Part shown: in pieces, positions 1-64,000 of the stretch
Layout of the letters: each line of letters starts with the position of its first letter
Numbering within the stretch: position 1 is the first letter of the stretch
Origin: an archaeon
Lineage (GTDB): Archaea > EX4484-52 > WAPT01
Assembly (NCBI GenBank): GCA_029258795.1
Contig: JAPDKB010000007.1
Span: 246,186-310,185, forward strand
Direction of reading: 5' to 3'
Length of the DNA: 64,000 nucleotides
Position numbers and translations under genes: made by a program
Notes under the pieces: model-generated
What the model saw: the letters and a program-made list of their open reading frames with translations, nothing else
Told to the model about the DNA's origin: nothing
The model's database searches: none

Positions 1-146
1 TAATAGCTATTGTATTTTTTACCCAAATTGAATGGTGGGTCGGCGAAAGTCATATCTACCGAATTATCTGGAATTTGTCGCATTACCTCTATTGCATCCC
101 CTTCTATTACCTTATTAATGAACTCATCTATATTTTCAGATCCCAT
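1..146 (-). CDS. DNA methyltransferase, partial (C-terminal part beyond the left edge)
   Basis: The reading frame starts at an ATG at 146 and runs off position 1, giving 48 residues. It contains GDAIEVMRQIPDNSVD followed by FADPPFN, which is the N-terminal block of N6-adenine/N4-cytosine DNA methyltransferases; DPPF is catalytic motif IV. The start overlaps the 3' end of the upstream DUF262 gene by 19 nt, so the two are translationally coupled. Its neighbours (a nuclease and a DpnII-like enzyme) indicate that it is the protective modification enzyme of this restriction locus. The motif order (motif IV near the N-terminus) suggests a beta-class enzyme, but target and class cannot be settled from 48 residues. 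Confidence 0.8.
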   Translation of the reverse strand, partial: MGSENIDEFINKVIEGDAIEVMRQIPDNSVDMTFADPPFNLGKKYNSY

Positions 147-1783
147 ATTTTTATCGCCCTTCCCGCGAATTCTTTTTGTCGTTCTTCTATTTCAGAAGGT
201 GTCCAATCGTCATACTTTGCTAGATCCCGAGTAATTACTAGTTCAGAGTTTATGTAAATTGATTTTTTATTCTTAAAAGGGCCATTACCTATATCGCTAT
301 TCATCGTTTTATCTAATAGAGTAAGATTCCCGATTTTACGATAATATGTTTTATGTAAATTTTCATCAAAACTTGGCCAATCTCTTTGTAAATCAGTCGG
401 ATTTACTGGCAATATATGTTCCAAATTAGCTTTTTCTGGATTTTTAATAGGTTCGAGTTCTGCGGTAGTTCTATATGTTTGTTCCAGTTTTCTTAAATAG
501 TACCGCGCGATGTAGGCTTTGGAAACCGTAGCTATTTCGAAAGCTGTTTTAAATTCCTCATCTGTAGGTATTAAGTGTTTTATGGAATTTAGTAATTTTT
601 TTGCACTGTTTATCTCTCCTTCATTAATGAGTTTTGCCTGTTTTGAAAATTCTTTCTCAAGCGTACCTGATCCAATCTTACCAGTTATAAGATTTCTAAC
701 TGACCAAGACACTATAAGTTTTAATGCTTTTTTCACTTCTTCAGGTTTATCTTTCCATATCTCAAGCAAGGCAATTAAAAGTGGTCTATTTTGGACCAGT
801 CTCAATTCCAATAACTCTGATATGTATTCGGAACATTCAGGCGGAAAATTATTCCAAAGAGGATGATTTGGATTTAAGATTGCAAGGTAGACTTCAGAAT
901 TCTTCTCTAAATTACTGAGAAATGTGATAGATTGATTCTTATTTTTTATTTTTTCTTTTATATTTTTATAAAGTTCTTTTTCACGAGTTAATCCGTATTT
1001 TGAAGACCAATAATATCGTATATAGTTCAAAATCTCTTCCTCATTTATTCCTGATTCTATAGCTCCTGTAAATCTTGTCCATTTGTCTTTAGCTTCCTCA
1101 ATTCTATCTCCTGCTTTGTTAAATAAATAATTTTTTATAAGATCGGTTTGTGATAAAATCAATCCTCGGTCATTTAATGTTTCAAAAACAGTAAAAGCGT
1201 TTACATCATCAGACACAGTAACGGTTATTATCAATAATTTATCCTTCAAAAAATCAACTAAGTCTAATAAACCATTGAGATTTTCACTTTTGTACTTATT
1301 CTCAATATGCACTTTCAAAAAATTGTAAGCATCCATAAGTCTATTATGTGAGGCTCTTAAGGGTTCTATGGACTCATTACCTATTAATGCTCTTACATAA
1401 AATTCGTTATCTACATCATTAAGGGTTAATTTTTGCTTTATTTCTTTATCGCGGTAACTTCGCTTGAATATAAATTCTCTTTCAATTTCAGTTGCTCTAT
1501 CTTCTTCACCTATTTCTTTAAGAAAATCTCTTACTGCAATAAAAAACAAACTTACTGTGGCTAATCTTTGCTGCCCGTCTACGATTTCCAAATAATCGCC
1601 TCTGTCTGTAACTACTATTGTGCCTATGAAATATTCATCTGGATATGAATTCGTAATGTCATCAAAAAGTTCCTTAACATTCTCCACTTCCCAAGCAAAC
1701 GATCTTTGGTAAAGAGGGACTTTTAAAAAGTTGTCCGACAAAAAATGCCCTATTCCATCATGCTTAAAGTCTATTTTAGACAT
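128..1783 (-). CDS. DUF262/DUF1524 (GmrSD-like) HNH nuclease
   Basis: This 551-aa protein has an N-terminal DUF262 (ParB-like fold) domain. It includes VPLYQRSFAW at about residues 22-31 and the signature DGQQRL at about 69-74, implicated in NTP-dependent function in GmrS-type proteins. The C-terminus has a DUF1524 His-Me finger region with NLEHILP near residue 452 and GNLTLL after it, the presumed DNA-cleaving module. The architecture is that of GmrSD-type modification-dependent restriction proteins and related phage-defence nucleases. The start overlaps the end of the DpnII-like gene by 8 nt and its own end overlaps the methyltransferase start, so all three form one operon. Base composition looks more AT-rich than the housekeeping genes, which suggests transfer. 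The family call is firm; the target is not known. Confidence 0.85.
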   Translation of the reverse strand: MSKIDFKHDGIGHFLSDNFLKVPLYQRSFAWEVENVKELFDDITNSYPDEYFIGTIVVTDRGDYLEIVDGQQRLATVSLFFIAVRDFLKEIGEEDRATEIEREFIFKRSYRDKEIKQKLTLNDVDNEFYVRALIGNESIEPLRASHNRLMDAYNFLKVHIENKYKSENLNGLLDLVDFLKDKLLIITVTVSDDVNAFTVFETLNDRGLILSQTDLIKNYLFNKAGDRIEEAKDKWTRFTGAIESGINEEEILNYIRYYWSSKYGLTREKELYKNIKEKIKNKNQSITFLSNLEKNSEVYLAILNPNHPLWNNFPPECSEYISELLELRLVQNRPLLIALLEIWKDKPEEVKKALKLIVSWSVRNLITGKIGSGTLEKEFSKQAKLINEGEINSAKKLLNSIKHLIPTDEEFKTAFEIATVSKAYIARYYLRKLEQTYRTTAELEPIKNPEKANLEHILPVNPTDLQRDWPSFDENLHKTYYRKIGNLTLLDKTMNSDIGNGPFKNKKSIYINSELVITRDLAKYDDWTPSEIEERQKEFAGRAIKIWDLKI

Positions 1784-2747
1784 CTTCTTCTACCTCCATG
1801 ATATTTCTCAACAAAGCTTTAAATTTACTGAGTTCGTCTGCTCTAAAAGTAAAAACAAAATCGTATGCCTCGACCATTCTTCTCAAGTCTCCTCTCCTTA
1901 CGTACCATCCAATTCCGTCTACAAAGCCTACAAATATCGAATTTGGATAATGTTTTTTGATTGCTTCAGCCACTCTCTGTTCAGTTTTAGCTTTGTCACC
2001 CATTCCCGAGCTCGTAGTAACGACATAAGAGCACTCAATGATTACTTTTGGTGAACGTTTACTCGGGATTATGAAATCAAGCGTTCGTGGAACATTATCC
2101 AGTTCTCCTTTTTCAAACGGATAGCGTAACTCGTTCAGGATTTTCTCAATAACAACTTCAGGGTTATTTCCTTTACTTGCTGAATAAGAACCCTTAGTTT
2201 TATATCGTATTATTGTGTCTATCAAAGATTCTATAGAGAAACTAAGCTTATTTATATCCAGTTTCTTAAATTCAAAAAGTGGGATAACCCTTCTCAAAAT
2301 TGGAACTGTTGAACCTTTGAAAAATAAATTGACTATGCCTTCTGCGAATTTTCTGTTGCTTCTCACATATGACTTGATTTTTTCCAATGTCCATTCTTTT
2401 TCAAAATCTTCGTTTGGCCAATATTCTTTATTAACAATCTTGTTTAATTCCTCATCATCTATAACTCGAATGAACGTTATTAAACGTAACAAACTCTCTT
2501 TTGAAAATCCTGTAAGAGTTAATAACGCATCTAGTCCATTCTCCAGATTCATGATATGCTCTACGAAAATTTCTTCTTTCAAACCTTCTTGTTCAACCCT
2601 CTTTTTGAGAATAAAGAGATTCTGTGCTAATGAGGAAATATATGCTTCATATTCCTCTTCAAATTCTACATTTTGGAAATAAAATGTATTTTTTTCTATC
2701 ACTGTATTAAATTTTGTCTCATCATCCGGGAATTGTAAGTTAGTCAT
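1776..2747 (-). CDS. Type II restriction endonuclease, DpnII/MboI-like
   Basis: The C-terminal third reads TLDFIIPSKRSPKVIIECSY, then GDKAKTEQRVAEAI and VGFVDGIGWYVRRGDLRRM. This matches the PD-(D/E)xK core and the DG-GW-R block of DpnII-type enzymes. The N-terminal 200 residues are helical and show no motif I recognise. I chose the ATG at 2747 because GAGGTG lies 5 nt before it; a GTG at 2753 is the alternative. The gene overlaps the DUF262 gene by 8 nt and lies in the same operon as the partial methyltransferase, which fits a type II restriction-modification pair. The recognition sequence cannot be read from the protein; GATC would be the family default. Confidence 0.7.
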   Translation of the reverse strand: MTNLQFPDDETKFNTVIEKNTFYFQNVEFEEEYEAYISSLAQNLFILKKRVEQEGLKEEIFVEHIMNLENGLDALLTLTGFSKESLLRLITFIRVIDDEELNKIVNKEYWPNEDFEKEWTLEKIKSYVRSNRKFAEGIVNLFFKGSTVPILRRVIPLFEFKKLDINKLSFSIESLIDTIIRYKTKGSYSASKGNNPEVVIEKILNELRYPFEKGELDNVPRTLDFIIPSKRSPKVIIECSYVVTTSSGMGDKAKTEQRVAEAIKKHYPNSIFVGFVDGIGWYVRRGDLRRMVEAYDFVFTFRADELSKFKALLRNIMEVEEDV

Positions 2748-2799
2748 TCTCACACCTCTTTTCTAAATATCAATACGAATTCCTCATGCATTGTATTTC

Positions 2800-3054
2800 T
2801 TATTTCTTTAAAAGATTTAATCCGTGTATTTTGCCAAATTCTTTAATTTTGTTTTCAAGTCTTATACCTCCTGTCTGTATATCGTTTGATTCGATTATTA
2901 TCACCGCATGTTTTGATAGGATTTTTGATTCATAATAAGCAAATTCTAATTCAAAAACTTCTGTTACACTAGGTAATAATTCAAACCAATTAGGAAATAA
3001 CATTTCATGAATTGTTGGCAAATCTAAAGTAGATATGCGCGTTTCATTACTCAT
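2800..3054 (-). CDS. Small protein of unknown function, first gene of the restriction operon
   Basis: This 84-aa frame starts at an ATG at 3054 preceded by AGGTGA about 6 nt upstream and sits 52 nt before the DpnII-like gene on the same strand. The sequence has a hydrophobic strand HAVIIIES followed by a basic helix, and no motif I recognise. Its position at the head of the operon would suit a controller or accessory protein, but it has no visible helix-turn-helix. I cannot assign a function. Confidence 0.55.
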   Translation of the reverse strand: MSNETRISTLDLPTIHEMLFPNWFELLPSVTEVFELEFAYYESKILSKHAVIIIESNDIQTGGIRLENKIKEFGKIHGLNLLKK

Positions 3055-3195
3055 CACTTTTCACCTTTTGGTTTGATCCTTCCATTAAAATAATCTATAG
3101 CAACTTATTTAATTTATCTAATTTTCATTTGACAATTGGCAATATATGCCCCACCAAAACCCTTTTAACTTTCCCGCACTTAATTTTTCAACATC

Positions 3196-3579
3196 ATGAT
3201 GAGCAGGGACGAGCTGGAGAGGTTTTTGCTTCTTGTGGAAAAGCTGAGGTGTGATGAGAGGTTGATTATTGTTGAGGGAAAGGAAGACAGGGTGAGTTTG
3301 GAGAGAATGGGGATAGATAGCGCGAGAATAATAGAAGTAAGCAAAAAACCGAGGCATGAGCTGATGGATGTTTTTGAGGAAAAAAACGCAAGAAGTGTGA
3401 TAAGCTTTCTGGATGATGACAAGGCGGGAAAAGCGCTGCTCAAAAGGATGAAAACTTGGTTCCCTCACGTAAGCTTTGATGAAAGCTACTCCTCCAAAAT
3501 TTACGGCATGCTGCATGTCAGCTTTGCGGCAGATATCTCAAAAGCGGTTGAAAGGCACATAACAAACTATTTTTTCTGA
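3196..3579 (+). CDS. Toprim domain protein (small primase-like)
   Basis: This 127-aa protein is a stand-alone Toprim domain. IIVEGKEDRVSLERMG at about residues 24-39 carries the catalytic Glu, and SFLDDDKAG at about 70-78 is the DxD metal-binding motif. Small archaeal Toprim proteins of this kind are uncharacterised primase/topoisomerase-fold enzymes. Its last 13 nt overlap the end of the convergent nucleotidyltransferase gene. Two adjacent ATGs (3196 and 3199) are possible starts. Domain call is firm; substrate is unknown. Confidence 0.85.
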   Translation: MMSRDELERFLLLVEKLRCDERLIIVEGKEDRVSLERMGIDSARIIEVSKKPRHELMDVFEEKNARSVISFLDDDKAGKALLKRMKTWFPHVSFDESYSSKIYGMLHVSFAADISKAVERHITNYFF

Positions 3580-5228
3580 GATTCATCTTGTGGTGGAGAG
3601 GTTTCCTGTGTTTCCAAATTTTCCCTTGATTGAGTCAGGGTGGGTTTGGAAGGCATATCGCTCTTTCCCTTAACCTTCTTTTTTTCCAGCAATTTCTCCA
3701 ATGCTTCCACAAACTCCTTCGTTTTCTCCCTTATCTCGTAAATCTTCTCCTCCGGGATATCCTCTTCCTTGCCCTCCTTGACCATCTCCAGATACTTCAT
3801 CATGATGTTGAACAGATACTCGTGCTGCTCCCTGACCTCTGGAAAGGTGCTGTGCATTACCGCGGGCAAGTCCTTCAGTTCTTCAGGCGGCTCTATGCCA
3901 ACACGCCTCAGGGCAACAACATCCGCCTTCAAAAACATCTTGTAGGTTTCTATCAGCACATTACCCTTGTGGCGCATCCCCATACTGTCTATCAGGCTCT
4001 TAATGGCATCAACAACCTTTCTTGCTCTCTCTATATATTCATCCACCATCTTCCCTATGTCCTTACTCTCCTCAGGAGGCATGTACTCAACATCTTTTGC
4101 AAACTTGTGCACAGCCCTTATATCATCAACCACGCTCCTGTCAAGCATTCCTCTTGCCACAAGAGTTGCCTCCAAAGCGTCAGCCACCTCCTCCTTGTTC
4201 ACGGGAAGGCGGCCTATCATCATCAACGCTGCATTTCCAGCTGACGCTACCGCTTGCTCAAGGTAGTGAGCTGCCGATTTAACGCGGGAGACAGCATAAT
4301 CCACAAACTTCGGAGCAGCTGAAATCTTCTTGTCCACAGCTTCTTTGGTGGTTGGCACCATGCCACGCTGTACCATGCGCTTTGCGGGCATGAAGACGCC
4401 AACATCATAGACAGGGATGCCGTATCTCAAAATGGAGATAAGCACCGGCTCCGCCATTCTCAAATTGTCCCAGAACTCCGTGAGGAACATGAATGCCTGA
4501 ATGGTTATGCGCTCATCAACATCCCTTGCTATTCTCACCAGCTCATCCCATATCTGGTCCTTAATCTGATCCGGAACTTCCTCCTCTATGCCCGTATCAT
4601 CCATCACCACGAAAATGTCAAGATCACTCTTCTCATGATGCGTACCTTTAGCCGTTGAGCCGTAAACCACAACCGCTTTAACCCTCTTCTTGTACTTCTG
4701 GATTAACTTGGCTGCGTACCTCCTTGCTACCTCCATCCTCTTCTCAAAATCCTTCTTTCTCTTCTCCTCCTGCAGTTTTTTGGCCATCTCCTCGATCTTT
4801 TTCTCCTCCTGCTTAGCAATCTTGATTATCTCCTCCGCTCTTTCTTCAGAAATGCCAGCATTCACAAGTTCCTTGAGTTTTGCTGAAGCAAGAGCGTTTA
4901 TAGTTGTTATGCCTGCTGCCTTCAACTTTGCCTTCTCCTCCTTGCTCAAGAAATCGAACTTCTCAATAGACCTGCCGTTTGCAGCCAGTTCCTTCAGCTT
5001 TTTCTCCTCCCTACTTACCATGTATTTCTCAATTATCGCTCTCTTCTTCTCATCAACCACCGAGGCACGGATAGCATCCTTACCATTAGAGTTTTTATTT
5101 TTCGAGTTTTCTTGTTTGCCTTTATTATTCTTCACATTATCACCCCTATCGGATTGAGAAGTATTCTCACCAACAACAGCTTCTCTTATCTCCTCCATGC
5201 CACCGCTGTTGCCCACAAAAATCACCAA
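3567..5228 (-). CDS. Nucleotidyltransferase with helix-hairpin-helix region
   Basis: This 553-aa protein has a charged, Asn/Lys-rich N-terminus and a helix-hairpin-helix-like stretch (AAGITTINALASAKLKELV, then GISEERAEEII). A coiled coil follows, then a minimal nucleotidyltransferase core at about residues 190-215: VVVYGSTAKG and SDLDIFVVMDD, the GSxxxG and DxD metal-binding motifs of the pol-beta superfamily. The C-terminal 300 residues are helical and end in a Ser/Thr/Gln-rich tail. The start is a GTG lying about 25 nt after a TATA box (5249-5258), consistent with leaderless translation; an ATG at 5198 is the alternative. The substrate is not predictable. The family occurs in archaea as an uncharacterised long nucleotidyltransferase. 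Confidence 0.75.
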   Translation of the reverse strand: MVIFVGNSGGMEEIREAVVGENTSQSDRGDNVKNNKGKQENSKNKNSNGKDAIRASVVDEKKRAIIEKYMVSREEKKLKELAANGRSIEKFDFLSKEEKAKLKAAGITTINALASAKLKELVNAGISEERAEEIIKIAKQEEKKIEEMAKKLQEEKRKKDFEKRMEVARRYAAKLIQKYKKRVKAVVVYGSTAKGTHHEKSDLDIFVVMDDTGIEEEVPDQIKDQIWDELVRIARDVDERITIQAFMFLTEFWDNLRMAEPVLISILRYGIPVYDVGVFMPAKRMVQRGMVPTTKEAVDKKISAAPKFVDYAVSRVKSAAHYLEQAVASAGNAALMMIGRLPVNKEEVADALEATLVARGMLDRSVVDDIRAVHKFAKDVEYMPPEESKDIGKMVDEYIERARKVVDAIKSLIDSMGMRHKGNVLIETYKMFLKADVVALRRVGIEPPEELKDLPAVMHSTFPEVREQHEYLFNIMMKYLEMVKEGKEEDIPEEKIYEIREKTKEFVEALEKLLEKKKVKGKSDMPSKPTLTQSRENLETQETSPPQDESQKK

Positions 5229-5248
5229 AGAAATGTTGTGTTCTCACA

Positions 5249-5258
5249 TTTATATAAA
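5249..5258 (-). promoter_or_regulatory. TATA box for the nucleotidyltransferase gene
   Basis: TTTATATAAA lies about 25 nt upstream of the GTG start at 5228 on the minus strand, the distance expected for a leaderless archaeal transcript. The box is nearly symmetric, so direction is inferred from the gene. Confidence 0.6.
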
Positions 5259-5292
5259 TGAGCCAACCACAATTTTGAAATTCAGAGCCAAA

Positions 5293-7851
5293 TCACCACC
5301 TGAACTTGTTCCTGATCCACTGGGCAAGGCGGTTCATTTCCTTGGCTCTCTCTCCCAAGAACGTGTAGCTGTGCTCCGGAAGTGTCAGCAAGCCCTCTAT
5401 CGGGTCCATTGCATGCATTTTCACCGCCTGATACTGTGCGGCTTCAAACTCCGGCCCGAGTCCGTAGAAGTCTGGAGGTAGCTTGTCGGGAGGTACTTCT
5501 TCCTCAAGATGCTTTACCATCAGCCTCAAAGCTACAGCGCTGTCTTCTGGTGGTCCTGCAGCACCCCACTCCCAAATCATATACGCGTCCTTCATACCTT
5601 TCTTTCTTAACAACCATAACCATTTATAAAGTATGTACATGTCCAAGCTGAAGAGCTGAATCTGTCCGTGCAAGCCACCATAAGGGCGTGGCGCATTTAT
5701 ATGCACCATCCTCACATATTTGGCATCCCCCTCCCTTATGTTCTCCTCCACATCCTTGATGGGGTCAATGAGGTTGGTGGTGAGGTGCTCAAAATCAATG
5801 GTGTATGATATGTGCTCGCCTTTCTCTATGCTTTTAACCAGAGCTATGTGGTGGTGTGCATGCATTACTCTAAGCTGACCTTCAAGTCCCGGAGCCGGTT
5901 GCTCAGTCTCCACAAAAATGTGGATTTTGTTTTTCTTGCAGTACTCGTAGATGGAAAGATCCATTTCGTCATTTTCCAGATCCCTCAGAATTCTGCTGTC
6001 CATTACACTACCCTTATCCTGCTCTTTTTCTATTCTCCACTCTCTGACCTGCTCCGGCAATCCACCCATATTCCATGGAGGTGTTTTCACAAGCAAGTGT
6101 CCCTGAATGTACTTGCATGCAACTGCGGTGATTATAAGCTCGATTATCTTCTGCACGGGTATTTTGGCCCTGTTGCCTTTATCATCTTCATAAACGGATT
6201 CTCCCTTGTTCGCACGGTCTATGGCCACGTCAGGTTTTATTCTACAACCTGCTTCCCTCTCCACTATCTCCTTCCAGAGGAAATCTCCTGTTTCGGACAT
6301 GTACTTGGCAACCACCTCATAGCTTACCCTTTCCTGTGCCTCACTTCCCTGCTGTTTCCACAGTTCAAAAAGCTGGTCGAAATCCATGTTTAGCACAGTT
6401 CTAATCACATCACTGCAAAGCATGAAATGCTTGTAAGCTCTGGAAAGTCCTACCGCACCATTCCCTTTTCTCAACGCTTCTTCGGGAGCTACACCATTGT
6501 TCAGCACCCTCGTAAATATTCTGTAAACGATGCTATACCTCAAAAGTTCCTCAATTTCTTCCCTCAATTTGTTCTCATCGGGAATCCTGCTTTCATCACA
6601 CATCTCGACCTTGTGTTTGATAACATAGTAGTTTTTCAGTTCCTCATTAAGTGCTTGAAAATATCCTGCTTTGCTGGGGTCTCGCTGTCTTTGTTGTGCC
6701 TTTTCTTTGATCCCCTCAGCTTCTATTTGTAGCTCGTTTATTTTTCTTTCATTACTCTCCTTTCTTTCTTCTAGTTTCCTAATTTCGTTAATGATGTTTT
6801 CTTTTTCTTCTTCTTTGCTTACAACTTCAAGTTGATACCCAAGATCCCTGATCATTTTCTCAATTTGCGTTATTTCTGATTTTAACGCAATAATTTGGGC
6901 GTTGATTTCAGAAAGTCTTTTCCTTTCATCAGGAGTAAGATCTAGCAGTTTCTCAGCTTCCTTCGTTTTATTCTCAAGTTCCCTTATCTTCTTATCAAGT
7001 TCTTCCAGAATTTTTGGTCTTGCTAACTTCCAGTACTTTAATTTCATTCTGTTCAGCTCTCTCGCTGCAAACACAACTCTTTCTTTAAAATCCCTACCCG
7101 GATATTTGGGCCCTTCATCAGTCTCTATTTGCTCAGTTGTGCTCAAAAAGTATGAAACCTCGGCGTTTGGCACGCTACCAAGCACTCGGTATAGGACGTT
7201 CACGAATCTTGCCTTGAACCATTCCTTAAACCAGGGTATATGTTTCTTCTTGCCATCTGATGGATCTTTAAATTTCCCTTCAGAGACCTTCTCAATCCAC
7301 ATAGCCAAATTTTCACCCGTAAATGAGTACTGTGGAACAGGATACTCATGGGCTGCAAGATAATAGACAAGGCCGGGTCTCGGTTTGTGGGAAGTGTGAA
7401 ACAGAATAAATTTGGCACCCGTTTTTTTTGCTATTATCGCTGTTCTCTGCACATTGCGGTGGTGTCTTTCCCATTCATAAGCATTTGCCACACCCAAATC
7501 TATGGCAATTTCTCCAGTTACAGGAGCGTGTATTCCGAATCCAAAGTATGGGCCCTGAGCTTCAATCACCCTTTTTACCTCGTCCTCCACGCCATGCTCA
7601 TAAGCCTCCGCTATACTCTCAAAATCAACTTCCACAAAATCAAAACCCTGTCTTGCTCCAAAAGCAATTTTTCTGGCTATCCCGGAGAGAGCCATTCTCT
7701 CTGCTCCCTGCCTGAACTGGGCAAATCCAGGGGTAACTCCTATTATATAGCCGATGGGTCTGTTGTGTTCGTCCCACCTTCCCTGCGGCTTCTTTTCCGT
7801 TGGATTGGCATTGCTCTTTTCCTTTGGCTTTTTAAGTTTGTCCAGCACCAT
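5293..7851 (-). CDS. Large xylose isomerase-like TIM-barrel protein with coiled-coil insert
   Basis: This 852-aa protein looks like an AP endonuclease family 2/xylose isomerase-type barrel interrupted by a long insert. The N-terminal half has FDFVEVDFESIAEAYEHG, FGIHAPVTGEIAIDLG and GAKFILFHTSHKPRPG. The C-terminal half has IHIFVETEQPAPG, MHAHHHIALV, YTIDFEHL, VRMVHINAPRPYGG and YMIWEWG. These supply the His, Glu and Asp residues expected for a metal site at strand ends. About residues 290-420 form a highly charged coiled coil (ELDKKIRELENKTKEAEKLL and similar). The start is the ATG at 7851, with a divergent gene 60 nt away. Whether it is a nuclease or a sugar enzyme cannot be told; the size and insert are unusual for the fold. 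Confidence 0.65.
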   Translation of the reverse strand: MVLDKLKKPKEKSNANPTEKKPQGRWDEHNRPIGYIIGVTPGFAQFRQGAERMALSGIARKIAFGARQGFDFVEVDFESIAEAYEHGVEDEVKRVIEAQGPYFGFGIHAPVTGEIAIDLGVANAYEWERHHRNVQRTAIIAKKTGAKFILFHTSHKPRPGLVYYLAAHEYPVPQYSFTGENLAMWIEKVSEGKFKDPSDGKKKHIPWFKEWFKARFVNVLYRVLGSVPNAEVSYFLSTTEQIETDEGPKYPGRDFKERVVFAARELNRMKLKYWKLARPKILEELDKKIRELENKTKEAEKLLDLTPDERKRLSEINAQIIALKSEITQIEKMIRDLGYQLEVVSKEEEKENIINEIRKLEERKESNERKINELQIEAEGIKEKAQQRQRDPSKAGYFQALNEELKNYYVIKHKVEMCDESRIPDENKLREEIEELLRYSIVYRIFTRVLNNGVAPEEALRKGNGAVGLSRAYKHFMLCSDVIRTVLNMDFDQLFELWKQQGSEAQERVSYEVVAKYMSETGDFLWKEIVEREAGCRIKPDVAIDRANKGESVYEDDKGNRAKIPVQKIIELIITAVACKYIQGHLLVKTPPWNMGGLPEQVREWRIEKEQDKGSVMDSRILRDLENDEMDLSIYEYCKKNKIHIFVETEQPAPGLEGQLRVMHAHHHIALVKSIEKGEHISYTIDFEHLTTNLIDPIKDVEENIREGDAKYVRMVHINAPRPYGGLHGQIQLFSLDMYILYKWLWLLRKKGMKDAYMIWEWGAAGPPEDSAVALRLMVKHLEEEVPPDKLPPDFYGLGPEFEAAQYQAVKMHAMDPIEGLLTLPEHSYTFLGERAKEMNRLAQWIRNKFRW

Positions 7852-7866
7852 GATAACTCACATTCA

Positions 7867-7874
7867 TTTATATA
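7867..7874 (+). promoter_or_regulatory. TATA box in the 7852-7904 divergent spacer
   Basis: TTTATATA lies about 40 nt before the GTG at 7911 and would give a short leader of about 15 nt for the rightward gene. A second weaker AT-rich element near 7885-7892 could serve the leftward TIM-barrel gene. Confidence 0.5.
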
Positions 7875-7910
7875 GATGAATGCTCAAAATAAAACTTTGG
7901 GTGTTTGACA

Positions 7911-8594
7911 GTGGGTCTGGCAGATAAGCTGGGAGGAATCACCTCAAAATTCAAGAGGAAATCTCTCGACCAGAAGATAGATGAAGCTCTGAAAAGTCAA
8001 TCTTCCACTAACAGAATGAGCGATTTTTCAAGCACTTTCTCACAGCTAAACAAAAACGCTGCTGAAAGGTTCAGAAGTGAGGTGAGTGGAGCTGGCAAGG
8101 CCATGTTCACGAGAGCTGAGGAGAGATTTGATTCAAACTACCCCGCGATAGAAAAAGCTCCTTTTGGAGATATGACTCAGGAAAGCCCTTTGACCAGGGA
8201 CTTCGATAAGTTCCCATCAGGAGATAACTTTCAAAGCGGTTTTGAAAGAATGGAAACAAAGAGAGAGCCCGCTGCGCCAATGGAAGAGAATCCCTTCATG
8301 CATGCAGCAACGTCCATGCCCTCCCTACCTGAGGAAAATAATGCTCAACCTCAACCCCCATTTCAGCAGGAAAGCGCACGTTCCTTCTCAACCACTGAGG
8401 TCTCTTCTCATCCCGGTGTTGAGACAAGAGCAAGGGAAAGTTTTGGTGAAACCTCCCTTCCTTTATCATCTCCGCATCCCACAAGCACCACCCAAGCCGA
8501 TATTTCCGCGGTTCTGAGGGAGTTGCAGGCCATCAGGGAGCAGAATGCCGTAATTCTTGAAAAGCTGAAAAGAATCGAGGAGCGGTTGAGGTGA
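7911..8594 (+). CDS. Unknown hydrophilic protein with C-terminal coiled coil
   Basis: This protein of about 227 aa has no recognisable catalytic motif. The first 60 residues are basic and helical; the middle (about 85-190) is low-complexity, rich in Pro, Ser, Gln and Glu and probably disordered; the last 30 residues (AVLRELQAIREQNAVILEKL and onward) are a heptad coiled coil. Start is a GTG at 7911 or a TTG at 7905. It is divergent from the TIM-barrel gene and alone on its strand here. The layout suits a scaffold or cell-envelope-associated cytoplasmic protein, but that is a guess. Confidence 0.6.
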   Translation: MGLADKLGGITSKFKRKSLDQKIDEALKSQSSTNRMSDFSSTFSQLNKNAAERFRSEVSGAGKAMFTRAEERFDSNYPAIEKAPFGDMTQESPLTRDFDKFPSGDNFQSGFERMETKREPAAPMEENPFMHAATSMPSLPEENNAQPQPPFQQESARSFSTTEVSSHPGVETRARESFGETSLPLSSPHPTSTTQADISAVLRELQAIREQNAVILEKLKRIEERLR

Positions 8595-8643
8595 AGAGCA
8601 GGAGCTGAATGGAAAACAGAATAATGAGAGTGCACTCAAACAC

Positions 8644-9177
8644 TCAGTAGTTGAATCCTGCTCCTTTGGGCACGGTGACGCGTTCCGTCTTCTGAACCGG
8701 TATGCCGAGCATCTCTCTCAACGCGTTCTCTATCGTCATCAGCATCTTTTTGGAAACTTCGAAATATTTGGTGCGCTGCTTGTTGTAGAATAGGTAGGAA
8801 TATGTCCACCAGAAGCTCTTGTGTATGCTGTGAGAATAAGGCACCCTCGTTTCAAGCACACCTCCGTATTTCAGAGTCATGTGTCCCATTTTTTGCGGGT
8901 CATCTCCCTGCTGACCCCAGGCACGCATCTTGAACTTGAGAGATGTCCATCTGTCAAAAGCTCTGTTTGCCTCAACTTCATAATAAAAGCTGCCATCGGT
9001 GGTGTCCCACCTCACATCCTTTTCCCATACATCGGGACTTCCTATCTCCAGCACATGTTTGAGCAGCTCCACCATCTTATCCTTAAAACCCAAGGGATTT
9101 GGTCCTCTATAGGTTATTTTTTTCATTTCATGCGGTGCGAAGACCATGTCGGAATAGTAAAGCTCTTTGTTAGCCAT
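8644..9177 (-). CDS. Unknown protein, paralogue of the upstream gene (copy 2)
   Basis: This 177-aa protein shares its whole layout with the gene at 9170-9685. Both have a Y-x-D-x-x-F-x-PHE opening (LYYSDMVFAPHE here), an I-x-Y-x-GP-x-P motif (ITYRGPNP), a Trp/Thr strand (VRWDTTDGSFYYEV), and a C-terminal helical part with an FWWTYSYLFYNKQR block matching FWHTVFYHKKR. No catalytic motif is evident. It overlaps the upstream paralogue by 8 nt, so the two proteins are probably made together and may form a heteromer. I do not recognise the family. Confidence 0.75.
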   Translation of the reverse strand: MANKELYYSDMVFAPHEMKKITYRGPNPLGFKDKMVELLKHVLEIGSPDVWEKDVRWDTTDGSFYYEVEANRAFDRWTSLKFKMRAWGQQGDDPQKMGHMTLKYGGVLETRVPYSHSIHKSFWWTYSYLFYNKQRTKYFEVSKKMLMTIENALREMLGIPVQKTERVTVPKGAGFNY

Positions 9178-9685
9178 GTTCCCTCAACTCCTCCATATAC
9201 TTCTTTACTTCTTCTTCCAGCTTCCTCACTATCCTTCTCCCAATCTGAATGTATTCCATCCTTTTTTTGTGGTAAAACACGGTGTGCCAGAAGCGTCTAG
9301 CCATCTCGTAAAAGATGGATTGCTGGAGCAGCGTGTCCTGCGGGTACTCGGTTATTAGCGCGGCATCTATGGAGATGGTCACTGGGCCCTTTCCGTTTTT
9401 GGAAAAGCCCTTCATCTTTATGTCAGCGCGAATGTGGGAATAGACGTCCATCTGCTTTATTACGCGCCACCACACGTTGAATTTTATCTCGTTCTCACTT
9501 GGCGTTTCCCATGTAAAAGCTATCTCCTGAATATGGCTTCTGGGGATGTTGAATATGACCGGCATGAGTTCCTGCATTTTGGAATACAGCCTTTCGGGGT
9601 GGGGTCCGGAATAATTTATGAATATCTCTTCATGGGGTTCAAAGAGGTCGTCATAAATCACAAGCTTGGTCCTTGCCCATACCAT
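9170..9685 (-). CDS. Unknown protein, paralogue of the downstream gene (copy 1)
   Basis: This 171-aa protein begins MVWARTKLVIYDDLFEPHE and continues FINYSGPHPE, matching the sister gene at 8644-9177 along its length. It has mixed alpha/beta character with aromatic-rich strands (FNVWWRVIKQMDVYSHI) and a basic C-terminal helix. It is the first gene of a two-gene operon whose promoter lies in the 55-nt spacer shared with the rightward membrane-protein gene. Function unknown; tandem duplication is the clearest statement that can be made. Confidence 0.75.
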   Translation of the reverse strand: MVWARTKLVIYDDLFEPHEEIFINYSGPHPERLYSKMQELMPVIFNIPRSHIQEIAFTWETPSENEIKFNVWWRVIKQMDVYSHIRADIKMKGFSKNGKGPVTISIDAALITEYPQDTLLQQSIFYEMARRFWHTVFYHKKRMEYIQIGRRIVRKLEEEVKKYMEELREHG

Positions 9686-9709
9686 GATAATAATAAGAGG
9701 TAATAGCTA

Positions 9710-9717
9710 TTTATATA
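9710..9717 (+). promoter_or_regulatory. TATA box for the small membrane protein gene at 9741
   Basis: TTTATATA is centred about 27 nt before the ATG at 9741 and there is no Shine-Dalgarno sequence, so the transcript is probably leaderless. This position is what selects 9741 over upstream in-frame ATGs. Confidence 0.65.
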
Positions 9718-9740
9718 AATTGCAAGAAAATAGTAAAAGT

Positions 9741-10133
9741 ATGGAGCTGGAAACCCTGGAAGTTATTGTGGGGCTGTTGCTTCTTTTCTTTGGAATATAC
9801 CTTCTCTACTTTATGGATGTGATTTCCCATATCGTTGGTGTGTTTAAACTAGGGAAGAAAAGGGAGATCAAGCCGGGAGATATCCATCTCACCATCATCA
9901 TGCTTCTCGGAATAGTTTTTGTGGTTGCAGGTGCGTGGATGCTCGTTGATGTCGTTGGGATCAGAAGGCTCATGGTAAAATTTGCAGGCCTAGTGTCATT
10001 TCTCTTTGCAAGTTTCCTCGTGTTCCACTTCCCTGACAGTAAAAAGTATCAGCCAGCTGGCTTTGAAACCATAGCCGTGCTTTTGGGAATTGTGTTTTAT
10101 GCCATTGCTCTCTACCTGCTGATATTCGCGTGA
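9741..10133 (+). CDS. Four-helix integral membrane protein, unknown
   Basis: This 130-aa protein has four predicted membrane segments: VIVGLLLLFFGIYLLYF, TIIMLLGIVFVVAGAWML, FAGLVSFLFASFLVF and ETIAVLLGIVFYAIALYLL. A short basic loop, KLGKKREIKPGD, lies between the first two. No conserved charged residues sit within the membrane, so a transport or catalytic role is not indicated. The start at 9741 was chosen from the TATA spacing. Unknown function. Confidence 0.7.
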   Translation: MELETLEVIVGLLLLFFGIYLLYFMDVISHIVGVFKLGKKREIKPGDIHLTIIMLLGIVFVVAGAWMLVDVVGIRRLMVKFAGLVSFLFASFLVFHFPDSKKYQPAGFETIAVLLGIVFYAIALYLLIFA

Positions 10134-10151
10134 GAGAAGAATGCGTGGGGC

Positions 10152-10961
10152 TCAAGAGGTTATGCGCTTCTTTCTCCACATCGCAATCCCTGCAAGCAGA
10201 GCAACAACCGCTGCTCCAGCCCCTAAAGCTGAATAGTGTAGCGCCGTAAAGCCGGTGATCGCTGATGATACGCTGCCTGATGGCAATGATGCGAGCTGAT
10301 CCTTCTTTACGTTGTCACTCTCAACGATGCTGCACGGCTGCACCTCAAGCGGTTTGTTCAGATCGGTGCCGCAGTTGTTCACATCCTCGCAGCTTCTCGT
10401 CTGCATTCCGTCCTTGCAGGAGCTCCACTCCGTGCATACCCACCTTTCAACACATTCACTGGTGGTGGTTGAGGCGGTATTCTCGTTCTCACTCCCATTC
10501 GGCTCTTCAGTTGTGGTTGTTGGTGGTGATGATGCTGCGCCTGCTGTTGCAGCCCCTCCAGATGTTGAGGTCTGGCTTTCTGGAGAGATGGTGCCACCTT
10601 CCTCTCTGGTGATGGTTAAGTCCAGTCGCGTTACACACCCATTGCAAAAGTAGTAAGTAGCTGCCAACGTGCCATCAACATAAATCTTGATTTCCTTACC
10701 GCTCATGTCGTTGTTGGGATCATCCACGTAGAATATCGGGTCATAACCATATTTTCCATCACTAACTGTGGTTTTGGCCACCACCTTTCCATCCACCTCG
10801 GCAGTGATCACCGTACCATCCGGAGCTATATTTCCATTTATGTACACGCTCCCATAAAAAGCGTGAGGTACTCCCGGAATGGCAAGCACCGCTCCGGTCA
10901 TCAAGCTGAGCAACACAAATGCAGAGACAACCATTCCAACAGAGTTTTTCGAACCTATCAT
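10152..10961 (-). CDS. Secreted membrane-anchored protein with thrombospondin type 1-like module
   Basis: The start is the ATG at 10961, with GAGGTG 7 nt upstream. The 269-aa product has a signal peptide (VGMVVSAFVLLSLMTGAVLA). A beta-rich domain follows (YGSVYINGNIAPDGTVITAE, typical of archaeal Ig-like/carboxypeptidase-regulatory folds with the pair CNGC), then a Ser/Thr/Pro linker suited to glycosylation. Next is a six-Cys TSP1-like module (CVERWVCTEWSSC, GMQTRSC, NNCG), and finally a C-terminal membrane helix (LGAGAAVVALLAGIAMW) ending in KKR. It is an exported, surface-anchored protein, possibly for adhesion. It lies downstream of the giant surface protein gene, separated by a hairpin. 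Confidence 0.8.
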   Translation of the reverse strand: MIGSKNSVGMVVSAFVLLSLMTGAVLAIPGVPHAFYGSVYINGNIAPDGTVITAEVDGKVVAKTTVSDGKYGYDPIFYVDDPNNDMSGKEIKIYVDGTLAATYYFCNGCVTRLDLTITREEGGTISPESQTSTSGGAATAGAASSPPTTTTEEPNGSENENTASTTTSECVERWVCTEWSSCKDGMQTRSCEDVNNCGTDLNKPLEVQPCSIVESDNVKKDQLASLPSGSVSSAITGFTALHYSALGAGAAVVALLAGIAMWRKKRITS

Positions 10962-10990
10962 TTTTGAACACCTCATAAAATCAAAGAGAA

Positions 10991-11009
10991 GCACAGCGTT
11001 GCGCTGTGC
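10991..11009 (-). terminator. Stem-loop between the two surface-protein genes
   Basis: GCACAGCG and CGCTGTGC form a perfect 8-bp stem with a 3-nt loop, followed on the minus strand by a T-rich run. It sits just after the stop of the giant protein gene and before the next gene, so it could terminate or attenuate read-through. Bacterial-style hairpin terminators are not the norm in archaea, so the role is inferred. Confidence 0.45.
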
Positions 11010-11039
11010 TCCCAGTCCTATCGATCATTCTTACGGCTT

Positions 11040-14000
11040 TCACCATCCGCCTATGCATTTAAAATCCCTGTTCCAGACGCAGGTGGTTGCTGGAGCGTAC
11101 AGCTCTTCTTCATCCAGTTCTATCCAGTACCCCTTCCCTGCATACATCCTGTTGTCAAAGCACCTGTCTCCGTACGGACATGCGTTCAGCGGGATCCACC
11201 AAGTGTAGCCGTTTCCGCAGTTAAGGTATGTCCACAGCGAGCTCCATTTTGGATAGCCCTCATGTGTGTTTATCAGTGAGTTGAGCGCACAGTACACCTT
11301 ATCTCCGTAGATGTAACGGTTGTGGTATCCATATCCATGGCCACAGTAGTCCCACATGTCATCCCAACCGTACATCTGCCACTTTATGCCATAGTAGCCT
11401 ATCAGGTTCCAGCCCTTGGCGAGCTTTCTGCTTGGTGGTGTTGTTGCCGGGCTGAATAAACTTCCACCAATGGTGAGCCATACAGGATTCTCTGCACTTC
11501 CGTTCATTGAAAGTACCCAGTAGCCGTAACCCGGTTCTATGGTGTTGAAGTCCTTGGGACCATCATCGTCAGGAGTCCACACATACCATGTACCGTTCTC
11601 GTATTTCCACACTGCAAGTATGCTATCCTCTATGTCGTGGAACACCACATCTATGTTGCTGTTGAGCAGCACAAATGGCACGGATATGAGGTTCCACTTT
11701 TTGTAGAGCGGAATGTCGAGCTTTGTTCCCTCAACCTTGAACTTCTCAACATCCAGCAAGCTTCTGTTCACATTACCAACTCTGTCCACACAGTAATACT
11801 CGAGCTCATGCTCTGTCTCTTCCAGGAAGTAGAAGGACTGCATCTCTCCTTCCCATGCCATGCAGCAAAAGCCATCTCCACTTGAGTTGTATGCACCTCC
11901 GTACTCCTCACAGTATCTTTCCGTTACGTCATCTCCGTCCATGCTTACTTTAAAGCATGCTATTTCGGCTCCAGCCGGATGTTCGCCAGTATCCTCACAC
12001 CCAAGCGTTATTGGTGTGAGCATGGTCACCTGCCAGCACTCCAACGCATCGCTATCATTTATCCAGCACCTTTCGTTAGCTTCTGGATAAAAGTTGCTCT
12101 CTGGATCGTTGTTCTTGCCCGGAGTCCACATATCGCTTGGTTTGCCCACTTCCTTGAGAGGAGTTGGTGCTGTGGTATCCACAAAAATGCATCTCTTGCT
12201 AATATTGGCGGTTTTATTCACATTATCAACGCTGTAGTACTCGATCAGGTGGCATGACTCCTCGCCTATTATGAATGGAGTACCATTCCAGAGCTGGAAG
12301 CTGCCGTTTCCTTCCGCGTCGCTACACATGCTGGTGTTGTAGCAGTATTCATCATCCACAAGCGTCACACGATAATATGTGGAGTTCACTCCGCTTGGAT
12401 GTGGGCCCAGATCAACAGCATGCAGTGTGAATTCTGTAGTTGCTCCAACCCATTCGGATGTTCCATTGGTGTAGTACGGCACACCAACTTCAAGCTCTGT
12501 GGTTGGAGGTGTCTTATCCACGATAAAAGCGCCAAATATCTCGTCATCGTTATGAAGTCCGTCCTCGCACCACACTCTGAGCAGATATGCATGCTCCTCC
12601 GGCAGTATTATGTTGAAACTTGCTCCTTCATCCGTAACCTCACTTTCCTCATCATCATCCACATCGTAGTACTGCCATTTACAGCTCACCATGTCAACAG
12701 GATGTGGTTGCTGATCGTACGCCTCAACATGAATATAGCTTGCAGTGTCTATCATGCAGAACTCTCCCTTGTCCTGCCCCCCTATACTGCAGTTTCCGTA
12801 CTTTGGTCCAACAACGGTGATGTTCATGTAGGGTGGTGTGTTGTCCACAACATCAATCTCGCTCTCCACCTCATTGCTGTTCTGAAGCGCGTCCGTACAG
12901 TAATACTCGACTAGGTGGCATGACTCTTCCGGCAAAGTTATGCTTTCTCCGCTTGCTACCTCCGTCCATTGGGTTGGCTCGCTCCAATTCTGGCAGTCGT
13001 TGCTGATTGCATACCTGTAATAAATCACTTCTCCACCAACCGGATGCTCACCCGTATCCTCACACATGAAGGTTATCGGAGTTGTGGTGGAAATGTAAGT
13101 CATGTTGTCCTCCTCAATTTTAGGATCGCCTATTACTTTGTCCATAGTGGGTGGCGTGTTATCCACAAAAACACACTGCTTTTTTATGGTTTCCACATTC
13201 CCGATCTCATCAACGCTGTAGTACTCGATCAGGTGGCATGACTCCTCGCCTATTATGAATGGAGTACCATTCCAGAGCTGGAAGCTGCCGTTTCCTTCTG
13301 CATTCTGGCAGTCATAATTGCTCCAGCAAGGAGTATTGCTGTCCATCAGGGTTACGCGGTAATGGGTGGAATTGACGCCAGAAGCACATGTTGTTCCTTC
13401 GGGGTTGTCCACCGCATCAAGCACCAGTCTGGTAGAGCTGCTTATCCACCTAACAACATTACCATCATTATTCTCGGTGTATGTTTCGCCATCATAAGTT
13501 TTGGTTGTGGTTGGTGCTTCACTATCCACATAAAACTTCTCTTCATCCACCTTACAGTTATCAAGAGCATCACAACATGTAACCTTGAGTGTGTGCTCCG
13601 TGCTCTCAGCAAATCTAACCCTGCAGAAGTTCTGGTTGTCACATTCGGTTATGGAAATGAACGGGTTATCATCCACGCTGTATTCGAAAGTACACTTCAC
13701 ATCATTCACAGCACATCCCGCGCTTGCATCATCCTGAGCCGATACATTGACCTCTGTGGCATGGGCGCCTCCTCTAACGCGGCAGACGTCCTGCTCGCTT
13801 GTGGGCGGGCATACACCAATCTTAGGCTCACCCACACCCTTGCTTATCACGGGTGGTCTGGAATCCACCTTGAAGATTTCGGAATCCTCAGTACCCTTGT
13901 TGCCTAAGGCGTCCATACAGAAGAACGTTAAGTTATGAGATGAGTCCTCCATGAACTCGAACGAGTACTTATTATCTCCAACTTCATAACAGCACCATTC

Positions 14001-15443
14001 CTCCCCATCTATCGTTTTCGTGCTGCCTCCATAGTCGGAACAGTAAGATGATGTTAAGTCCTGCGCACCATCAAGCGTGATGCGATAACATAAAACATTG
14101 TTGTTGACCGGGTGATCCCCCGTATCACTGCAGCTCAATCCTATTTCCGTCTGATTTGAAACGTAATAGTCGCAGGAATCATCTCCGATGGCTTCGCAAG
14201 GGACCTGCGGATTGCCCACAGATTTCTCGCCAGCGGGTGGTGTGTTATCCACAAAAACACACTGCCACCTGTATCCGTCTTCCGCCTCTCTGTTGCCAAG
14301 GAGATCAACGCTGTAATATTCTATCACATGGCACGACTCTTCATTTATCGTGAAAGCTCCGCTGTATTCCTGAAATTCCCCTTTACCGCCACATTCCAAG
14401 TACTGATCATAAACTTCCGGGTGGCACGCACTTCTGCAAACCTCATCATTCGTAACCCGGAAAACGCGATAATAAATCTTGTCCACACCAACCGCACATA
14501 TGGCTCCGTTATCTTCAGCTGATAGAGTTATCGTGCTCGATGATGTGATCCAGTGAGGGTAATTAGCGTCGCTATTGATATCCAATGGAAAGTACGGCTT
14601 ATCATACACCTTCGTGGTGGTCGGTGCCTCACTATCCACCTTAAATGTCTCGACATCACTCACCACGTTTCCTGCTCGATCCTTACAGGTTATGTTGAGT
14701 TCATGAACCGAGTCCTCACCAAAATTGAAGCTGTACTGCCACGAATAAACATCTTCATCAAATTCCTTGTAAATGATCTCGTGCTCATCATTGCCATCGA
14801 GAACATAAGAGATTCTGCACCATTCCAGCCCGCTCATCCCGCAATTGCCCTGTTCTTGAACATCAACATTGATGGTTGTGTCCTGTGTTAGCCAGCAGTC
14901 CTGGCCTGCTGACGGAGGACAAGTGCCATAGGTCTCACCCTCCAAAGTTTTCGTTATAGAAGGTGCCAGGTCATCAACACTCGTGGTATCATTCACATAA
15001 ACTATCGAGCCGGGTTGTGGTTCTGTCTGATCTCTTGTTTCAAACCACCAGACCCACTCACACCCGCTATCTGGTGTTGTGGCGGAAAAATGAAAGGTCT
15101 CGCATGATCCCGGAGCTATCGAATTCAGGCTGCTCGCAACGTACTGGCATGCATCCTTGGTAGAAACGGTATCAAGCTCCCATCCGGCTTTCCCTTCGCA
15201 TTGAAGGTTGGAATAACCATCACTCTTGTAGATGCGGATTTCATCAATATCATGCGTGCTGCCCACATCATTACAGATATTAACTGAATATTCCACATTT
15301 TCACCAGCAGGAGACCATTCCGGCTGGAGCTCAACGCTTGAAGTGTGCGTTGCAAACGACACTCCAGAACTCAAAAATATCGAAAAAATCAAACCAATCG
15401 CGACAATAAAACTAAAATTTCGACAATACCAACAACTATTCAT
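11040..15443 (-). CDS. Giant secreted Ig-like repeat surface protein
   Basis: This 1467-aa protein begins with a signal-peptide-like segment (FIVAIGLIFSIFLSSGVSFA). It then repeats Cys-containing Ig-like modules about eight times, each with an EYYSVDxxGN-type strand, a KVDxxPP or VDNTPP linker and a following GxPK block. About the last 230 residues differ: WNLISVPFVLLNSN and KGWNLIGYYG blocks of a kind seen at the C-termini of other archaeal/bacterial surface proteins, with many Trp, Tyr and Cys. No membrane anchor is visible at the C-terminus, so attachment would be by another route. Cys pairing suggests disulfide-stabilised extracellular domains. A role in adhesion or cell contact is an inference from architecture. 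Confidence 0.8.
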   Translation of the reverse strand: MNSCWYCRNFSFIVAIGLIFSIFLSSGVSFATHTSSVELQPEWSPAGENVEYSVNICNDVGSTHDIDEIRIYKSDGYSNLQCEGKAGWELDTVSTKDACQYVASSLNSIAPGSCETFHFSATTPDSGCEWVWWFETRDQTEPQPGSIVYVNDTTSVDDLAPSITKTLEGETYGTCPPSAGQDCWLTQDTTINVDVQEQGNCGMSGLEWCRISYVLDGNDEHEIIYKEFDEDVYSWQYSFNFGEDSVHELNITCKDRAGNVVSDVETFKVDSEAPTTTKVYDKPYFPLDINSDANYPHWITSSSTITLSAEDNGAICAVGVDKIYYRVFRVTNDEVCRSACHPEVYDQYLECGGKGEFQEYSGAFTINEESCHVIEYYSVDLLGNREAEDGYRWQCVFVDNTPPAGEKSVGNPQVPCEAIGDDSCDYYVSNQTEIGLSCSDTGDHPVNNNVLCYRITLDGAQDLTSSYCSDYGGSTKTIDGEEWCCYEVGDNKYSFEFMEDSSHNLTFFCMDALGNKGTEDSEIFKVDSRPPVISKGVGEPKIGVCPPTSEQDVCRVRGGAHATEVNVSAQDDASAGCAVNDVKCTFEYSVDDNPFISITECDNQNFCRVRFAESTEHTLKVTCCDALDNCKVDEEKFYVDSEAPTTTKTYDGETYTENNDGNVVRWISSSTRLVLDAVDNPEGTTCASGVNSTHYRVTLMDSNTPCWSNYDCQNAEGNGSFQLWNGTPFIIGEESCHLIEYYSVDEIGNVETIKKQCVFVDNTPPTMDKVIGDPKIEEDNMTYISTTTPITFMCEDTGEHPVGGEVIYYRYAISNDCQNWSEPTQWTEVASGESITLPEESCHLVEYYCTDALQNSNEVESEIDVVDNTPPYMNITVVGPKYGNCSIGGQDKGEFCMIDTASYIHVEAYDQQPHPVDMVSCKWQYYDVDDDEESEVTDEGASFNIILPEEHAYLLRVWCEDGLHNDDEIFGAFIVDKTPPTTELEVGVPYYTNGTSEWVGATTEFTLHAVDLGPHPSGVNSTYYRVTLVDDEYCYNTSMCSDAEGNGSFQLWNGTPFIIGEESCHLIEYYSVDNVNKTANISKRCIFVDTTAPTPLKEVGKPSDMWTPGKNNDPESNFYPEANERCWINDSDALECWQVTMLTPITLGCEDTGEHPAGAEIACFKVSMDGDDVTERYCEEYGGAYNSSGDGFCCMAWEGEMQSFYFLEETEHELEYYCVDRVGNVNRSLLDVEKFKVEGTKLDIPLYKKWNLISVPFVLLNSNIDVVFHDIEDSILAVWKYENGTWYVWTPDDDGPKDFNTIEPGYGYWVLSMNGSAENPVWLTIGGSLFSPATTPPSRKLAKGWNLIGYYGIKWQMYGWDDMWDYCGHGYGYHNRYIYGDKVYCALNSLINTHEGYPKWSSLWTYLNCGNGYTWWIPLNACPYGDRCFDNRMYAGKGYWIELDEEELYAPATTCVWNRDFKCIGGW
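12225..12314. repeat. 90-bp perfect direct repeat, copy A, within the giant surface protein gene
   Basis: These 90 bp are identical, by direct reading, to 13209-13298, exactly 984 bp (328 codons) away in the same frame. They encode the same part of two Ig-like modules. Identity of every silent position points to recent duplication or gene conversion. Confidence 0.85.
13209..13298. repeat. 90-bp perfect direct repeat, copy B, within the giant surface protein gene
   Basis: Second copy of the segment at 12225-12314. The flanks diverge immediately after it (a C/T difference at the first base past the repeat). Confidence 0.85.
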
Positions 15444-15600
15444 AAATTTTCACCAAATTTTCCATTCTTACAAATGGAACTTTTAAATTATTTTTAAAAA
15501 CGAAGTTATTTAAATGTTTGAAAAAATTTTATACAAAATTTGTCCTAATATTAAACAAAAATAGAAAAATAAGTTCGAAAATCGCAACTAAGAAAATAAA
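15444..15600. other. AT-rich intergenic region, no gene seen
   Basis: This 157-bp stretch is upstream of the giant surface protein gene and downstream of the ArsR-like gene. It is strongly AT-rich with several TATA-like runs near 15483-15530. I see no open frame, repeat or stem of note. Confidence 0.5.
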
Positions 15601-16008
15601 TCATTTTCTAAAGCTCTTGTTTTTGTTTGAAAGTTCGGTCAATTCAGCCGGAGTGTACATCTCGGTGAGATAAGAATGTACAACCTGTAAAATGGTGGGA
15701 TAGTTCAGATTGAGCTGCCACACATTCCTTTTGGATGAGGAAGCGGCATGCTTGATGGGTACAACAAGCTTCCACCCATGTAGTTTGTCCAGATGATAGA
15801 GCACTAGAGAATGCCTTACACCCATTCTCTCGGCCATTCTCTCCACCTGCATTGAGTAGTTGGTCTGAGGGCTTCGAAAGAGCATGAACAATATAGTGGC
15901 TCTGACTCTATTTCTGAGAATTAAATCGAGCTGTGTTCTGATTGAAAACAGAATTTTGTGTTCATCTTCGAAATTTTCAGCATTTTTTTCATGAAAATTT
16001 TCTGACAT
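15601..16008 (-). CDS. ArsR-like winged-helix transcription regulator
   Basis: This 135-aa protein has an N-terminal acidic tail followed by a winged helix-turn-helix. ILRNRVRATILFMLFRSP leads into MAERMGVRHSLVLYHLDKL, the recognition helix region, and a wing around VVPIKHAASSSKRNVWQL. The fold resembles archaeal ArsR/MarR-type DNA-binding proteins. Its gene lies directly upstream of the giant surface protein gene on the same strand, so it may regulate it. A TATA box 27 nt before the ATG indicates a leaderless transcript. No metal-binding cysteines are present, so a metal sensor role is unlikely. Confidence 0.7.
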   Translation of the reverse strand: MSENFHEKNAENFEDEHKILFSIRTQLDLILRNRVRATILFMLFRSPQTNYSMQVERMAERMGVRHSLVLYHLDKLHGWKLVVPIKHAASSSKRNVWQLNLNYPTILQVVHSYLTEMYTPAELTELSNKNKSFRK

Positions 16009-16030
16009 TTAGATATTTTGGTGAAGAACA

Positions 16031-16038
16031 TTTATATA
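16031..16038 (-). promoter_or_regulatory. TATA box for the ArsR-like gene
   Basis: TTTATATA (minus-strand TATATAAA) is centred about 27 nt upstream of the ATG at 16008, with no Shine-Dalgarno sequence between. Confidence 0.6.
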
Positions 16039-16083
16039 GATGTTTAAATCTTGCAAAAAGAAAAAGATACGGGGTATTCAAGT

Positions 16084-16662
16084 TTACAATTTGTATGTCT
16101 CCTTTACCTCCACTTTTCTGATTTCAACAGAGTTTATTGGATGTATCTTGACCGCTTTTGAGAATATGAGTTTCTGAGTTATTCCGTCGAACATCTCCTT
16201 GAGCAGATCTGGCAGTTTTCTGCTGCTAACATATTCGTCCAGAAATGCTTCTACTTCCTTTCTTATCGCGCTCTGTACGGAAGTGTTGGCTCTTCCGTGG
16301 GTAATTATGATCGGTTTAACGCGCAATTTGACGCCATCAGCCGTTGTTACATCCTTTATGATATCTATCCTCGATGTTCTCTTCCTCACCATCCTGGTGA
16401 CTCTATCTCTAGAAAGCTCATGTCCCCAGTAAATGGTCTTGGCAACGCTATCCTCTGTCTCAACTATCCTGAGAGCTATGTTGATGAAAACATGCCTTAT
16501 GTTGTTGGTGACCATGTTAAGAGGAATAACAACCACTCTGTCGATGGGAGTGCCATGTTTGGTTACGGGCGTTTCTCCTATTATTCCTCCACCCAGATAC
16601 TCCGGTGCTTTTATCTGGTACCAGCTCAGCTTCACTTTTCTTCTGCTCTGCGGCCTTGCCAA
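16084..16662 (-). CDS. rps3ae: Ribosomal protein eS1 (S3Ae)
   Basis: This 192-aa protein matches archaeal eS1. It has a basic start (ARPQSRRKVKLSWYQIKAP), GGGIIGETPVTKHGTPIDR, the RKRTSRIDI block and a C-terminal KAVKIHPINSVEIRKVEV. It belongs to the small ribosomal subunit near the mRNA exit site. The start is a TTG at 16662: an in-frame stop lies just upstream and GGTGAT is a few nt before it, so no ATG start is available. It follows a structured GC-rich intergenic element and the GAN gene on the same strand. Confidence 0.95.
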   Translation of the reverse strand: MARPQSRRKVKLSWYQIKAPEYLGGGIIGETPVTKHGTPIDRVVVIPLNMVTNNIRHVFINIALRIVETEDSVAKTIYWGHELSRDRVTRMVRKRTSRIDIIKDVTTADGVKLRVKPIIITHGRANTSVQSAIRKEVEAFLDEYVSSRKLPDLLKEMFDGITQKLIFSKAVKIHPINSVEIRKVEVKETYKL

Positions 16663-16794
16663 ACAGCATCACCCCGTTTTCGGAAACACATGTAAGTTTG
16701 ACAGAAAGTTTTATTAATCTTGTTCTATGCCGAACTTAGCGGAATAAAAATTAAAAAATTAATCCCATGGATTGATTTTTAGCAAGCATTTCAT

Positions 16795-16870
16795 GCTCGC
16801 CCCCTTCACCGGCTGGGGCGAGAGGAACCGGTGTACACCGCGGCGCACCGGTTCCACCCATATCTCGCCC
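16795..16870. ncRNA. GC-rich structured element, candidate non-coding RNA or 5' leader switch
   Basis: Within an AT-rich spacer of 226 bp there is a 76-nt GC-rich island. It holds a stacked double stem: 16816-16823 (GGGCGAGA) pairs with 16863-16870 (TCTCGCCC), and 16824-16833 (GGAACCGGTG) pairs with 16846-16855 (CACCGGTTCC). There is a 12-nt loop and a one-sided 7-nt bulge at 16856-16862. A third segment, 16796-16803 (CTCGCCCC), can pair instead with 16815-16822, making two exclusive folds. It lies between GAN and eS1 on the minus strand. It could be an independent RNA from either strand or a leader of the eS1 mRNA. I do not recognise an Rfam family. Confidence 0.5.
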
Positions 16871-16888
16871 TGATTTGGCTTCCTGCAA

Positions 16889-18247
16889 TCATATCAAACC
16901 ATCAACCACTTCTATGAACTTCATCTCACTTCCCAGAGGTATTTTTGCTCCTGCTGCCGTTCTGTGGCCACCGCCTTCTCCACCCACAACCTCACATGCT
17001 TTTCTTATCGCAAGTCCGAGATTCACGTTGCCATCATCCTTTTTTGCTCTTGCCGAAACTTTAACTCCGTTACATGAGTTTGCAAAGGAAAAACCAAATT
17101 TCGTCTTTATCTTGGATTTCATGGAGATGGAGAGCACGGTACCTATTATCGTGTCGCTTATCTTGTCTCCTGCTATGATGTATGTGGCTTTTTCCGTCAC
17201 TATGAAGCGCTTTCTGTTCCTTGAGATCCATGCAAGTGCGGAGGATATCATCTTTCGGTAACTTGCATACAGCTCTTCCACATCGTTTCTCATTCCAAGG
17301 CAGAACTTGATACCTTCCATCGGCTTACCTATCCTGCCACATGCGTTGAGAAATGTGGCGAATTCCCTCACCTCATACTTTCCCTTGATTTTATACACAT
17401 CCCCTATTATAGAAGTGATTTTCTCGATGGATAAGTCGTTTGCTGCACTTTCTATTACCAGAGCAGTTGCCAGCTTTTTCTCCTCCTTCCTCGTCAGATC
17501 ACAAAGCCTTCTGAAGTTACCGTGCTCATCAATGATGGGTATGCCGAGCTCCGCAAGTAATTGCACCACAGCCGATTCATTCCCGCTTATTCCCTCGATG
17601 TATGGATCCATGGACTGACTGAGAGCTTTGTGAATGGGCTTGGTATATCTCCCAAAAATGTTTATACCCTTTCCTTTTTTCACGAGTCCAAAAAGTTCAG
17701 CATCTTCATACAGCAGCTTGTTCACACCGATCAGCCGGTTTTTGACGAGTTGCACATCAGCAAAAGCACCCACAACCGGCAGGTCAAGATGCTCCTTGAC
17801 CTTTTCATCAAGACTTCTGGCAACAAGATATGTCATGCCAGATCCGCTTATTTCCAAGCTACCATCTATGCCAAAAAAATAGGGATTGATGTGCGCGAGC
17901 CCCTTCCACCTCAACTCTTCTGGTTGATGGTGGTCTATAACCACAACATCCTTACCATCAAGCCACTCCTTTATGGTTGAAAGCTGACCGCTGCCGAGGT
18001 CAAGAAAAATGTAATGGTCTATTCCTTCCTCCACCACATCCTGCATCGCATCCCTTTCCAGCTGCTTCAAAAACACCACATCAAAATCTTTACCCCGTTC
18101 TTTCAGGGCGCGAAACATGAGAGATGCAGCACATATTCCATCTGCATCGTGATGGCTAACAACCCTTATCCTGCCACGCCACTTCGCTATGATGGATGCC
18201 ATTCTTGCAGCTTCATCAGCCAGCTTTATAACTCGAGAGAAGGACAT
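16889..18247 (-). CDS. DHH-family phosphoesterase, archaeal RecJ-like/GAN nuclease
   Basis: This 452-aa protein has the DHH superfamily motifs in order. VVSHHDADGICAASL at about residues 30-44 is motif I, IFLDLGSGQ at about 80-88 is motif II, and VVVIDHHQPEEL at about 101-112 is the DHH motif. The C-terminal DHHA1 domain has GGEGGGHRTAAGA, the GGGH nucleotide-binding signature. This is the archaeal RecJ homologue related to GAN/Cdc45, a single-strand 5' exonuclease linked to the replication fork. It neighbours endonuclease V and is 226 bp upstream of eS1. All catalytic Asp/His residues appear intact. Confidence 0.9.
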   Translation of the reverse strand: MSFSRVIKLADEAARMASIIAKWRGRIRVVSHHDADGICAASLMFRALKERGKDFDVVFLKQLERDAMQDVVEEGIDHYIFLDLGSGQLSTIKEWLDGKDVVVIDHHQPEELRWKGLAHINPYFFGIDGSLEISGSGMTYLVARSLDEKVKEHLDLPVVGAFADVQLVKNRLIGVNKLLYEDAELFGLVKKGKGINIFGRYTKPIHKALSQSMDPYIEGISGNESAVVQLLAELGIPIIDEHGNFRRLCDLTRKEEKKLATALVIESAANDLSIEKITSIIGDVYKIKGKYEVREFATFLNACGRIGKPMEGIKFCLGMRNDVEELYASYRKMISSALAWISRNRKRFIVTEKATYIIAGDKISDTIIGTVLSISMKSKIKTKFGFSFANSCNGVKVSARAKKDDGNVNLGLAIRKACEVVGGEGGGHRTAAGAKIPLGSEMKFIEVVDGLI

Positions 18248-18295
18248 AGAAAGATAGATATATTGAGGTGGTATTTAACTATTTTGATGCTGCAC

Positions 18296-18928
18296 TCAAG
18301 CCATCACCATCTCTTTTATAGCTTCTCTGCTTTTTCTGTCCGCATCATGTAGCGGCATGATCAAGTTGTCCTGCACACATACCTTGACGATGTTCATAGC
18401 CCCATTCAAATCCACTTCATGGCCGGGTGAGAGGTAGAAATTCCTGTTGTTGAGCTTTATTACCTTACTCCTCACCTCTCCATCCACCACCACATCATCT
18501 CCCTTCAATTCCCCGCACAGCAATGACTTTGCAACACCTATTGTGGGCTTTTTCAGCTTCACGCCCACATAGCATGCTATCCCCGCTTTTCTTGGATGCA
18601 ATATGCCATTTCCATCAACCAGCACCACATCCACCTTGTGCTTTATCAGCTTAACGGCATTGACCATTATGTCGCCTTCTCGAAACAGAAAAAAGCCAGG
18701 GATGTAGGGAAACATGTCTCGTGTGCTTTTGAAGAGAAAGGCGCGCTCCACGATTCTCCTGAGTTTAACATCATAGAGGGATGCGCAACAACAGCAAAGC
18801 TCAGCTTTTCTACTATAAGAAACATCCACTCCCACCACAAATCTTAAAGCGTTAATATTAAAGCTCGAGTCCAATCTCACCTTTCTGGCTAGCTCCTCCT
18901 GAAAATTTATAAGTTTTGTGAGATTCAT
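18296..18928 (-). CDS. nfi: Endonuclease V
   Basis: This 210-aa protein has the endonuclease V signature blocks. FVVGVDVSYS carries the first catalytic Asp, PYIPGFFLFREG is the base-recognition wedge, and VDVVLVDGNGILHPRKAGIA carries the second metal-binding Asp and the HP motif. A late SPGHEVDLNGAM also fits. The enzyme nicks DNA one base 3' of deoxyinosine, starting repair of deaminated adenine. It is next to GAN and 1 kb from a family 4 uracil-DNA glycosylase, so this segment groups repair of deaminated bases. The length is normal for the family. Confidence 0.95.
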   Translation of the reverse strand: MNLTKLINFQEELARKVRLDSSFNINALRFVVGVDVSYSRKAELCCCCASLYDVKLRRIVERAFLFKSTRDMFPYIPGFFLFREGDIMVNAVKLIKHKVDVVLVDGNGILHPRKAGIACYVGVKLKKPTIGVAKSLLCGELKGDDVVVDGEVRSKVIKLNNRNFYLSPGHEVDLNGAMNIVKVCVQDNLIMPLHDADRKSREAIKEMVMA

Positions 18929-18992
18929 AGAACTCTATTGATTCTTTTGATTCTTAAATTTCCAAAACTGTTAAGTATATGGGTGTGATACC

Positions 18993-19244
18993 ATGGGCAG
19001 GAAGTTCAAGATATGTGATGTGTGTAAGAAGAGATTTCACAGGGAGCAGGAAAACCGGCTTCAGATAATAAAAAGGTTGAGGAAGGGTAAGGTGGAGTTC
19101 TGGGTGTGCAACAAATGTTCCCCTGCTGTTGCCAAGATGCTGAGGGAGCAGTTCGGAATCAAGATCATCATTTCGGAGAAGGAGGAAAAGGGAGAAGAAA
19201 AACCATCCAAGGATGAAGCGACTGAAGAGAATAAAAATGAATGA
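18993..19244 (+). CDS. Small zinc-ribbon protein, unknown
   Basis: This 83-aa protein has two CxxC pairs (CDVCKKRF and CNKC) spaced as in a treble-clef or zinc ribbon, a basic helix between them, and an acidic Lys/Glu tail. The ATG at 18993 is preceded by GGTGTGAT. It stands alone on the plus strand between repair genes. Nucleic-acid or protein binding is likely from the zinc ribbon, but no specific function can be given. Confidence 0.65.
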   Translation: MGRKFKICDVCKKRFHREQENRLQIIKRLRKGKVEFWVCNKCSPAVAKMLREQFGIKIIISEKEEKGEEKPSKDEATEENKNE

Positions 19245-19251
19245 GCTGTTT

Positions 19252-19836
19252 TTAGGCGTGCTTTTTCATACCGTCCAGCTTTTTGAAGTATTTGGAGAGG
19301 ACTGCGTGCCTCATATGCTCTATAAAGTTGTTCTCGTACTCTCCCCTGAACCTCATGACAAATGCTGGATGGTACGTGAGCATCACATGTGTCCCGTTGC
19401 AGTTCAAAAGTGTGCCTGCTTCCTTCTTAATTTCAACTTCCCGTCCCAGCACGCTATATGCAGCACATTTACCCAAACATATGAGCACTTTTGGCTTGAT
19501 TATCTCGATTTGCTTTAAAAGGTAAGGTCTGCATGCATCCAGTTCTTTTTTGGTGGGCTTTCGATTGTTTGGGGGTCTGCATTTGACAGCATTGGTCATG
19601 TATGTCTCCACTCTATCCACGCCAATTTCCCGGAGTATATTGGTAAGGTATATACCGGCTGCTCCCACAAACGGTCTTCCCTCTTTGTCTTCATTCTTCC
19701 CTGGTGCCTCTCCTATAAGCATTATGGATGCCTGCTCATCGCCCTCTCCAACAACCGGCTTTGTTCTGTATTTGTGGAGAGGGCACTTCTTACATTTCTC
19801 TACTTCTCGCGCAAGCTTGATAAGTTCGGCAATCAT
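19252..19836 (-). CDS. Family 4 uracil-DNA glycosylase (4Fe-4S)
   Basis: The 194-aa product has the family 4 UDG motifs GEAPGKNEDKEGRPFVGAAG (motif I with the activating residues) and MLTYHPAF (motif II). Four cysteines for the 4Fe-4S cluster are visible: the pair in EKCKKCPL, one in KCRPPN and one in DACRPYL. It removes uracil from DNA. I chose the ATG at 19836 because an AT-rich TATA-like element precedes it at leaderless distance and the upstream extension is not family-like. It is downstream of the TtuA-like gene on the same strand. Confidence 0.93.
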   Translation of the reverse strand: MIAELIKLAREVEKCKKCPLHKYRTKPVVGEGDEQASIMLIGEAPGKNEDKEGRPFVGAAGIYLTNILREIGVDRVETYMTNAVKCRPPNNRKPTKKELDACRPYLLKQIEIIKPKVLICLGKCAAYSVLGREVEIKKEAGTLLNCNGTHVMLTYHPAFVMRFRGEYENNFIEHMRHAVLSKYFKKLDGMKKHA

Positions 19837-19891
19837 ATGGTTTAAATTAAGGAGGGCTCTTGCATAAAAAGATTTTCTTAAGCGCCCGCCT

Positions 19892-20791
19892 CTACTTGCT
19901 TCCCGCAATCGAGCAGAAAAGGCAGACCTCTCTGCCTTTGAGCGTTGGCATCCCGCACCTTTTACAGTTCACCAGCTCAACATCGTGCTTTTTCTTTTCC
20001 AGCAGCGGCTTCATCCTCCTCAAAAACCCGAAATAGAACTGCTGCTTTATGGAGGGATTTTTCTTTTCCATCTCGTTGAAAAATTCCTTGAATTTATTCT
20101 GGATTGCGTTTTTGGAATAAGGACACTTTGCATGTGTGTACTCTATGTTATTAAGCTCAGCATAAATTCCACATTCCTCATCCGTCAGCCTGCAGAGCGG
20201 CTTCGCTTTCCTTTTAAGCCGGTTTTCTGCAGGAAGCACAACGTCCTGCCTCACCATCTGCTCCACATCCCAGCTGAGCACGGATGCCATGAGAAAGGCG
20301 CAGCAATCATCGAGTGTGTGGCCTGTAACAACACAATCAAAATCCTGCTCAATCGCGATTCTGTTAAGGAGGTATCTTTTTATCGTGCCGCAGAGAGAAC
20401 AAGGAATTCTGTTTTTGTGCTTCCTGACAATTTCGGGTAGAGATGCTCCATGAGCTTTTTTCAGATCATGAACTATGAGATTTCCCCCAACCATATCTTT
20501 CATCTTCAACACAACACTGAGCGAGTCGTTTGAATAGCGCTCTATACCCAAGTTTATGTGCAGAGCTGTGACATTATAACCGAGCTTTGCAAGCACGTGC
20601 CACAGAACCATGCTGTCCTTGCCGCCCGATACAGCTATCAAGATTCTTTCATTCTTGGAGAACATTTCAAATTCCTCTATCGCCCTTTCCACCTGCCTCT
20701 CAAAGTAAACGTTAAAACATTCCTTGCAAAACTTGGCTCTATGCCTCCTCACAACAATTTCCGCCTTTTTCCCGCATCTCACGCACTTCAT
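19892..20791 (-). CDS. tRNA 2-thiolation PP-loop ATPase, TtuA/NcsA-like
   Basis: This 299-aa protein has an N-terminal zinc ribbon (CVRCGKKAEI and CKECF) and the PP-loop ILIAVSGGKDSMVL at about residues 50-63. CSLCG and a later CPYS supply Cys residues for an Fe-S cluster, VVTGHTLDDCCAF is the TtuA/TtcA-type motif, and a C-terminal second zinc ribbon has CKRCGMP and CLFC. Members adenylate and thiolate uridine at tRNA position 34 or 54. It overlaps trmI by 4 nt, so two tRNA-modifying genes form an operon. Position 54 versus 34 specificity is not decided by sequence alone. Confidence 0.9.
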   Translation of the reverse strand: MKCVRCGKKAEIVVRRHRAKFCKECFNVYFERQVERAIEEFEMFSKNERILIAVSGGKDSMVLWHVLAKLGYNVTALHINLGIERYSNDSLSVVLKMKDMVGGNLIVHDLKKAHGASLPEIVRKHKNRIPCSLCGTIKRYLLNRIAIEQDFDCVVTGHTLDDCCAFLMASVLSWDVEQMVRQDVVLPAENRLKRKAKPLCRLTDEECGIYAELNNIEYTHAKCPYSKNAIQNKFKEFFNEMEKKNPSIKQQFYFGFLRRMKPLLEKKKHDVELVNCKRCGMPTLKGREVCLFCSIAGSK

Positions 20792-21570
20792 GCTGTCCGC
20801 CTCGCAACCAGAATGAAGCCGGTGTGAGCAACCATCCTTTCCTTCGGGCGTGCTCTTCTTTCATCAACTATCCACTCTCTCATGAGCACCTCAAAGCACT
20901 TTATGTTGGTGTATGTTTCAAGCTCGTGCATCTTTTCCACCGTTTTCTGCACCTGCGGAACATTGGTGAGGTAGCATATCAGCATGCCACCCTTTGCAAG
21001 CATCTCCGTCACGTTTTCCAGAGCGTTCCACGGATCGAGCATGTCAAGCACAACCCTGTCAAATGTTTGGAAAAAGCTCATCTGCTTGATGTCCCCCACC
21101 ACAAGTTTCAGCTGTTCGGGCAGAGCACCAAAAAATCTTTCGATGTTGTTCATCGCGACTTTCATAAAGCCCTTTCTTCTTTCAACAGAAACAACCATCC
21201 CGTCATTACCCACAGCTTCCGCAAGAAAACATGTAAGCGCTCCGGAGCCCGTTCCTGCTTCAAGCACCTTCATGCCTTTCCTTACATCACCGAAGGTCAG
21301 AATCGCTCCCGCATCTTTCGGATAGATTATCTGTGCTCCTCTCTTCAGCTTGAGCGCGTACTCATGCAGAGCCGGCCTGAAAACGTGTAGCTTGTGCGAT
21401 TTGGTGGTGAAAATACAGCTTCCGTAACTCTTACCTATGACATCATCCATTTTAACCTTGCCCAGATGAGTGGCGAGCTCTTTCCCCTTTTTTACTTTCA
21501 TCATCCAGCACTTTCCCGTCTCACTTACGAACATGACCAGCTCATTTTCCTTAACACTATATTTGGTCAT
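20788..21570 (-). CDS. trmI: tRNA (adenine-N1) methyltransferase TrmI
   Basis: This 260-aa protein has a short N-terminal beta domain, then QIIYPKDAGAILTFGDV, the SAM-binding motif VLEAGTGSGALTCFLAEAV at about residues 100-118, and DRVVLDMLDPWNALE, the catalytic block of the TrmI family. Archaeal TrmI makes m1A at tRNA positions 57/58. It is the upstream gene of a two-gene operon with the thiolase. A C-terminal segment ends in HTGFILVARR, normal for the family. Confidence 0.93.
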   Translation of the reverse strand: MTKYSVKENELVMFVSETGKCWMMKVKKGKELATHLGKVKMDDVIGKSYGSCIFTTKSHKLHVFRPALHEYALKLKRGAQIIYPKDAGAILTFGDVRKGMKVLEAGTGSGALTCFLAEAVGNDGMVVSVERRKGFMKVAMNNIERFFGALPEQLKLVVGDIKQMSFFQTFDRVVLDMLDPWNALENVTEMLAKGGMLICYLTNVPQVQKTVEKMHELETYTNIKCFEVLMREWIVDERRARPKERMVAHTGFILVARRTA

Positions 21571-21614
21571 GAAAAACTAGCTTGAAGGGAAAAATTAAAT
21601 GGGTTTGCATCATA

Positions 21615-22655
21615 TCACACAGCTTTTAGACCGATAAGAATTAGCGCGGAAATAACTATCATGAAAATGTGTTGAAGCTCTATCCCGGGCATCCCTCCTG
21701 CTTCCTCACCTCCGAGCTCCACAACATTCAAAGTGATCCATTCATCCCCCTTCCCTCCATAATCATCTTCCCATTCGACTTTAATTGTGTATATCCCATT
21801 TATTGGAGGCACAACACTCGCCACAACATATTTTGTGTCTCCAGGGCCTAAGAACACCTCCGTTTCTGTCATTCCCTCCCGGGCGTACTTTTTGGATGTG
21901 AAATAAACGTTACCATACAGCGCTACCTCCTGTGGTACGAGTTTGAGTTTCACCCTTCCCTCCAGAGAACCGCGATTTCGCGCAGTTATCAAGAATCTCA
22001 TCTCCCTGCCTTCGTAAGCCGTAATGCTGGATGGAACAGTAATTTCAGGTATGAAAGCTCTAAGATTCGTGACTGAAACAAGCTTTATTGTAAGATTCAT
22101 ACATATCTTCTGTCCGTAGGGTGAGGAACAATTTCCGACATGTGCGTTGGTATATCCACTCAAAGCAATTATACAATTTGAGTTAGAGGAGCAAGTAGTG
22201 ATGTCGAAATGATCTATTTTTATGCTGGGGTGTTGGGGCACAGGTTTCACGCAGATAAAATAAGGGTAGTTGCTCTTGCTGCATAGCTCCGCATGCGCAT
22301 TTGTTGCGGAGCTGAGGTGCAGAAGGCATTCATATCCACTTGTACAGCTTCCACTTTCGTTTTTCACATCAAACTTTATTTTGTAACCCCAAGCACTGGC
22401 ATTACAGCAGAGGAGATAACCATAATTATTGAGAGTGGGAACTTCCGCGTGAGCGTTGGTAAAATCGGACATTCTCAAGAATAGGGAATATCCTGAGGGA
22501 CAAGATGATTGCTGAACCACAACACAGTTCACAGGAATATTCAGGGTTGGTGTGGGAAGGGAAGGTCCTTGAGAAAACGCCGGAGTGGTCAGCTGAAGAA
22601 AAAATGCTACTGCAATCGATAATATTAAAAGTTGTTGTGTTTTGAGAATTTGCAT
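21615..22655 (-). CDS. Secreted protein with three TNAHAE-type Cys repeats and a C-terminal anchor
   Basis: The 346-aa product has a signal peptide (LLILSIAVAFFLQLTTPAFS). It then has three tandem modules with the pattern C-x-SG...L-x-(M/L)S...TNAH(A/V)...Y..C: SDFTNAHAEVPTLNNYGYLLC, SSATNAHAELCSKSNYPYFIC (shortened here) and SGYTNAHVGNCSSPYGQKIC. A beta-sandwich domain follows (SITAYEGREMRFLITARNRG), as in archaeal CARDB-like domains, then a C-terminal membrane helix (HIFMIVISALILIGLKAV). I have seen this TNAH module only as an uncharacterised archaeal surface repeat. It is probably a disulfide-stabilised extracellular protein; ligand unknown. Confidence 0.75.
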   Translation of the reverse strand: MQILKTQQLLILSIAVAFFLQLTTPAFSQGPSLPTPTLNIPVNCVVVQQSSCPSGYSLFLRMSDFTNAHAEVPTLNNYGYLLCCNASAWGYKIKFDVKNESGSCTSGYECLLHLSSATNAHAELCSKSNYPYFICVKPVPQHPSIKIDHFDITTCSSNSNCIIALSGYTNAHVGNCSSPYGQKICMNLTIKLVSVTNLRAFIPEITVPSSITAYEGREMRFLITARNRGSLEGRVKLKLVPQEVALYGNVYFTSKKYAREGMTETEVFLGPGDTKYVVASVVPPINGIYTIKVEWEDDYGGKGDEWITLNVVELGGEEAGGMPGIELQHIFMIVISALILIGLKAV

Positions 22656-22716
22656 GGTTTTATTCTATTTTTCAATTCATATAAAGGTTTGGTTTTTGTG
22701 TGCAAGTGAGGAAGGC

Positions 22717-22725
22717 ATTTAAAAA
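22717..22725 (+). promoter_or_regulatory. TATA box for pus10
   Basis: ATTTAAAAA is about 29 nt before the ATG at 22750, with no Shine-Dalgarno sequence, indicating a leaderless start. Confidence 0.5.
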
Positions 22726-22749
22726 GTTTGGCAGAATAGAAAAAGCTGT

Positions 22750-24084
22750 ATGGCGGAAGTAAGCGTTCTGGAGCTCGCGAGGAAAATCATGGCAAAGGGC
22801 TATATCTGCAATCATTGCTTGGGTAGGCAGTTCGCCGAGCTTCTTAGTGGGACAAACAATGAGGAGAGAGGCAGGGCAATAAGGATGGCTATTGCGATGG
22901 AGATTGATGCGGGAAATGTGGAAGTATGTCAGAAAAAAGATTCGGGTGGCAAAAAGGTTTTGGTGGAGAATTTTGTGGAGATGAACTTTCATCTCAACAA
23001 AAAAGTAAACAAAATGCTGGAAAAGGTCAGCAAGGATGATGTGGAATGCTTTCTGTGCAGAAATCTGATGGATAAGCTGGATGAGATGGCGCAGAACGTT
23101 GTGAGAGAGCTTGAGAACTACGAATACGAAACGTTTCTGGTGGGTGTGAAGCTTCCCGAACATCTGGAAAATGCGGAGAACAACTTGTGGGAGGAAGTCG
23201 GGAATGCTTATGCTGAAAGTATAAGAGGTGAGATAACGAGAGAGGTTGGCAAAAGAGTTCAGCAGATTACGGGCAAGATGGTTGAGATGAAAAGTCCTGA
23301 CATAACTATAATTTTAAACCTCCAGAGAAATGTGATTGAGCTTGTTGTAACACCACTCTACATCTACGGCAGATATAACAAATACAAGGAGATGCCTCAG
23401 GCCAGATGGGTGTGCAGACACTGCAATGGGATTGGATGCGAAAAATGTGAGTGGAAAGGAAAGCTCTACGAAGATAGCGTGCAGGATAGGATTGGGGAAG
23501 TGCTTGTTAATATGGCTCGCGGTGTAGATACGAAAATACACGGAGCGGGAAGGGAAGATATAGATGCGTTATGTACTGGATGGAGGGAGTTCGTGATAGA
23601 GGTGCTGGAGCCGAAAAAAAGAAGCATCGACCTGAAAAAAGCTGAGAAAGAGATAAACAAGCGTAATAAAGGTGTGGTGGAGGTTAAGGACCTTAAATTT
23701 GTTGATAAGAACTTCGTGAGATTGCTGAAGGAAAAAAGAACCTGGAAGGTTTATGAAGCCGTTGTGAAGTTTGAAAGCGAGGTGGATGAGGAAGAGCTAA
23801 GGAAGTTGAAGGGGTATGAAGCAGTCATATCTCAAAGAACTCCAAATCGTGTGCTGCACAGGAGGAGTGATAAAGTGAGGAAGAGGAAGGTCAGGATAAT
23901 GGATGTGAAGAAGATAGATGATGTAAGAGCTAGGATAACCATTGAGGCGGAAGCTGGCACTTACATAAAGGAGTTTGTGAGCGGTGATGAGGGCAGGACA
24001 AAGCCGTCTGTTGCTGAGTTGGTTGGCAAGAAGTGTGAGGTTGAGAAGCTGATCGTGGTGGGTTTCATAGATAAGGAAAGCTGA
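22750..24084 (+). CDS. pus10: tRNA pseudouridine synthase Pus10
   Basis: This 444-aa protein has the Pus10 N-terminal zinc region (YICNHCLGRQFAELL with a later CQKK and CFLC), a THUMP-like middle, and a second CRHCNGIGCEKC zinc element. The catalytic domain has GAGREDIDALCTGWREFVIEV, which carries the catalytic Asp. A C-terminal AGTYIKEFVSGDEGRTKPSV block completes the family signature. Archaeal Pus10 makes pseudouridine at tRNA positions 54 and 55. It is upstream of the eL21-rpo4 cluster. Length and motifs are normal; catalytic residues look intact. Confidence 0.94.
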   Translation: MAEVSVLELARKIMAKGYICNHCLGRQFAELLSGTNNEERGRAIRMAIAMEIDAGNVEVCQKKDSGGKKVLVENFVEMNFHLNKKVNKMLEKVSKDDVECFLCRNLMDKLDEMAQNVVRELENYEYETFLVGVKLPEHLENAENNLWEEVGNAYAESIRGEITREVGKRVQQITGKMVEMKSPDITIILNLQRNVIELVVTPLYIYGRYNKYKEMPQARWVCRHCNGIGCEKCEWKGKLYEDSVQDRIGEVLVNMARGVDTKIHGAGREDIDALCTGWREFVIEVLEPKKRSIDLKKAEKEINKRNKGVVEVKDLKFVDKNFVRLLKEKRTWKVYEAVVKFESEVDEEELRKLKGYEAVISQRTPNRVLHRRSDKVRKRKVRIMDVKKIDDVRARITIEAEAGTYIKEFVSGDEGRTKPSVAELVGKKCEVEKLIVVGFIDKES

Positions 24085-24162
24085 AAGTACAGCAGCTTCC
24101 TGCACCTTTAAAAATTTATTGCCCATATATTTTGTGGTATCTTCTGTATTGGGGTGAAGTGA

Positions 24163-24468
24163 ATGGGCAGAAAGGCAAAGGGCCCTAGAGCTGGTACAAG
24201 AAGGTTGCTTGCAAGGAAGGAAAAAAGGAAGTTGACAGTTAATGATGTGATGAAGCAGTTTGACATCGGAGATTATGTTGCCATCAAGATAAACCCGTCT
24301 GTGCAGAAAGGTATGCCTCACCCGCGCTTTTACGGAAGGACTGGCAGGATTGTGGAGAAGCGCGGTATGGCTTATGTTGTGGAAGTGAGAGATGGAGGTA
24401 AAATGAAGAAAATTATCGTAAGGCCAGAGCATCTTAAAGCTGTGCAGGTACAGGTTAAGAATGAGTAA
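24163..24468 (+). CDS. rpl21e: Ribosomal protein eL21
   Basis: This 101-aa protein is archaeal eL21: a basic N-terminus (MGRKAKGPRAGTRRLLARK), FDIGDYVAIKINPSVQKGMP, HPRFYGRTGRIVEKRG and a C-terminal IIVRPEHLKAV. It is the first gene of the eL21-Rpo4-DUF655-KsgA cluster found widely in archaea. A GGGGTGAAGTG Shine-Dalgarno sequence precedes the ATG. Confidence 0.96.
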   Translation: MGRKAKGPRAGTRRLLARKEKRKLTVNDVMKQFDIGDYVAIKINPSVQKGMPHPRFYGRTGRIVEKRGMAYVVEVRDGGKMKKIIVRPEHLKAVQVQVKNE

Positions 24469-24489
24469 AATGGAAGGTGTGTGATTGCT

Positions 24490-24933
24490 ATGAAGGTTGT
24501 TGAGGAAACTCCCGTAACCTTTGCTGAAGCGAAGGAAATAATGGAAAATCTGGAGAAGGAAAGGGAAGAGCTTGGTTATGAGCAAAAGATCACTCTTGAT
24601 TTCTTCAAAAGCTGTGTAAATGTCAGTGTCGAAGATGTTAGGAAGGCGAGAGAAGAGTTAAAGAAAGAAATTCCCGAGCTTAAAGACCATCAGATAGTTA
24701 TGATACTTAACATACTGCCCGAGAATGAGGAGGATGTGAAAATAATCTTTGCCAAGGAAAGGATGGAGCTGGACGATGCAAAAATCAAGAAGATTCTTGA
24801 AATAGTGGACAAGATAAGGCCTGAGGAAAGGATAACCTACAAGCCGTTTGGAGCTTCTCGAAAGGAGGAGAAAAGTGAAGAGGAATCAGAGAGCGAGAAT
24901 GGCGAGGAGCAAAAAGAGGAAGAAAGCGGCTGA
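24490..24933 (+). CDS. rpo4: DNA-directed RNA polymerase subunit Rpo4 (F)
   Basis: The 147-aa product has the Rpb4/RpoF pattern: VTFAEAKEIMENLEKERE, LGYEQKITLDFFK, a central helical region with VRKAREELKKEIPELKDHQ, and KILEIVDKIRPEER. It forms the stalk of RNA polymerase with Rpo7. About 30 acidic residues extend the C-terminus. I chose the ATG at 24490; a GTG at 24481 is too close to the GGTG Shine-Dalgarno. It lies 21 nt after eL21 in the same operon. Confidence 0.92.
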   Translation: MKVVEETPVTFAEAKEIMENLEKEREELGYEQKITLDFFKSCVNVSVEDVRKAREELKKEIPELKDHQIVMILNILPENEEDVKIIFAKERMELDDAKIKKILEIVDKIRPEERITYKPFGASRKEEKSEEESESENGEEQKEEESG

Positions 24934-24999
24934 TTCTGAAAGGTTGTATGAATTTATAAAAGTTTAGTGACGAAAATAAAGTGTAGCGGGGTGTTGGTC

Positions 25000-25572
25000 A
25001 TGATGTTTCCTCGAAAACCCAAAGAAGAATGGGCATATGTGCTGGATTTCTTGCCCGTGGGACATCCCGCTAACAGAGAGAAAAGGCCCATAGCTCAGGT
25101 CATAGGAGTGGACTATTTCACCCTTCTCAAGGTAGCGCCCAAGCCGGGCGTGAAGCTGGACGTTATGGAAAAGGTTTACATCGGGGAAGGAAAGAGAGAT
25201 AAAATAGCAAGCATTATAGGCAGGATCAATGTTTCCGAGCTTACTGCCTCTGCTTACGCTGAGCTCGAATACGCAATCCAGAAGATTGTGGAAGAAAATG
25301 AGAGGAAGTTTGTGGAGTTTTTCAACACAGCTGGACCTTTAACAACCAAGCTGCATCAGCTTGAACTCTTGCCAGGAATAGGCAAGAAGCACATGTGGGA
25401 GATAATAGAGGAGAGGAAGAAGAAGCCGTTTGAGAGCTTTGAAGATATAAAGAAGAGAGTAACCACTCTGCCAGATCCAAAAAAAGCGATAGTCAAAAGG
25501 GTGATGGAAGAGCTGGAAGGTACGGATGAAAAGTGGTTCCTGTTCGTGCCACGAAAGCCAAGGGAGTTCTGA
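25000..25572 (+). CDS. DUF655 protein with helix-hairpin-helix
   Basis: This 190-aa protein is the DUF655 family member that sits between rpo4 and ksgA in many archaea. An OB-like N-terminal half (WAYVLDFLPVGHPANREKRP, then AQVIGVDYFTLLKV) is followed by a helix-hairpin-helix, LELLPGIGKKHMWEIIEER. It is probably an RNA- or DNA-binding factor connected with ribosome maturation, from context only. The ATG at 25000 has GGGGTG 6 nt upstream. Confidence 0.88.
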   Translation: MMFPRKPKEEWAYVLDFLPVGHPANREKRPIAQVIGVDYFTLLKVAPKPGVKLDVMEKVYIGEGKRDKIASIIGRINVSELTASAYAELEYAIQKIVEENERKFVEFFNTAGPLTTKLHQLELLPGIGKKHMWEIIEERKKKPFESFEDIKKRVTTLPDPKKAIVKRVMEELEGTDEKWFLFVPRKPREF

Positions 25573-25628
25573 AGGTTTAACTTGCGGAATAATTATTGCA
25601 ATATCTTCGTTGCTGTGATGATGCCGCT

Positions 25629-26471
25629 ATGCGTGCAGCCGAAATTATGAGAAGATACGGTATAAAGCCCGATAAAGCTCTAGGACAGCACTTTCTGGTG
25701 GATAAAAACATAATAAAGAAGGAAGTTGAGCTCGCAGAAGTGAGTAAGGATGACGTTGTGCTTGAAATAGGCGCGGGTTTTGGGATGTTGACTGAAGCGC
25801 TGGTTGGTGTGGCTAAGAAAGTTGTGGCTGTGGAAAAGGATGTTGCTCTTGCCAACATTCTCAGGCAGGAGTTTGAGGATGAAGTAAAGGCAGGCAAGCT
25901 TGAAGTTGTGGAGGGTGACGCTCTTTTGGTTGATTTTCCTCCTTTTGATAAGTGCGTATCCAACATCCCATACAACATTGCTTCTGAAATCGTGGAAAAG
26001 CTATGCCACTATGCAAAGGACACCACGCTCTGCGTGCAGAAAGATTTTGGTGAGAGGCTGGTTGCGAAGCCGGGAGATAAGAACTATTCCAGAATAAGTG
26101 TGCTTGTCAGGTTTCATTTTGAGCCATACTATATCTACACGGTCTCACGCTTCTGTTTCATCCCTACCCCAAAAGTTGATTCATGCATAGTGAGGTTGAT
26201 ACCGAAAAAGGAACGGGTTGTTGGGGATGAGGAAAAGGAGGGGTTCTTCAACATGATCAGAGCTCTATTTGTTCACAGGAAGAAGAGCGTTAAAAACGCT
26301 TTTATTGCATCACGTGGCATGGCCAGTCTGAAAAAGGATGAAGCGAAAAAGGTTTTTGAAGCTGTGCCCTATGGGGATAAAAAGGTGTTCCGGCTTAGTG
26401 TTGAGGAGCTGGCCGAGCTCTTTGAGTGGTGCAAAGGTCAAAAGTTAAATTTCAGCAAGACCAATGGATAG
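25629..26471 (+). CDS. ksgA: rRNA adenine dimethyltransferase KsgA/Dim1
   Basis: The 280-aa product has the KsgA signature: KALGQHFLVDKNIIKK at the N-terminus, the SAM-binding motif VVLEIGAGFGMLTEAL, the acidic VEKDVALA loop, GDALLVDFP, and the catalytic NIPYNIASEI (NxPY). PTPKVDSCIVRLIP marks the C-terminal domain. It dimethylates two adjacent adenines near the 3' end of 16S rRNA. I chose the ATG at 25629 since homologues begin near MRRYGIKPDKALGQHF. It is the fourth gene of the eL21 cluster. Confidence 0.95.
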   Translation: MRAAEIMRRYGIKPDKALGQHFLVDKNIIKKEVELAEVSKDDVVLEIGAGFGMLTEALVGVAKKVVAVEKDVALANILRQEFEDEVKAGKLEVVEGDALLVDFPPFDKCVSNIPYNIASEIVEKLCHYAKDTTLCVQKDFGERLVAKPGDKNYSRISVLVRFHFEPYYIYTVSRFCFIPTPKVDSCIVRLIPKKERVVGDEEKEGFFNMIRALFVHRKKSVKNAFIASRGMASLKKDEAKKVFEAVPYGDKKVFRLSVEELAELFEWCKGQKLNFSKTNG

Positions 26472-26473
26472 TT

Positions 26474-27127
26474 ATGAAGCTTGTTGACCATTTGAAAGAG
26501 AAGTTTAGTGTGGTGGATGATGAGCTCGTTCTTGCCTACATAAAATCGGGATATGTGAAAGTTGGTGGAGATGTTGTTACCAATCCCCACTTCGAGCTGA
26601 AGGACAGAAAAGTGGAGTTGGAAAAGCCGGAGTTGCTTGAAAAGGGGAAGGATTACTGGTGCATGAACGAGGTGATTGATCTCTGCAACATTAGAGAGCT
26701 TGACAGGGTGCTTGGTTTTGAGATGAAGCAAGAACATGTGGATGCGATGCTTGAAAAAAGGGCTGAAGTTGTGGTGCTCAATTTTCAGGATTACGGACTT
26801 GAGAATTATGTTCAGTGTCATGTCGGTAATCTGTTTTATGATGATTTCACATCTCTGCTGAAGGGAAAGTTCGATGTGATGGTCAGTTTTGTTAAGTCAA
26901 ATCCCGTGCGCGTTTTTGGGATAGTGGAGCGTTATCTACCATTGATGATGGAGAACTTCAGGGTTGTGGTTGTCTCAAGCGGGGCAGCGTTTGATTCACT
27001 AAGCGAGATGAAAGAAGCTTATAGCAATGCGGCAAGCTTGCTTTTGCTCGAGCTTAAGAAAGCGAGAACGTTTCCGTTTGATGAGCTCGTTGCCATGGTT
27101 TTTGAAAAGAAGAAGGTGGTGCTGTAA
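26474..27127 (+). CDS. S4-like/degenerate FtsJ-fold protein, TlyA-like
   Basis: This 217-aa protein starts 2 nt after ksgA. The N-terminus (VLAYIKSGYVKVGGDVVTNP) resembles an S4 RNA-binding domain, and the rest has alternating strands and helices as in FtsJ/TlyA methyltransferases (FQDYGLENYVQCHVGNLF, KFDVMVSFVKSNP). No GxGxG SAM motif is seen, so it may be catalytically inactive or a non-methyltransferase. In many archaea the gene after ksgA is a HemK-type methyltransferase; this is different. An RNA-binding accessory role is inferred from context. Confidence 0.55.
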   Translation: MKLVDHLKEKFSVVDDELVLAYIKSGYVKVGGDVVTNPHFELKDRKVELEKPELLEKGKDYWCMNEVIDLCNIRELDRVLGFEMKQEHVDAMLEKRAEVVVLNFQDYGLENYVQCHVGNLFYDDFTSLLKGKFDVMVSFVKSNPVRVFGIVERYLPLMMENFRVVVVSSGAAFDSLSEMKEAYSNAASLLLLELKKARTFPFDELVAMVFEKKKVVL

Positions 27128-27475
27128 ATGTACCTTGAATTGCTCGTAATTCTTCTTTCAGTCGCGTGCTTTTTTCTGACTGTGCTTCTTGTTGAGACGA
27201 GAAGGAAGGTTAAGCAGTACGAATCCGAGCTGTTGAGCAAGCGTGTTCTCCACGGCAAAATCGTGGAGCAGCTCGCGCCATTCTTAGAGAGGTTCAGGGG
27301 TGCTTTAAGGGACTTCCGTTTCATAGGGTCTCCGATAGATGGCATAATATTTGGAGAAGATGAGATTGTATTTGTGGAAGTGAAAACGGGAAATGCAAAG
27401 CTAACCGAGAAACAGAAAAGGATAAAAAGAATGGTGGAGGAAAAGAGAGTAAGGTGGGAGGAGGTAAGGTTATGA
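27128..27475 (+). CDS. Membrane-anchored Holliday junction resolvase-related nuclease
   Basis: This 115-aa protein has an N-terminal membrane helix (LLVILLSVACFFLTVLLV), a basic coiled helix, and a PD-(D/E)xK core: FIGSPIDGIIFGEDEIVFVE followed by VKTGNAKLTEKQ. This fits the family of short endonucleases related to archaeal Holliday junction resolvases. The catalytic Asp (SPIDG) and Glu-x-Lys (EVK) are present. The start directly follows the previous stop, and its end overlaps the protease gene as ATGA. The substrate is unproven. Confidence 0.8.
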   Translation: MYLELLVILLSVACFFLTVLLVETRRKVKQYESELLSKRVLHGKIVEQLAPFLERFRGALRDFRFIGSPIDGIIFGEDEIVFVEVKTGNAKLTEKQKRIKRMVEEKRVRWEEVRL

Positions 27476-28047
27476 TGCGCTTCTACTTCGATAAAAGAGA
27501 GGTGGAGGAGCTGCTCATCTCGGCTGCTGTTGCTGCTTTCGTCTTCAGCTTTCGTGAGCTGCTTCATGCTGATTATTACGGAGCGTTGAGTGTGAGCTTA
27601 GCTGTGTTTCTGGGTTTTGTGCTGCATGAGAGTGCTCACAAAATCACGGCCATAAAATACGGAAATTATGCCAGATTCGTTATGTGGAAGGAGGGGCTTG
27701 CCATAGCACTTTTACTCGCTTTCGTCACGCTCGGGAAGTTTGTTTTCCTTGCGCCGGGAGCGGTGATGATAGGTACGCTGCGCGGAACCCTGAGTTCGAG
27801 GGAGAATGCCGTTATCTCGGCTGCCGGACCCATGACCAACATCCTGATAGCAGCTGCATGCTACCTCCTCGCTTTGTTCATCCCCATCCAGATGTTGAGG
27901 TTGATAGTGGTAATCAACGGCTACATAGCATTCTTCAACCTTCTTCCCATTCCTCCACTTGACGGCTCCAAGATAATATGGTACAGCATAGTGGTGTGGA
28001 TTGCGCTTATGGCTGTAGCGTGTTTCTTTGCATTTTTCGCATTCTAA
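27472..28047 (+). CDS. M50 family site-2-type intramembrane metalloprotease
   Basis: This polytopic protein of about 191 aa carries the zinc motif HESAH (HExxH) in LGFVLHESAHKITAIKYGNY and the second motif NLLPIPPLDGSKI. Both are diagnostic of M50 rhomboid-like sterol regulatory protease relatives. GPMTNILIA is a conserved membrane segment of the family. The ATG at 27472 overlaps the upstream stop codon as ATGA, so it is co-translated with the nuclease-like protein. Substrate unknown. Confidence 0.9.
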   Translation: MMRFYFDKREVEELLISAAVAAFVFSFRELLHADYYGALSVSLAVFLGFVLHESAHKITAIKYGNYARFVMWKEGLAIALLLAFVTLGKFVFLAPGAVMIGTLRGTLSSRENAVISAAGPMTNILIAAACYLLALFIPIQMLRLIVVINGYIAFFNLLPIPPLDGSKIIWYSIVVWIALMAVACFFAFFAF

Positions 28048-28129
28048 AATTTTGATGATGGCGGCAACTTTTTGGATTGCTCGTGAAAAAGAAAAAGTTT
28101 TATAATGTGGCTCAGTTCAATAATTCATC

Positions 28130-28423
28130 ATGCTTTTTGAAATTCTTGAGCTTTTCAAAGAAATGCTGTTCACCATGGGCAGCAGTGCTGTCGGCACTGG
28201 TGGTAAAATAGTGTCATTGTTCCTTAAAATCATAGATGTGATAAGGACGGGATTACCGACAGCATCCCCGGTGGAAATATTTCTGACTGTGATCTTCTTT
28301 GGTTTAATAGTGATGATCGTGCTGAACACCGTGATGGGGTCGATAAGAACCCTATTTATGATTGGAGTCATAGTTATAGGAATGCTCTTATTTCTTTCCA
28401 TTCTTACTGGGGGGCTTTTTTGA
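28130..28423 (+). CDS. Small membrane protein, unknown
   Basis: This 97-aa protein has two membrane segments, IFLTVIFFGLIVMIVLNTVM and TLFMIGVIVIGMLLFLSIL, after an amphipathic N-terminal half. A TATA-like TTTTATAATG lies about 28 nt upstream of the ATG, consistent with leaderless expression. Its last 36 nt overlap the end of the convergent gene. No family recognised. Confidence 0.6.
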   Translation: MLFEILELFKEMLFTMGSSAVGTGGKIVSLFLKIIDVIRTGLPTASPVEIFLTVIFFGLIVMIVLNTVMGSIRTLFMIGVIVIGMLLFLSILTGGLF

Positions 28424-28696
28424 AGAGAAGATATCTCTCAACAACGAGCATTCAACTTTTATCGAGTATCCTCCTGCTGACTTTTTTTTCATCAGCTTCC
28501 TAACTTTCAAAAGGAGTTTTATCAGCTTAACATTTCTCAGAAGTTTGATCACATTAGCCCTTTTGATTCGAATTGTTCTGCTCTGCGGATTGATTTCAAG
28601 AGAGCATAATCTCGCTCCCTCCTCATCAATGATGTTGACCTCCATCCCGACTTTAGAAGCTTCCAGAAGTTCGAGCAATTCCCTAACATTTTCCAT
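28388..28696 (-). CDS. Small basic protein, unknown
   Basis: This 102-aa protein has an acidic N-terminal helix, a short beta segment (EGARLCSLEINPQSRTIRI) and a strongly basic C-terminal half (VIKLLRNVKLIKLLLKVRKL). It starts with an ATG 60 nt from the divergent HerA gene, in an AT-rich shared promoter region. I do not recognise it; the basic helices suggest membrane-surface or nucleic-acid contact. Confidence 0.5.
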   Translation of the reverse strand: MENVRELLELLEASKVGMEVNIIDEEGARLCSLEINPQSRTIRIKRANVIKLLRNVKLIKLLLKVRKLMKKKSAGGYSIKVECSLLRDIFSSKKPPSKNGKK

Positions 28697-28756
28697 TTGG
28701 GGAAATTAGGAGGTTATATTTAAAATTTAATTAGTCGTGTTCCCAAATTAAACCAC

Positions 28757-30028
28757 ATGCACAAGATTATTGTGGGGAGAGACCAGTGGGATGTTGAGAA
28801 GTATGGTGAATTAGGTACTGGATTTATAGGCAAGAACTATGTGGGAGAGAAAAAGGAGGCACGCCTCACCATCCCCATCCGGATTGATCTTGCCAGACCC
28901 CATGTAATAGGAATATTTGGAAAGAGAGGTATGGGTAAATCCTACACCATGGGAACGCTTGTGGAAGAGATCATGCTCCTGCCCGAAAACGTCAGGAAAA
29001 ATGTTAGCGCTTTGGTTATAGACACCATGGGTATCTTCTGGAGCATGAAGTATCCGAACGACAAGGATTTCAAAGTTCTGCTTTCGTGGAATCTGCACCC
29101 CCGCGGCTTTCCAATAGAGGTGCTCGTTCCGGAGGGCTTGGAGGAGGAGTACCGGAGGGAGGAGATACCATACGACGGTACTTTTTCATTTAAAGCAAGT
29201 GATCTGACCGCTGAGGACTGGGCTTACACCTTTGAGATCGATTTGATGGGTGAGGTAGGTGTGTTCCTTGATAGATTCATAAAGGATTTGAAGGAGGAAG
29301 AACAGGATTACACTCTGGAAACGCTGATTTACCGGCTGGAGGAGATGCCGAAGAGCTACATAAGAGATGCGCTCATAAACCGATTCAGCGTGGCTGAAGA
29401 ATGGGGGATTTTCAGCGCTGCCGGAACGGATATGAAGGAGCTTGTAAAGCCGGGGAAGGTTGTGGTGCTCGACATCTCGCTGCTGGGCTCGTTCTCGCTG
29501 GGATGGAATGTCAAAACGCTGGTTGTGGGGCTGCTTGCAAGAAAACTGCTTTATGAAAGAATGAAAGCCAGGAGAAAGGAGGAGCTTGACAGCATGAGCG
29601 GGATAGAGAAATCTCACATGCCGATAGTGTGGATGTTTCTGGATGAGGCGCATCAGTTCCTGCCGTCTGAAGGTAAAACTGCCGCAACAGACCCTCTCGT
29701 GCAGTGGGTGAAGCTCGGGAGAGAGCCCGGCGTTTCTCTTGTGCTGGCGACGCAGCAGCCAAACAAGCTGCACGAAGCTGCGATAAGCCAGATGGATGTT
29801 GTGATCTCTCATCGTCTGACGGCACGCTCGGATCTTGAAGCGCTGAGAAACATAATGCAAACTTATCTCAAATACGACCTTGCAGCTTACATCGACATGC
29901 TTCCCCGTGTGAAGGGTGCTGCCGTGATTCTGGACGATAACTCGGAGAGAATTTATGCTGCGCAGATGAGGCCCCGCATTTCCTGGCATGCTGGAGGCAC
30001 ACCCATAGCAATAAAAGAAGTGGAGTAA
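28757..30028 (+). CDS. HerA-type DNA translocase/ATPase
   Basis: This 423-aa protein has a HAS-barrel-like N-terminus and the Walker A motif GIFGKRGMGKSYTMGTLVEEI (shown from 55; 20-residue core GIFGKRGMGKSYTMGTLVEE). Walker B is in MPIVWMFLDEAHQFLP, followed by SLVLATQQPNKLHEAA, the HerA/FtsK-family sensor region with an arginine finger segment nearby. HerA works with NurA in DNA end resection; nurA is not adjacent here. The family is firm; the exact sub-branch (HerA versus other DUF87 ATPases) is less so. Confidence 0.85.
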   Translation: MHKIIVGRDQWDVEKYGELGTGFIGKNYVGEKKEARLTIPIRIDLARPHVIGIFGKRGMGKSYTMGTLVEEIMLLPENVRKNVSALVIDTMGIFWSMKYPNDKDFKVLLSWNLHPRGFPIEVLVPEGLEEEYRREEIPYDGTFSFKASDLTAEDWAYTFEIDLMGEVGVFLDRFIKDLKEEEQDYTLETLIYRLEEMPKSYIRDALINRFSVAEEWGIFSAAGTDMKELVKPGKVVVLDISLLGSFSLGWNVKTLVVGLLARKLLYERMKARRKEELDSMSGIEKSHMPIVWMFLDEAHQFLPSEGKTAATDPLVQWVKLGREPGVSLVLATQQPNKLHEAAISQMDVVISHRLTARSDLEALRNIMQTYLKYDLAAYIDMLPRVKGAAVILDDNSERIYAAQMRPRISWHAGGTPIAIKEVE

Positions 30029-30034
30029 AAGCCA

Positions 30035-31150
30035 TTACTTTTTCTTTCTCCTAGTCCTCTTCTTTTCATTCTTGGGTTGAGAAGTGCCCTCATTAGCTGG
30101 AGGCATCGAATTTCCAAAATAAAGCTTCCTCACAGGCCATGAAATCTCTATGCCTTCCTCATCGAACCTCTTTTTGAGATCTTTTATGAACTCGTGCATG
30201 ATTGTGTAGCGGTAAGCATAATCCTTTGCTCTCAGTATTATGGCAAATTCTATGTTGGAATCGCCAAAGTTGTTGTACCTTACCAAAGGTTCCCATGATG
30301 TTTCGCACATATCTGCAAGCTTTTCCTGCGTTTTCCTTGCAACCTCCTTGACAATCCTCTCCACCCTTTCCAGGTCGGAGTCGTAAGCCACACCACAATT
30401 CACTATGACGTTTGTGGGCTTGACAGGCATCGCATAATTGATTATTTTACTCTGCGAAAGCTTGGAGTTCGGGATTATGATGGTGTAGTCTCCAAGCGCC
30501 CTTATTCTGGTGGAACGCCACCCCACATCATCCACATAGCCTATGGTGCCATCTTCCAGCTCAACAAAATCGCCAACTCTTATTGGTTTGTCGGACATGA
30601 TATGGAGACCCGCAAAGAAGTCTGAAAGAGTGCTCTGTAAAGCCAGACCCACTGCTAAGCTACCCACACCGAGAGTGGCTATTAGGGGTGAGAGAGCTAT
30701 ATTGAAGTAGTCAAGGATGGTTAGGAAACCTATAGTAAAGACGAAAAGATATATAACCTTAGAAATGACTCCCGGTAGCTTGACCTTCTTTTCCTTCTCA
30801 AACCAGAAAGTTGCGAAGAACACGAAAATCTCTGCAACCATCCACGAAGCCACAAGAACTCCAACCACAAAGAAAAACTTGTCCAGATTGATAAGGAAGG
30901 TTAATTTCGATGAAAGTATTTCGGATGAGGTGTAGAGGCCGATGAGCACTACCAGCGCGACCAGAGGACGGGAGATTATATCAAGTAGGATATCATCCAG
31001 ATCACTCTTTGTGCGCTTTGCAACCCTCCTGAAGTAGGGTATGATTATGTTTCTTATCACCAAAATCAGGAAAATGAAAACTCCGAGATTCAGCAAAGCG
31101 AGACCTTCTGGTGTGTGGAGTAAGAATCTGGACACCAAATTTGAAACCAT
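30035..31150 (-). CDS. MscS-type mechanosensitive channel
   Basis: This 371-aa protein has four or so N-terminal membrane helices and a pore-lining TM3 (IATLGVGSLAVGLALQSTLS). The MscS beta domain follows (KPIRVGDFVELEDGTIGYVD, RSTRIRALGDYTIIIPNSK) and then the cytoplasmic alpha/beta vestibule. It releases solutes on hypo-osmotic shock. The C-terminus is a Lys/Arg-rich tail. Convergent with HerA, 6 nt between stops. Confidence 0.93.
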   Translation of the reverse strand: MVSNLVSRFLLHTPEGLALLNLGVFIFLILVIRNIIIPYFRRVAKRTKSDLDDILLDIISRPLVALVVLIGLYTSSEILSSKLTFLINLDKFFFVVGVLVASWMVAEIFVFFATFWFEKEKKVKLPGVISKVIYLFVFTIGFLTILDYFNIALSPLIATLGVGSLAVGLALQSTLSDFFAGLHIMSDKPIRVGDFVELEDGTIGYVDDVGWRSTRIRALGDYTIIIPNSKLSQSKIINYAMPVKPTNVIVNCGVAYDSDLERVERIVKEVARKTQEKLADMCETSWEPLVRYNNFGDSNIEFAIILRAKDYAYRYTIMHEFIKDLKKRFDEEGIEISWPVRKLYFGNSMPPANEGTSQPKNEKKRTRRKKK

Positions 31151-31279
31151 AAATTAGAATTTCAAGTATGAAAAGATAAAAAGGTTTTGCGAAGCTGAAA
31201 GAAGAAAAAAGAAAAGGGAGGAAAGTTGTGGGGCTCGGACGGTGGCATTAATAGCGGTGGAGGGTTCATCCAGCAAATC

Positions 31280-31540
31280 TCAACTAACGACACCTCCTTT
31301 CCTTCCTGCAATGGTCCATAGCCAGTCCTGCATCACCTTTTCCTTCTCATACTTGCCGAATGCATGGGGGAACATGTCTGCCAGCTCCTCTATCCTTTTC
31401 CTCGCCTCCTCCTTTGCTTTCTGGAATTTTTTTTCGTGCTCAATTGATAGATTTCTGAACTCATACAGGAACATGTCTTTTGGGTTTAATCCCATTTCCT
31501 TCAACTTGTTCTTGATCAAAATGATCTCATCTCCCATCAT
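31280..31540 (-). CDS. Small helical protein, unknown
   Basis: This 86-aa frame starts at an ATG preceded by GGAGGTG with 5-nt spacing, a strong Shine-Dalgarno that rules out the upstream GTG. It is charged and helical (KKFQKAKEEARKRIEELADM) and ends in a Trp-containing segment (QDWLWTIAGRKGG). It follows another small protein by 18 nt on the same strand. No family recognised; no metal or catalytic motif. Confidence 0.6.
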   Translation of the reverse strand: MMGDEIILIKNKLKEMGLNPKDMFLYEFRNLSIEHEKKFQKAKEEARKRIEELADMFPHAFGKYEKEKVMQDWLWTIAGRKGGVVS

Positions 31541-31558
31541 CAACACCACCTCCCAAAA

Positions 31559-31753
31559 TCATACTTTTGCATAGGCAGCTATGGTCTGCTGCACCGGCTG
31601 GTTGTGTAACTGGTGGAGTGGCTTACCATTCACGTAAACGGGATACACCTTGCTCAGCTCAATCAGCATCTGCCTTATTTTCCTCACCTGTTGTGGGTTC
31701 ACACGCCCCCGCCTTCCATGAGTTCTGGAGTGGCTCACCACCATCTTGCTCAC
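31559..31753 (-). CDS. Small basic protein, unknown
   Basis: This 64-aa protein has a His/Arg-rich N-terminus (HSRTHGRRGRVNPQQVRKI) and a hydrophobic C-terminal part. AGGTGAG lies just before the ATG. It is the upstream partner of the small helical protein in what looks like a two-gene operon. Nucleic-acid binding is plausible from charge alone. Confidence 0.5.
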   Translation of the reverse strand: MSKMVVSHSRTHGRRGRVNPQQVRKIRQMLIELSKVYPVYVNGKPLHQLHNQPVQQTIAAYAKV

Positions 31754-31874
31754 CTCCGTGTTAGAAGAAGTGAATCTGAGGGTATTTAAGGTAGAGCATA
31801 TAGGTTTGCCGTTATACGTGCTTTCATGCCGATAGAAGGAGGTTGAATGGTGTGTTTGTATTTACTTTCAGATT

Positions 31875-32450
31875 TTATTCCAGCAGGTGTTTTCCCTCTT
31901 CCTTTATGAAGTTGATGAAGGATTGAGTTGCTCTTTTTCTATGAGACACCTGATTTTTGTATTCGTAATCCTCAGCAAAGGTTCTGTCATGCCCTTCGGG
32001 AATGAAAATGGGGTCAAACCCAAACCCTTCTTTTCCGCGCTGCTTTTCAGCTATCATGCCATGACATTCTCCAGTGAAAATCCTCACATCATCCTGACTT
32101 AAAGCCAGTGCTATGACTGCCTTAAACTTTGCAGCTCTGTTCTCCACACCCTCCATTAGTTTGAGCACACCTTCATTGCCTATGGTTCTGTACACGTAGG
32201 AAGAATAAACCCCCGGAAAGCCCTTGAGAGCGTGGATAAAGAGTCCTGCATCTTCCACCATCACCGGATGTCCCACAAGTCGGTAAGCTTCCTTTGCCTT
32301 GAATTCAGCCACCTTCTCCAGCTCATCCGCCTGAATTTCCGTTAGCTCAAGCTCAATGTGCTTTACATCCACGCCGTATTTTTGCAAAGCGTTTCTTATT
32401 TCCACCGCTTTGTGGGGATTGGAGGTTGCAAAGTAAATATGGAGTGGCAT
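31875..32450 (-). CDS. rdgB: XTP/dITP diphosphatase (Ham1/RdgB)
   Basis: The 191-aa product is the housekeeping inosine triphosphatase that cleanses the nucleotide pool. It starts IYFATSNPHKAVEI, which is the SxNxxK motif, and continues VEDAGLFIHALKGFPGVYSS, GFGFDPIFIPEGHDRTFAE and SHRKRAT, all conserved. I chose the ATG at 32450, which has GGTGAT upstream and matches the family N-terminus; the upstream in-frame extension does not. It pairs functionally with endonuclease V in inosine defence. Confidence 0.94.
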   Translation of the reverse strand: MPLHIYFATSNPHKAVEIRNALQKYGVDVKHIELELTEIQADELEKVAEFKAKEAYRLVGHPVMVEDAGLFIHALKGFPGVYSSYVYRTIGNEGVLKLMEGVENRAAKFKAVIALALSQDDVRIFTGECHGMIAEKQRGKEGFGFDPIFIPEGHDRTFAEDYEYKNQVSHRKRATQSFINFIKEEGKHLLE

Positions 32451-32540
32451 GTTTCCATCACCATAATCGATAGTCAGGTATTTGAGAAAAATTTTTATAG
32501 GTGTTGTGCAATAATTCATGCCTTATTGGTGGTTTGTATT

Positions 32541-33080
32541 ATGGATCAGGGGGATGACCCTCACCATTGTAAAAGCAAGTGCTGTGTGGTGGGGGAGGAT
32601 AGGGATCGTGCATTTCTGATTTATGATTCTGGCTATGATCTGGAAAATGATGAAGTAGAGGAAGATGTGGAACGATGTGTTAGGAAGCTTCTGAGTTCAA
32701 ATGACCCTAAGTTGATGAACATAAAAATTGTCCTCATCGCAAAGTATAAACGGAACGTATCAAACGGTTCTAACTTTGAGGTTGAAGTTTATTCGAAAGA
32801 CGAACCCGATTCTGTTATTAAAGCCCGTGAGATCTACGATCAGATGGTCAAGAACATGAACGGGCAGTTCGAGGCTCAAAAAGAAAACGTAAGCATTGGG
32901 AAATGCGACGGTAACTCGTGTGTTAGAATTGGAAGAATAGCGTACAGGAACAAAGTTCTAATATACGAGACAAGTGACCCAGAAACATGTGAGAATCTGA
33001 CAAAGGAGTGTATTTTCAGAGTATATTCTAAGGATTATCCTGATGCGGGTGAGATTAAAGAAATGAGGAAGTATCTGTGA
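32541..33080 (+). CDS. Unknown soluble protein with Cys pairs
   Basis: This protein of about 179 aa starts at an ATG at 32541 with GGTGG upstream and a TATA-like TTTTTATAG near 32490. It shows two parts with a similar ending: EVEVYSKDEPDSVIKAREIYDQM and IFRVYSKDYPDAGEIKEMRKYL (both longer than quoted cores VYSKDEPD and VYSKDYPD). This suggests an internal duplication of about 80 residues. Cys residues (CKSKCC, CDGNSC, CENLTKEC) could bind metal or form disulfides. There is no signal peptide. I do not recognise the family. Confidence 0.65.
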   Translation: MDQGDDPHHCKSKCCVVGEDRDRAFLIYDSGYDLENDEVEEDVERCVRKLLSSNDPKLMNIKIVLIAKYKRNVSNGSNFEVEVYSKDEPDSVIKAREIYDQMVKNMNGQFEAQKENVSIGKCDGNSCVRIGRIAYRNKVLIYETSDPETCENLTKECIFRVYSKDYPDAGEIKEMRKYL

Positions 33081-33087
33081 TTTCTTG

Positions 33088-33161
33088 TGGTGCGCCGGCC
33101 GGGAATTGAACCCGGGCCTCCGCCGTGGCAGGGCGGTATCATACCACTAGACTACCGGCGC
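33088..33161 (-). tRNA. tRNA-Gly (GCC)
   Basis: The minus strand folds as a complete tRNA. The acceptor stem GCGCCGG (5' end at 33161) pairs with CCGGCGC, U8 is present, and the anticodon loop CTGCCAC gives anticodon GCC. The T arm carries GGTTCAATTCC-type sequence, and A73 plus an encoded CCA lie at 33088-33090. No intron. Confidence 0.96.
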
Positions 33162-33264
33162 GCAACCAAGCTGGATGGAGTTATAATTGTCTGAACAAGT
33201 TTTAAAAATGTTGACTCTCGTGTTCCATCTGAGAGCTTAAGAAAACTCGCATAGCTTGAGGTTT

Positions 33265-33480
33265 TCACTTTTTCCTCGTTGCGACAGCAACGCCAACTTT
33301 CTTTTTGGTCTGCCAGCTGTAGCTCCTCAACCTCTTGCTCCTCCCGAATCCGCATGCTGCGCAATACTTCTTTGTTATGTGGAACGCGTGCCTACCACAC
33401 CTTCTGCATCTTTTGTGTGTCTTCTTCTGCCTCTTTCCAAAGGACGGCCTTCCAGCTGTGTATCTTCTTACTGCTGCCAT
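33265..33480 (-). CDS. rpl37e: Ribosomal protein eL37
   Basis: This 71-aa basic protein has the eL37 zinc finger [20 protein letters not shown] (C-x2-C ... C-x2-C), preceded by [18 protein letters not shown] and followed by [11 protein letters not shown]. It is a large-subunit protein contacting 23S rRNA. It follows the Lsm gene by 22 nt on the same strand, the usual archaeal Lsm-eL37 pair. Confidence 0.97.
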
Positions 33481-33502
33481 AGAAACTCACACCCCAACAG
33501 CA

Positions 33503-33745
33503 CTATTTTGACACGTTTTCTTCAGGAGATGCGAAAACAACTGTATCTCCCCTGATAAGCACATCTCCTATCCGTTTGACTCCCTCTTCATCAGTAAGCT
33601 CGGCATTGCTCAGCCACAGATTCAGATGCATGTCCAGCGCTTCAAGCACACCGTTTATTCTGTTCCCGTTCTTTAACCTCACCAAAATCCTCTTGCCCTT
33701 TGACTTATCAAGCACGTCTATAGGTCTTTTGTCCGGCACGTTCAA
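33503..33745 (-). CDS. Sm-like (Lsm) RNA-binding protein
   Basis: This 80-aa protein has both Sm motifs: RILVRLKNGNRINGVLEALD with MHLNLWLSNAE (Sm1), and RIGDVLIRGDTVVFAS (Sm2, IRGD). Archaeal Lsm proteins form heptameric rings on U-rich RNA. It heads the Lsm-eL37 operon. Confidence 0.95.
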   Translation of the reverse strand: MNVPDKRPIDVLDKSKGKRILVRLKNGNRINGVLEALDMHLNLWLSNAELTDEEGVKRIGDVLIRGDTVVFASPEENVSK

Positions 33746-33840
33746 ATCACCACCAAAATATGCTCGCTAAAAACCACACAATAAATAATGAGGAAACATA
33801 TTTAAAGATTTAGTTGAATTAAACCCAAGTGTGATGCGGC

Positions 33841-34236
33841 ATGGCTATCTGGCACTCAAGATCAAGGAGGAAGCCAACTGGAGGTCGGCTCAGACCGCAC
33901 AGAAAGCACAAAAAGTATGAGCTCGGTAGATTACCTGCAAGAACAACCATTGGAGAGAGAAAGCTGGAGATTATAAGAGTCAGGGGTGGAAACTACAAGT
34001 TCAGGCTTAAGAAGGTTGATTATGCCAACGTGGTTTATGAAGGCGGGAAGGTTGAAAAGAAGAAAGTCGTGGATGTTGTTGAAAACAAAGCCAATCCTCA
34101 CTTTGTGAGGGAGAAGATAATAACCAAAGGCGCAATAATAAAGCTTGAGGATGGCACACTGGCGAGAGTGACAAGCCGCCCGGGACAGGATGGCGTGATC
34201 AATGTGGTTGTCATCAAAACTTCTGCCAAGGCGTGA
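33841..34236 (+). CDS. rps8e: Ribosomal protein eS8
   Basis: This 131-aa protein matches archaeal eS8: [56 protein letters not shown] and the C-terminal [17 protein letters not shown]. It is a small-subunit protein. A TATA box (ATATTTAAA near 33800) and a GTGATGCGG sequence precede the ATG. The stop overlaps the start region of the ogt gene. Confidence 0.96.
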
Positions 34237-34238
34237 GC

Positions 34239-34646
34239 ATGAAGCTCCGGGTTTTTGGGGTCGAGATTTGGGTGGATGAACGCCACATCCTTTCTCCTTC
34301 TCCACAAGAAATTGAGAAACAAGTGAAGGAGTATCTTGAGGGCAATCGTTTCAGGTTTGATGTTAAGCTGGATTATTCGAAACTTTCAGCGGACATGGCC
34401 AGATTCATGAAAGCTCTGCAACAAGTCGAGTATGGAGAAACGATAACTTATGGTGAGCTGGGTAAAATTTTGGGTATGCACCCCCGCAAGGTTGGCGTGC
34501 TTTGCGCGAGAAACCCTCTGCCCCTTATAGTTCCGTGCCACAGGGTTGTGGGTGCTTCAGGGCTGGGTGGTTATGCTTACGGTGTTGAGTTGAAGAAAAA
34601 GCTTCTTGAGCTTGAGCAAAAGAATTCCCGAAAATGGAGAGAGTGA
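34239..34646 (+). CDS. ogt: O6-alkylguanine-DNA alkyltransferase
   Basis: The 135-aa protein carries the suicide-Cys active site PLIVPCHRVVGASG and the helix-turn-helix ETITYGELGKILGMHPRKVG that flips alkylated guanine. It directly repairs O6-methylguanine. A GTG at 34233 overlapping the eS8 stop (GTGA) is an alternative start; translation is coupled either way. The N-terminal domain is short compared with bacterial Ada/Ogt, as is common in archaea. Confidence 0.93.
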   Translation: MKLRVFGVEIWVDERHILSPSPQEIEKQVKEYLEGNRFRFDVKLDYSKLSADMARFMKALQQVEYGETITYGELGKILGMHPRKVGVLCARNPLPLIVPCHRVVGASGLGGYAYGVELKKKLLELEQKNSRKWRE

Positions 34647-34650
34647 TAGC

Positions 34651-35424
34651 TTACCTCAAATGCACATGGACTTCCGTCTTTAACAATGAGATTAGCTTTT
34701 CTGTAAAGCTTTCCTTTGGAGGGTTCTCCTCCAGCAGGAGATAAGCTATCTTTCTTATCTCGCGGGACGGCTTTATGTAGGGATCAACCAGATAGACGGG
34801 TATGCCTTTAGATATGGCTCCTCTAACTTTACCGTGCTCCTTAACCACGCCCAGCACTCTTGCGTTCAGCACGCTCTCTATATCATGGGGTTTGAGTTCA
34901 TGCTTCTCTCCTCTATGCATATTAACTATCACTCCTGCAACCTCCTTGCCGAGCTTTCTGACAAAATCGGCAGCCATTTTGGCATTTTGCACGGATGGTA
35001 ACTCTGGGGTGGTTACCAGCACAACCTCATCGCTCGCTTCAACCGCAGCCCTCACTTCGTCATTCACGCCCGGTGCGGAATCTATGAGAATGAGGTCATA
35101 AACACCTATGAGCCTCGATAGATGTTTCTCAAGCCCGCCAAGCTCTGCTTCCAGCTCCGCCATGGATGCAGGGATAACCTTGAAGCCAACGGGATGCTGG
35201 TATATAGCGTGTAATATGTACGCTTCATTCTTTATCACATCATTTAGGGTTACGGGATGTGTTTCGGGCACGCCAAGATGGGTTGCGAGGTTTGGACCGC
35301 TCACATTGCCATCTATTACCAGAACATGCTTGCCTGCCTTTGAAAGCGCAGCCGCAATATTTGAAACGATGGTGGTTTTACCCACACCCCCCTTTCCGGA
35401 GATTACGGCAACGATTTTCGTCAT
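34651..35424 (-). CDS. MinD/ParA-family ATPase
   Basis: This 257-aa protein has the deviant Walker A motif ISGKGGVGKTTIVSNIAAAL at residues 8-27. It also has VLVIDGNVSGPNLATHLGV (switch I region), LILIDSAPGVNDEVRAAVE (switch II) and VTTPELPSVQNA. The C-terminus lacks a clear MinD amphipathic membrane helix. Archaeal paralogues serve in positioning, partition or Fe-S carrier (Mrp-like) roles; no CxxC of Mrp is seen. Role not resolved. Confidence 0.85.
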   Translation of the reverse strand: MTKIVAVISGKGGVGKTTIVSNIAAALSKAGKHVLVIDGNVSGPNLATHLGVPETHPVTLNDVIKNEAYILHAIYQHPVGFKVIPASMAELEAELGGLEKHLSRLIGVYDLILIDSAPGVNDEVRAAVEASDEVVLVTTPELPSVQNAKMAADFVRKLGKEVAGVIVNMHRGEKHELKPHDIESVLNARVLGVVKEHGKVRGAISKGIPVYLVDPYIKPSREIRKIAYLLLEENPPKESFTEKLISLLKTEVHVHLR

Positions 35425-35446
35425 GTGTTTTATGTTAAATTGTCAA

Positions 35447-35456
35447 AAATATAAAG
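35447..35456 (+). promoter_or_regulatory. TATA box for the PAP2/lipid kinase fusion gene
   Basis: AAATATAAAG lies about 27-30 nt before the ATG at 35479, supporting that start and a leaderless transcript. Confidence 0.5.
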
Positions 35457-35478
35457 GTTAGTTCTGCTATCTCAAAAC

Positions 35479-36603
35479 ATGCTTTATTTCGGCTGGGAGA
35501 AGGAAGTTGTCATGATACTCTACTCCATCCCATCCCTCTTCAAACTCAGCACTCTCGTGTCCCACTCCTTTTATCTCATGTTCGTGATATGGCTCATTCT
35601 CCTCTACAAAAAGAAAAGAAACGAACTCCCTTTACATCTTCTCGGATTGGTGTCAACCTTCCTTCTCGTTAATATCATCAAGCACACCACGGCAGTTCCC
35701 AGACCATTTGAGGTTTATGGAATAACCAACAGTGTGATGCATTTCGGTTCTTCGTTTCCGTCAACGCATGCAGCACTCTCATCATTCATGGCTGCGTCCA
35801 TTGCTCTTTTTTGGAGAGGTGGGAAGAAGGGTAGAAATGAAGGAAAGCGTGCAGTTATAGCTGGATTTTTCCTTTGGGCTCTCCTGATTTCTCTGTCCCG
35901 CTGGGTTCTGCTGCTGCACTACCTTGTTGATGTGGCGGTAGGATGGGCGATTGGAACAGGAATTCCGCTCCTTTTCTGGATTGTGATGAATGAGAGGGTA
36001 AGCAGTGAAATTGTGAGGAAGGGGATTCACATTGGTGTTGGGTATGGTGTTGCGCTTGTTGTGTTTAAGTACGGCTCTTACGTCGCTCCCGCGTTACTGC
36101 TCATAGCGCTGGTTTCAATCATTGTGACGGCTCTCCTCAAAAAGAACCTCCTGCCTCGGAGCATTTTGATGCTCGTTGGAAAAGCTGAAAGGAGGGAAGA
36201 CCTCGAAAGCTTTCCCTTGAGGGGTGTCGTGTTCTTCTTCCTGTCCTCGGGCATCGTAAGCGCTGTTTTTTCAAATGAGATTGCTGCTTCTGCTATAGCA
36301 GCTCTTGCGGTTGGAGACGGGATGGCGACGCTGATTGGGAGGAAGTGGGGTAAACACAAGTTGAAATACAACATGAGGAAGAGTGTTGAGGGTACGGTTG
36401 CATGCTTCCTGTTTTCATTTCTTGCTTCTCTACCCATTCTCGGAGTTTCACTTTCCATAATAAACGGTGTGGTTGCCAGCATTGTGGAGTCATTGCCTCA
36501 CAGAGAACATACAAGGTTGGGCTTGTTGCTCGATGACAATTTCACCATTCCGTTGGCGTGCTGCTCTGTCCTGTATCTGACCAAAATCTTTATATCGGGG
36601 TGA
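35479..36603 (+). CDS. Fusion of PAP2 phosphatase and CTP-dependent lipid kinase-like domain
   Basis: This 374-aa membrane protein joins two domains. Residues 1-165 are a PAP2 phosphatase: KHTTAVPRPFEV (motif 1), SSFPSTHAALSS (motif 2) and SLSRWVLLLHYLVDVAVGW (motif 3) are all present. Residues 170-374 resemble the Sec59/Dgk1/phytol kinase family: EIVRKGIHIGVGYGVALVVF at the start, and AALAVGDGMATLIGRKWGKH, the GD-x-A-x-x-x-G block. One part would remove and the other add phosphate to a long isoprenoid or lipid. Both act on membrane lipids such as dolichol phosphates, so the fusion suggests recycling of a polyprenyl carrier. The fusion is read from one uninterrupted frame. Confidence 0.8.
   Translation: MLYFGWEKEVVMILYSIPSLFKLSTLVSHSFYLMFVIWLILLYKKKRNELPLHLLGLVSTFLLVNIIKHTTAVPRPFEVYGITNSVMHFGSSFPSTHAALSSFMAASIALFWRGGKKGRNEGKRAVIAGFFLWALLISLSRWVLLLHYLVDVAVGWAIGTGIPLLFWIVMNERVSSEIVRKGIHIGVGYGVALVVFKYGSYVAPALLLIALVSIIVTALLKKNLLPRSILMLVGKAERREDLESFPLRGVVFFFLSSGIVSAVFSNEIAASAIAALAVGDGMATLIGRKWGKHKLKYNMRKSVEGTVACFLFSFLASLPILGVSLSIINGVVASIVESLPHREHTRLGLLLDDNFTIPLACCSVLYLTKIFISG
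36589..36595 (+). promoter_or_regulatory. TATA box inside the end of the fusion gene, for DUF47
   Basis: TTTATAT ends about 25 nt before the ATG at 36620 and overlaps the last codons of the upstream gene, so the phosphate genes probably have their own leaderless promoter. Confidence 0.5.
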
Positions 36604-36619
36604 GAGTAAAACCACTTTC

Positions 36620-37270
36620 ATGGGGATTGTGTCCAAACTTCTCGCACCTTTTAGAAGCACACTGGAAAATGATGTGTTTAAGGCGCTGGTTGAGCTTGCA
36701 AATCTGTCCAGCACAACATGTTCCATGTTAATCAGGATGATTGAGAGTGATAACAAGAACCTTGTGAGAAAAATATCGAAAAATGAGAGGCACGGGGATG
36801 AAATAAGGAGAAATGTTGAGAAGCTGTTGTTTGAAGGGGCGTTTCTTCCTCAATCAAGACCTCTCTTTTTCACACTTGCCGAGAGGATGGACAGCGTGAT
36901 AGACAGCATTGAGGACTGCGCCAAGATATACGAGGCAGCACAACAAATTGATGAGGAGATAAAGAGGCGTGTGCTCCACATTCTCGACGTAACTAAAGAG
37001 GCATGCGATTGTTTCTGTGATGCATTGCTAAGCTTTTTCAGGGGAGACGAAAGGAGAATGCAGGAAAAAATAGCAGTGATAAACGAGATTGAAGCGAGGA
37101 TAGATGATGTGAAACATGAGGTGTTCAAGAGCATGGTAAGGAGCAGGGATAAGTGCTTCTGGAAGGAAAAGTGTATGGAAGATTTTGTTGACAGCGCGGA
37201 GGAAATCAGCGACAAATTGCAAGATGCTGCTGATACATTAAGCGTCATAGCTGCTAGCATGAAGGTGTGA
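36620..37270 (+). CDS. DUF47/PhoU-like protein
   Basis: This 216-aa all-helical protein has the DUF47 pattern: an N-terminal LLAPFRSTLENDVFKAL, then acidic helices with KNERHGDEIRRNVEKLLFEG and DSVIDSIEDCAKIYEAA, the E-x3-D type metal-binding faces of PhoU folds. It precedes a PiT-type transporter gene with adjoining ends, a standard pairing, so it probably gates or regulates phosphate uptake. Confidence 0.88.
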   Translation: MGIVSKLLAPFRSTLENDVFKALVELANLSSTTCSMLIRMIESDNKNLVRKISKNERHGDEIRRNVEKLLFEGAFLPQSRPLFFTLAERMDSVIDSIEDCAKIYEAAQQIDEEIKRRVLHILDVTKEACDCFCDALLSFFRGDERRMQEKIAVINEIEARIDDVKHEVFKSMVRSRDKCFWKEKCMEDFVDSAEEISDKLQDAADTLSVIAASMKV

Positions 37271-37272
37271 AG

Positions 37273-38208
37273 ATGATGGTGTTGCATTTTGATGGTGAGC
37301 TAACCCTGCTCTTACTCTCTCTCGCTGCGGTATGCATTCTCAATCTGCCCTTGCTTGCTGTGATGCCAGTAAGGTGTGAGGTGCTTGGGAAAAAAAGTTC
37401 CATTGCGATGTTCTTGGTTGCGATACTCCTCGGTTTTTATGTGAGTGGAAACAAAGTCATGACGACTGTGAGCAGTGAGATAGCCAAAATTGATAGCACC
37501 GGGTTTTTGATGGCAAGTGCGCTAACATTCCTCATCATGATAACACTCAGCCTGCGCGACATACCCGCCTCAGTACAGCAGGTTATGGTGATGTGTATAG
37601 CGGGAATAGCTGTGGGAAGTTGTGCTGCTATCAACACAGGAAAAATTGTGGAGATCGTTCTCTCCTGGATTGGAAGCATTCTTCTTTCAGCTTCAATCAG
37701 TTTGTTGCTCTATCCGCGGTTGCGCTCAGTATTCAACAGTCTCACTCCATTGAAAAGAGAAGCAGGGATGAGGGTGTTTATGATTCTGGTACTTTTCTTG
37801 CTTTCTATGGCATCCGGCTCAAGCACGGTTGCAACGGCTGTGTCGCCACTTTCAATCGTAACGGACAGCAAAGCTGTTCTTGCAGGAGTTGTGATGGTTT
37901 TCGCTTTTTTCGGAGTTATTGCAAGATATTGGCTATTTCATGCAATTCCTCCTCGACTGCTGGACAATCTGGATGTGAGTGCTGTGGCGTTGGTGCAGAT
38001 GAGCGCTGCCCTTTCCGTGTTTTTGTTCTCGCTGGTGGGTATGCCTGTATCCATAAACCACGCTGTTTTTGCATCGTTGTTTGTGGTCAGCTACCTGAAG
38101 GACATCAGGATTCTGGAGAGGAAGGTGATCAGAAATTTCGTGAGGAATGGATTGGGGGTGCCTCTCCTCTCCTTTATTGCTGGGGCGGTTGTTTCAGCCA
38201 TCATGTGA
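37273..38208 (+). CDS. PiT-family phosphate transporter, divergent
   Basis: This 312-aa protein has about nine membrane segments. The pairing with DUF47 and the two inverted half-repeats (FYVSGNKVMTTVSS in the first half, FLLSMASGSSTVATAVSPL in the second) mark it as PiT family, inorganic phosphate transporters. The usual GANDxxN signatures are altered (SGNKVM, SGSSTV), so it is a divergent member and the transported ion is less sure. ATG at 37273 has AAGGTG 5 nt upstream. It is 2 nt after the DUF47 gene. Confidence 0.75.
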   Translation: MMVLHFDGELTLLLLSLAAVCILNLPLLAVMPVRCEVLGKKSSIAMFLVAILLGFYVSGNKVMTTVSSEIAKIDSTGFLMASALTFLIMITLSLRDIPASVQQVMVMCIAGIAVGSCAAINTGKIVEIVLSWIGSILLSASISLLLYPRLRSVFNSLTPLKREAGMRVFMILVLFLLSMASGSSTVATAVSPLSIVTDSKAVLAGVVMVFAFFGVIARYWLFHAIPPRLLDNLDVSAVALVQMSAALSVFLFSLVGMPVSINHAVFASLFVVSYLKDIRILERKVIRNFVRNGLGVPLLSFIAGAVVSAIM

Positions 38209-38211
38209 AAG

Positions 38212-38219
38212 ATTTATAA
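38212..38219 (+). promoter_or_regulatory. TATA box for the small membrane protein at 38244
   Basis: ATTTATAA is about 28 nt upstream of the ATG at 38244, again at leaderless distance. Confidence 0.5.
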
Positions 38220-38243
38220 GCAGGTTAAGCTTATAGAAAAGCT

Positions 38244-38471
38244 ATGCAACTGGAAGGATTGCGCGAGATGAAGGAAGGTAGATTTGTGTTGTTCTGGGTG
38301 CTCGGAGCGCTGCTCATGCTTGTGGGGAGCTGGATAGCTGGACACGTGGAATGGACGGTGGGTACAACGAAAGCAGCTTATTATGGTGCCATAGTCCTTG
38401 CGTTCCTGCTGTTTCTGCTTGCAGGGCTCTGCTGGGTGGGTGTGGCTGTAGGTGTGAGCAAGCATGTTTGA
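38244..38471 (+). CDS. Small two-helix membrane protein, unknown
   Basis: This 75-aa protein has two membrane helices (VLFWVLGALLMLVGSWIAG and AYYGAIVLAFLLFLLAGLCW) and no polar motif. It overlaps the following HD-domain gene by 8 nt, so it may anchor or regulate that enzyme. No family recognised. Confidence 0.65.
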   Translation: MQLEGLREMKEGRFVLFWVLGALLMLVGSWIAGHVEWTVGTTKAAYYGAIVLAFLLFLLAGLCWVGVAVGVSKHV

Positions 38472-39081
38472 AGGGCTTGGGTTGAGCAATAAGGAAGTTG
38501 AGCTGCTGGAAAAGCTAGATGAGTTCGTAAAGCAGGAGCTTGAAACCAAGGAGGAGCAGAGTGTGGCACATCGTTACGACCATCTTAGGAGAGTTTTGAG
38601 GAACGCGCTCATGCTGGCTCAGCAGGAAGGTATGGAGGTTGATTACTTCGTTCTTTGCGCGGCATGCCTGCTTCATGACATAGATTCGCCCTACGAGAGG
38701 AAGAATGAGCATGTTGAGCTTTCTGCAAGACGTGCAAGAGAGATCATGGAAGAGCTGAAGTTTCCTCAGGACAAGATGGAAAGGGTTGTGCGAGTTATAG
38801 AGCAGCATTCAACTGAAAAGCCGGCCGAAATAGTTGATCTCGAGGCAAAGCTGCTTTTCGATGCTGACAAGCTGGATGGTGTTGGTGCTGTTGGTGTGGC
38901 GAGGGTGTTTCTTTACTGCGGGCAGAAGGGTATGAGCATTGAGGAAGCTGCGGAATGGTACAGAAAGAAGATGGAGATTGCCGCCGGAATGATTCAAACG
39001 GGAACTGGAAGAAAGCTGATGGAAAAAAGAGCAAAGCTCACACTGGAATTTCTGGAGATGCTGGAAAAAGAAATGGGATGA
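38464..39081 (+). CDS. HD-domain phosphohydrolase
   Basis: This 205-aa protein has the HD superfamily metal ligands: HRYDHLRRVLRNA, CLLHDIDSPYERKNEH and a late LLFDADKLDGVGAVG, the pattern of YedJ-like metal-dependent phosphohydrolases. Substrate probably a nucleotide. It is translationally coupled to a small membrane protein. Confidence 0.88.
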   Translation: MFEGLGLSNKEVELLEKLDEFVKQELETKEEQSVAHRYDHLRRVLRNALMLAQQEGMEVDYFVLCAACLLHDIDSPYERKNEHVELSARRAREIMEELKFPQDKMERVVRVIEQHSTEKPAEIVDLEAKLLFDADKLDGVGAVGVARVFLYCGQKGMSIEEAAEWYRKKMEIAAGMIQTGTGRKLMEKRAKLTLEFLEMLEKEMG

Positions 39082-39091
39082 AAGCGCTCTG

Positions 39092-39751
39092 CTACCCTTT
39101 TCCAATTGGCTCCAGCTCCACAACGCTTACCTCGCTGCTCACCATGCTCCCGAACTTTTCAGCGCTCGCCGGCAGATCTATATCCCTCCACTTTCCAAAA
39201 TGCATCGGCACAGCGTATCTTGGTTTTATGGTGTTTGCCGCCTTAGCTGCCTGCTCCTCATCCATCACGTAGGTGCCGCCGATTGGCAGGAGTGCAATAT
39301 CGATGTTTTCGGAGGCAAGCTCCCCCATCTCCGGAATGAACTCTGTATCGCCAGCGTGATAAACCTTGATGCCGTCAACCACGAAAACAAAGCCCACATG
39401 TCCTTTCTCCTTTGGATGGAATGGCTTTGTGGGGTTGTAAGCAGGCACAGCTCTTATTTTTACGCCCTTTACCTCTACCTCATCTCCCGGCTTCACCGTA
39501 ACGCTGTTCTCATAATCCTTTGTGACGCTTTCCGGGCCAACCACAACCGTGTCATCCTTACTTATTTTTGCTATGTTCTCATCGTCCTTGTGGTCGAAGT
39601 GCTCGTGGCTCACAAGCACGATGTCCGCCTTTGCCGGATTCTCATCCAGAACATAGGGATCTGTGTAGATAACCACGTCCTTGCCAGCAATCCTGAACGA
39701 AGCGTGGCCCAGCCATTCCACCTTTACTCCATTAATTTCGAGCACGCGCAT
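39092..39751 (-). CDS. Metallo-beta-lactamase fold hydrolase (UPF0173)
   Basis: This 219-aa protein has the MBL metal site: VSHEHFDHKD (HxHxDH), VYHAGDTEFI (GDT) and VPMHFGKW. The short form starting GVKVEWLGHASFRI is the UPF0173 family, an uncharacterised metal-dependent hydrolase common in archaea and thermophilic bacteria. No flanking gene suggests a substrate. Confidence 0.92.
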   Translation of the reverse strand: MRVLEINGVKVEWLGHASFRIAGKDVVIYTDPYVLDENPAKADIVLVSHEHFDHKDDENIAKISKDDTVVVGPESVTKDYENSVTVKPGDEVEVKGVKIRAVPAYNPTKPFHPKEKGHVGFVFVVDGIKVYHAGDTEFIPEMGELASENIDIALLPIGGTYVMDEEQAAKAANTIKPRYAVPMHFGKWRDIDLPASAEKFGSMVSSEVSVVELEPIGKG

Positions 39752-39816
39752 GCTTTGAATTTCGGGTTGAAAGGATAAAAATGTGATGGCTAAGCTCAGC
39801 CGGCGTGGCCGAAACC

Positions 39817-39869
39817 TTTAAATAGATGTAAAGCTTACTTTACATCAGATGTAAAGAAAACTTTACATG
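39817..39869 (+). promoter_or_regulatory. Promoter with two tandem palindromic operators
   Basis: A TATA box TTTAAATA (39817-39824) is followed at once by two related palindromes. At 39825-39846, GATGTAAAG and CTTTACATC are 9-bp arms around CTTA. At 39849-39868, ATGTAAAG and CTTTACAT are 8-bp arms around AAAA. Their centres are 23 bp apart, about two helical turns, and they cover the expected transcription start. They precede the membrane protein/XRE regulator operon, so XRE autorepression is the likely meaning. Confidence 0.8.
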
Positions 39870-39879
39870 AGGTGAGAAT

Positions 39880-40260
39880 ATGGAGCTTGCGGATCGGGAT
39901 AAGCTGAGGGGTGTGCTTAATATTGTGGTGTTAATGCTCGCGGGTTATGTGATGGGTACTGCCTCCGAAAAAGGCGATGTTCTGACTTTTACATGCACTT
40001 TGATCCTTGCGACGGTGGCTGTTGGTATCATATCCGTGGTACTCGGACCCATGCAGAGGGGAGATGAGAGAATGCTCAAGCGTTCCGAGGAAGCTGCATT
40101 GCTGTCGGTCAGGATATGCGCGTTTGCGGGATTGCTGGCTTTTGCTTATTCCGCGATGCTGGAATTTGAAAAGATGAGTTTGCTCTTCCTTGGAATGGCC
40201 GTGCCGGGTATGGTGTGGGTCGTGCTTTATTTCGTGCTGGTGTGGAGGGATGTGCGGTGA
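39880..40260 (+). CDS. Four-helix membrane protein, DUF2178-like
   Basis: This 126-aa protein has four membrane segments ([75 protein letters not shown]). GAGGTGAG lies before the ATG. Its stop overlaps the GTG start of an XRE regulator (GTGA). Membrane proteins of the DUF2178 type paired with a YozG-like regulator are common in archaea; the function is unknown. Controlled by two tandem palindromes. Confidence 0.75.
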
Positions 40261-40451
40261 AGAACAGGGTGAAGGAGCTGAGAGAAAAGCGCGGGATGAC
40301 GCAGGAAGAACTTGCCAGAGCTCTTGGGGTTACAAGGCAGACAATAATAGCAATAGAGAAAGGGAAGTATGATCCCTCGTTGAAGCTTGCCTTAAAGATA
40401 GCGAGGTTCTTTGGGGTGAGGGTGGAGGATGTGTTTGAGGTGGAGGAGTGA
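40257..40451 (+). CDS. XRE-family helix-turn-helix regulator
   Basis: The 64-aa protein is a minimal Cro/CI-type [23 protein letters not shown], then [20 protein letters not shown], as in YozG/YgzD-type regulators. The start is the GTG at 40257 overlapping the upstream stop; homologues begin at this point. It very likely binds the twin palindromes upstream of the operon. Confidence 0.9.
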
Positions 40452-40458
40452 GCAGATA

Positions 40459-40905
40459 TTATTTTTTAATATTCTTTTCCATTATCAGTACAGTTTCATC
40501 TTCATCCTCCTTCAGCACGCCTGCCATTCTGTAACCGTTCTTCTCATAAAATTCCTTTACGTTTGAAGCCACTCCAGCTGAGATCCTTTCAATGCCTGAA
40601 GTGTTTGCGACATCTTCCAAAGCTCTCAGGAGCTTGGTACCGATGCCCTTCCTCCAGTAAGAAGACAAAACTGCAATCGCCTCGAGTATTAACTCGTTGT
40701 TTTGCTGACGCGCAAAAACGATCCCTACGATTTTTTCTTCGTCGCCATCCTTCTTGTAACATCCAAGGAAGAATCTGGGATTTTCATGAAACCATTCCCT
40801 CACTACTGATAGAGGCACATTATTGTTTACATAATCCCTGTAAATGGAATAAACTTCATCGAGATCTTTTTCTGAGATTTGCTTGATGGTTATGTTTTCT
40901 GTCAT
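40459..40905 (-). CDS. GNAT-family N-acetyltransferase
   Basis: The 148-aa product has the GNAT acetyl-CoA site SYWRKGIGTKLLRALEDVAN (motif A, R/Q-x-x-G-x-G/A), VGIVFARQQNNELILEAIAV before it and a C-terminal FYEKNGYRMAGVLKED. The acceptor substrate is unknown. The ATG at 40905 fits an AT-rich TATA-like element about 28 nt upstream; a GTG at 40917 is the alternative. Confidence 0.88.
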   Translation of the reverse strand: MTENITIKQISEKDLDEVYSIYRDYVNNNVPLSVVREWFHENPRFFLGCYKKDGDEEKIVGIVFARQQNNELILEAIAVLSSYWRKGIGTKLLRALEDVANTSGIERISAGVASNVKEFYEKNGYRMAGVLKEDEDETVLIMEKNIKK

Positions 40906-41075
40906 GAATTTGTACACTGGTGGTTCAAAAATAAAAAATCATAAGACACGAGTTTGAAATGTTCGGAAACTGTGAGAGAATTGAGTTGAAAAATGTGAGG
41001 ATAGGGAATGAGCATTTGTTGGTGTGAAGCTCGCAAATCTATTTTTAAATTTTAGTAACTAACGAGTGATTAATG

Positions 41076-42575
41076 ATGTTGGAAAAGGTGCCAGTACCTT
41101 CCCAAATGAGGAGAATCCTCCTTTCAAGTGGGATAGATAATGCTCGAGAGATAGATAAGGAAGTCTACAGATACTGGACAGAAGTGATGCATCCGGCTGT
41201 TGCTCACGGTCCCGCGCATAAAGATAGAGCATCCTATTTCGGGTTAGAGTTCTACTTAGAAAACGCGTTCGTGGGAAAGGAGAAGATAGAGCCAGATATG
41301 GTCGTCAATGCGCTGCAGCTTCATGATATTCATAAAAGCGGTGGTGTAACCAGCACGAAAGACGCAAAGATAAGCGCCGAGATAGCTTATGACATTCTGA
41401 GAAAGTATTATTCCGGTAATGAGCGTGACAAGTTAGATAGAATATGCGGGGCTATAGAATCTCACAGTGATCCATTTGAAGATAAAGAGCCTGAGGAGGC
41501 GGATCCTCTAGTCATACTGGTTTACATTGGAGATAAGATGGATATGAGTTATGATAGACTGTGTGCATATATCAGTTGGCTGGATTATCTGATGGAAAAA
41601 GGGGAGGGTGAGAAAAAGTATACCACTACACCCTATCGAGTGCTCAGTGCATGGTTTAGAAGGATGGAGAAAACCGCAAGGATATTTGAGCAGATAGAAA
41701 GAATAATACCTGAAGCGTCATACATCGTTCTAGGTTTGAGAAATGAACGATACTCTATGAATTTTGGGGCGCCAGGGAGATACCATGGCACAGGAGGAAA
41801 AAGGCCGACCACTCTGGAGGAATTATTTGAGATTATCGGGAAAGACTGCGGTGCCAAACAGGCTGAAAATCTCAAAGGATTCGTAGAAAGGTATGAAATA
41901 AGTGATGATGTACTGCTCAGCGGAGACTTTCTCTTCATGCAGATGAAGAACGAGGTAAGCAATGATTATTACCTTGATGGAATTCTTATCCCAAACATAA
42001 AGAGAGATGATGCCAAAATCATACTTAATGTGTTATGGACGCAGAGCGATCTGTCTCCCTCCCGTATGAAAGTGGATGAGATATACAAGACTCACCAAAA
42101 GACAACATTTGACGTTCTTAACAGTATGGGTGATAAAGAAGACTGGCGTGCTTGGTTGAGGTGGGGGTTGGTTAGAGACATGATATCTAACATAAGGCAC
42201 ATGAAATCCGCTAGAATAAAGAAAGAGAAATATCCAGTAATTCTTCAAGAGTATAAGAACGTATTATGGGGTGTGCCTCCAAAGACCGAGGTTATAGACG
42301 GATCTGTAGAGATGGGTGGTATCTCTATCCCTATCAAAGAGTGGGATGAGTTTATCAAAGGGATGCAGGAATTTGATATTAGAACATTTTTACTGGGACT
42401 CGAGTTGGAAAGAACATCAACAATCGGAAAACCCGAAATTACTGAGAAAGATATGAAATTAATAAAGTACGTAATTTTTGGTGACGAGAATTATGATCTA
42501 CGCCCACGAGCCGGGGATTTTGGATATATTGTCGGCATTTTTAAGTTTCTTGAATTCCTTGAATCAATTTATTAA
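41076..42575 (+). CDS. HD-domain protein of unknown specificity (499 aa)
   Basis: The N-terminal 170 residues contain an HD-type metal site in order: HGPAHKDRA, ALQLHDIHKSGG (HD), ICGAIESHSD and VYIGDKMDMSYD (final Asp). The remaining 330 residues show no motif I recognise, have few hydrophobic stretches and appear globular. The gene looks AT-richer than flanking housekeeping genes and sits between a GNAT gene and a tRNA, in an accessory-looking stretch. The HD domain suggests nucleotide or signalling phosphohydrolase activity. No defence partner is adjacent. ATG at 41073 is equally possible. Confidence 0.7.
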   Translation: MLEKVPVPSQMRRILLSSGIDNAREIDKEVYRYWTEVMHPAVAHGPAHKDRASYFGLEFYLENAFVGKEKIEPDMVVNALQLHDIHKSGGVTSTKDAKISAEIAYDILRKYYSGNERDKLDRICGAIESHSDPFEDKEPEEADPLVILVYIGDKMDMSYDRLCAYISWLDYLMEKGEGEKKYTTTPYRVLSAWFRRMEKTARIFEQIERIIPEASYIVLGLRNERYSMNFGAPGRYHGTGGKRPTTLEELFEIIGKDCGAKQAENLKGFVERYEISDDVLLSGDFLFMQMKNEVSNDYYLDGILIPNIKRDDAKIILNVLWTQSDLSPSRMKVDEIYKTHQKTTFDVLNSMGDKEDWRAWLRWGLVRDMISNIRHMKSARIKKEKYPVILQEYKNVLWGVPPKTEVIDGSVEMGGISIPIKEWDEFIKGMQEFDIRTFLLGLELERTSTIGKPEITEKDMKLIKYVIFGDENYDLRPRAGDFGYIVGIFKFLEFLESIY

Positions 42576-42606
42576 ACATTAAAAAACAGTGAAGATCGAT
42601 AACAGG

Positions 42607-42682
42607 TGGTAGCCCCGCCAGGATTCGAACCTGGGTCTGGGGGTCCAGAGCCCCCCATGCTTGGCCGCTACACCACGGGGCT
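42607..42682 (-). tRNA. tRNA-Gln (CTG)
   Basis: The minus strand folds as a complete tRNA. The acceptor AGCCCCG (5' end at 42682) pairs with CGGGGCT, followed by A73 and an encoded CCA (42607-42609). The D arm contains GTGTAGCGGCC, the anticodon loop CTCTGGA gives anticodon CTG, and the T arm has GGTTCGAATCC. No intron. Confidence 0.95.
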
Positions 42683-42755
42683 GCTCAGCACGCGAGGACA
42701 AAAATCTTAATCTGCAGAAGAATTTTTAAAATTTAAGTCCATCTAAGTCACCACA

Positions 42756-43153
42756 TCACAACGTCAAGTTCTCGTGAAACCTTCTGATCTTCATGAAATC
42801 ATTGTCCGTGGTTGCCAGCTTCTCCTTGGCATTAATGGCGGTAGCTGCAATCATTACATCAGCGTCGTTCACTGTTAAGCCCTTCTCCTTCAACTTAGCC
42901 CATATAACTGCTGCGTGCTTAGTGTTTTTGGCGGTGAATGGCAATATTCCCATGGCATCGATCAGCCTCAAGATCACGTTGAGCTCTTTCTCGCTCCCAT
43001 CTCGAATTTTCTTGTATGCAGCATCCCCTGATAAGTTCATATACGGTTATAGAGCTGATTTTCAAGTACTCTTCATTTATCTCTCGCGCCATTCTCTCAA
43101 AAAAACTTCCTGTCCTTTAAGATTCTCAAAACAACCGAGGTATCAAGCAACAA
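42756..43153 (-). pseudogene. vapC-like PIN-domain toxin, two frameshifts
   Basis: Reading three frames in turn reconstructs one PIN-domain protein. It begins LLLDTSVVLRILKDRKFF, then ERMAREINEEYLKISSITVY-ELIRG, then DAAYKKIRDGSEKELN and VNDADVMIAATAINAKEKLA. The first shift is at a run of seven T (43099-43105, A on the plus strand), the second at a run of four G (43025-43028, C on the plus strand). Correcting both restores all PIN acidic positions. The 94-residue frame 42756-43040 is only the C-terminal half. Decay is likely; homopolymer sequencing error is the alternative. Confidence 0.75.
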
Positions 43154-43375
43154 AATCCCTCACCCTGAACTTGGTTCTCTTCTTAAGTACAATGTCCTCA
43201 ATATCGCTCTCACTCAGCGATCCGGCAACCTCCTCCAGAACCTCCATGGTTCTTGATTTTCTGGCATCAAGCAGTTTCTCTATTACGTCTGAGAAGGATT
43301 TTTATCTCGTTTTAACTTCCGCAACCTTTCGTATATTTCGTCTCTCACCAGTATTGTACGCATGTATGTATACAT
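43143..43375 (-). pseudogene. vapB-like antitoxin, one frameshift
   Basis: The frame starting at 43375 (or an ATG at 43363) reads RTILVRDEIYERLRKLKRDK and then hits stops. Adding one A at the run of five A (43299-43303 as T on the plus strand) continues SFSDVIEKLLDARKSRTMEV to a stop that overlaps the vapC start. SFSDVI is the hallmark of VapB antitoxins of the DUF217 type. The gene order and overlap are those of vapBC operons. Confidence 0.75.
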
Positions 43376-43474
43376 GCATAAAAATTAAATCATCTTAGTT
43401 TCATGTCTGTTTGCAGGTTATTGGAAAGTTCGTTCCGTTAATTATATTTAATGGATTGTGTTATAAAAACCCTT

Positions 43475-44587
43475 ATGGAAAATGATCTGGAGTCGTGGCT
43501 CCGGTACTATCTCGCGCAGAACTACTCTCCAGAATATTTGAAAACTTATCTGATCCGAGCGGGTTATGATGAAAGAACAGTGGATGATGCGATTAATAGA
43601 GTGTTGGGCAGAGAGCCTTCACAAACGAAAAAAGAAAAGCTGAACAAGAAGAAAGTTCTCATTTCGCTCCTTGTGCTTTATTTAATAATTTTGTGTGGGA
43701 ATTTTTTCTACGTCTCAAAAATAGAGGAAAAGGCAACAAAAGAGATTCAGATGTTTTCTCAAGCACAAAGTAAACGCTCGGAGCTCGATTTTTGTTTCAA
43801 GGAATTTTTTGAATGTTCTCCTGCAGAGTGTGTCATGAAGTTTGCTGAGGAGGACTGCCGAACTTTTGTTGACAAGGCAAAAGAGTCGCTTGGAAACCCC
43901 AGTAGCGAGGAAAGTGTGGAGTTCAACTGTCATGTAGAAACCGTATGCGATATCCGTAATTGGAGGGGTAAAATTGTTATGGCTCCCTACTTCGGAGACC
44001 TTGAATTTGACGAAAATGAAATCCAGAATGGTGATGCTTACACCAAATGCGTGAATTTCTTGAAAAAAGAAATGCCAAAATCGTACTTCAAATGCCCGAA
44101 TTTACTCTCGTTGGAATACATCACTACGGTAGGCATGGAAGTATGGAAGGGCCAGCTTCGCGCCAATGTGTGGAACCCTGCTCTTTTCGTGACGGACTTC
44201 AGGCGTGCTGCTGGTTCCCTCTTAAGAGCTCAGCAGCATGCTAAGGATGTGTACCATAACATAGATAAGCTTGTAGCAAACCAGTATCATTCAGCAATAC
44301 AGACAAGACCAGACAAAGAGATCGAAATCGTGAATAACTGCTACACCCGAATGTTCGAGAACTTATGTTCGTTTGCGAGTGATGTGTCTGAGGAAGTTAT
44401 AGAGGCTCGAATCAAAGACAAGATAATGAAGGAGATCGCACTAAATGCTTATCATGACTTGAAAGAAGGATGCAAAATTAATGAGAAGCGAAAGATAATC
44501 GGTGCTGGCTACACTCTTGTTGCCCTGCTCTCTGAGAGTCCGGAGGAAGGCTTCTCCATCGTATATGGAGACTGTTTCTCCGGCTGA
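43475..44587 (+). CDS. Single-pass membrane protein with N-terminal helical module, unknown
   Basis: The 370-aa product starts with LRYYLAQNYSPEYLKTYLIR and VDDAINRVL, a small helical module reminiscent of UBA-like domains found before membrane helices in many archaeal proteins. A membrane helix follows (VLISLLVLYLIILCGNFFYV), then a long exported domain with about ten Cys (CFKEFFECSPAEC, CRTF and others) that may pair as disulfides. I chose the ATG at 43475 because ATTATATTTA lies 26-35 nt upstream; 43451 would sit right on the TATA box. No family recognised. Confidence 0.6.
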   Translation: MENDLESWLRYYLAQNYSPEYLKTYLIRAGYDERTVDDAINRVLGREPSQTKKEKLNKKKVLISLLVLYLIILCGNFFYVSKIEEKATKEIQMFSQAQSKRSELDFCFKEFFECSPAECVMKFAEEDCRTFVDKAKESLGNPSSEESVEFNCHVETVCDIRNWRGKIVMAPYFGDLEFDENEIQNGDAYTKCVNFLKKEMPKSYFKCPNLLSLEYITTVGMEVWKGQLRANVWNPALFVTDFRRAAGSLLRAQQHAKDVYHNIDKLVANQYHSAIQTRPDKEIEIVNNCYTRMFENLCSFASDVSEEVIEARIKDKIMKEIALNAYHDLKEGCKINEKRKIIGAGYTLVALLSESPEEGFSIVYGDCFSG

Positions 44588-44661
44588 CAAGTTGATATTC
44601 CAAGCTCGCAAACTGCAACCTTTTAAATATTTTTCTTACCTTTCTTTCTACGTGATGCTTC

Positions 44662-46530
44662 ATGCGCGTGCTTTTAATCCATGCCGATCACATCGAGTTC
44701 GAGCCGAAGAAGAAAGCTCTGAAGGCTGCGGAAGAAGCCAAGCTGGAGAAGGTCAGGGTGGATGAGGCATTGGTTGTTTTCGTTTCTGTGGAAAAGGGAG
44801 ATGAAGCGGATCCTGAAGGCGTAACTGACGCTCTTGTTAAAGAAGTGGAAAGTGTAGCGGAGCAGGTGAAAGCTGAAAGAATCGTGCTTTATCCGTGGGT
44901 GCATCTCAGCAGCGAGCCCGCTCAGTCGGGAGATGCTCTCAGAATTCTGAAAATAGCGGAGCAGAAGCTGAAGTCCAAGTTTAAGGAGGTTGTTAGGGCT
45001 CCTTTTGGATGGTACAAGGCATTCGAGCTGAAGTGCAAGGGTCACCCGCTTGCTGAGCTGAGCAGGACGATAAGGGCTGGGGAGAAAAAGGAAGGCGAGC
45101 AGGAGGAAGTGAGTGAAGCGCTGAAAGCTGAGGAGAAGCTGAAGTCCTACTGGTATATCATGACTCCAGATGGAGAGCTTGTCCCTGTTGATCAGTTTGA
45201 TTTCACCGGCTACGAGGAGCTGAAGAAATTTGCCAACTATGAAATCTCAAAGGTGAGGGCTGTTGATAGGGTTCCTCCTCATGTCAAGCTGATGAGGGAA
45301 ATGGAACTTGTTGATTATGAGCCGGGGAGCGATCCCGGAAACCTGAGATGGTATCCGAAGGGTGAGCTCATAAAGAACCTGCTGGAAGATCATGTTACAA
45401 ACTTGCTTATTCAATATGGGGCTATGAAGGTTGAAACCCCGATCATGTATGATTTCAACCACCCCAATCTTTCCAAATACCTCCACAGATTTCCAGCAAG
45501 GCAGTATGTTGTTTATTCTGGGAGTGATAGGTACTTTTTGAGGTTTGCTGCTTGCTTCGGGCAGTATTTGATAAAGCACGACATGACCATCTCCTACAAA
45601 CACCTGCCCGTCAGGCTTTACGAGCTGACCCACTACAGCTTCAGGAGGGAGCAGAAGGGAGAGCTTGTCGGGCTCAGGAGGCTGAGATGCTTCACCATGC
45701 CCGATATGCACACGCTTGTTGCTGATATAGAGCAGGCAAAGCAGGAGTTCGTTAATCAGATGAAGCTTGCCATGAAATGGATGGAGGACTTGCAGCTTGA
45801 CTATGAAGTTGCGATAAGGTTTGTGCGCGAGTTTTATGAGGAGAACAAAGAGTTCATTAAGGAGCTTGTTAAAATGCTTGGAAGGCCGGTTCTCATAGAG
45901 ATGTGGGACGAGAGGCCGTTCTACTTCATTCTGAAATTTGAGTTCAACGTGGTTGACAGCTTGGATAAAGCTTCAGCACTTTCAACAGTGCAGATAGACA
46001 TCGAGAATGCTGAGCGTTTCGGCATAACCTACGTGGATAAGGATGGGAAGAAAAAGCACCCCCTCATTTTGCACGCGAGCATAAGCGGGAGCATAGACAG
46101 AAATCTCTATGCAATTCTGGAAAAGCAGTGGATGAGGAAGGAGAAGGGGGAGAAGCCGTGCTTCCCGGTCTGGCTGGCTCCGATCCAGGTAAGGCTGTGT
46201 CCTGTGAGCGATGAGTATGTGGATAAAGCCGTGGAGTTAATGGAGAAGATAAAAGCGAGCAACATAAGGGTGGATGTTGACGACAGGGATTTGACGCTGG
46301 GCAAGAAGATTATGGAGGCGGAGAGAGAATGGGTACCTTACGTCGTGGTGCTCGGCCAGAAGGAAGCCGAGAGCGGGAAGCTTTCCGTGAGAATAAGAGA
46401 GAGCAACGAGCAGAAAGAGATGAGTTTGGAGGAGCTGATAGCTGAAATAAGGAAGCACATGGAAGGCAAGCCCTTCAGACCACTTTACCTGCCAGAACTT
46501 CTTTCCAAGAGGCCGCAGTTCGTGGGGTAG
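44662..46530 (+). CDS. thrS: Threonyl-tRNA synthetase, archaeal type
   Basis: This 622-aa protein has the archaeal N-terminal editing domain, which resembles D-aminoacyl-tRNA deacylase ([20 protein letters not shown], then [15 protein letters not shown]). The class II catalytic core follows: [38 protein letters not shown] (motif 2), [10 protein letters not shown] and [18 protein letters not shown] (motif 3). The C-terminal anticodon-binding domain ends the protein ([18 protein letters not shown]). It charges tRNA-Thr and clears Ser-tRNA-Thr. A TATA-like TTTTAAATA precedes by about 35 nt. Convergent with csm5, 5 nt apart. Confidence 0.97.
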
Positions 46531-46535
46531 CTTTT

Positions 46536-47651
46536 TTACTCGGTTTTGAGAGCGCACCATCCTACAGGCTGATTGCTGGATGTCAGCTTGATGGAGAGGG
46601 GGAATTTTCTCCAGTTGTACGCTGATCTTCTCCAGTAATTTCTTACGAGCTGCTCGTAAAGCCAAGAGTTGCGATCTTTTATTATAGAGAGTATTGTTTT
46701 GTACAGGATGCTCGTGTGTGCTCCAAGTCTTACCAGCACCTTATCATCTTCCTGCTTCAGTTCCATATCCCCCATTTCGAAATGATGATCATTTTTTATG
46801 ACAAAATTCGTGAATTCCTTCACGATCTTCAGTGTTCTGTTAATGAACTCTTCCTTTTCCACCTTTTCTCCGAAGATATTCTTCACCACTTCATCAAACT
46901 CTTTCTTGTATTTGTTTCTAACCACATCGAAGTTCGGAGCGATGAGCATTTCTCCCTCGAAGGTTCCTTCCACGCACTCCACCAGAAAGTTACCTCTTCT
47001 GCTCCTAGATCTATTAACCTTTTCTATTCTGATTTCTTCCAGCAGAAGAGTATAGTTTACAGGGCGCATATCCCTCAAAATGAGGAGTTTGAGAAGATCT
47101 TTCTGTGGGTCGTACTTGCTTTCCTTCTCATCAAATTTAGTTTGTCTTTCGAGTGAAAGTAGTATGTCGAGGTATTTCTGAACATATTTTGGTAATTCCT
47201 TTCTATTCTGGACATATCTCTCAATCAAAGACTCTAGTCTCATATAAGCAGAACTATTGTTCTGAAGGATGCTCCATACAAATGCTGTTCTTATGTATCC
47301 TTTAAGAGAACTTCCCGGGATATAAGGAACGTAATTAACATCCTTCATGAACTCCTTAACCTGTCTAGGAGATGATATTCTGCTGGAAGTGTTTGCGGGC
47401 AGCTTTATCTCATAGATTGCATGCTTTTCATCCTTCCTCGCTTCGAGCTTGTTCAAGAGCTGCTCTATCCCTCCTCTGATATCTGAAGATTTCGCAACTT
47501 CTTCAACAAGATCCATATTTTCCTCCAAAAGCTTGGATAAGGAGATCCTGTAAGCAGTGTTACCTTTCACCAGCAATTCTGATGTCAGATAGACCTTATC
47601 TGTGCCTGCACCTATGAAGAGAGGAGTTATTGTACTTAACTCTATTCTCAT
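46536..47651 (-). CDS. csm5: Type III-A CRISPR protein Csm5
   Basis: This 371-aa RAMP protein is the last gene of the csm operon. RIELSTITPLFIGAGTDKVYL at the start is the RAMP first strand (TPLFIGAG), and VPYIPGSSLKGYIRTAFVW is the conserved glycine-rich PGSSLKG motif of the Csm5/Cas7-like family. Csm5 caps the end of the backbone that binds the 3' part of the crRNA. The ATG at 47651 is preceded by GAGGTGA and is 5 nt after the csm4 stop. Confidence 0.9.
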   Translation of the reverse strand: MRIELSTITPLFIGAGTDKVYLTSELLVKGNTAYRISLSKLLEENMDLVEEVAKSSDIRGGIEQLLNKLEARKDEKHAIYEIKLPANTSSRISSPRQVKEFMKDVNYVPYIPGSSLKGYIRTAFVWSILQNNSSAYMRLESLIERYVQNRKELPKYVQKYLDILLSLERQTKFDEKESKYDPQKDLLKLLILRDMRPVNYTLLLEEIRIEKVNRSRSRRGNFLVECVEGTFEGEMLIAPNFDVVRNKYKKEFDEVVKNIFGEKVEKEEFINRTLKIVKEFTNFVIKNDHHFEMGDMELKQEDDKVLVRLGAHTSILYKTILSIIKDRNSWLYEQLVRNYWRRSAYNWRKFPLSIKLTSSNQPVGWCALKTE

Positions 47652-47656
47652 TCTAC

Positions 47657-48694
47657 TCACCTCAGTTCAGCAGCAACATCCCGCCAGTCTGGGAAGGGTA
47701 AAGTGAGAGGTTTTCCCACGAGCGTGTAATTTATCTTCGAGTCCTCATGGACAACTATTTCATAAGAGTAATCCGCCCGTAAAATGGAGCCAGGATGAAG
47801 GAAGGGTGTGAGTCTTATCCTCTCTCCAACCCTGTTGTAGCCGTAGCACACGGAATAAGTGTAAAGGTTACCATCATCCTTCCACGGCTTGCTGTTTTTA
47901 CCCAAAACCCCGTTGGAAAGGAGCATAATGAAGGGATATTTTTCTTTTTTCTCGAAAAGTTTCGAGTCCCATTTTTCCTCTATCTGCGTTATCCTGAATT
48001 TTCCGAAGCCCTCCGTGATTCTCTTACCCAGTCCCCAGTCCTGAAGGAGCTGGAATGCGGAGCACACAATATCGAAGATTTTCCTTTTCTCGTATTCTAT
48101 GAGGATGGAGTAGCTGAGAAGTATTTTTCGGGCGCCCATTTCTATTTCCAAGGATGTGGCTGCTTTCTCATAATAGGGTGTTGCCATCACCGGCAATCTT
48201 TTCATGACATTTTTTGGTATGTCTATCCGCTTAAACCCTGCTCTCAGTAATTGAGGCGGCTCTGCGTTTTTTTCTGTTTCGTTTTTACCCTCCATCTTTT
48301 CGAGCAAGTTCTTGAACTGTTCCATTATTTTTTCCGTGCTTCCCGATTCCAGAGAATCGAGCAGTGCTTTCAGTTGTTCCTCAGATATGTATTTTATTTC
48401 TTTCATCTTTTTAGCTTTCTTTCCTCTTTCCGGATCCTCTTCACCAAAAGCGAGGCTCAGTATCCTAAAGAGTTTTGGCACGGGAAAGTACTGCACATCC
48501 AGATCTTTTGTCACGAGCCTCGGCAGGATAGTAGACATTCTCACTTTATCTTTCTGCAACGCTGAGTAAAGAGCTTCCCCTTTCTCTCTTTCCATTTCAT
48601 AAGCAGCTCTCAAAACTGCTCCGTAGAGCTTGAAGGAATCTATTCTTCCCGCTACAGGAGATTCAAACTGCAGAGTGATTCTGCCCAATGACAT
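47657..48694 (-). CDS. csm4: Type III-A CRISPR protein Csm4
   Basis: This 345-aa protein is the Cas5-like RAMP of the complex. It has a first-strand RITLQFESPVAG and a C-terminal LTPFLHPGSILRADYSYEIV, and a central glycine-rich GLGKRITEGFGKFRITQI, the typical RAMP G-loop. Csm4 binds Cas10 and the 5' handle of the crRNA. A Lys/Glu-rich insertion is present at about residues 95-145. It begins 28 nt after csm3. Confidence 0.88.
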   Translation of the reverse strand: MSLGRITLQFESPVAGRIDSFKLYGAVLRAAYEMEREKGEALYSALQKDKVRMSTILPRLVTKDLDVQYFPVPKLFRILSLAFGEEDPERGKKAKKMKEIKYISEEQLKALLDSLESGSTEKIMEQFKNLLEKMEGKNETEKNAEPPQLLRAGFKRIDIPKNVMKRLPVMATPYYEKAATSLEIEMGARKILLSYSILIEYEKRKIFDIVCSAFQLLQDWGLGKRITEGFGKFRITQIEEKWDSKLFEKKEKYPFIMLLSNGVLGKNSKPWKDDGNLYTYSVCYGYNRVGERIRLTPFLHPGSILRADYSYEIVVHEDSKINYTLVGKPLTLPFPDWRDVAAELR

Positions 48695-48722
48695 GGATAC
48701 CTCCCGTAATTCATTGGGAAAT

Positions 48723-49448
48723 TTAAGGTGAGTAGTTTTCTTCCGTCTTCTCTTCCCTCTCCGTGATCGTTATCTTAACTTTTCCGTATCCTCTGGTTCC
48801 GTGTCCGCCAAGGTAATCGTCGTTGAGCCTTTTAATTGCCTCTCTTACCAGATTCTCGATTTTCTGCTCATCATCTCCCTCATATATTCTCAGGACAAAT
48901 TCCACTTTGAACTTACTTCCTGCAGGGACTCGCTCTATGAATCGTGGATTGGCTCTTGAGAGAATCCTGTTTATCGAGTTCTCAGCCTTTATTTCGCCTC
49001 CTTCCACGATTTCATCCTGCTGGTTCCACCATTTTATGGTTTCTAGCGTGGGTACCGCATCTCTAACTATCAGTCTGGTGGGAGCGTCCTTTACCTTCAC
49101 CTTCTCCGAAGCCGGGTGACCGAAAACCTTGCAGATGAGACAATCGTCTCCGTTCTCCAAACAATCTGTTTTGGTCTCTCCTATCCTGTCCTTATTCTTG
49201 GTATCTATGTGTCCGTATGCTAGATCCAGCAGAGAGCGCATCTTGCCTTTCAGAGAGCTTCCCGGAATTATGGGCAGGTACTGGCATTCTCCCGTTTCCT
49301 GAATAAATACGGGTGCTCTGATAACCGGAGAGTCGACACCACCTATTTTCAGATATTCTCCAGCACCACCTATGTGCAAACCGGTCAGCACCTCGAGCTC
49401 TCCCCTCAGTATTATGTTCTTTTTCCACTTTAATCCGTTCGAGTCCAT
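48723..49448 (-). CDS. csm3: Type III-A CRISPR backbone protein Csm3
   Basis: The Cas7-like backbone subunit and target-RNA slicer. Near residue 39 is LKIGGVDSPVIRAPVF, where the Asp of GVDSPV corresponds to the catalytic Asp of Csm3. LPIIPGSSLKGKMRSLLDLA is the conserved glycine-rich motif, CLICKVFGHPA is a Cys-containing family block and LGGHGTRGYGKVKITI ends the RAMP fold. The slicing residue is intact, so target RNA should be cut at 6-nt intervals. The ATG at 49448 has GAGGTG upstream; a GTG at 49457 overlaps csm2. Confidence 0.93.
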   Translation of the reverse strand: MDSNGLKWKKNIILRGELEVLTGLHIGGAGEYLKIGGVDSPVIRAPVFIQETGECQYLPIIPGSSLKGKMRSLLDLAYGHIDTKNKDRIGETKTDCLENGDDCLICKVFGHPASEKVKVKDAPTRLIVRDAVPTLETIKWWNQQDEIVEGGEIKAENSINRILSRANPRFIERVPAGSKFKVEFVLRIYEGDDEQKIENLVREAIKRLNDDYLGGHGTRGYGKVKITITEREEKTEENYSP

Positions 49449-49453
49449 ATTTT

Positions 49454-49906
49454 TCACCTCTCAGTTTTGTTTTCTTTTTCTTTTTTCCCTTTTTTTGATT
49501 GATTTTCGAAGAATTTGTGATAAGCCACCAAGGCTTTCGTTATTTCATGAAGCTCTTCGAGGTATTTTACCTTTTTATTTTGATCGTTTTCGTCGAGGAT
49601 TTGCTGAATATAATACTCGAAGAAACTGTGTAATTTCAGCGGTACTGGCTGGTTTTTTCTACCAGCCGCGTAGTATATTTTGGTTAAGAACTTAACGAGT
49701 TCTACGTCTATATTCGCTCTCCCCTTCTTGCTTTTTTCTCTGATATCGCTGAGAGCATCATAAATTTTTCTGAGCTGAGTACTGCTTATTTCTTTCTTTT
49801 CTCCCAGGTCTTTTGCTAGCCTGAATATTTCTCCCCCAGGTCGTATGATTTCCGGTAATTTTTCTGCTACTTCATCCAGGCTCGGCAACTCGTATTGGTT
49901 ACCCAT
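49454..49906 (-). CDS. csm2: Type III-A CRISPR small subunit Csm2
   Basis: This 150-aa helical protein fits the Csm2 family: EISSTQLRKIYDALSDIREK is the TTSQIRKFY-like signature, LVKFLTKIYYAAGRK follows, and EELHEITKALVAYHKFFE ends the domain before a Lys/Glu tail. Csm2 forms the small-subunit filament along the target strand. Start overlaps the cas10 stop by 8 nt. Confidence 0.88.
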   Translation of the reverse strand: MGNQYELPSLDEVAEKLPEIIRPGGEIFRLAKDLGEKKEISSTQLRKIYDALSDIREKSKKGRANIDVELVKFLTKIYYAAGRKNQPVPLKLHSFFEYYIQQILDENDQNKKVKYLEELHEITKALVAYHKFFENQSKKGKKEKENKTER

Positions 49907-52436
49907 TCACAATCACCTCATCCAGTTTTATTGCCGGAATGAAATCCAAGCCGAAACGAGTTAACACGAGAAACATTTTGAGGGCAAAGGAAAGGTAACC
50001 TCCTTCTTTATAAGCCCTGCTAGCTTTTCTGACCTTTTCTATGAATTCTTTCATCTCTTCCACATTATTCCCTCTCCAGTTTCGCGAAATGATGTAGTAA
50101 ATGTAAATCTCCGGCACTACTATTACGGGTCTGCCACGCGCCAGCTTTTTTGTTTGCTCTTCTTCATTGTAGGGAAGCGTTAGATTCTCCACCGTGAGAA
50201 GCTTGTAGAACACACTTCTAGAAAGCGCTCTCTCTTTATCCGCTTTGTCATTGGAAAGTGCTGCGAAGGTGTGGTAAAGCTCGATCGCTTTCCAAAACTT
50301 CTCCCATTGAAGATTTTCGTTCTCATCGAACATTGTTATCCTGTTTTTCTCACCTTCCTTGGAGAGGTCAAGAAAGCGGGATGCATTCTCAACCATTCTG
50401 AATATCGGGAACTTGTGAGAGTTGAAATAAAAGCCAGCTGAAATTCCTATTTTTTCATTTCCGCCGCACCACGTGTGGAAGAGTTTTCTCATATCATGCG
50501 TAAAGGAGAGTAGCCTGTCAATTCTCCCCACAACAGTGAGATCGTCTCCTCCCGAAAACACCACATAACAATCATGAACTCTTGCAACTTCATTGACGAT
50601 TTTGGTGAAAAATAGATCGAGCTGAAAACTGAGGGTTGCCAGTCTGGAAGGAGATAACCTGTCCACAAATCCGAACCTGAAGACATGGCCAAGGTTATCC
50701 ACATCAGCTTTGAGCATTGCGAGATAGGCATTTCTCTTTTCTTCATCCACCCGAGCCCCATCCACCCAAGTCAGTTCCTCCAATGTTTTAACTCTAACGC
50801 TCTTTCCGTCTTCCCCTTTCTCTACCGGTGTGTAGCTGCCAGTGATGAAGTAACCGTGAACACCTTGGCTGCTTTGAGAGGGTTTCAGGAGAAGCACTAG
50901 ATCCGCTCCTTCGCTTTTTCCATCAAGATAATATCGTATGGAGAAATCGCCAAACTTGAATGCTATGTGCGATCTCTCCTCCTCAAAATCGTTTATTCTT
51001 GCTCTCAAAAAGCTTGACCTCACAACTCTCCCACCAACCATTTCCAGCTGGAAGCACTTCTCACATTTCTGAAACTCGTCATCTTCTCCTTCCTGCCTCA
51101 CCTTTCTAAGCCCGCACACCCTGCAGGTTTCATCCTCTCCAGTGGGCGCGTCCTCCCTGTCAAGCTCCTTCCTACCAAACATCTCAAACCTCAGCTTTTT
51201 CATTTCGGTGTCGATTCTGGCCTTTTTAAGAAGGCTTGAGAACCATCCCTCCTTATTTATATCCTCAACGCCAACTCCGATGGCTATTTTCAGTATTCCT
51301 CCGTGGCGGGAGTAGAGGAACCTGTTCACATTTTCCTGAAACTCTCTAACCATCTTCTCCAGTTCATTGGTATAGGGTGCTAGGATCATGAAGTGTCCTC
51401 CCGCCTTGGAAACTATGTTGAAGGGTGTCAGCCTCAGCTCGTGCAGGATGTAGCGGACAACAGCATCCGAAAGCAGGGAGACGTAGAAGCTCCTTCCTCT
51501 CAGCCTTTTCGATGCTCCCTTCTCCGATCCTTCTCCCCTGTATGTGTAGAAGATGAAGTCCTGAATTCCGGATACATCTCCCTCTATCAGAGCGATTTTG
51601 TTTTTGTGAGGGGTGTTTCTGCTTCTGAAGAGGATTAAAGCTATGGCTGCCGTCATTTTGAGGTGATGGTAAAGAGGTATGTCAGGTACATCAACATAAA
51701 CCGCTGAGGGGACGAATATTAGGTGGTTCATCAGCACGGCATCCAGAGCATCGAGAAAGTAGGGATCGCTGTAATCCAGAGAGTTCAGTGCCTTGAGAAG
51801 TCTCTCATTTATTATTTTGTAGCACTCGGTTAGAGTTTGTGATTCCTTGTTCTCTATTATTGCACGCGAAACCCTTACTGCCTGTGCCTTTTCAGCCGGC
51901 ATGAAGCGTTTGTAACCCTCTTTGTAACTCTCCTCAATGTTGAATTTCCCGAGAAAGTCCTCAAGAGATATCATCGGAAAGAATTTGAGCGTGCTCTGAT
52001 TTGCTTCTCTCATACCATTTCTCACATCACTCTCGCTCATCCCGATGGTGGAGATGATGGAGAGGAGTGGCGTGTCCTCTCTCCTACCCCTGATGTCTTC
52101 TTCTTTCTCCTCCTCACCCTTCAGTTTGGTTCTTTCCGCTCTCGCAGAAATTATGTCAGCCTGCTTTATTATTTTCAACTCCTCCCTATCGATGTTCTCA
52201 TGATGGTTTATGACAACATCCGCGATGTACTTCCTCAGCTCTTCCGGGAGAGATTTCACCTTCTCTATGAACTTTGATCCGCATTTTCCGTGATCTTCTT
52301 TCAGAAAGACTGTGCTCACCTTCCCGATGTCGTGAAAAACTGCTGCGAGAACGAGCCTTTCTTCGTCAGAAGTCAGCCCGTAATGAAAGGTTTTACCCCC
52401 TATGACCACCACCGATTTGATTTTGTCGGGTTTCAA
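49899..52436 (-). CDS. cas10: Type III-A signature protein Cas10/Csm1
   Basis: This 845-aa protein starts with an HD nuclease domain (AAVFHDIGKVSTVF with the HD at about 35-36, and VINHHENIDREEL), which should cut single-stranded DNA. A Palm domain and a zinc region with four Cys (CRVCG and CEKC) follow. The cyclase Palm has FSGGDDLTVVG with GGDD at about residues 629-632, the site that makes cyclic oligoadenylates from ATP. Both active sites look intact. The start is a TTG with GAGG upstream. It is divergent from cas1 and first in the csm operon. Confidence 0.95.
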   Translation of the reverse strand: MKPDKIKSVVVIGGKTFHYGLTSDEERLVLAAVFHDIGKVSTVFLKEDHGKCGSKFIEKVKSLPEELRKYIADVVINHHENIDREELKIIKQADIISARAERTKLKGEEEKEEDIRGRREDTPLLSIISTIGMSESDVRNGMREANQSTLKFFPMISLEDFLGKFNIEESYKEGYKRFMPAEKAQAVRVSRAIIENKESQTLTECYKIINERLLKALNSLDYSDPYFLDALDAVLMNHLIFVPSAVYVDVPDIPLYHHLKMTAAIALILFRSRNTPHKNKIALIEGDVSGIQDFIFYTYRGEGSEKGASKRLRGRSFYVSLLSDAVVRYILHELRLTPFNIVSKAGGHFMILAPYTNELEKMVREFQENVNRFLYSRHGGILKIAIGVGVEDINKEGWFSSLLKKARIDTEMKKLRFEMFGRKELDREDAPTGEDETCRVCGLRKVRQEGEDDEFQKCEKCFQLEMVGGRVVRSSFLRARINDFEEERSHIAFKFGDFSIRYYLDGKSEGADLVLLLKPSQSSQGVHGYFITGSYTPVEKGEDGKSVRVKTLEELTWVDGARVDEEKRNAYLAMLKADVDNLGHVFRFGFVDRLSPSRLATLSFQLDLFFTKIVNEVARVHDCYVVFSGGDDLTVVGRIDRLLSFTHDMRKLFHTWCGGNEKIGISAGFYFNSHKFPIFRMVENASRFLDLSKEGEKNRITMFDENENLQWEKFWKAIELYHTFAALSNDKADKERALSRSVFYKLLTVENLTLPYNEEEQTKKLARGRPVIVVPEIYIYYIISRNWRGNNVEEMKEFIEKVRKASRAYKEGGYLSFALKMFLVLTRFGLDFIPAIKLDEVIVNG

Positions 52437-52472
52437 TCTGGCCTCTAAAATTTAAATTGGTATTTCTAATGG

Positions 52473-52491
52473 TTTAGATTTTCAGTCTAAA
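52473..52491. promoter_or_regulatory. Palindrome in the cas10-cas1 divergent spacer, candidate operator
   Basis: TTTAGA and TCTAAA are inverted arms around TTTTCAG. The 19-bp site agrees at 16 of 19 positions with the palindrome 59366-59384 upstream of the csa3-like gene. It lies midway between the cas10 and cas1 starts, where one bound dimer could control both directions. Confidence 0.6.
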
Positions 52492-52535
52492 CGTTTGCAG
52501 AAAAGCATAAAATAGATGCGGGATAGCCAATCCTG

Positions 52536-53483
52536 ATGAAAGAGCACATCTACGTTGTTTCCAGCGGCGTGATCTACAGGGAGAGGAACACGCTGGTCAT
52601 AGCGGGAGAGGAAAAGGTCGTTCTGCCGGTGAAGAGGGTCGCGTCCCTTCACATCTACGGCAACGTTTCCATAGCATCTCCCACGCTCAGGCTGCTGAGC
52701 GAGAACAACATTCCGGCTTACTTTTTCTCCAGAAATTACACTTACCACGGCGCTTTCATTCCAGCGGGATGGAAGGAGAACGGCAGGGTATTGCTGGCGC
52801 AGAGCAAGGCGTATTTTGATAAGCGCATTCATCTGGCAAGGTTCTTCGTGGAGAGTGTGAAGAACAGCATGCTTCTCTTTCTCAAAAACCATTACGATGC
52901 CGAGATTGTTAAGGAGATCAAAGGTGTGCGCCTCGAAGCTGCTTCCACCGTGCACGAGCTTCTCGGCATGGAGAGCGTGCTGTGGAAGCATTTTTACAGT
53001 TTTCTGCGTGATCATCTTGAATTTCTCGAGTTCGAGAGAAGGGTTTACAGACCTCCACCGGACAGTGGAAATGCTGTCATAAGCTTCGTTAACTCCCTTC
53101 TCTACGGCGCGGTTCTAAACGAGATATACAACTCTGCCCTATCTCCATCCATCGGATATCTCCACGAGGTGGATGAGTGGAGGCATGCGCTCGTTCTGGA
53201 CGTGGCGGACGTGTTCAAACCGGTGATATGCGCACCCGTTCTGCTGAGAGCTGATAAGGTGCTCGGGGAGGAGCATTTTGAAAAGAGGGGATGTGCTGTC
53301 TATCTAACTCGTGAGGGCAGATCTGCTGTGGTTGAGCTTTTCGAAAGGAAAATGAAAAGCACCGTGAGAATAAAGCGAACGGGAAAGACATCGAGCGTGA
53401 GAACTGCCATAAGATCCTTCTGCGTGGGGCTCAAGGACAGTCTCCTCAGGAAGAAAGAAATTTATCCTTACACCCCGTGGTGA
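52536..53483 (+). CDS. cas1: CRISPR adaptation endonuclease Cas1
   Basis: This 315-aa integrase has the Cas1 layout: MKEHIYVVSSGVIYRERNTL strands, LHIYGNVSIASPTLRLLSEN and IPAYFFS. The metal residues follow: Glu near 146 (LLGMESVLWK), His near 210 (SIGYLHE) and Asp near 222-225 (LDVADVFKP). It inserts new spacers with Cas2. A CATAAAATA box about 27 nt upstream supports a leaderless ATG at 52536. It overlaps cas2 as TGATG. Confidence 0.96.
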   Translation: MKEHIYVVSSGVIYRERNTLVIAGEEKVVLPVKRVASLHIYGNVSIASPTLRLLSENNIPAYFFSRNYTYHGAFIPAGWKENGRVLLAQSKAYFDKRIHLARFFVESVKNSMLLFLKNHYDAEIVKEIKGVRLEAASTVHELLGMESVLWKHFYSFLRDHLEFLEFERRVYRPPPDSGNAVISFVNSLLYGAVLNEIYNSALSPSIGYLHEVDEWRHALVLDVADVFKPVICAPVLLRADKVLGEEHFEKRGCAVYLTREGRSAVVELFERKMKSTVRIKRTGKTSSVRTAIRSFCVGLKDSLLRKKEIYPYTPW

Positions 53484-53752
53484 TGGCTGTGTACTGCATA
53501 GTGGTTTACGATGTGGATGTGAGCAGGGTGGACAGGGTTCACAAGTTTCTCAGGCAGTATCTGTTCTGGATTCAGAACTCCGTTTTCGAGGGGGAACTCA
53601 CCGCTCAGGAGTTCAGGGAGGTAGTTAGGGGTTTGAAATCCATAATAGATGAAAGCAAGGACAGCGTTGTTATCTACGTGCTGAGGGATGCGAGCCTCAT
53701 AAAGAGATCCATCATAGGACAGGACAAGAACAGATTCTCCCGGATAATATGA
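53483..53752 (+). CDS. cas2: CRISPR adaptation protein Cas2
   Basis: The 89-aa protein is a typical Cas2: AVYCIVVYDVDVSRVDRVHK (ferredoxin-fold first strand with the DVD), FWIQNSVFEGELT (QNSVFEG) and DSVVIYVLRD. It bridges the Cas1 dimers. The ATG at 53483 overlaps the cas1 stop. The leader and array begin directly after its stop. Confidence 0.95.
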   Translation: MAVYCIVVYDVDVSRVDRVHKFLRQYLFWIQNSVFEGELTAQEFREVVRGLKSIIDESKDSVVIYVLRDASLIKRSIIGQDKNRFSRII

Positions 53753-53870
53753 TCGCTTACAATTATACCAATATGACCTACGTTTCAAGCACAGCGCAAA
53801 GATTAACCAGAAAATCAAGATGGAAAGACATTTAAAACTCAGATGCGCGAAATAACCATCGCAGGCGAGG
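53753..53870 (+). promoter_or_regulatory. CRISPR leader with promoter
   Basis: This 118-bp non-coding stretch separates cas2 from the first repeat. TTTAAAA at 53831-53837 is a TATA-like element that would place a transcription start near 53858, just before the array. All repeats at this end are identical while those at the far end are degenerate, which marks this side as the leader. Confidence 0.8.
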
Positions 53871-56253
53871 GTTTGAGAAGAACTAGATAGTGTGGGAGCG
53901 CAAATATTACTTAATAGCTTGGTGGCTTTATTTTCCAAGTTTGAGAAGAACTAGATAGTGTGGGAGTTCCCACCTAAAGCTAAACTTTGTGCCACCACAT
54001 TCCTTAGTTTGAGAAGAACTAGATAGTGTGGGAGTTAATCATCTTCATCCTCTATTTTCCTAACTACAATTAAAGTTTGAGAAGAACTAGATAGTGTGGG
54101 AGCCAGCTAAAATACGGCAAGGCAACACACCCAAAACCAACCGTTTGGTTTGAGAAGAACTAGATAGTGTGGGAGCCTGGCTTTTCCTTTTTTCTTTCTT
54201 GGGTCCTTAACTATGTTCAGTTTGAGAAGAACTAGATAGTGTGGGAGCCGCTTCATTTTTGGCGTTACACTTATCCTTGCCTTTTTGTGTTTGAGAAGAA
54301 CTAGATAGTGTGGGAGTTCCCTGAAAACTCCGTAACTCTGTCCCTAACGCTATATTGTTTGAGAAGAACTAGATAGTGTGGGAGTGTGAATTGATTTTAA
54401 AGCTTCATCATGAATACGCTTAAAATCGTTTGAGAAGAACTAGATAGTGTGGGAGACATTGGCTTCTGAGCTTAAACTTAGAAATGGACAAACGGTAAGT
54501 TTGAGAAGAACTAGATAGTGTGGGAGCTTTTTTACATTAGTCCAACACTTTGGGTAGGGTGCTGGTTTGAGAAGAACTAGATAGTGTGGGAGTCCCCTAA
54601 ATATCGGTAACCCACTTCTACCTTATATCGTGTTTGAGAAGAACTAGATAGTGTGGGAGTCGGCGATGAACTCGTCCCATGTCATAACTCCTCACCTGCT
54701 CCGTTTGAGAAGAACTAGATAGTGTGGGAGCAGACCTTTTGTTTAATTTCTGTTACGTATATCGATTTTCCTGTTTGAGAAGAACTAGATAGTGTGGGAG
54801 TGTTTTGTTTTTGAAATGTAGCGTTATTTGTGTCATGCTAGTTTGAGAAGAACTAGATAGTGTGGGAGTTTTCCCATTTTTCTCGTGTGATTTTAGTCAT
54901 CACATCACCTCGTTTGAGAAGAACTAGATAGTGTGGGAGTGCGATGGATTGGGTAATCTCTGAGCATCGCGTACGCACATGTTTGAGAAGAACTAGATAG
55001 TGTGGGAGTATACCTCTTTATCTCAAAAAAATCTATCGCTCTTTTCATCCCCGTTTGAGAAGAACTAGATAGTGTGGGAGCGTTTTCGTCAACACCAAGA
55101 GATTTCAAGAACTGGGGTGGAAGGGTTTGAGAAGAACTAGATAGTGTGGGAGTTTCGTTATTGTGTTTAAAAGCCGTGTTGTTAAGTTCCTGTCCGTTTG
55201 AGAAGAACTAGGTAGTGTGGGAGAAGGTAAGAATTCCAGAAAAAACAACAGAAAGATTGGCAAGTTTGAGAAGAACTAGATAGTGTGGGAGAATGTTTCT
55301 ATTGCATATATCCTATCCTCGACCTCAATGGTTTGAGAAGAACTAGGTAGTGTGGGGGTGTTTTTTTGTTTTTATTATTTTATCTAATGCTTCATTCATA
55401 TGTTTGAGAAGAACTAGGTAGTGTGGGAGTCCTTGTCCATCCCTTTCTTAATTCTGTCAAGCTCAAGAGTTTGAGAAGAACTAGATAGTGTGGTAGTGTA
55501 ATTACAAACCCAACGGCAGCTAATATCAAAGCTGCTTGTGTTTGAGAAGAACTAGATAGTGTGGTAGATTACCCATCTTTACCTGCTTCACTACCTTCCT
55601 GCTGACCGTTTGGTTTGAGAAGAACTAGATAGTGTGGGAGTTGCCCAGCCACCACTTTTTTGTTCCTCAAACACTCCGCTTGTTTGAGAAGAACTAGATA
55701 GTGTGGAAGTCACCTTCATGCCTGATCTCAAGGCTGGCCTTACTCAACAGTTTGAGAAGAACTAGGTAGTGTGGTAGCCTCAGCATGCTTTCCTTATCTC
55801 TATATGGACAGATCCGTGGTTTGAGAAGAACTAGATAGTGTGGTAGGTACTTTCCATGTTGCAATGACACCACAACTTCTGCGTTTGTTTGAGAAGAACT
55901 AGATAGTGTGGTAGGACACCACAACCTTATCGTTTCCATCTCTGCATCACCTTTGTTTGAGAAGAACTAGATAGTGTGGTGGTTGATTGTATGCTCGGAT
56001 GTGCGAGGTTCAATTCATCGGTTTGAGAAGAACTAGATAGTGTGGTGGTCGAACTTTTCCGATTTTAGTGCGTGCTTTATAGGATTGTGTTTGAGAAGAA
56101 CTAGATAGTGTGGAAGTTTCCGTTAATTCCATGCTTGCTATACCGCTCGCTTTCCAGTTTGAGAAGAACTGGGTAGTGTGGAAGAGTTGGAACGTTCTGA
56201 AGCCTTCTCGTCACACATAAAATTGAGTTTAAGAAGAACTAGATAGTGTGAAG
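53871..56253 (+). CRISPR. CRISPR array, 35 repeats and 34 spacers
   Basis: The repeat is 28 bp, beginning GTTTGAGAAG, with ACTAGATAG in the middle and ending GTGTGGGAG. By direct counting, repeats start at 53871, 53939, 54007, 54075, 54148 and so on to 56157 and 56227. Periods are 66-73 bp, so spacers are 38-45 bp. Repeats 1-19 are identical. From repeat 20 on there are variants in the last five bases (GGTAG, GGTGG, GGAAG) and an A-to-G change in the middle (ACTAGG). The last copy (56227-56253) is 27 bp with two changes. The array is flanked by cas2 on the left and the csm6-like gene on the right. Transcription is left to right from the leader. Confidence 0.98.
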
Positions 56254-56441
56254 TTCAAAATCCTTGCCGGAAATGTTTTGAGCGTGAGATCGGGATTTGA
56301 GAGAGTTAAGCATGAAGGTTAGCATGCAAAACACTATTTCTTCAGCCGCTTTTATATGAAGTGTGCAGCCTAACGTGAAGAGAAAGTCCGTAACACAGAA
56401 ATTGTAAATAGCACTGGACACTTAGATATTATTTTTCTTTG
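56254..56441. promoter_or_regulatory. Trailer/promoter region before the csm6-like gene
   Basis: These 188 bp contain no repeat copy. TTTTATAT at 56350-56357 is a likely TATA box. ACACTTAGAT at 56418-56427 repeats exactly the ten bases that open the palindrome region upstream of csa3 (59364-59373) and could be an operator half-site. Confidence 0.5.
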
Positions 56442-57794
56442 ATGTTCATAAGAAACCTCGGCAATGTTTTTAAAATTTTTGAGGACATACTACCTCTGAT
56501 GTTTGAAAAAACTCCAAAAAGTGGACTGATAATAAGCGTTGGGGTCGGTCAGGGAATAGAAAGCGCGATCTGCTACTCCATATCGGTCTCTCACCCCGAC
56601 AAAGTTATTTTTCTGGTCACGCCGCAAAGCGAGAAGGACACGATGGAAAGAGTGCAGAAGGAATGCGCAAAAAAGGACGTCGAAATACCCGAAAGCGAGC
56701 TGATTCTGATTGAAAATGAGAATGATGTTGAAGCTGTGTTTAAGAAAGCAAGGGAAGCCATAAAAAGAATGAGAAAAAGCGATATCCCTCCTGCGAACAT
56801 AACGGTGGATTACACTTACGGCACGAAATCCATGTCTGCAGGACTCCTCTATGCCACGATACTAGAAAGGTGTGGTCATATAAGGTATGTAACCGGTAAG
56901 CGAGATTCAAAAACAGGGAGAGTTATCCCGGGTACGGAGAAGGAACTCACAACCAGCATTCGGGATCTTCTTGCTCCTATAGTGATAAAGGACGCTATAT
57001 CATTCTTCAACCTCTACCAGTTTGCTGCGGCAAAACGTGTTCTGGAAAGTTTTCTTGAAGGGATGGATGAGGAAAGTGCCATGAAAGTCTACCCATCCAT
57101 CTGTCGGCTTTTCAAGCTGTGCGAGGTTTACAGGCATTGGGATGCCTTCAACCACGAAGATGCTTTGAAGGCATTTGAAGAAGTCGACAGAGAAGCTATA
57201 AGGAATATTGCTCCGCAGATAGGTGTAAATAAGGGCTGGCTGGGGAAAATAGTTAACGGGTTAAAAGGAGAAGAAGGTTTGAATTTCGCGGAAGAACTAC
57301 TTGTAGATCTCTGGATGAACGCAAGGAGAAGGATGGAGGAGGAAAGGTACGTTGATGCGGTTTCAAGGTTTTACAGACTCACAGAAATGATAGCACAGCA
57401 CCAGCTGGAAAAGAACTACGGAATCGACACAAGAAATGTAGATATTGAGAAGGTTCCGGAAAATCTAAGAAATGAGCTGGGAAATTACAGAGATGAGAAG
57501 GGAAAAATCAAAATCCCTCTCTTCAAGGCATATGAGCTTCTAGCAAGTTTGGGAGACCCACTGGGCAAAAAAGTTATGGAAGACGAAAATACTTACAAAC
57601 TCTTCAGGTCAGTCATCAGTTTCAGAAACAACTCAATCGCTGCTCACGGAACCCAGCTAGTTGGAAAGGACTTCGCCGAAAAGTTTGAAAAATTCGTCGA
57701 GGAGCTGTTGAAGGAGGCGATTGGAGAAAGGAAGCTGGAGAAGATGGAGAAGGAAGCTGCTTTCCCAAAACTTGACCCCCAAAAAATAAGCTAA
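56442..57794 (+). CDS. CARF-HEPN effector ribonuclease, Csm6-like (Cas02710 type)
   Basis: This protein of 450 aa is a type III ancillary effector. The N-terminal CARF Rossmann domain has GLIISVGVGQGIESAICYS and, at about residues 122-130, VDYTYGTKSMSAGLL. The latter is the (G)TKxM ligand-loop hallmark of the Cas02710/TIGR02710 branch. The C-terminal HEPN domain carries RNNSIAAHG at about 394-402, the R-x6-H ribonuclease motif. Cyclic oligoadenylate from Cas10 would switch on RNA cleavage. Both sites look intact. The ATG at 56442 is preferred to the adjacent TTG. It lies directly after the array and before cas6. Confidence 0.88.
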   Translation: MFIRNLGNVFKIFEDILPLMFEKTPKSGLIISVGVGQGIESAICYSISVSHPDKVIFLVTPQSEKDTMERVQKECAKKDVEIPESELILIENENDVEAVFKKAREAIKRMRKSDIPPANITVDYTYGTKSMSAGLLYATILERCGHIRYVTGKRDSKTGRVIPGTEKELTTSIRDLLAPIVIKDAISFFNLYQFAAAKRVLESFLEGMDEESAMKVYPSICRLFKLCEVYRHWDAFNHEDALKAFEEVDREAIRNIAPQIGVNKGWLGKIVNGLKGEEGLNFAEELLVDLWMNARRRMEEERYVDAVSRFYRLTEMIAQHQLEKNYGIDTRNVDIEKVPENLRNELGNYRDEKGKIKIPLFKAYELLASLGDPLGKKVMEDENTYKLFRSVISFRNNSIAAHGTQLVGKDFAEKFEKFVEELLKEAIGERKLEKMEKEAAFPKLDPQKIS

Positions 57795-57815
57795 GCTCTG
57801 TGAGGGAGTTACGGG

Positions 57816-58562
57816 ATGAGAATAGTGATCCTTCTCAAACCACTCACGAATGCATCTTATGATGCGATAAACAAGCATCACATCCAAGCTACAATATACT
57901 CCCTCCTTAGATCCACACCTTTTGATATCATCCATGAGCTCAGAGGGTTTAAGTACTTCACCTTCTCTGACATAATGCCTCCCACAGATTTTAAAGAAGG
58001 TGAGCCAAAGCACATGCTCTTCAGCTCGCCCATGTCTTCACTGGTCAAATTCCTGAAAAACAGAATAAAAGAGGTGGGACGTGTCAAAATAAAAGATATA
58101 TGGTTCGAGGTTGATGTGAAAACCGTACCTCAGAAATTCACCACAAGATGGATCACCGCAAGCCCCATAGTGCTTTATAAAGATTCGAGGAAAAATGTTT
58201 ACTTCTCCTTTTACCGGGACACGAATCTCCAGTTCTTCCTGGACAGGCTGAAGGAAAATGCTCTGAAGAAATACAACATCTACTACAACGATGAGCTGAA
58301 TTTTGAAGAGCCCCTCTTCGACATCATGAAATTCAACAAATCCGTATCGGTAGAGCTGACCAAAGATAAGAAAAAGTTCATAATCATAGGGAGCACATGG
58401 AAACTCCTTGAAAAGATCAGGGTGCCCCGGCATCTCAGAAAGTTCTACAGATTTATATTTGATTGCGGACTCGGAGAAAAGAACAGCCTTGGTTTCGGTT
58501 GTCTGAACGAACATCCCAGCCTCAGGAAACACTCTTCTCGATCTCGTAAATCTCAAGCATAG
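57816..58562 (+). CDS. cas6: CRISPR RNA endonuclease Cas6
   Basis: This 248-aa RAMP protein has an N-terminal ferredoxin fold (MRIVILLKPLTNASYDAINK) and, near the C-terminus, the glycine-rich loop CGLGEKNSLGFGCL that marks Cas6. His residues near the N-terminus (NKHHIQATIYSLL) are candidates for the active site. It cuts the precursor within repeats to leave an 8-nt 5' handle. It follows the csm6-like gene by 21 nt, and its last 41 nt overlap the end of the csa3-like gene on the other strand. Confidence 0.93.
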   Translation: MRIVILLKPLTNASYDAINKHHIQATIYSLLRSTPFDIIHELRGFKYFTFSDIMPPTDFKEGEPKHMLFSSPMSSLVKFLKNRIKEVGRVKIKDIWFEVDVKTVPQKFTTRWITASPIVLYKDSRKNVYFSFYRDTNLQFFLDRLKENALKKYNIYYNDELNFEEPLFDIMKFNKSVSVELTKDKKKFIIIGSTWKLLEKIRVPRHLRKFYRFIFDCGLGEKNSLGFGCLNEHPSLRKHSSRSRKSQA

Positions 58563-59169
58563 CCCTGCCTATATCCGTCAGGTACACCACCTTTCTCTTG
58601 CCATCATACCTGTAATCGATCATACCCCATGTTCTCATTTTCTCCAGGTGTGTTTTTACGGTTGTGTCTGTGAGGTTAAGCTCTCTCGAGATTTCGTGCT
58701 GTGTAAGGATGCGCTCTCTCAGAAGCCTTGCTATTCTGTATCTCTGTCCCCTCAAACCGAAAAACGGCGATGTGTCGAGCTTTGGTGAGGGCACTTCCAC
58801 ATACTCCATCGTACCGTCCTTTCTCCTGAAAATGTAGAAAGCCTTTCCCCCCACGATCATGGTGTAGATGTAGAGCGCGAGAACCATGATCTTTGTTCCG
58901 CCGGTGATGTTTGAGATCACATCATCTCCCACTCTGTATTTCACGCTCTTCCTCAGATCTGTTAGAATGACGTCAAGCCGGGAAGCATCGCTCACTATCA
59001 CCTCAACTTCTCTGTAGAGTTTCTCGATGGCATTCCTGATGTCCTCGGCCATTCCGAATGTTTCCTGAGAACAGAGCAGGTAAACTCTGTCTATCCTGCT
59101 GTGATATCTGAAACCCTCCAGAACGGGTGATTCCTGCTCACCAACGCTGCAGATCATTATCCTTTTCAT
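58522..59169 (-). CDS. csa3: CARF-HTH transcription regulator, Csa3-like
   Basis: This 215-aa protein has an N-terminal CARF domain (MKRIMICSVGEQESPVLEGF, then VISNITGGTKIMVLALYIYT with the GGTK ligand loop). A winged helix-turn-helix follows (RILTQHEISRELNLTDTTVK, HLEKMRTWGMIDYRYDGKRK). Csa3-type regulators control cas genes and arrays and may sense cyclic oligoadenylate. The gene is convergent with cas6 and its promoter is bracketed by a 13-bp inverted repeat. GGTGAGG lies before the ATG. No ligand specificity can be read. Confidence 0.88.
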   Translation of the reverse strand: MKRIMICSVGEQESPVLEGFRYHSRIDRVYLLCSQETFGMAEDIRNAIEKLYREVEVIVSDASRLDVILTDLRKSVKYRVGDDVISNITGGTKIMVLALYIYTMIVGGKAFYIFRRKDGTMEYVEVPSPKLDTSPFFGLRGQRYRIARLLRERILTQHEISRELNLTDTTVKTHLEKMRTWGMIDYRYDGKRKVVYLTDIGRAMLEIYEIEKSVS

Positions 59170-59178
59170 GACCTCACC

Positions 59179-59247
59179 GCGGACAGCACCCTTTCAAATA
59201 GAAGCTAGCGTTTCCATTTTTATTAAATTTTGCCGGGTGCTGTCCGC
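59179..59247. promoter_or_regulatory. 13-bp inverted repeat bracketing the csa3 promoter
   Basis: GCGGACAGCACCC at 59179-59191 and its exact reverse complement GGGTGCTGTCCGC at 59235-59247 flank 43 bp that contain an AT-rich TATA-like box (about 59213-59230). The downstream arm is just before the Shine-Dalgarno sequence and the upstream arm is beyond the TATA box. The upstream arm is therefore not in the transcript, and a DNA operator pair fits better than an RNA hairpin. Confidence 0.65.
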
Positions 59248-59365
59248 TCGGTCGGAGAAGTCAGATTCCTCCCGTGATCTTTTCCCCACATTTTTCTTCC
59301 ATCACCTCCGCGAGAGCTTTTGATAAAAAACTGGATTCGCCACTTTAAAGGCTCTTTTCTAAACA

Positions 59366-59384
59366 CTTAGATTTTGAATCTAAA
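59366..59384. promoter_or_regulatory. Palindrome upstream of csa3, candidate operator
   Basis: TTAGATT and AATCTAA are perfect 7-bp arms around TTG (59367-59383). The 19-bp site is very similar to the one between cas10 and cas1. It lies about 200 bp upstream of the csa3 start, in the non-coding stretch 59248-59454 which otherwise holds nothing I recognise. Confidence 0.6.
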
Positions 59385-59454
59385 TATTAAGAGAAACAAC
59401 AGAAAAACAGAAAAGAGATAAAAAAGAAAACAAACCTCTCAACTTTGGTTTGAG

Positions 59455-60108
59455 TTACTTCTTCTTTTTTCTTGCTGCGGGTTTGCTCTGGTTTTTCATG
59501 TATTCCCTGAAGTAGCTCTCCGCCATTTCCTTCACTATGTCCTTGAGGCCGAGACCTATCGCTATTGCCAAGCCAAAGGCAAAGGCACCGACTATCAGCA
59601 GCAGGAGGTAGTTGAGCAGGTCAGTGGGTATGTGCAGCAGCTGTAGTGATGTTGTTATTCCCACGTACAGTATGAAGAGGAAAATCAGCTTACCCAGAAG
59701 GTTGCCATAGAATTCCCTAGAGCGGAAAATATCGTCCTTGATGTACAATCCAATACCGTAGCTACCCAGCAGCACCGCTGTAGCACCTATAACTCCCGGA
59801 AGTATTGAGATTACTGCTCCCATCAGGTTAACCAGCGCGTCTATCTTTGCTATATTCGCCGCATACTGTAAGAAGTAAAGTATGGTTGCCCACTTAAATA
59901 TCAGCGAAAATATGAACGCCACACTCAAATATGTACGCTCCCTGTAAAACCTCTCAACTGCCGTGCTGCTGATCAATCTGTAGGATATAGTTTCCACTAT
60001 CTTCCCCGCTATGTAGCCGCCCACCACCACCAGCAGCGCAAGCACGAGGTTTGGCAGGTATTCCACTGTCTTCTGTGCCAGCATCGAAGGCATTTCTCCC
60101 AGAGGCAT
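59455..60108 (-). CDS. Membrane protein related to MscS transmembrane region
   Basis: This 217-aa protein has five or so membrane helices and repeats of the conserved TM-helix type seen before MscS channels: NLVLALLVVVGGYIAGKIVE and GVIGATAVLLGSYGIGLYIK. A glycine-rich AFGLAIAIGLGLKDIVKEMA resembles the MscS pore helix, but the beta domain and vestibule are absent. It ends in a basic tail (KPAARKKKK). A truncated or minimal channel-like protein is the best description. AGAGGTGA precedes the ATG. Confidence 0.75.
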   Translation of the reverse strand: MPLGEMPSMLAQKTVEYLPNLVLALLVVVGGYIAGKIVETISYRLISSTAVERFYRERTYLSVAFIFSLIFKWATILYFLQYAANIAKIDALVNLMGAVISILPGVIGATAVLLGSYGIGLYIKDDIFRSREFYGNLLGKLIFLFILYVGITTSLQLLHIPTDLLNYLLLLIVGAFAFGLAIAIGLGLKDIVKEMAESYFREYMKNQSKPAARKKKK

Positions 60109-60155
60109 GTTTGTTCACCTCTAAATATATTGATGTTTTCAGTTTGGATTCCATG

Positions 60156-60163
60156 ATTTATAA
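60156..60163 (+). promoter_or_regulatory. TATA box for the IPP isomerase gene
   Basis: ATTTATAA is about 28 nt upstream of the ATG at 60188, with no Shine-Dalgarno sequence; a leaderless start is implied. Confidence 0.55.
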
Positions 60164-60187
60164 GTTTTCACCCTCACATTTTTTGGC

Positions 60188-61291
60188 ATGAAGGGAGGGG
60201 AGGATAAGATAAAAATCATAGAAAAAAGAAAGGAAGACCACCTGAAGCTTTGTTTGCGGGATGAGGTTGAGACAGATTTTTCTGCCGGGTTTGAAGATGT
60301 TCATCTCATCCATATGTCTGTGCCGGACTTCGATTTTGATGATGTGGACACCTCCTGCAATTTGTTTGGAAAAAAGATGGATGCTCCGATAATAATTGAG
60401 GCGATGACTGGTGGGGCAGAGATAGCCCACAAGGTCAACACGAACATTGCCAGAGCGGCTGAGGAATGTGGTGTAGCTATGGGTGTTGGTTCTGTCAGAG
60501 CTGCCATCGAGAACAAGGAGCTCTGGTACACGTATCAGGTGAGAGAAGTTGCACCATCCATCCCGCTCATATCCAACCTCGGGCTGGTGCAGTTCTCAAA
60601 CGGATACGGGCTGGATGAAATGGTGGAAGCTGTGGAAGCCATGGAGGCAGATGCTCTTGCCATCCACCTCAACCCGTTGCAGGAGGTTGTGCAGCCGGAA
60701 GGAGATAGGAAATGGAAGAACTCGCTTGATATGGTGTCTGACCTCATGAACCATGTTAACTTCCCCGTAATAGCCAAGGAGACAGGAGCTGGAATCTCTA
60801 GGGAGGTTGCAGTTAAGCTTGAGAAGGCAGGATTTAAAGCCATAGATGTTGGCGGAGTTGGAGGAACTTCATTTGCCATGGTTGAACATTTGAGGCATGA
60901 TGAGGAGAGCAAGAATGAGCTCGGCAGGGTGTTCAAGGATTGGGGTGTGCCAACAGCAATATCCATAGTGGAGTGCAGCATGTCAACCAGCTTGCCAGTC
61001 ATAGCTTCCGGTGGGGTGAGAGGCGGGCTGGATGGGGCTAAAAGCATAGCATTAGGAGCCAGTTATTTTGGTGGAGCAAGACCTTTCCTTAAAGCTGCTA
61101 TGGAAAGCCATGAGAAGGTGAAGGAAATAATCGAGAGGTGGAAAGCCGAGCTCAAGGTTGCGATGTTTCTCGTGGGAGCTAGAAATCTGGAAGAGTTGAA
61201 GAAAAAGAATGTGGTGATTACGGGATTCGTGAAAGAATGGCTGGAGGCGAGAGGAATTAATGTGAAAATATTCGCGAGCAGAGAAAGCTAA
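60188..61291 (+). CDS. fni: Isopentenyl-diphosphate delta-isomerase, type 2
   Basis: This 367-aa FMN-dependent enzyme interconverts IPP and DMAPP for archaeal lipid synthesis. IEKRKEDHLKLCL is the N-terminal substrate motif, APIIIEAMTGGAEIAHKVNT is the FMN-binding MTGG block, and GVGSVRAAIEN, HLNPLQEVVQPEGDR, VIAKETGAGISREVA, DVGGVGGTSFA and ASGGVRGGLDGAKSIALGA follow in family order. All expected motifs are intact and the length is normal. Convergent with eS17. Confidence 0.96.
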   Translation: MKGGEDKIKIIEKRKEDHLKLCLRDEVETDFSAGFEDVHLIHMSVPDFDFDDVDTSCNLFGKKMDAPIIIEAMTGGAEIAHKVNTNIARAAEECGVAMGVGSVRAAIENKELWYTYQVREVAPSIPLISNLGLVQFSNGYGLDEMVEAVEAMEADALAIHLNPLQEVVQPEGDRKWKNSLDMVSDLMNHVNFPVIAKETGAGISREVAVKLEKAGFKAIDVGGVGGTSFAMVEHLRHDEESKNELGRVFKDWGVPTAISIVECSMSTSLPVIASGGVRGGLDGAKSIALGASYFGGARPFLKAAMESHEKVKEIIERWKAELKVAMFLVGARNLEELKKKNVVITGFVKEWLEARGINVKIFASRES

Positions 61292-61300
61292 CCACCAAAT

Positions 61301-61492
61301 TCAGAACTTGCGGTTCTTCACAACTCTGACCATATAACCTGCGACTCTATTCCTGAGCTTTTTGCTGGGAACAACATTCAGCTCCTTCAGCACGGCTTTG
61401 TTGTGGTCAAAGTCATCAGTAAACAAATCCGGATAGCTATCCGCCAACCTCCTCGCAATTTTTTTGACCATGGCCGTTCTTATTCTTCCCAT
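61301..61492 (-). CDS. rps17e: Ribosomal protein eS17
   Basis: This 63-aa protein is archaeal eS17: MGRIRTAMVKKIARRLADSY, DLFTDDFDHNKAVLKEL and KKLRNRVAGYMVRVVKN. It is a small-subunit protein. It is divergent from nop5, with a 66-nt spacer. Confidence 0.95.
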   Translation of the reverse strand: MGRIRTAMVKKIARRLADSYPDLFTDDFDHNKAVLKELNVVPSKKLRNRVAGYMVRVVKNRKF

Positions 61493-61558
61493 GCGCTCTC
61501 ACCACACCAAACATCTTTTGGGTTTACCTTTAAAAATCTTCCTTCCAACACAGCATGT

Positions 61559-62608
61559 ATGACTGGTGTCAAGAAAAAACTCTACATTGCTTCTTCTCCA
61601 GTCGGAATTTTTGCGGTTGATGAGGAAGGTGAGGTTGTGGATGAGATTATTTTTGAGAAAGACGCTGATATCATTGCAAGGAAGCTCATGCTGCTCAGGT
61701 CAAAAGAGCTGGGAGAGGAGGAGAAAAAGCTTGCTGAAAAATACGGGAAGAAGTATGAGCTGATTTTTGAGGTGGAGAAGGAAGGCTTTTCCTTCGAATT
61801 TCCAAATCGGTGTGGAAAGTGGTTGAGGGCAAATCTGGAAAAGCTTGCAAAGAAGCATGGCTTTACCAAGGACAGGAAGAGCTTTGTCAATTTTATGAGT
61901 GATGTGAGCTTTGCGTTCAGCAAGTTGAAGCTCAAGGGTATGGAGGTTGAGGACCGCTTCGTTATCCATCTTGCTGAAACGATAGAGGAACTGGACAAAG
62001 CGATAAACCTTCTTGTGGTGAGGTTGAGGGAATGGTACGGCATGTACTATCCCGAGCTGGTGAGGCAGAAGGAGAATGAGGAAATAGTTGATTATGTTGT
62101 TGAAAAGCTCTACAGGAAGGAGGATAGCATAGGATATGATCTCAAGAAAGACGAGCTTGAAGCCATAAGGACTCTTGCAAAACAGATAAAGGAGATGTAC
62201 GAGCTGAGGGAGAAGTTGAAGAAGGAGCTTGAAAGAAAGATGAAGGAGATCATGCCCAACACGACCCATGTTGTTGGAGCAGAAATCGCGGCAAAGCTTT
62301 TGACCCTTGCTGGAGGGCTGGAGAAGCTCGCAAAGCTGCCTTCCTCCACCATTCAGGTGTTGGGAGCTGAAAAAGCTCTTTTCAGATTCCTCAGCGGGAA
62401 GGGCAAATCTCCAAAGCACGGTGTGATATTTTTAACGCCTTACATACAGAAAGTGCCCAAAAAGGCGAGGGGTAAGATGGCAAGAAAACTCGCTAGCAAG
62501 ATCTCCATCGCTGCTAAGCTCGATTACTTTAACAGGGAGAGGTTTGAAGGTGAGAAGTTGAAGAAGGAGCTTGAGGAGGAAATGGAAAAGCTTATCAAGA
62601 AGGGCTGA
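61559..62608 (+). CDS. nop5: C/D box RNP core protein Nop5 (Nop56/58)
   Basis: The 349-aa product has the Nop family layout: an N-terminal fibrillarin-binding domain, a central coiled coil, and the Nop domain at its end. The latter has HVVGAEIAAKLLTLAGGLEK, LAKLPSSTIQVLGAEKALFR and HGVIFLTPYIQKVPKKARGK. It bridges fibrillarin, L7Ae and guide RNA for 2'-O-methylation. The ATG at 61559 is supported by a TATA box near 61527 and by family length. The stop overlaps the fibrillarin start as ATGCT/TGATG. Confidence 0.95.
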   Translation: MTGVKKKLYIASSPVGIFAVDEEGEVVDEIIFEKDADIIARKLMLLRSKELGEEEKKLAEKYGKKYELIFEVEKEGFSFEFPNRCGKWLRANLEKLAKKHGFTKDRKSFVNFMSDVSFAFSKLKLKGMEVEDRFVIHLAETIEELDKAINLLVVRLREWYGMYYPELVRQKENEEIVDYVVEKLYRKEDSIGYDLKKDELEAIRTLAKQIKEMYELREKLKKELERKMKEIMPNTTHVVGAEIAAKLLTLAGGLEKLAKLPSSTIQVLGAEKALFRFLSGKGKSPKHGVIFLTPYIQKVPKKARGKMARKLASKISIAAKLDYFNRERFEGEKLKKELEEEMEKLIKKG

Positions 62609-63264
62609 TGCTCATGAAGATGCCCGCAAATCTTATCAGGATTGGAAAGAATTTCGCCACGCTTAATGTGTGGAAGCAGAGAGTTTATGATGAAGCCGTA
62701 GTCAAGCATAAGGGTAAGGAGTACAGAATCTGGAACCCTCGCAAAAGCAAGCTGTGCGCAGCTTTACACAAAGGGCTGAAGTTTCTGCCTCTGGATAAGG
62801 GAACAAAAGTGCTTTACCTCGGTATAGCCTCCGGCACTACGGCATCCCACATCTCGGATATTGTGGGTAAGGAAGGTGTGATTTACGGTGTGGAGTTCTC
62901 CCCCAGAGCTCTGCGCGACCTCATGCTCATCTGCAAGAAAAGGAAGAACATAGCCCCAATTCTGGGTGATGCTCGACTACCTTACACCTACGCCAATCTC
63001 GTGGAAGAGGTTGATGTGATTTATGAGGATGTTGCTCAGCCGGATCAGGTGGAGATTCTGAAAAGAAATGCCAAAGCGTTTCTGAAGAAGAATGGCTGGA
63101 TCATGATGGCTGTTAAAGCAAGAAGCATAGACGTCAGCAGGAAGCCCAGAGAGATATTCAGGGACTGCAGAAAAGAGCTGGAAGAGATGTTTGAAATTAA
63201 AGCAGAGTTGAGACTGGAGCCGTTTGAAAAGGATCACGCGTTCTTTGTTGGCAGGATGAAATAA
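62608..63264 (+). CDS. flpA: Fibrillarin, rRNA/tRNA 2'-O-methyltransferase
   Basis: This 218-aa protein has YRIWNPRKSKLCAALHKGL, the SAM site VLYLGIASGTTASHISDIVG, VIYGVEFSPRALRDL, and YEDVAQPDQVEILKRNAKAF with the catalytic Asp, then MMAVKARSID. It methylates ribose at sites set by C/D guide RNAs. It overlaps nop5 by one base; several in-frame ATGs exist (62608, 62614, 62623). Confidence 0.96.
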   Translation: MLMKMPANLIRIGKNFATLNVWKQRVYDEAVVKHKGKEYRIWNPRKSKLCAALHKGLKFLPLDKGTKVLYLGIASGTTASHISDIVGKEGVIYGVEFSPRALRDLMLICKKRKNIAPILGDARLPYTYANLVEEVDVIYEDVAQPDQVEILKRNAKAFLKKNGWIMMAVKARSIDVSRKPREIFRDCRKELEEMFEIKAELRLEPFEKDHAFFVGRMK

Positions 63265-63290
63265 GAGAGGAAGTAAAATAAAAGGCGGGG

Positions 63291-63797
63291 CTACAAATCC
63301 CGGTATTTCTCCTCAAGTCTTCTCTTGATTTCTTCTATGGTTTCGAGTGCGTCCACATACCATCTTCCCAGACGGGTACATCCACCTTCTATTTCCCTGC
63401 AGTAGCCCGGTGACTTCAATTTATCCAGTTCCTGCGGTGATATTTGTTTTGAAATCTCCAAACCCTGATTATAAATCCTTTTCAGTTCCCTGTACAAGTG
63501 GTCAATATCTATTAAAAGTAAACCTATCATTTGATTTCGAGAATTCTCGATCGATTTCTCTATCTGTTCACGTTCATCCTTGGTGAAGTACATGACGCTT
63601 CTATATATTTCTTCCAAACCAACCATGCCCGAAAACACCTTACAATCTGATGCCACGTTGAACTCTGAAGGCAATCCCTCTACACCCTCCTGCTTGTAAA
63701 GTCGATAAAGTGTATGAGGACACCTGCTTGGTATTTCCTCTTTGAGAATACGATGATAAGTATCCACCAGTTCCATTAATTTCTTAATGTTTTCCAT
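63291..63797 (-). CDS. Unknown helical protein
   Basis: This 168-aa protein is almost wholly helical and charged (ENIKKLMELVDTYHRILKEE, LYRELKRIYNQGLEISKQIS) with a few Cys (RCPHTLYRLY, YCREIEGGCTRLG). AAGAGGTGG precedes the ATG. It is convergent with fibrillarin and has no operon partner here. I do not recognise the family. Confidence 0.6.
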   Translation of the reverse strand: MENIKKLMELVDTYHRILKEEIPSRCPHTLYRLYKQEGVEGLPSEFNVASDCKVFSGMVGLEEIYRSVMYFTKDEREQIEKSIENSRNQMIGLLLIDIDHLYRELKRIYNQGLEISKQISPQELDKLKSPGYCREIEGGCTRLGRWYVDALETIEEIKRRLEEKYRDL

Positions 63798-63911
63798 AAC
63801 ACCACCTCTTAAAAGTGGTTAATTTTGAGTTAATGAAATAAACTTAAAATAATTTTTGTTCAGGCAGCAGTCCAAAAAAGTTAATATACCTCTTTCTCCA
63901 TATCATGAAAC

Positions 63912-64000
63912 ATGCTGGCATTCATCAAGGAGATTTATGAGGTAGAGAGCAAAAATCCTGAGGGAAAGGTTGAGAAGAATGTTGTGGAGATAAGGCATGA
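63912..64000 (+). CDS. Start of a gene cut by the right edge, unknown
   Basis: An ATG at 63912 opens a frame that stays open to the window end, reading MLAFIKEIYEVESKNPEGKV and on. TTAATATA lies about 28 nt upstream, as in other leaderless genes of the window. Twenty-nine residues are too few to name it. Confidence 0.5.
   Translation, partial: MLAFIKEIYEVESKNPEGKVEKNVVEIRH

Follow-up and report, generated by a model that had tools for sequence, protein, structure and literature searches.

What is encoded by the GC-rich, structured stretch that separates the genes of a nuclease and of a ribosomal protein in the archaeal DNA analyzed here, a window of 64,000 nucleotides? The original prediction, made from the letters of this window, had placed an element at positions 16795-16870 between GAN and eS1, which is confirmed, and had described it as two stacked perfect stems with a one-sided bulge. 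All of these parts are present in the DNA. The 8-bp stem is formed by GGGCGAGA (16816-16823) and TCTCGCCC (16863-16870), the 10-bp stem by GGAACCGGTG (16824-16833) and CACCGGTTCC (16846-16855), and the bulge consists of the 7 nt ACCCATA (16856-16862). The upstream segment CTCGCCCC (16796-16803), which had been thought able to displace the outer stem, pairs with GGGGCGAG (16815-16822) and thereby excludes it. For the region 16780-16880 the minimum free energy amounts to -44.1 kcal/mol on the plus strand (z = -3.15, with none of 200 shuffles as good) and to -48.0 kcal/mol on the minus strand (z = -2.93). When 70-nt stretches were scanned in steps of 10 nt over both strands of the whole window, the element was the most stable of them all and outranked both tRNA genes. 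It is present as a single copy in its own genome (1.17 Mb, 23 contigs), which rules out a repeat or a mobile element.

In both other species of the genus that were examined (G001 and G002), the element is flanked by the same pair of genes. In these relatives the inner stem reads GGGAGCGGTG/CACCGCTCCC as compared to GGAACCGGTG/CACCGGTTCC in the window, which corresponds to two compensatory changes. The hairpin of CTCGCCCC and GGGGCGAG does not vary within the genus, and the minimum-energy folds of both relatives show two tandem hairpins on the plus strand. The proposed switch between two pairings is not supported by the comparison: just one of the alternatives is kept across the relatives. What is retained in five species, two of them from a second family, is the inner 10-bp stem together with the upstream 8-bp hairpin, which competes with the outer stem. 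No counterpart of the outer stem was seen by eye in the second family. As judged from these alignments, the conserved fold is one of two tandem hairpins and not a stacked stem with a bulge, because the outer stem is paired in 79% of its cells within the genus and shows no two-sided change there.

The copies of the second family were retrieved with a covariance model built from the three sequences of the genus. They belong to the same order and were found in the genomes G014 (E = 9.4e-10) and G003 (E = 7.4e-9), where a small HTH gene precedes the RNA and a gene for a HIT-domain protein follows it, all on the same strand. The gene neighbours of the RNA thus differ between the two families. A model built on all five sequences (R2) matches the five genomes with E-values from 1e-16 to 8e-14. 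It matched no further genome among 34 of the phylum, gave no convincing match among 394 relatives and none in 548 genomes of two other archaeal phyla, which were searched with stricter filters and show some overlap with the 394; about 900 archaeal genomes beyond the five were scanned in all. The sole weak match, in G088 (E = 0.01), was rejected as it is without the invariant sequences described below and sits in GC-rich DNA, and where R2 weakly matched the other strand of the element, it had picked up mirror images of the hairpins. A looser sequence pattern recovered the same five genomes only across the phylum, and virus contigs contained no copy of the element. When the regions upstream of eS1 were compared at 30 loci, no counterpart was detected at that place outside the genus, and among the HIT upstream regions across the order the RNA was present in G003 and G014 only. 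Within the second family, the HIT upstream region of G018 is visible and without the RNA; in the incomplete genome G009 neither the RNA nor the HIT gene was found.

Furthermore, selection on the structure was assessed in the alignment of the five sequences. All of the 90 pair cells (90/90) are standard pairs, and two-sided changes are found in 7 cells belonging to four pairs; neither of these values was reached in any of 500 shuffles. When the structure was slid along the alignment, pairing fell to 41-56%. RNAalifold returned the same two hairpins when no structure was supplied. As the shuffle control does not keep relatedness and the sequences are few, with three of the five being close, the argument draws its strength from three observations in combination, namely the slide control, the strand asymmetry and the finding of copies in the second family. 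The strand asymmetry became apparent when the alignment was read as the minus strand, where 94.4% of the cells are paired and five are broken, because G-U pairs of the plus strand turn into A-C. Compensatory changes, which the original prediction had called for in related genomes, are thus present in the homologous regions. On comparative grounds, these data show that selection maintains two tandem hairpins at the RNA level, in five species and at two unrelated positions. The survival of the wobble pairs on the plus strand and their loss on the minus strand points to an RNA that is encoded on the plus strand, with GAN and eS1 on the opposite one.

The conserved core of this RNA comprises 69 nt on the plus strand (16790-16858) and is matched by the covariance model in the five genomes with all pairs kept. 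It starts 5 nt before the start and ends 12 nt before the end of the interval noted originally. Directly 5' of hairpin 1 lies the unpaired sequence UCAUG (16791-16795), which is identical in all five species. Hairpin 1 (16796-16822), formed by CTCGCCCC and GGGGCGAG with a loop of 11 nt, keeps its 8 pairs in 5/5 sequences; its outermost pair varies between C-G, G-U and A-U, and its seventh pair changes from C-G to U-G. The end of loop 1 and the 3' strand of hairpin 1 make up the invariant sequence GGCUGGGGCGA (16811-16821), and this strand is more conserved than its partner. The G-rich strand of hairpin 1 remains constant where its partner changes from C to U, a pattern suggestive of a role for the sequence as such. 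Hairpin 2 (16824-16855), formed by GGAACCGGTG and CACCGGTTCC with a loop of 12 nt, likewise keeps all of its 10 pairs in the five sequences, and three of these pairs show changes on both sides. Its loop contains the sequence CCGCGGCG (16838-16845), which is identical in all five species and includes the palindrome CCGCGG. The 3' half of the outer stem (16863-16870) is not conserved as a stem and perhaps represents the 3' end region of the transcript. A U-run is found 3' of the element in G001, G002 and G003. Just 5' of the core an additional small hairpin can be drawn at 16782-16800 (GCAAGCATTTCATGCTCGC in the window, GGAATTGAAATTCC in the relatives, L006/L007), which may overlap the 5' end of the RNA.

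A probable promoter of the RNA is the TATA-like box TTAAAAAA at 16751-16758 on the plus strand. It is of the same type as the boxes of the tRNA genes of this genome, which have TTTAAAAA upstream, and the genus relatives carry TTTAAAAA at the place that matches TTAAAAAA of the window. UCAUG follows the box at a distance of 40-41 nt in the window and its two genus relatives and of 29 nt in G014; the best box is moderate in G014 and poor in G003. The probability of finding such a box by chance, estimated per genome with a simple shuffle, was 0.06 for the genome of the window (G000), 0.005 and 0.005 for the genus relatives, 0.12 for G014 and 0.66 for G003. The joint sum of the box scores, to which the species do not contribute independently, was reached by none of 3000 shuffles. 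The series of boxes provides moderate support for a promoter of the RNA. This TATA-like box, about 40 nt upstream, would direct transcription of the RNA, which would end soon after hairpin 2.

The orientation and the promoter bear on a further suggestion of the original prediction, namely that the element might be an autoregulatory leader of the eS1 mRNA. The gene of eS1 (ribosomal protein S3Ae; Pfam PF01015, 2.9e-46) is a neighbour outside the RNA and occupies 16084-16662 on the minus strand. Between it and the RNA, a promoter-like box of eS1, GATTAATAAAA (16709-16719, minus strand), is shared by all three genus members, and because of this box the start of the eS1 mRNA most likely lies beyond the element. 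Two observations are in keeping with a minus-strand leader or operator for the self-regulation of eS1 or another ribosomal protein: within the genus the element precedes eS1 by about 130 nt, and loop 2, read as the minus strand, resembles the 530 loop of 16S rRNA (GCCGCGG). What the element shares with ribosomal-protein autoregulatory leaders is a structured RNA near the gene of a ribosomal protein and, on the opposite strand, a sequence like the 530 loop. Unlike such leaders, however, the element lies on the wrong strand, where five of its cells break, and the conserved box separates it from eS1. In the second family the eS1 genes have different upstream regions and the RNA is located elsewhere. 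We therefore consider an eS1 leader to be highly improbable and abandon this suggestion. With regard to eS1 itself, inspection of 16640-16670 revealed no in-frame ATG just upstream, and a TTG after GGTGAT is its likely start. On the same side of the RNA, the minus strand also contains a small reading frame of 135 aa (15601-16008) without a Pfam match, which appears HTH-like by eye, and a large one of 1467 aa (11040-15443) with repeated similar units, which probably encodes a secreted surface protein.

The neighbour on the other side, at 16889-18247 on the minus strand, is an archaeal RecJ/GAN-type DHH nuclease (NCBIfam RecJ_archaeal, 1e-118) that converges with the RNA and lies outside it. The name GAN is loose for this protein, because its score is above the cut-off for RecJ_archaeal (NF053576) and below that for GAN_nuclease. 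The element is located just behind the stop codon of this gene, a place where GC-rich hairpins are common, and could in principle be a terminator or processing hairpin of GAN or a bidirectional terminator between the convergent units. A terminator would, however, not be expected to contain invariant loops and the sequence UCAUG, nor does it agree with the strand bias of the pairs. Moreover, no U-run follows the element on the minus strand, and the second-family copies are not behind a GAN gene, which makes a role in termination or processing very improbable.

In the second family the arrangement of the genes raises the question of a cis-acting 5' leader, of the riboswitch or protein-operator type, for the same-strand gene behind the RNA. 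The 20-27 nt between the end of the RNA and the start of the HIT gene in G014 and G003 leave no room for a separate promoter, which would fit such a leader there. In the window and its two genus relatives, however, the next gene downstream is GAN on the other strand, the closest HIT gene of the genus is without such a leader, and a HIT gene that lacks the RNA occurs in another genus of the second family. The RNA is found upstream of a same-strand gene in only two of the five species and does not occupy the consistent position of a cis leader. Such a leader appears unlikely to us as an explanation of the element.

The Rfam search that the original prediction had advised returned no family for the element. 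At the gathering threshold of Rfam 15, the window and three homologous loci were without a match over the element, and relaxed E-values gave chance-level matches only. No description of the element was found in the open-access literature. SRP RNA and RNase P RNA were rejected as identities, as both are present elsewhere in the genome. A peptide or small ORF was likewise rejected, since loop indels of 1 and 2 nt shift the frame; the frame that begins at the conserved AUG stops after four codons in G001. Modification guides are common small RNAs in thermophilic archaea, and atypical Pyrobaculum-type guides exist among the archaeal H/ACA RNAs. A degenerate or unusual guide RNA of the H/ACA or C/D type would agree with the complementarity of loop 2 to rRNA, and the element resembles archaeal H/ACA guides as a short, GC-rich, hairpin-based archaeal RNA with possible rRNA complementarity. 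In contrast to these guides, its complementarity lies in a terminal loop, and neither of its hairpins has an internal loop or pseudouridylation pocket. It is also without a K-turn and without an ACA fixed 3' of the stem, inspection of all five sequences revealed neither a C box (RUGAUGA) nor a D box (CUGA), and even relaxed E-values gave no Rfam match above chance level. A guide RNA is thus very unlikely. Hgc-type RNAs were discovered as GC-rich islands of AT-rich archaeal genomes, and the element was also spotted as a GC-rich structured intergenic island in a lower-GC genome; unlike the Hgc-type RNAs, the element and its homologues match no Rfam family. The RNA family is best described, from its sequences and their distribution, as new and of limited lineage range, and as belonging with the small structured archaeal RNAs.

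The compensatory changes, the strand-specific wobbles, the two gene contexts, the promoter-like box and the lack of an Rfam match uphold the other suggestion of the original prediction, that of a new small RNA. We estimate a probability of roughly two in three that the element encodes an independent, trans-acting small non-coding RNA of about 70-80 nt; this estimate covers an RNA gene acting in trans and excludes the identity of its partner. Action in trans, which is less certain than the gene itself, would be the simplest interpretation, because no same-strand gene follows the RNA in the genus of the window. A cis effect on HIT in the second family would also fit.

The working surface of such a trans-acting RNA would, again with less certainty, consist of the invariant bases UCAUG, GGCUGGGGCGA and the loop sequence CCGCGGCG. 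The step that we consider most likely, and put forward tentatively, is a kissing-loop contact between loop 2 and another RNA. Candidate partners would be the 530 loop of 16S rRNA, where 8-9 bases pair perfectly, or another molecule of the same RNA, joined through CCGCGG. The main alternative is a protein that reads the loops. Loop 2 (CCGCGGCG) is perfectly complementary to CGCCGCGG of the 530 loop in all three 16S rRNAs available, with 9 pairs in the genus of the window and 8 in the second family. It comprises 8 bases that are G and C only, and of its 70 permutations with the same letters 6 match the 16S rRNA of the window's genome and 1 matches all three 16S rRNAs; the rRNA complementarity is a hint only. 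Genome-wide, the complement of loop 2 occurs at nine sites, among them the opposite strand of the element, 16S rRNA and tRNA-like genes, so that these sites are uninformative on the partner. Two tRNA-Leu-like genes with introns (L096:1526-1645 and L076:12279-12410, on contigs C5 and C2 of G000), which are outside the ARAGORN list, contain CGCCGCGG in their 5' acceptor strands. A longer antisense match to the 530 region, which had been drawn against a generic archaeal 16S sequence, was rejected, as the organism's own 16S rRNA gives 8-9 bases only. Kissing-loop RNAs such as antisense plasmid RNAs and retroviral dimer-initiation loops, which serve as an analogy only, also have a GC-rich, partly palindromic terminal loop on a strong stem; unlike in these systems, to which the element has no sequence relation, the contact is putative here.

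The 530 loop of 16S rRNA is part of the decoding region. A more far-reaching idea, to which we assign little weight at present, is that the lineage-specific RNA pairs via its rigid terminal loop with the 530 loop and restrains it in ribosome assembly or dormancy. We know of no archaeon with such a ribosome-targeting RNA, and if true, this would be a ribosome-targeting RNA of a new kind for archaea.

Overall, to our knowledge very little is known about the non-coding RNA of DPANN archaea, most of which are uncultured. The work presented here defines an RNA family that can be searched with a model, together with its predicted strand and boundaries, its three invariant sites and a candidate promoter. 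Its different genome position in the second family, with the shape kept, argues for an RNA that acts independently. Reading GC-rich islands in the raw sequence of lower-GC genomes still yields such genes.

Follow-up and report, generated by a model that had tools for sequence, protein, structure and literature searches.

The window, the whole 64,000-nucleotide stretch of DNA that was analysed, comes from a small archaeon whose closest relatives are found in records named DPANN, Nanoarchaeota, and Aenigmarchaeota. It carries a type III-A CRISPR locus, which consists of cas10/csm1 to csm5, the divergent genes cas1 and cas2, a CRISPR array, a csm6-like gene, cas6, and a convergent gene that encodes a CARF-wHTH protein. 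The principal genes are as follows.

46536..49906, minus strand: csm2, csm3, csm4, and csm5, downstream of cas10 (profile search)
49899..52436, minus strand: cas10/csm1 (TIGR02578)
52536..53752, plus strand: cas1 and cas2 (profile search)
56439..57794, plus strand: csm6-like CARF-HEPN gene (TIGR02710)
58522..59169, minus strand: csa3-like gene (CARF plus ArsR-type wHTH), encoding the candidate binder discussed below (profiles, predicted structure)

The repeats of the CRISPR array (53872-56250) degenerate toward 56250, and thus the leader end adjoins cas2. The longest cas10 open reading frame begins upstream of the likely transcription start (52400-52436); translation more likely begins at a GTG near 52409, as it does in the sister genome, G002. 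The csa3 and cas6 genes are convergent, with 3' ends that overlap by ~41 bp (58522-58562); the overlap persists, though shorter, in G002 and in Nanoarchaeota SZUA-1535. G002 also has a second CARF gene upstream of csm6 (L053:1705-3084; Csx1-like, TIGR01897 just under the cut-off), which adjoins a CRISPR repeat at a contig end.

The Csa3-like protein is modelled with confidence (pLDDT 90.9) as an N-terminal CARF domain and a C-terminal wHTH domain. It shares this architecture with the Csa3 family (TIGR01884), and the Csa3 structures 2wte and 6wxq are the best full-length matches of the model. However, it scores 42.7 bits against TIGR01884, below the curated cut-off of 60.2 (its relatives score 42.4-56.9), its CARF domain is by sequence nearest to Can2/Card1, and the Csa3-specific cA4 motif 1, defined as G-F-(N/D) after strand 1 (PMC8844856), is absent; residues 9-12 are VGEQ. 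The general CARF motif for cOA (cyclic oligoadenylate), (D/N)-X-(S/T)-X3-(R/K), is present as NITGGTK at residues 87-93 and is invariant in four genomes. The N-terminal part of the protein also matches, above the cut-off, PF19810, the family of the haloarchaeal cas-gene repressor HFX_2341 (PMC11434293). HFX_2341, in contrast, is a global regulator of type I-B hosts that is also present in CRISPR-less genomes, whereas the regulator here is encoded by a type III-A locus. No relatives of csa3 were found in a search of viral contigs.

Two intergenic regions of the locus contain closely similar palindromes:

52473..52491, no strand assigned: operator A, core palindrome TTTAGA-N7-TCTAAA between the divergent cas10 and cas1 genes (exact match)
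59366..59384, no strand assigned: operator B, core palindrome 5' of csa3 (motif scan; the G002 counterpart has one mismatch)

As the first-pass annotation had noticed, the sequences of operator A (TTTAGATTTTCAGTCTAAA) and operator B (CTTAGATTTTGAATCTAAA) are identical at 16 of 19 positions, and both have TTAGA/TCTAA arms. Operator A lies 44 bp from the cas1 ATG. The exact motif TTAGA-N7-TCTAA occurs twice in the window versus 0.097 expected from 300 first-order Markov simulations, and at least two copies are present in 0.3% of these simulations. When the two intergenic regions are shuffled by mononucleotide, the motif re-arises 7 and 16 times per 20,000 shuffles. Equivalent matches scattered through many intergenic regions would have argued against a dedicated operator; a scan of the 1.17 Mb genome yields only three exact copies, the two operator sites and one within coding sequence (C12:2126), leaving the operators as the sole intergenic matches. 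The CRISPR leader lacks the motif in the same kind of scan. If one mismatch is allowed, the core is not enriched genome-wide (32 matches versus 57 for a reversed control), and therefore specificity resides in the full element rather than in a loose version of its core.

Comparison of the same intergenic regions in relatives, a check that the first-pass annotation had called for, finds the element positionally conserved in three further genomes. Clear sites are thus present in four genomes (the window, G002, SZUA-1535, and Aenigmarchaeota ex4484_52) and a suggestive one in a fifth, from a Heimdallarchaeota; all are uncultured. G002, whose csa3 is 68% identical to that of the window, has a single exact core genome-wide; it occupies the cas10-cas1 intergenic region, 46 bp from the start of cas1. 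A copy with one mismatch precedes csa3 in G002 at a distance of 190 bp, close to the 196 bp of the window. SZUA-1535 (44-45% identity) has a perfect TTTAGA-N7-TCTAAA between divergent cas1 and csa3, and ex4484_52 (32-34% identity) has the core between cas1 and csa3-cas10, which are likewise divergent. In the Heimdallarchaeota genome an exact core is found 48 bp ahead of the start codon of the homologue (23%); this site is only suggestive because that genome contains 23 such cores. Additional exact cores were seen inside a coding sequence of SZUA-1535, as the third in that genome, and in ex4484_52 at L153:1109-1125 (G016 C36), outside any open reading frame of at least 90 codons.

Within the 250 bp preceding each of 27 further archaeal cas1 genes, no site comes closer to the core (12 positions) than 3 mismatches, compared with 0, 0, and 1 for the genomes with csa3 that were included in the scan. 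The element is also missing upstream of the distantly related CARF-wHTH genes that were scanned, the true start being unsettled in a few. Among close relatives there is neither a genome with the operator and no regulator nor the reverse, so the pairing of operator and regulator rests on few cases.

Alignment of the sites in the direction of their genes indicates that the element is longer than the first-pass annotation had given it: it is 27 bp with three half-sites, TTTAGA-N7-TCTAAA-NN-TTTAGA, the third half-site starting after the 2 bases that follow the palindrome and adjoining a candidate BRE/TATA box. The parts of this extended arrangement in the window are:

52494..52499, plus strand: operator A third half-site toward cas1, TTTGCA, 4 of 6 to TTTAGA (site alignment)
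52465..52470, minus strand: operator A outer half-site toward cas10, ATTAGA, 5 of 6 (site alignment)
59358..59363, minus strand: operator B third half-site toward csa3, TTTAGA, 6 of 6 (site alignment)
52507..52514, plus strand: candidate TATA box of cas1, ATAAAATA (read from sequence)
52449..52456, minus strand: candidate TATA box of cas10, TTTAAATT (read from sequence)
59342..59349, minus strand: candidate TATA box of a long csa3 transcript, TTTAAAGT (read from sequence)

The element is thereby positioned upstream of candidate BRE/TATA boxes for the divergent cas10-csm and cas1-cas2 operons and for the csa3-like gene. At several sites a TATA-like box starts 6-9 bp beyond the third half-site; the candidate box of cas1 starts 7 bp past it and ~25 bp before the ATG. 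Across the window, G002, and SZUA-1535 the third half-site agrees with TTTAGA at 4-6 of its 6 bases; in ex4484_52 it is degenerate (2-3 of 6). With a tolerance of up to 2 mismatches, the long pattern hits nothing but the operators in the window genome and in G002. The pattern is matched perfectly at two places in SZUA-1535, one of which is the known cas1/csa3 site. The other, which was outside the set used to build the pattern, lies 35 bp ahead of an operon comprising a csm6-like gene, cas10/csm1, csm2, csm3, and csm4 (csm2-4 being assigned from order and sequence).

Judged by sequence and conservation together, the two palindromes are a real, conserved regulatory element. The idea that they are a coincidence in AT-rich intergenic DNA draws on the unenriched one-mismatch core, yet it has to contend with the low expected count per window, the conserved position in four genomes, the further site at the csm6-cas10 operon, and the empty 27 control promoters. 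It is already contradicted by the conservation and is very improbable.

The first-pass annotation had proposed a third, half-length copy of the operator before the csm6-like gene:

56418..56427, plus strand: half-site ACACTTAGAT preceding the csm6-like gene; rejected as an operator

The ten bases are indeed present there, and their partner copy on the csa3 side lies at 59363-59372, one base from where it had been placed. About 4% of shuffles yield a comparable shared 10-mer, and no counterpart was found upstream of csm6 in G002. As a single half-site of this frequency, lacking a counterpart in the sister genome, it looks like chance and was dropped as an operator, although a full operator upstream of csm6 is seen in another genome, SZUA-1535. 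Of the three sites once grouped together, those at cas10/cas1 and csa3 therefore stand and the csm6 half-site does not. A common operator at the two remaining sites is strongly supported, because the element is unique among the intergenic sequences of its genome, keeps its place in three other genomes, and in its longer version predicted the csm6-cas10 site.

The protein that binds this element is likely to be the Csa3-like protein. It is the best candidate because the element accompanies its gene in all five genomes, occupies the promoter region of that gene, and does not occur at the other 27 archaeal cas1 promoters. The confident CARF-wHTH model, with Csa3 as its top full-length structural match, and the NITGGTK motif also speak for this protein. 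Many archaeal wHTH proteins recognise short palindromes rich in AT, and another DNA-binding protein of these archaea could bind a truly shared operator of which the csa3-like gene is just one target. However, the co-occurrence with csa3, which extends down to ~34% protein identity, and the control cas1 promoters make such a binder unlikely. The best explanation, to which we give a probability of roughly 78%, is a small CRISPR regulon in which the palindromes serve as operators and the Csa3-like protein binds them.

A precedent exists in the Sulfolobales, where the CAPPa palindrome, TCCCN8GGGA (PMC8699464, PMC4333418), stands 12 bp ahead of the BRE of acquisition genes in Sulfolobus (PMC8699464), at which Csa3a activates (PMC4333418). 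In both cases a CRISPR-specific palindrome that is rare elsewhere lies just upstream of the BRE/TATA of adaptation genes and co-occurs with a CARF-wHTH regulator. Unlike CAPPa, the element here is TTTAGAN7TCTAAA with three half-sites, and it also occurs at the gene for the regulator itself and at an effector operon of type III, but not in the CRISPR leader. Counting against the proposed regulon, binding of Sulfolobus Csa3a to CAPPa was nonspecific and unchanged by cA4 (PMC8699464, PMC8844856); the missing cA4 motif 1 of the regulator counts against it as well. As far as we have found, then, this is a real and conserved CRISPR operator of which an analogous form has come hitherto from the Sulfolobales only; the Csa3 operators that we found described belong to their type I-A systems, in which specific binding and the cA4 effect are disputed (PMC8699464, PMC8844856). 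In the present locus, a conserved and clean element of 27 bp ties a CARF regulator to the operon that produces its presumed signal, and such a pair of short DNA and protein would permit a direct test of cyclic oligoadenylate (cOA) control over transcription.

In the proposed mechanism, a dimer of the Csa3-like protein would occupy the core palindrome, and a further subunit or dimer would occupy the third half-site beside the BRE. During infection, cOA made by Cas10 would bind the CARF domain and change operator binding; an effect of cOA on DNA binding is inferred for this protein. The Csa3-like protein would thus set how strongly the adaptation genes, the effector that makes cOA, and its own gene are expressed, forming a feedback loop. 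We lean toward an activator rather than a repressor, since the element is upstream of BRE/TATA at near-constant spacing. A repressor that cOA releases, such that the locus is induced only upon infection, is conceivable but less favoured. The third half-site directly abuts the BRE, a place from which the bound regulator could obstruct TFB, and over-expression of HFX_2341, whose N-terminal family matches this CARF, lowers cas transcripts (PMC11434293); yet the site is wholly upstream of BRE/TATA with the kind of spacing seen for the activator Csa3a (PMC4333418, PMC8699464).

The ~150 nt leader between operator B and csa3 contains a short open reading frame led by an SD and a perfect 13-bp hairpin:

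59301-59309, minus strand: perfect SD GGAGGTGAT before the short open reading frame (read from sequence)
59223..59291, minus strand: short open reading frame of 22 codons, ATG at 59291 (read from sequence)
59235..59247, minus strand: 5' arm of the hairpin, GCGGACAGCACCC (conserved, with changes on both sides)
59179..59191, minus strand: 3' arm of the hairpin, GGGTGCTGTCCGC, then the csa3 SD GGTGA (possible kink-turn, GGU-GA / GA)

In the window the short frame overlaps the 5' arm, and the hairpin has a z of about -5. Short frames led by an SD are likewise present in the csa3 leaders of G002, SZUA-1535, and ex4484_52, although their peptides are not conserved; in SZUA-1535 and ex4484_52 the frame ends at the csa3 start. 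This placement suggests translational coupling. The position of the hairpin is retained in G002 and SZUA-1535, and the hairpin is weak in ex4484_52. Among the window, G002, and SZUA-1535 sequences, stem positions 5, 7, and 9 covary (A-U to G-C, A-U to G-C, and C-G to A-U, respectively). The arms recur elsewhere in the genome only as one single-mismatch match, which favours a local element, and the inverted repeat was rejected as a dispersed DNA operator.

At csa3 only, the hairpin at the ribosome-binding site, entered by the short frame, probably adds translational control. For the window and G002 sequences a kink-turn drawing of the hairpin is feasible, with a stem, a 3-nt bulge (GGU), tandem G-A pairs, and GACC/GGUC. 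With its SD by the turn, this resembles the L7Ae kink-turn leaders of archaeal l7ae mRNAs (PMC5539422, PMC6298567), but the possible kink-turn here is on the mRNA of a CRISPR regulator, has a long, stable stem, and loses its outer stem in SZUA-1535. The kink-turn reading is tentative because the outer (NC-stem) pairs are mismatched in that genome; an Rfam search of the leader gave nothing above chance. As an alternative to a leader hairpin, the inverted repeat may flank a second promoter, given the TATA-like sequences in the loop. A bolder reading, less likely than not, is a type III-A system wired as a closed signalling loop. A transcription factor that senses cOA would act through a three-half-site operator on the adaptation genes, on its own gene, and on the operon for the cOA synthase, and a kink-turn or short-frame switch in the leader of its mRNA would add a translational layer.
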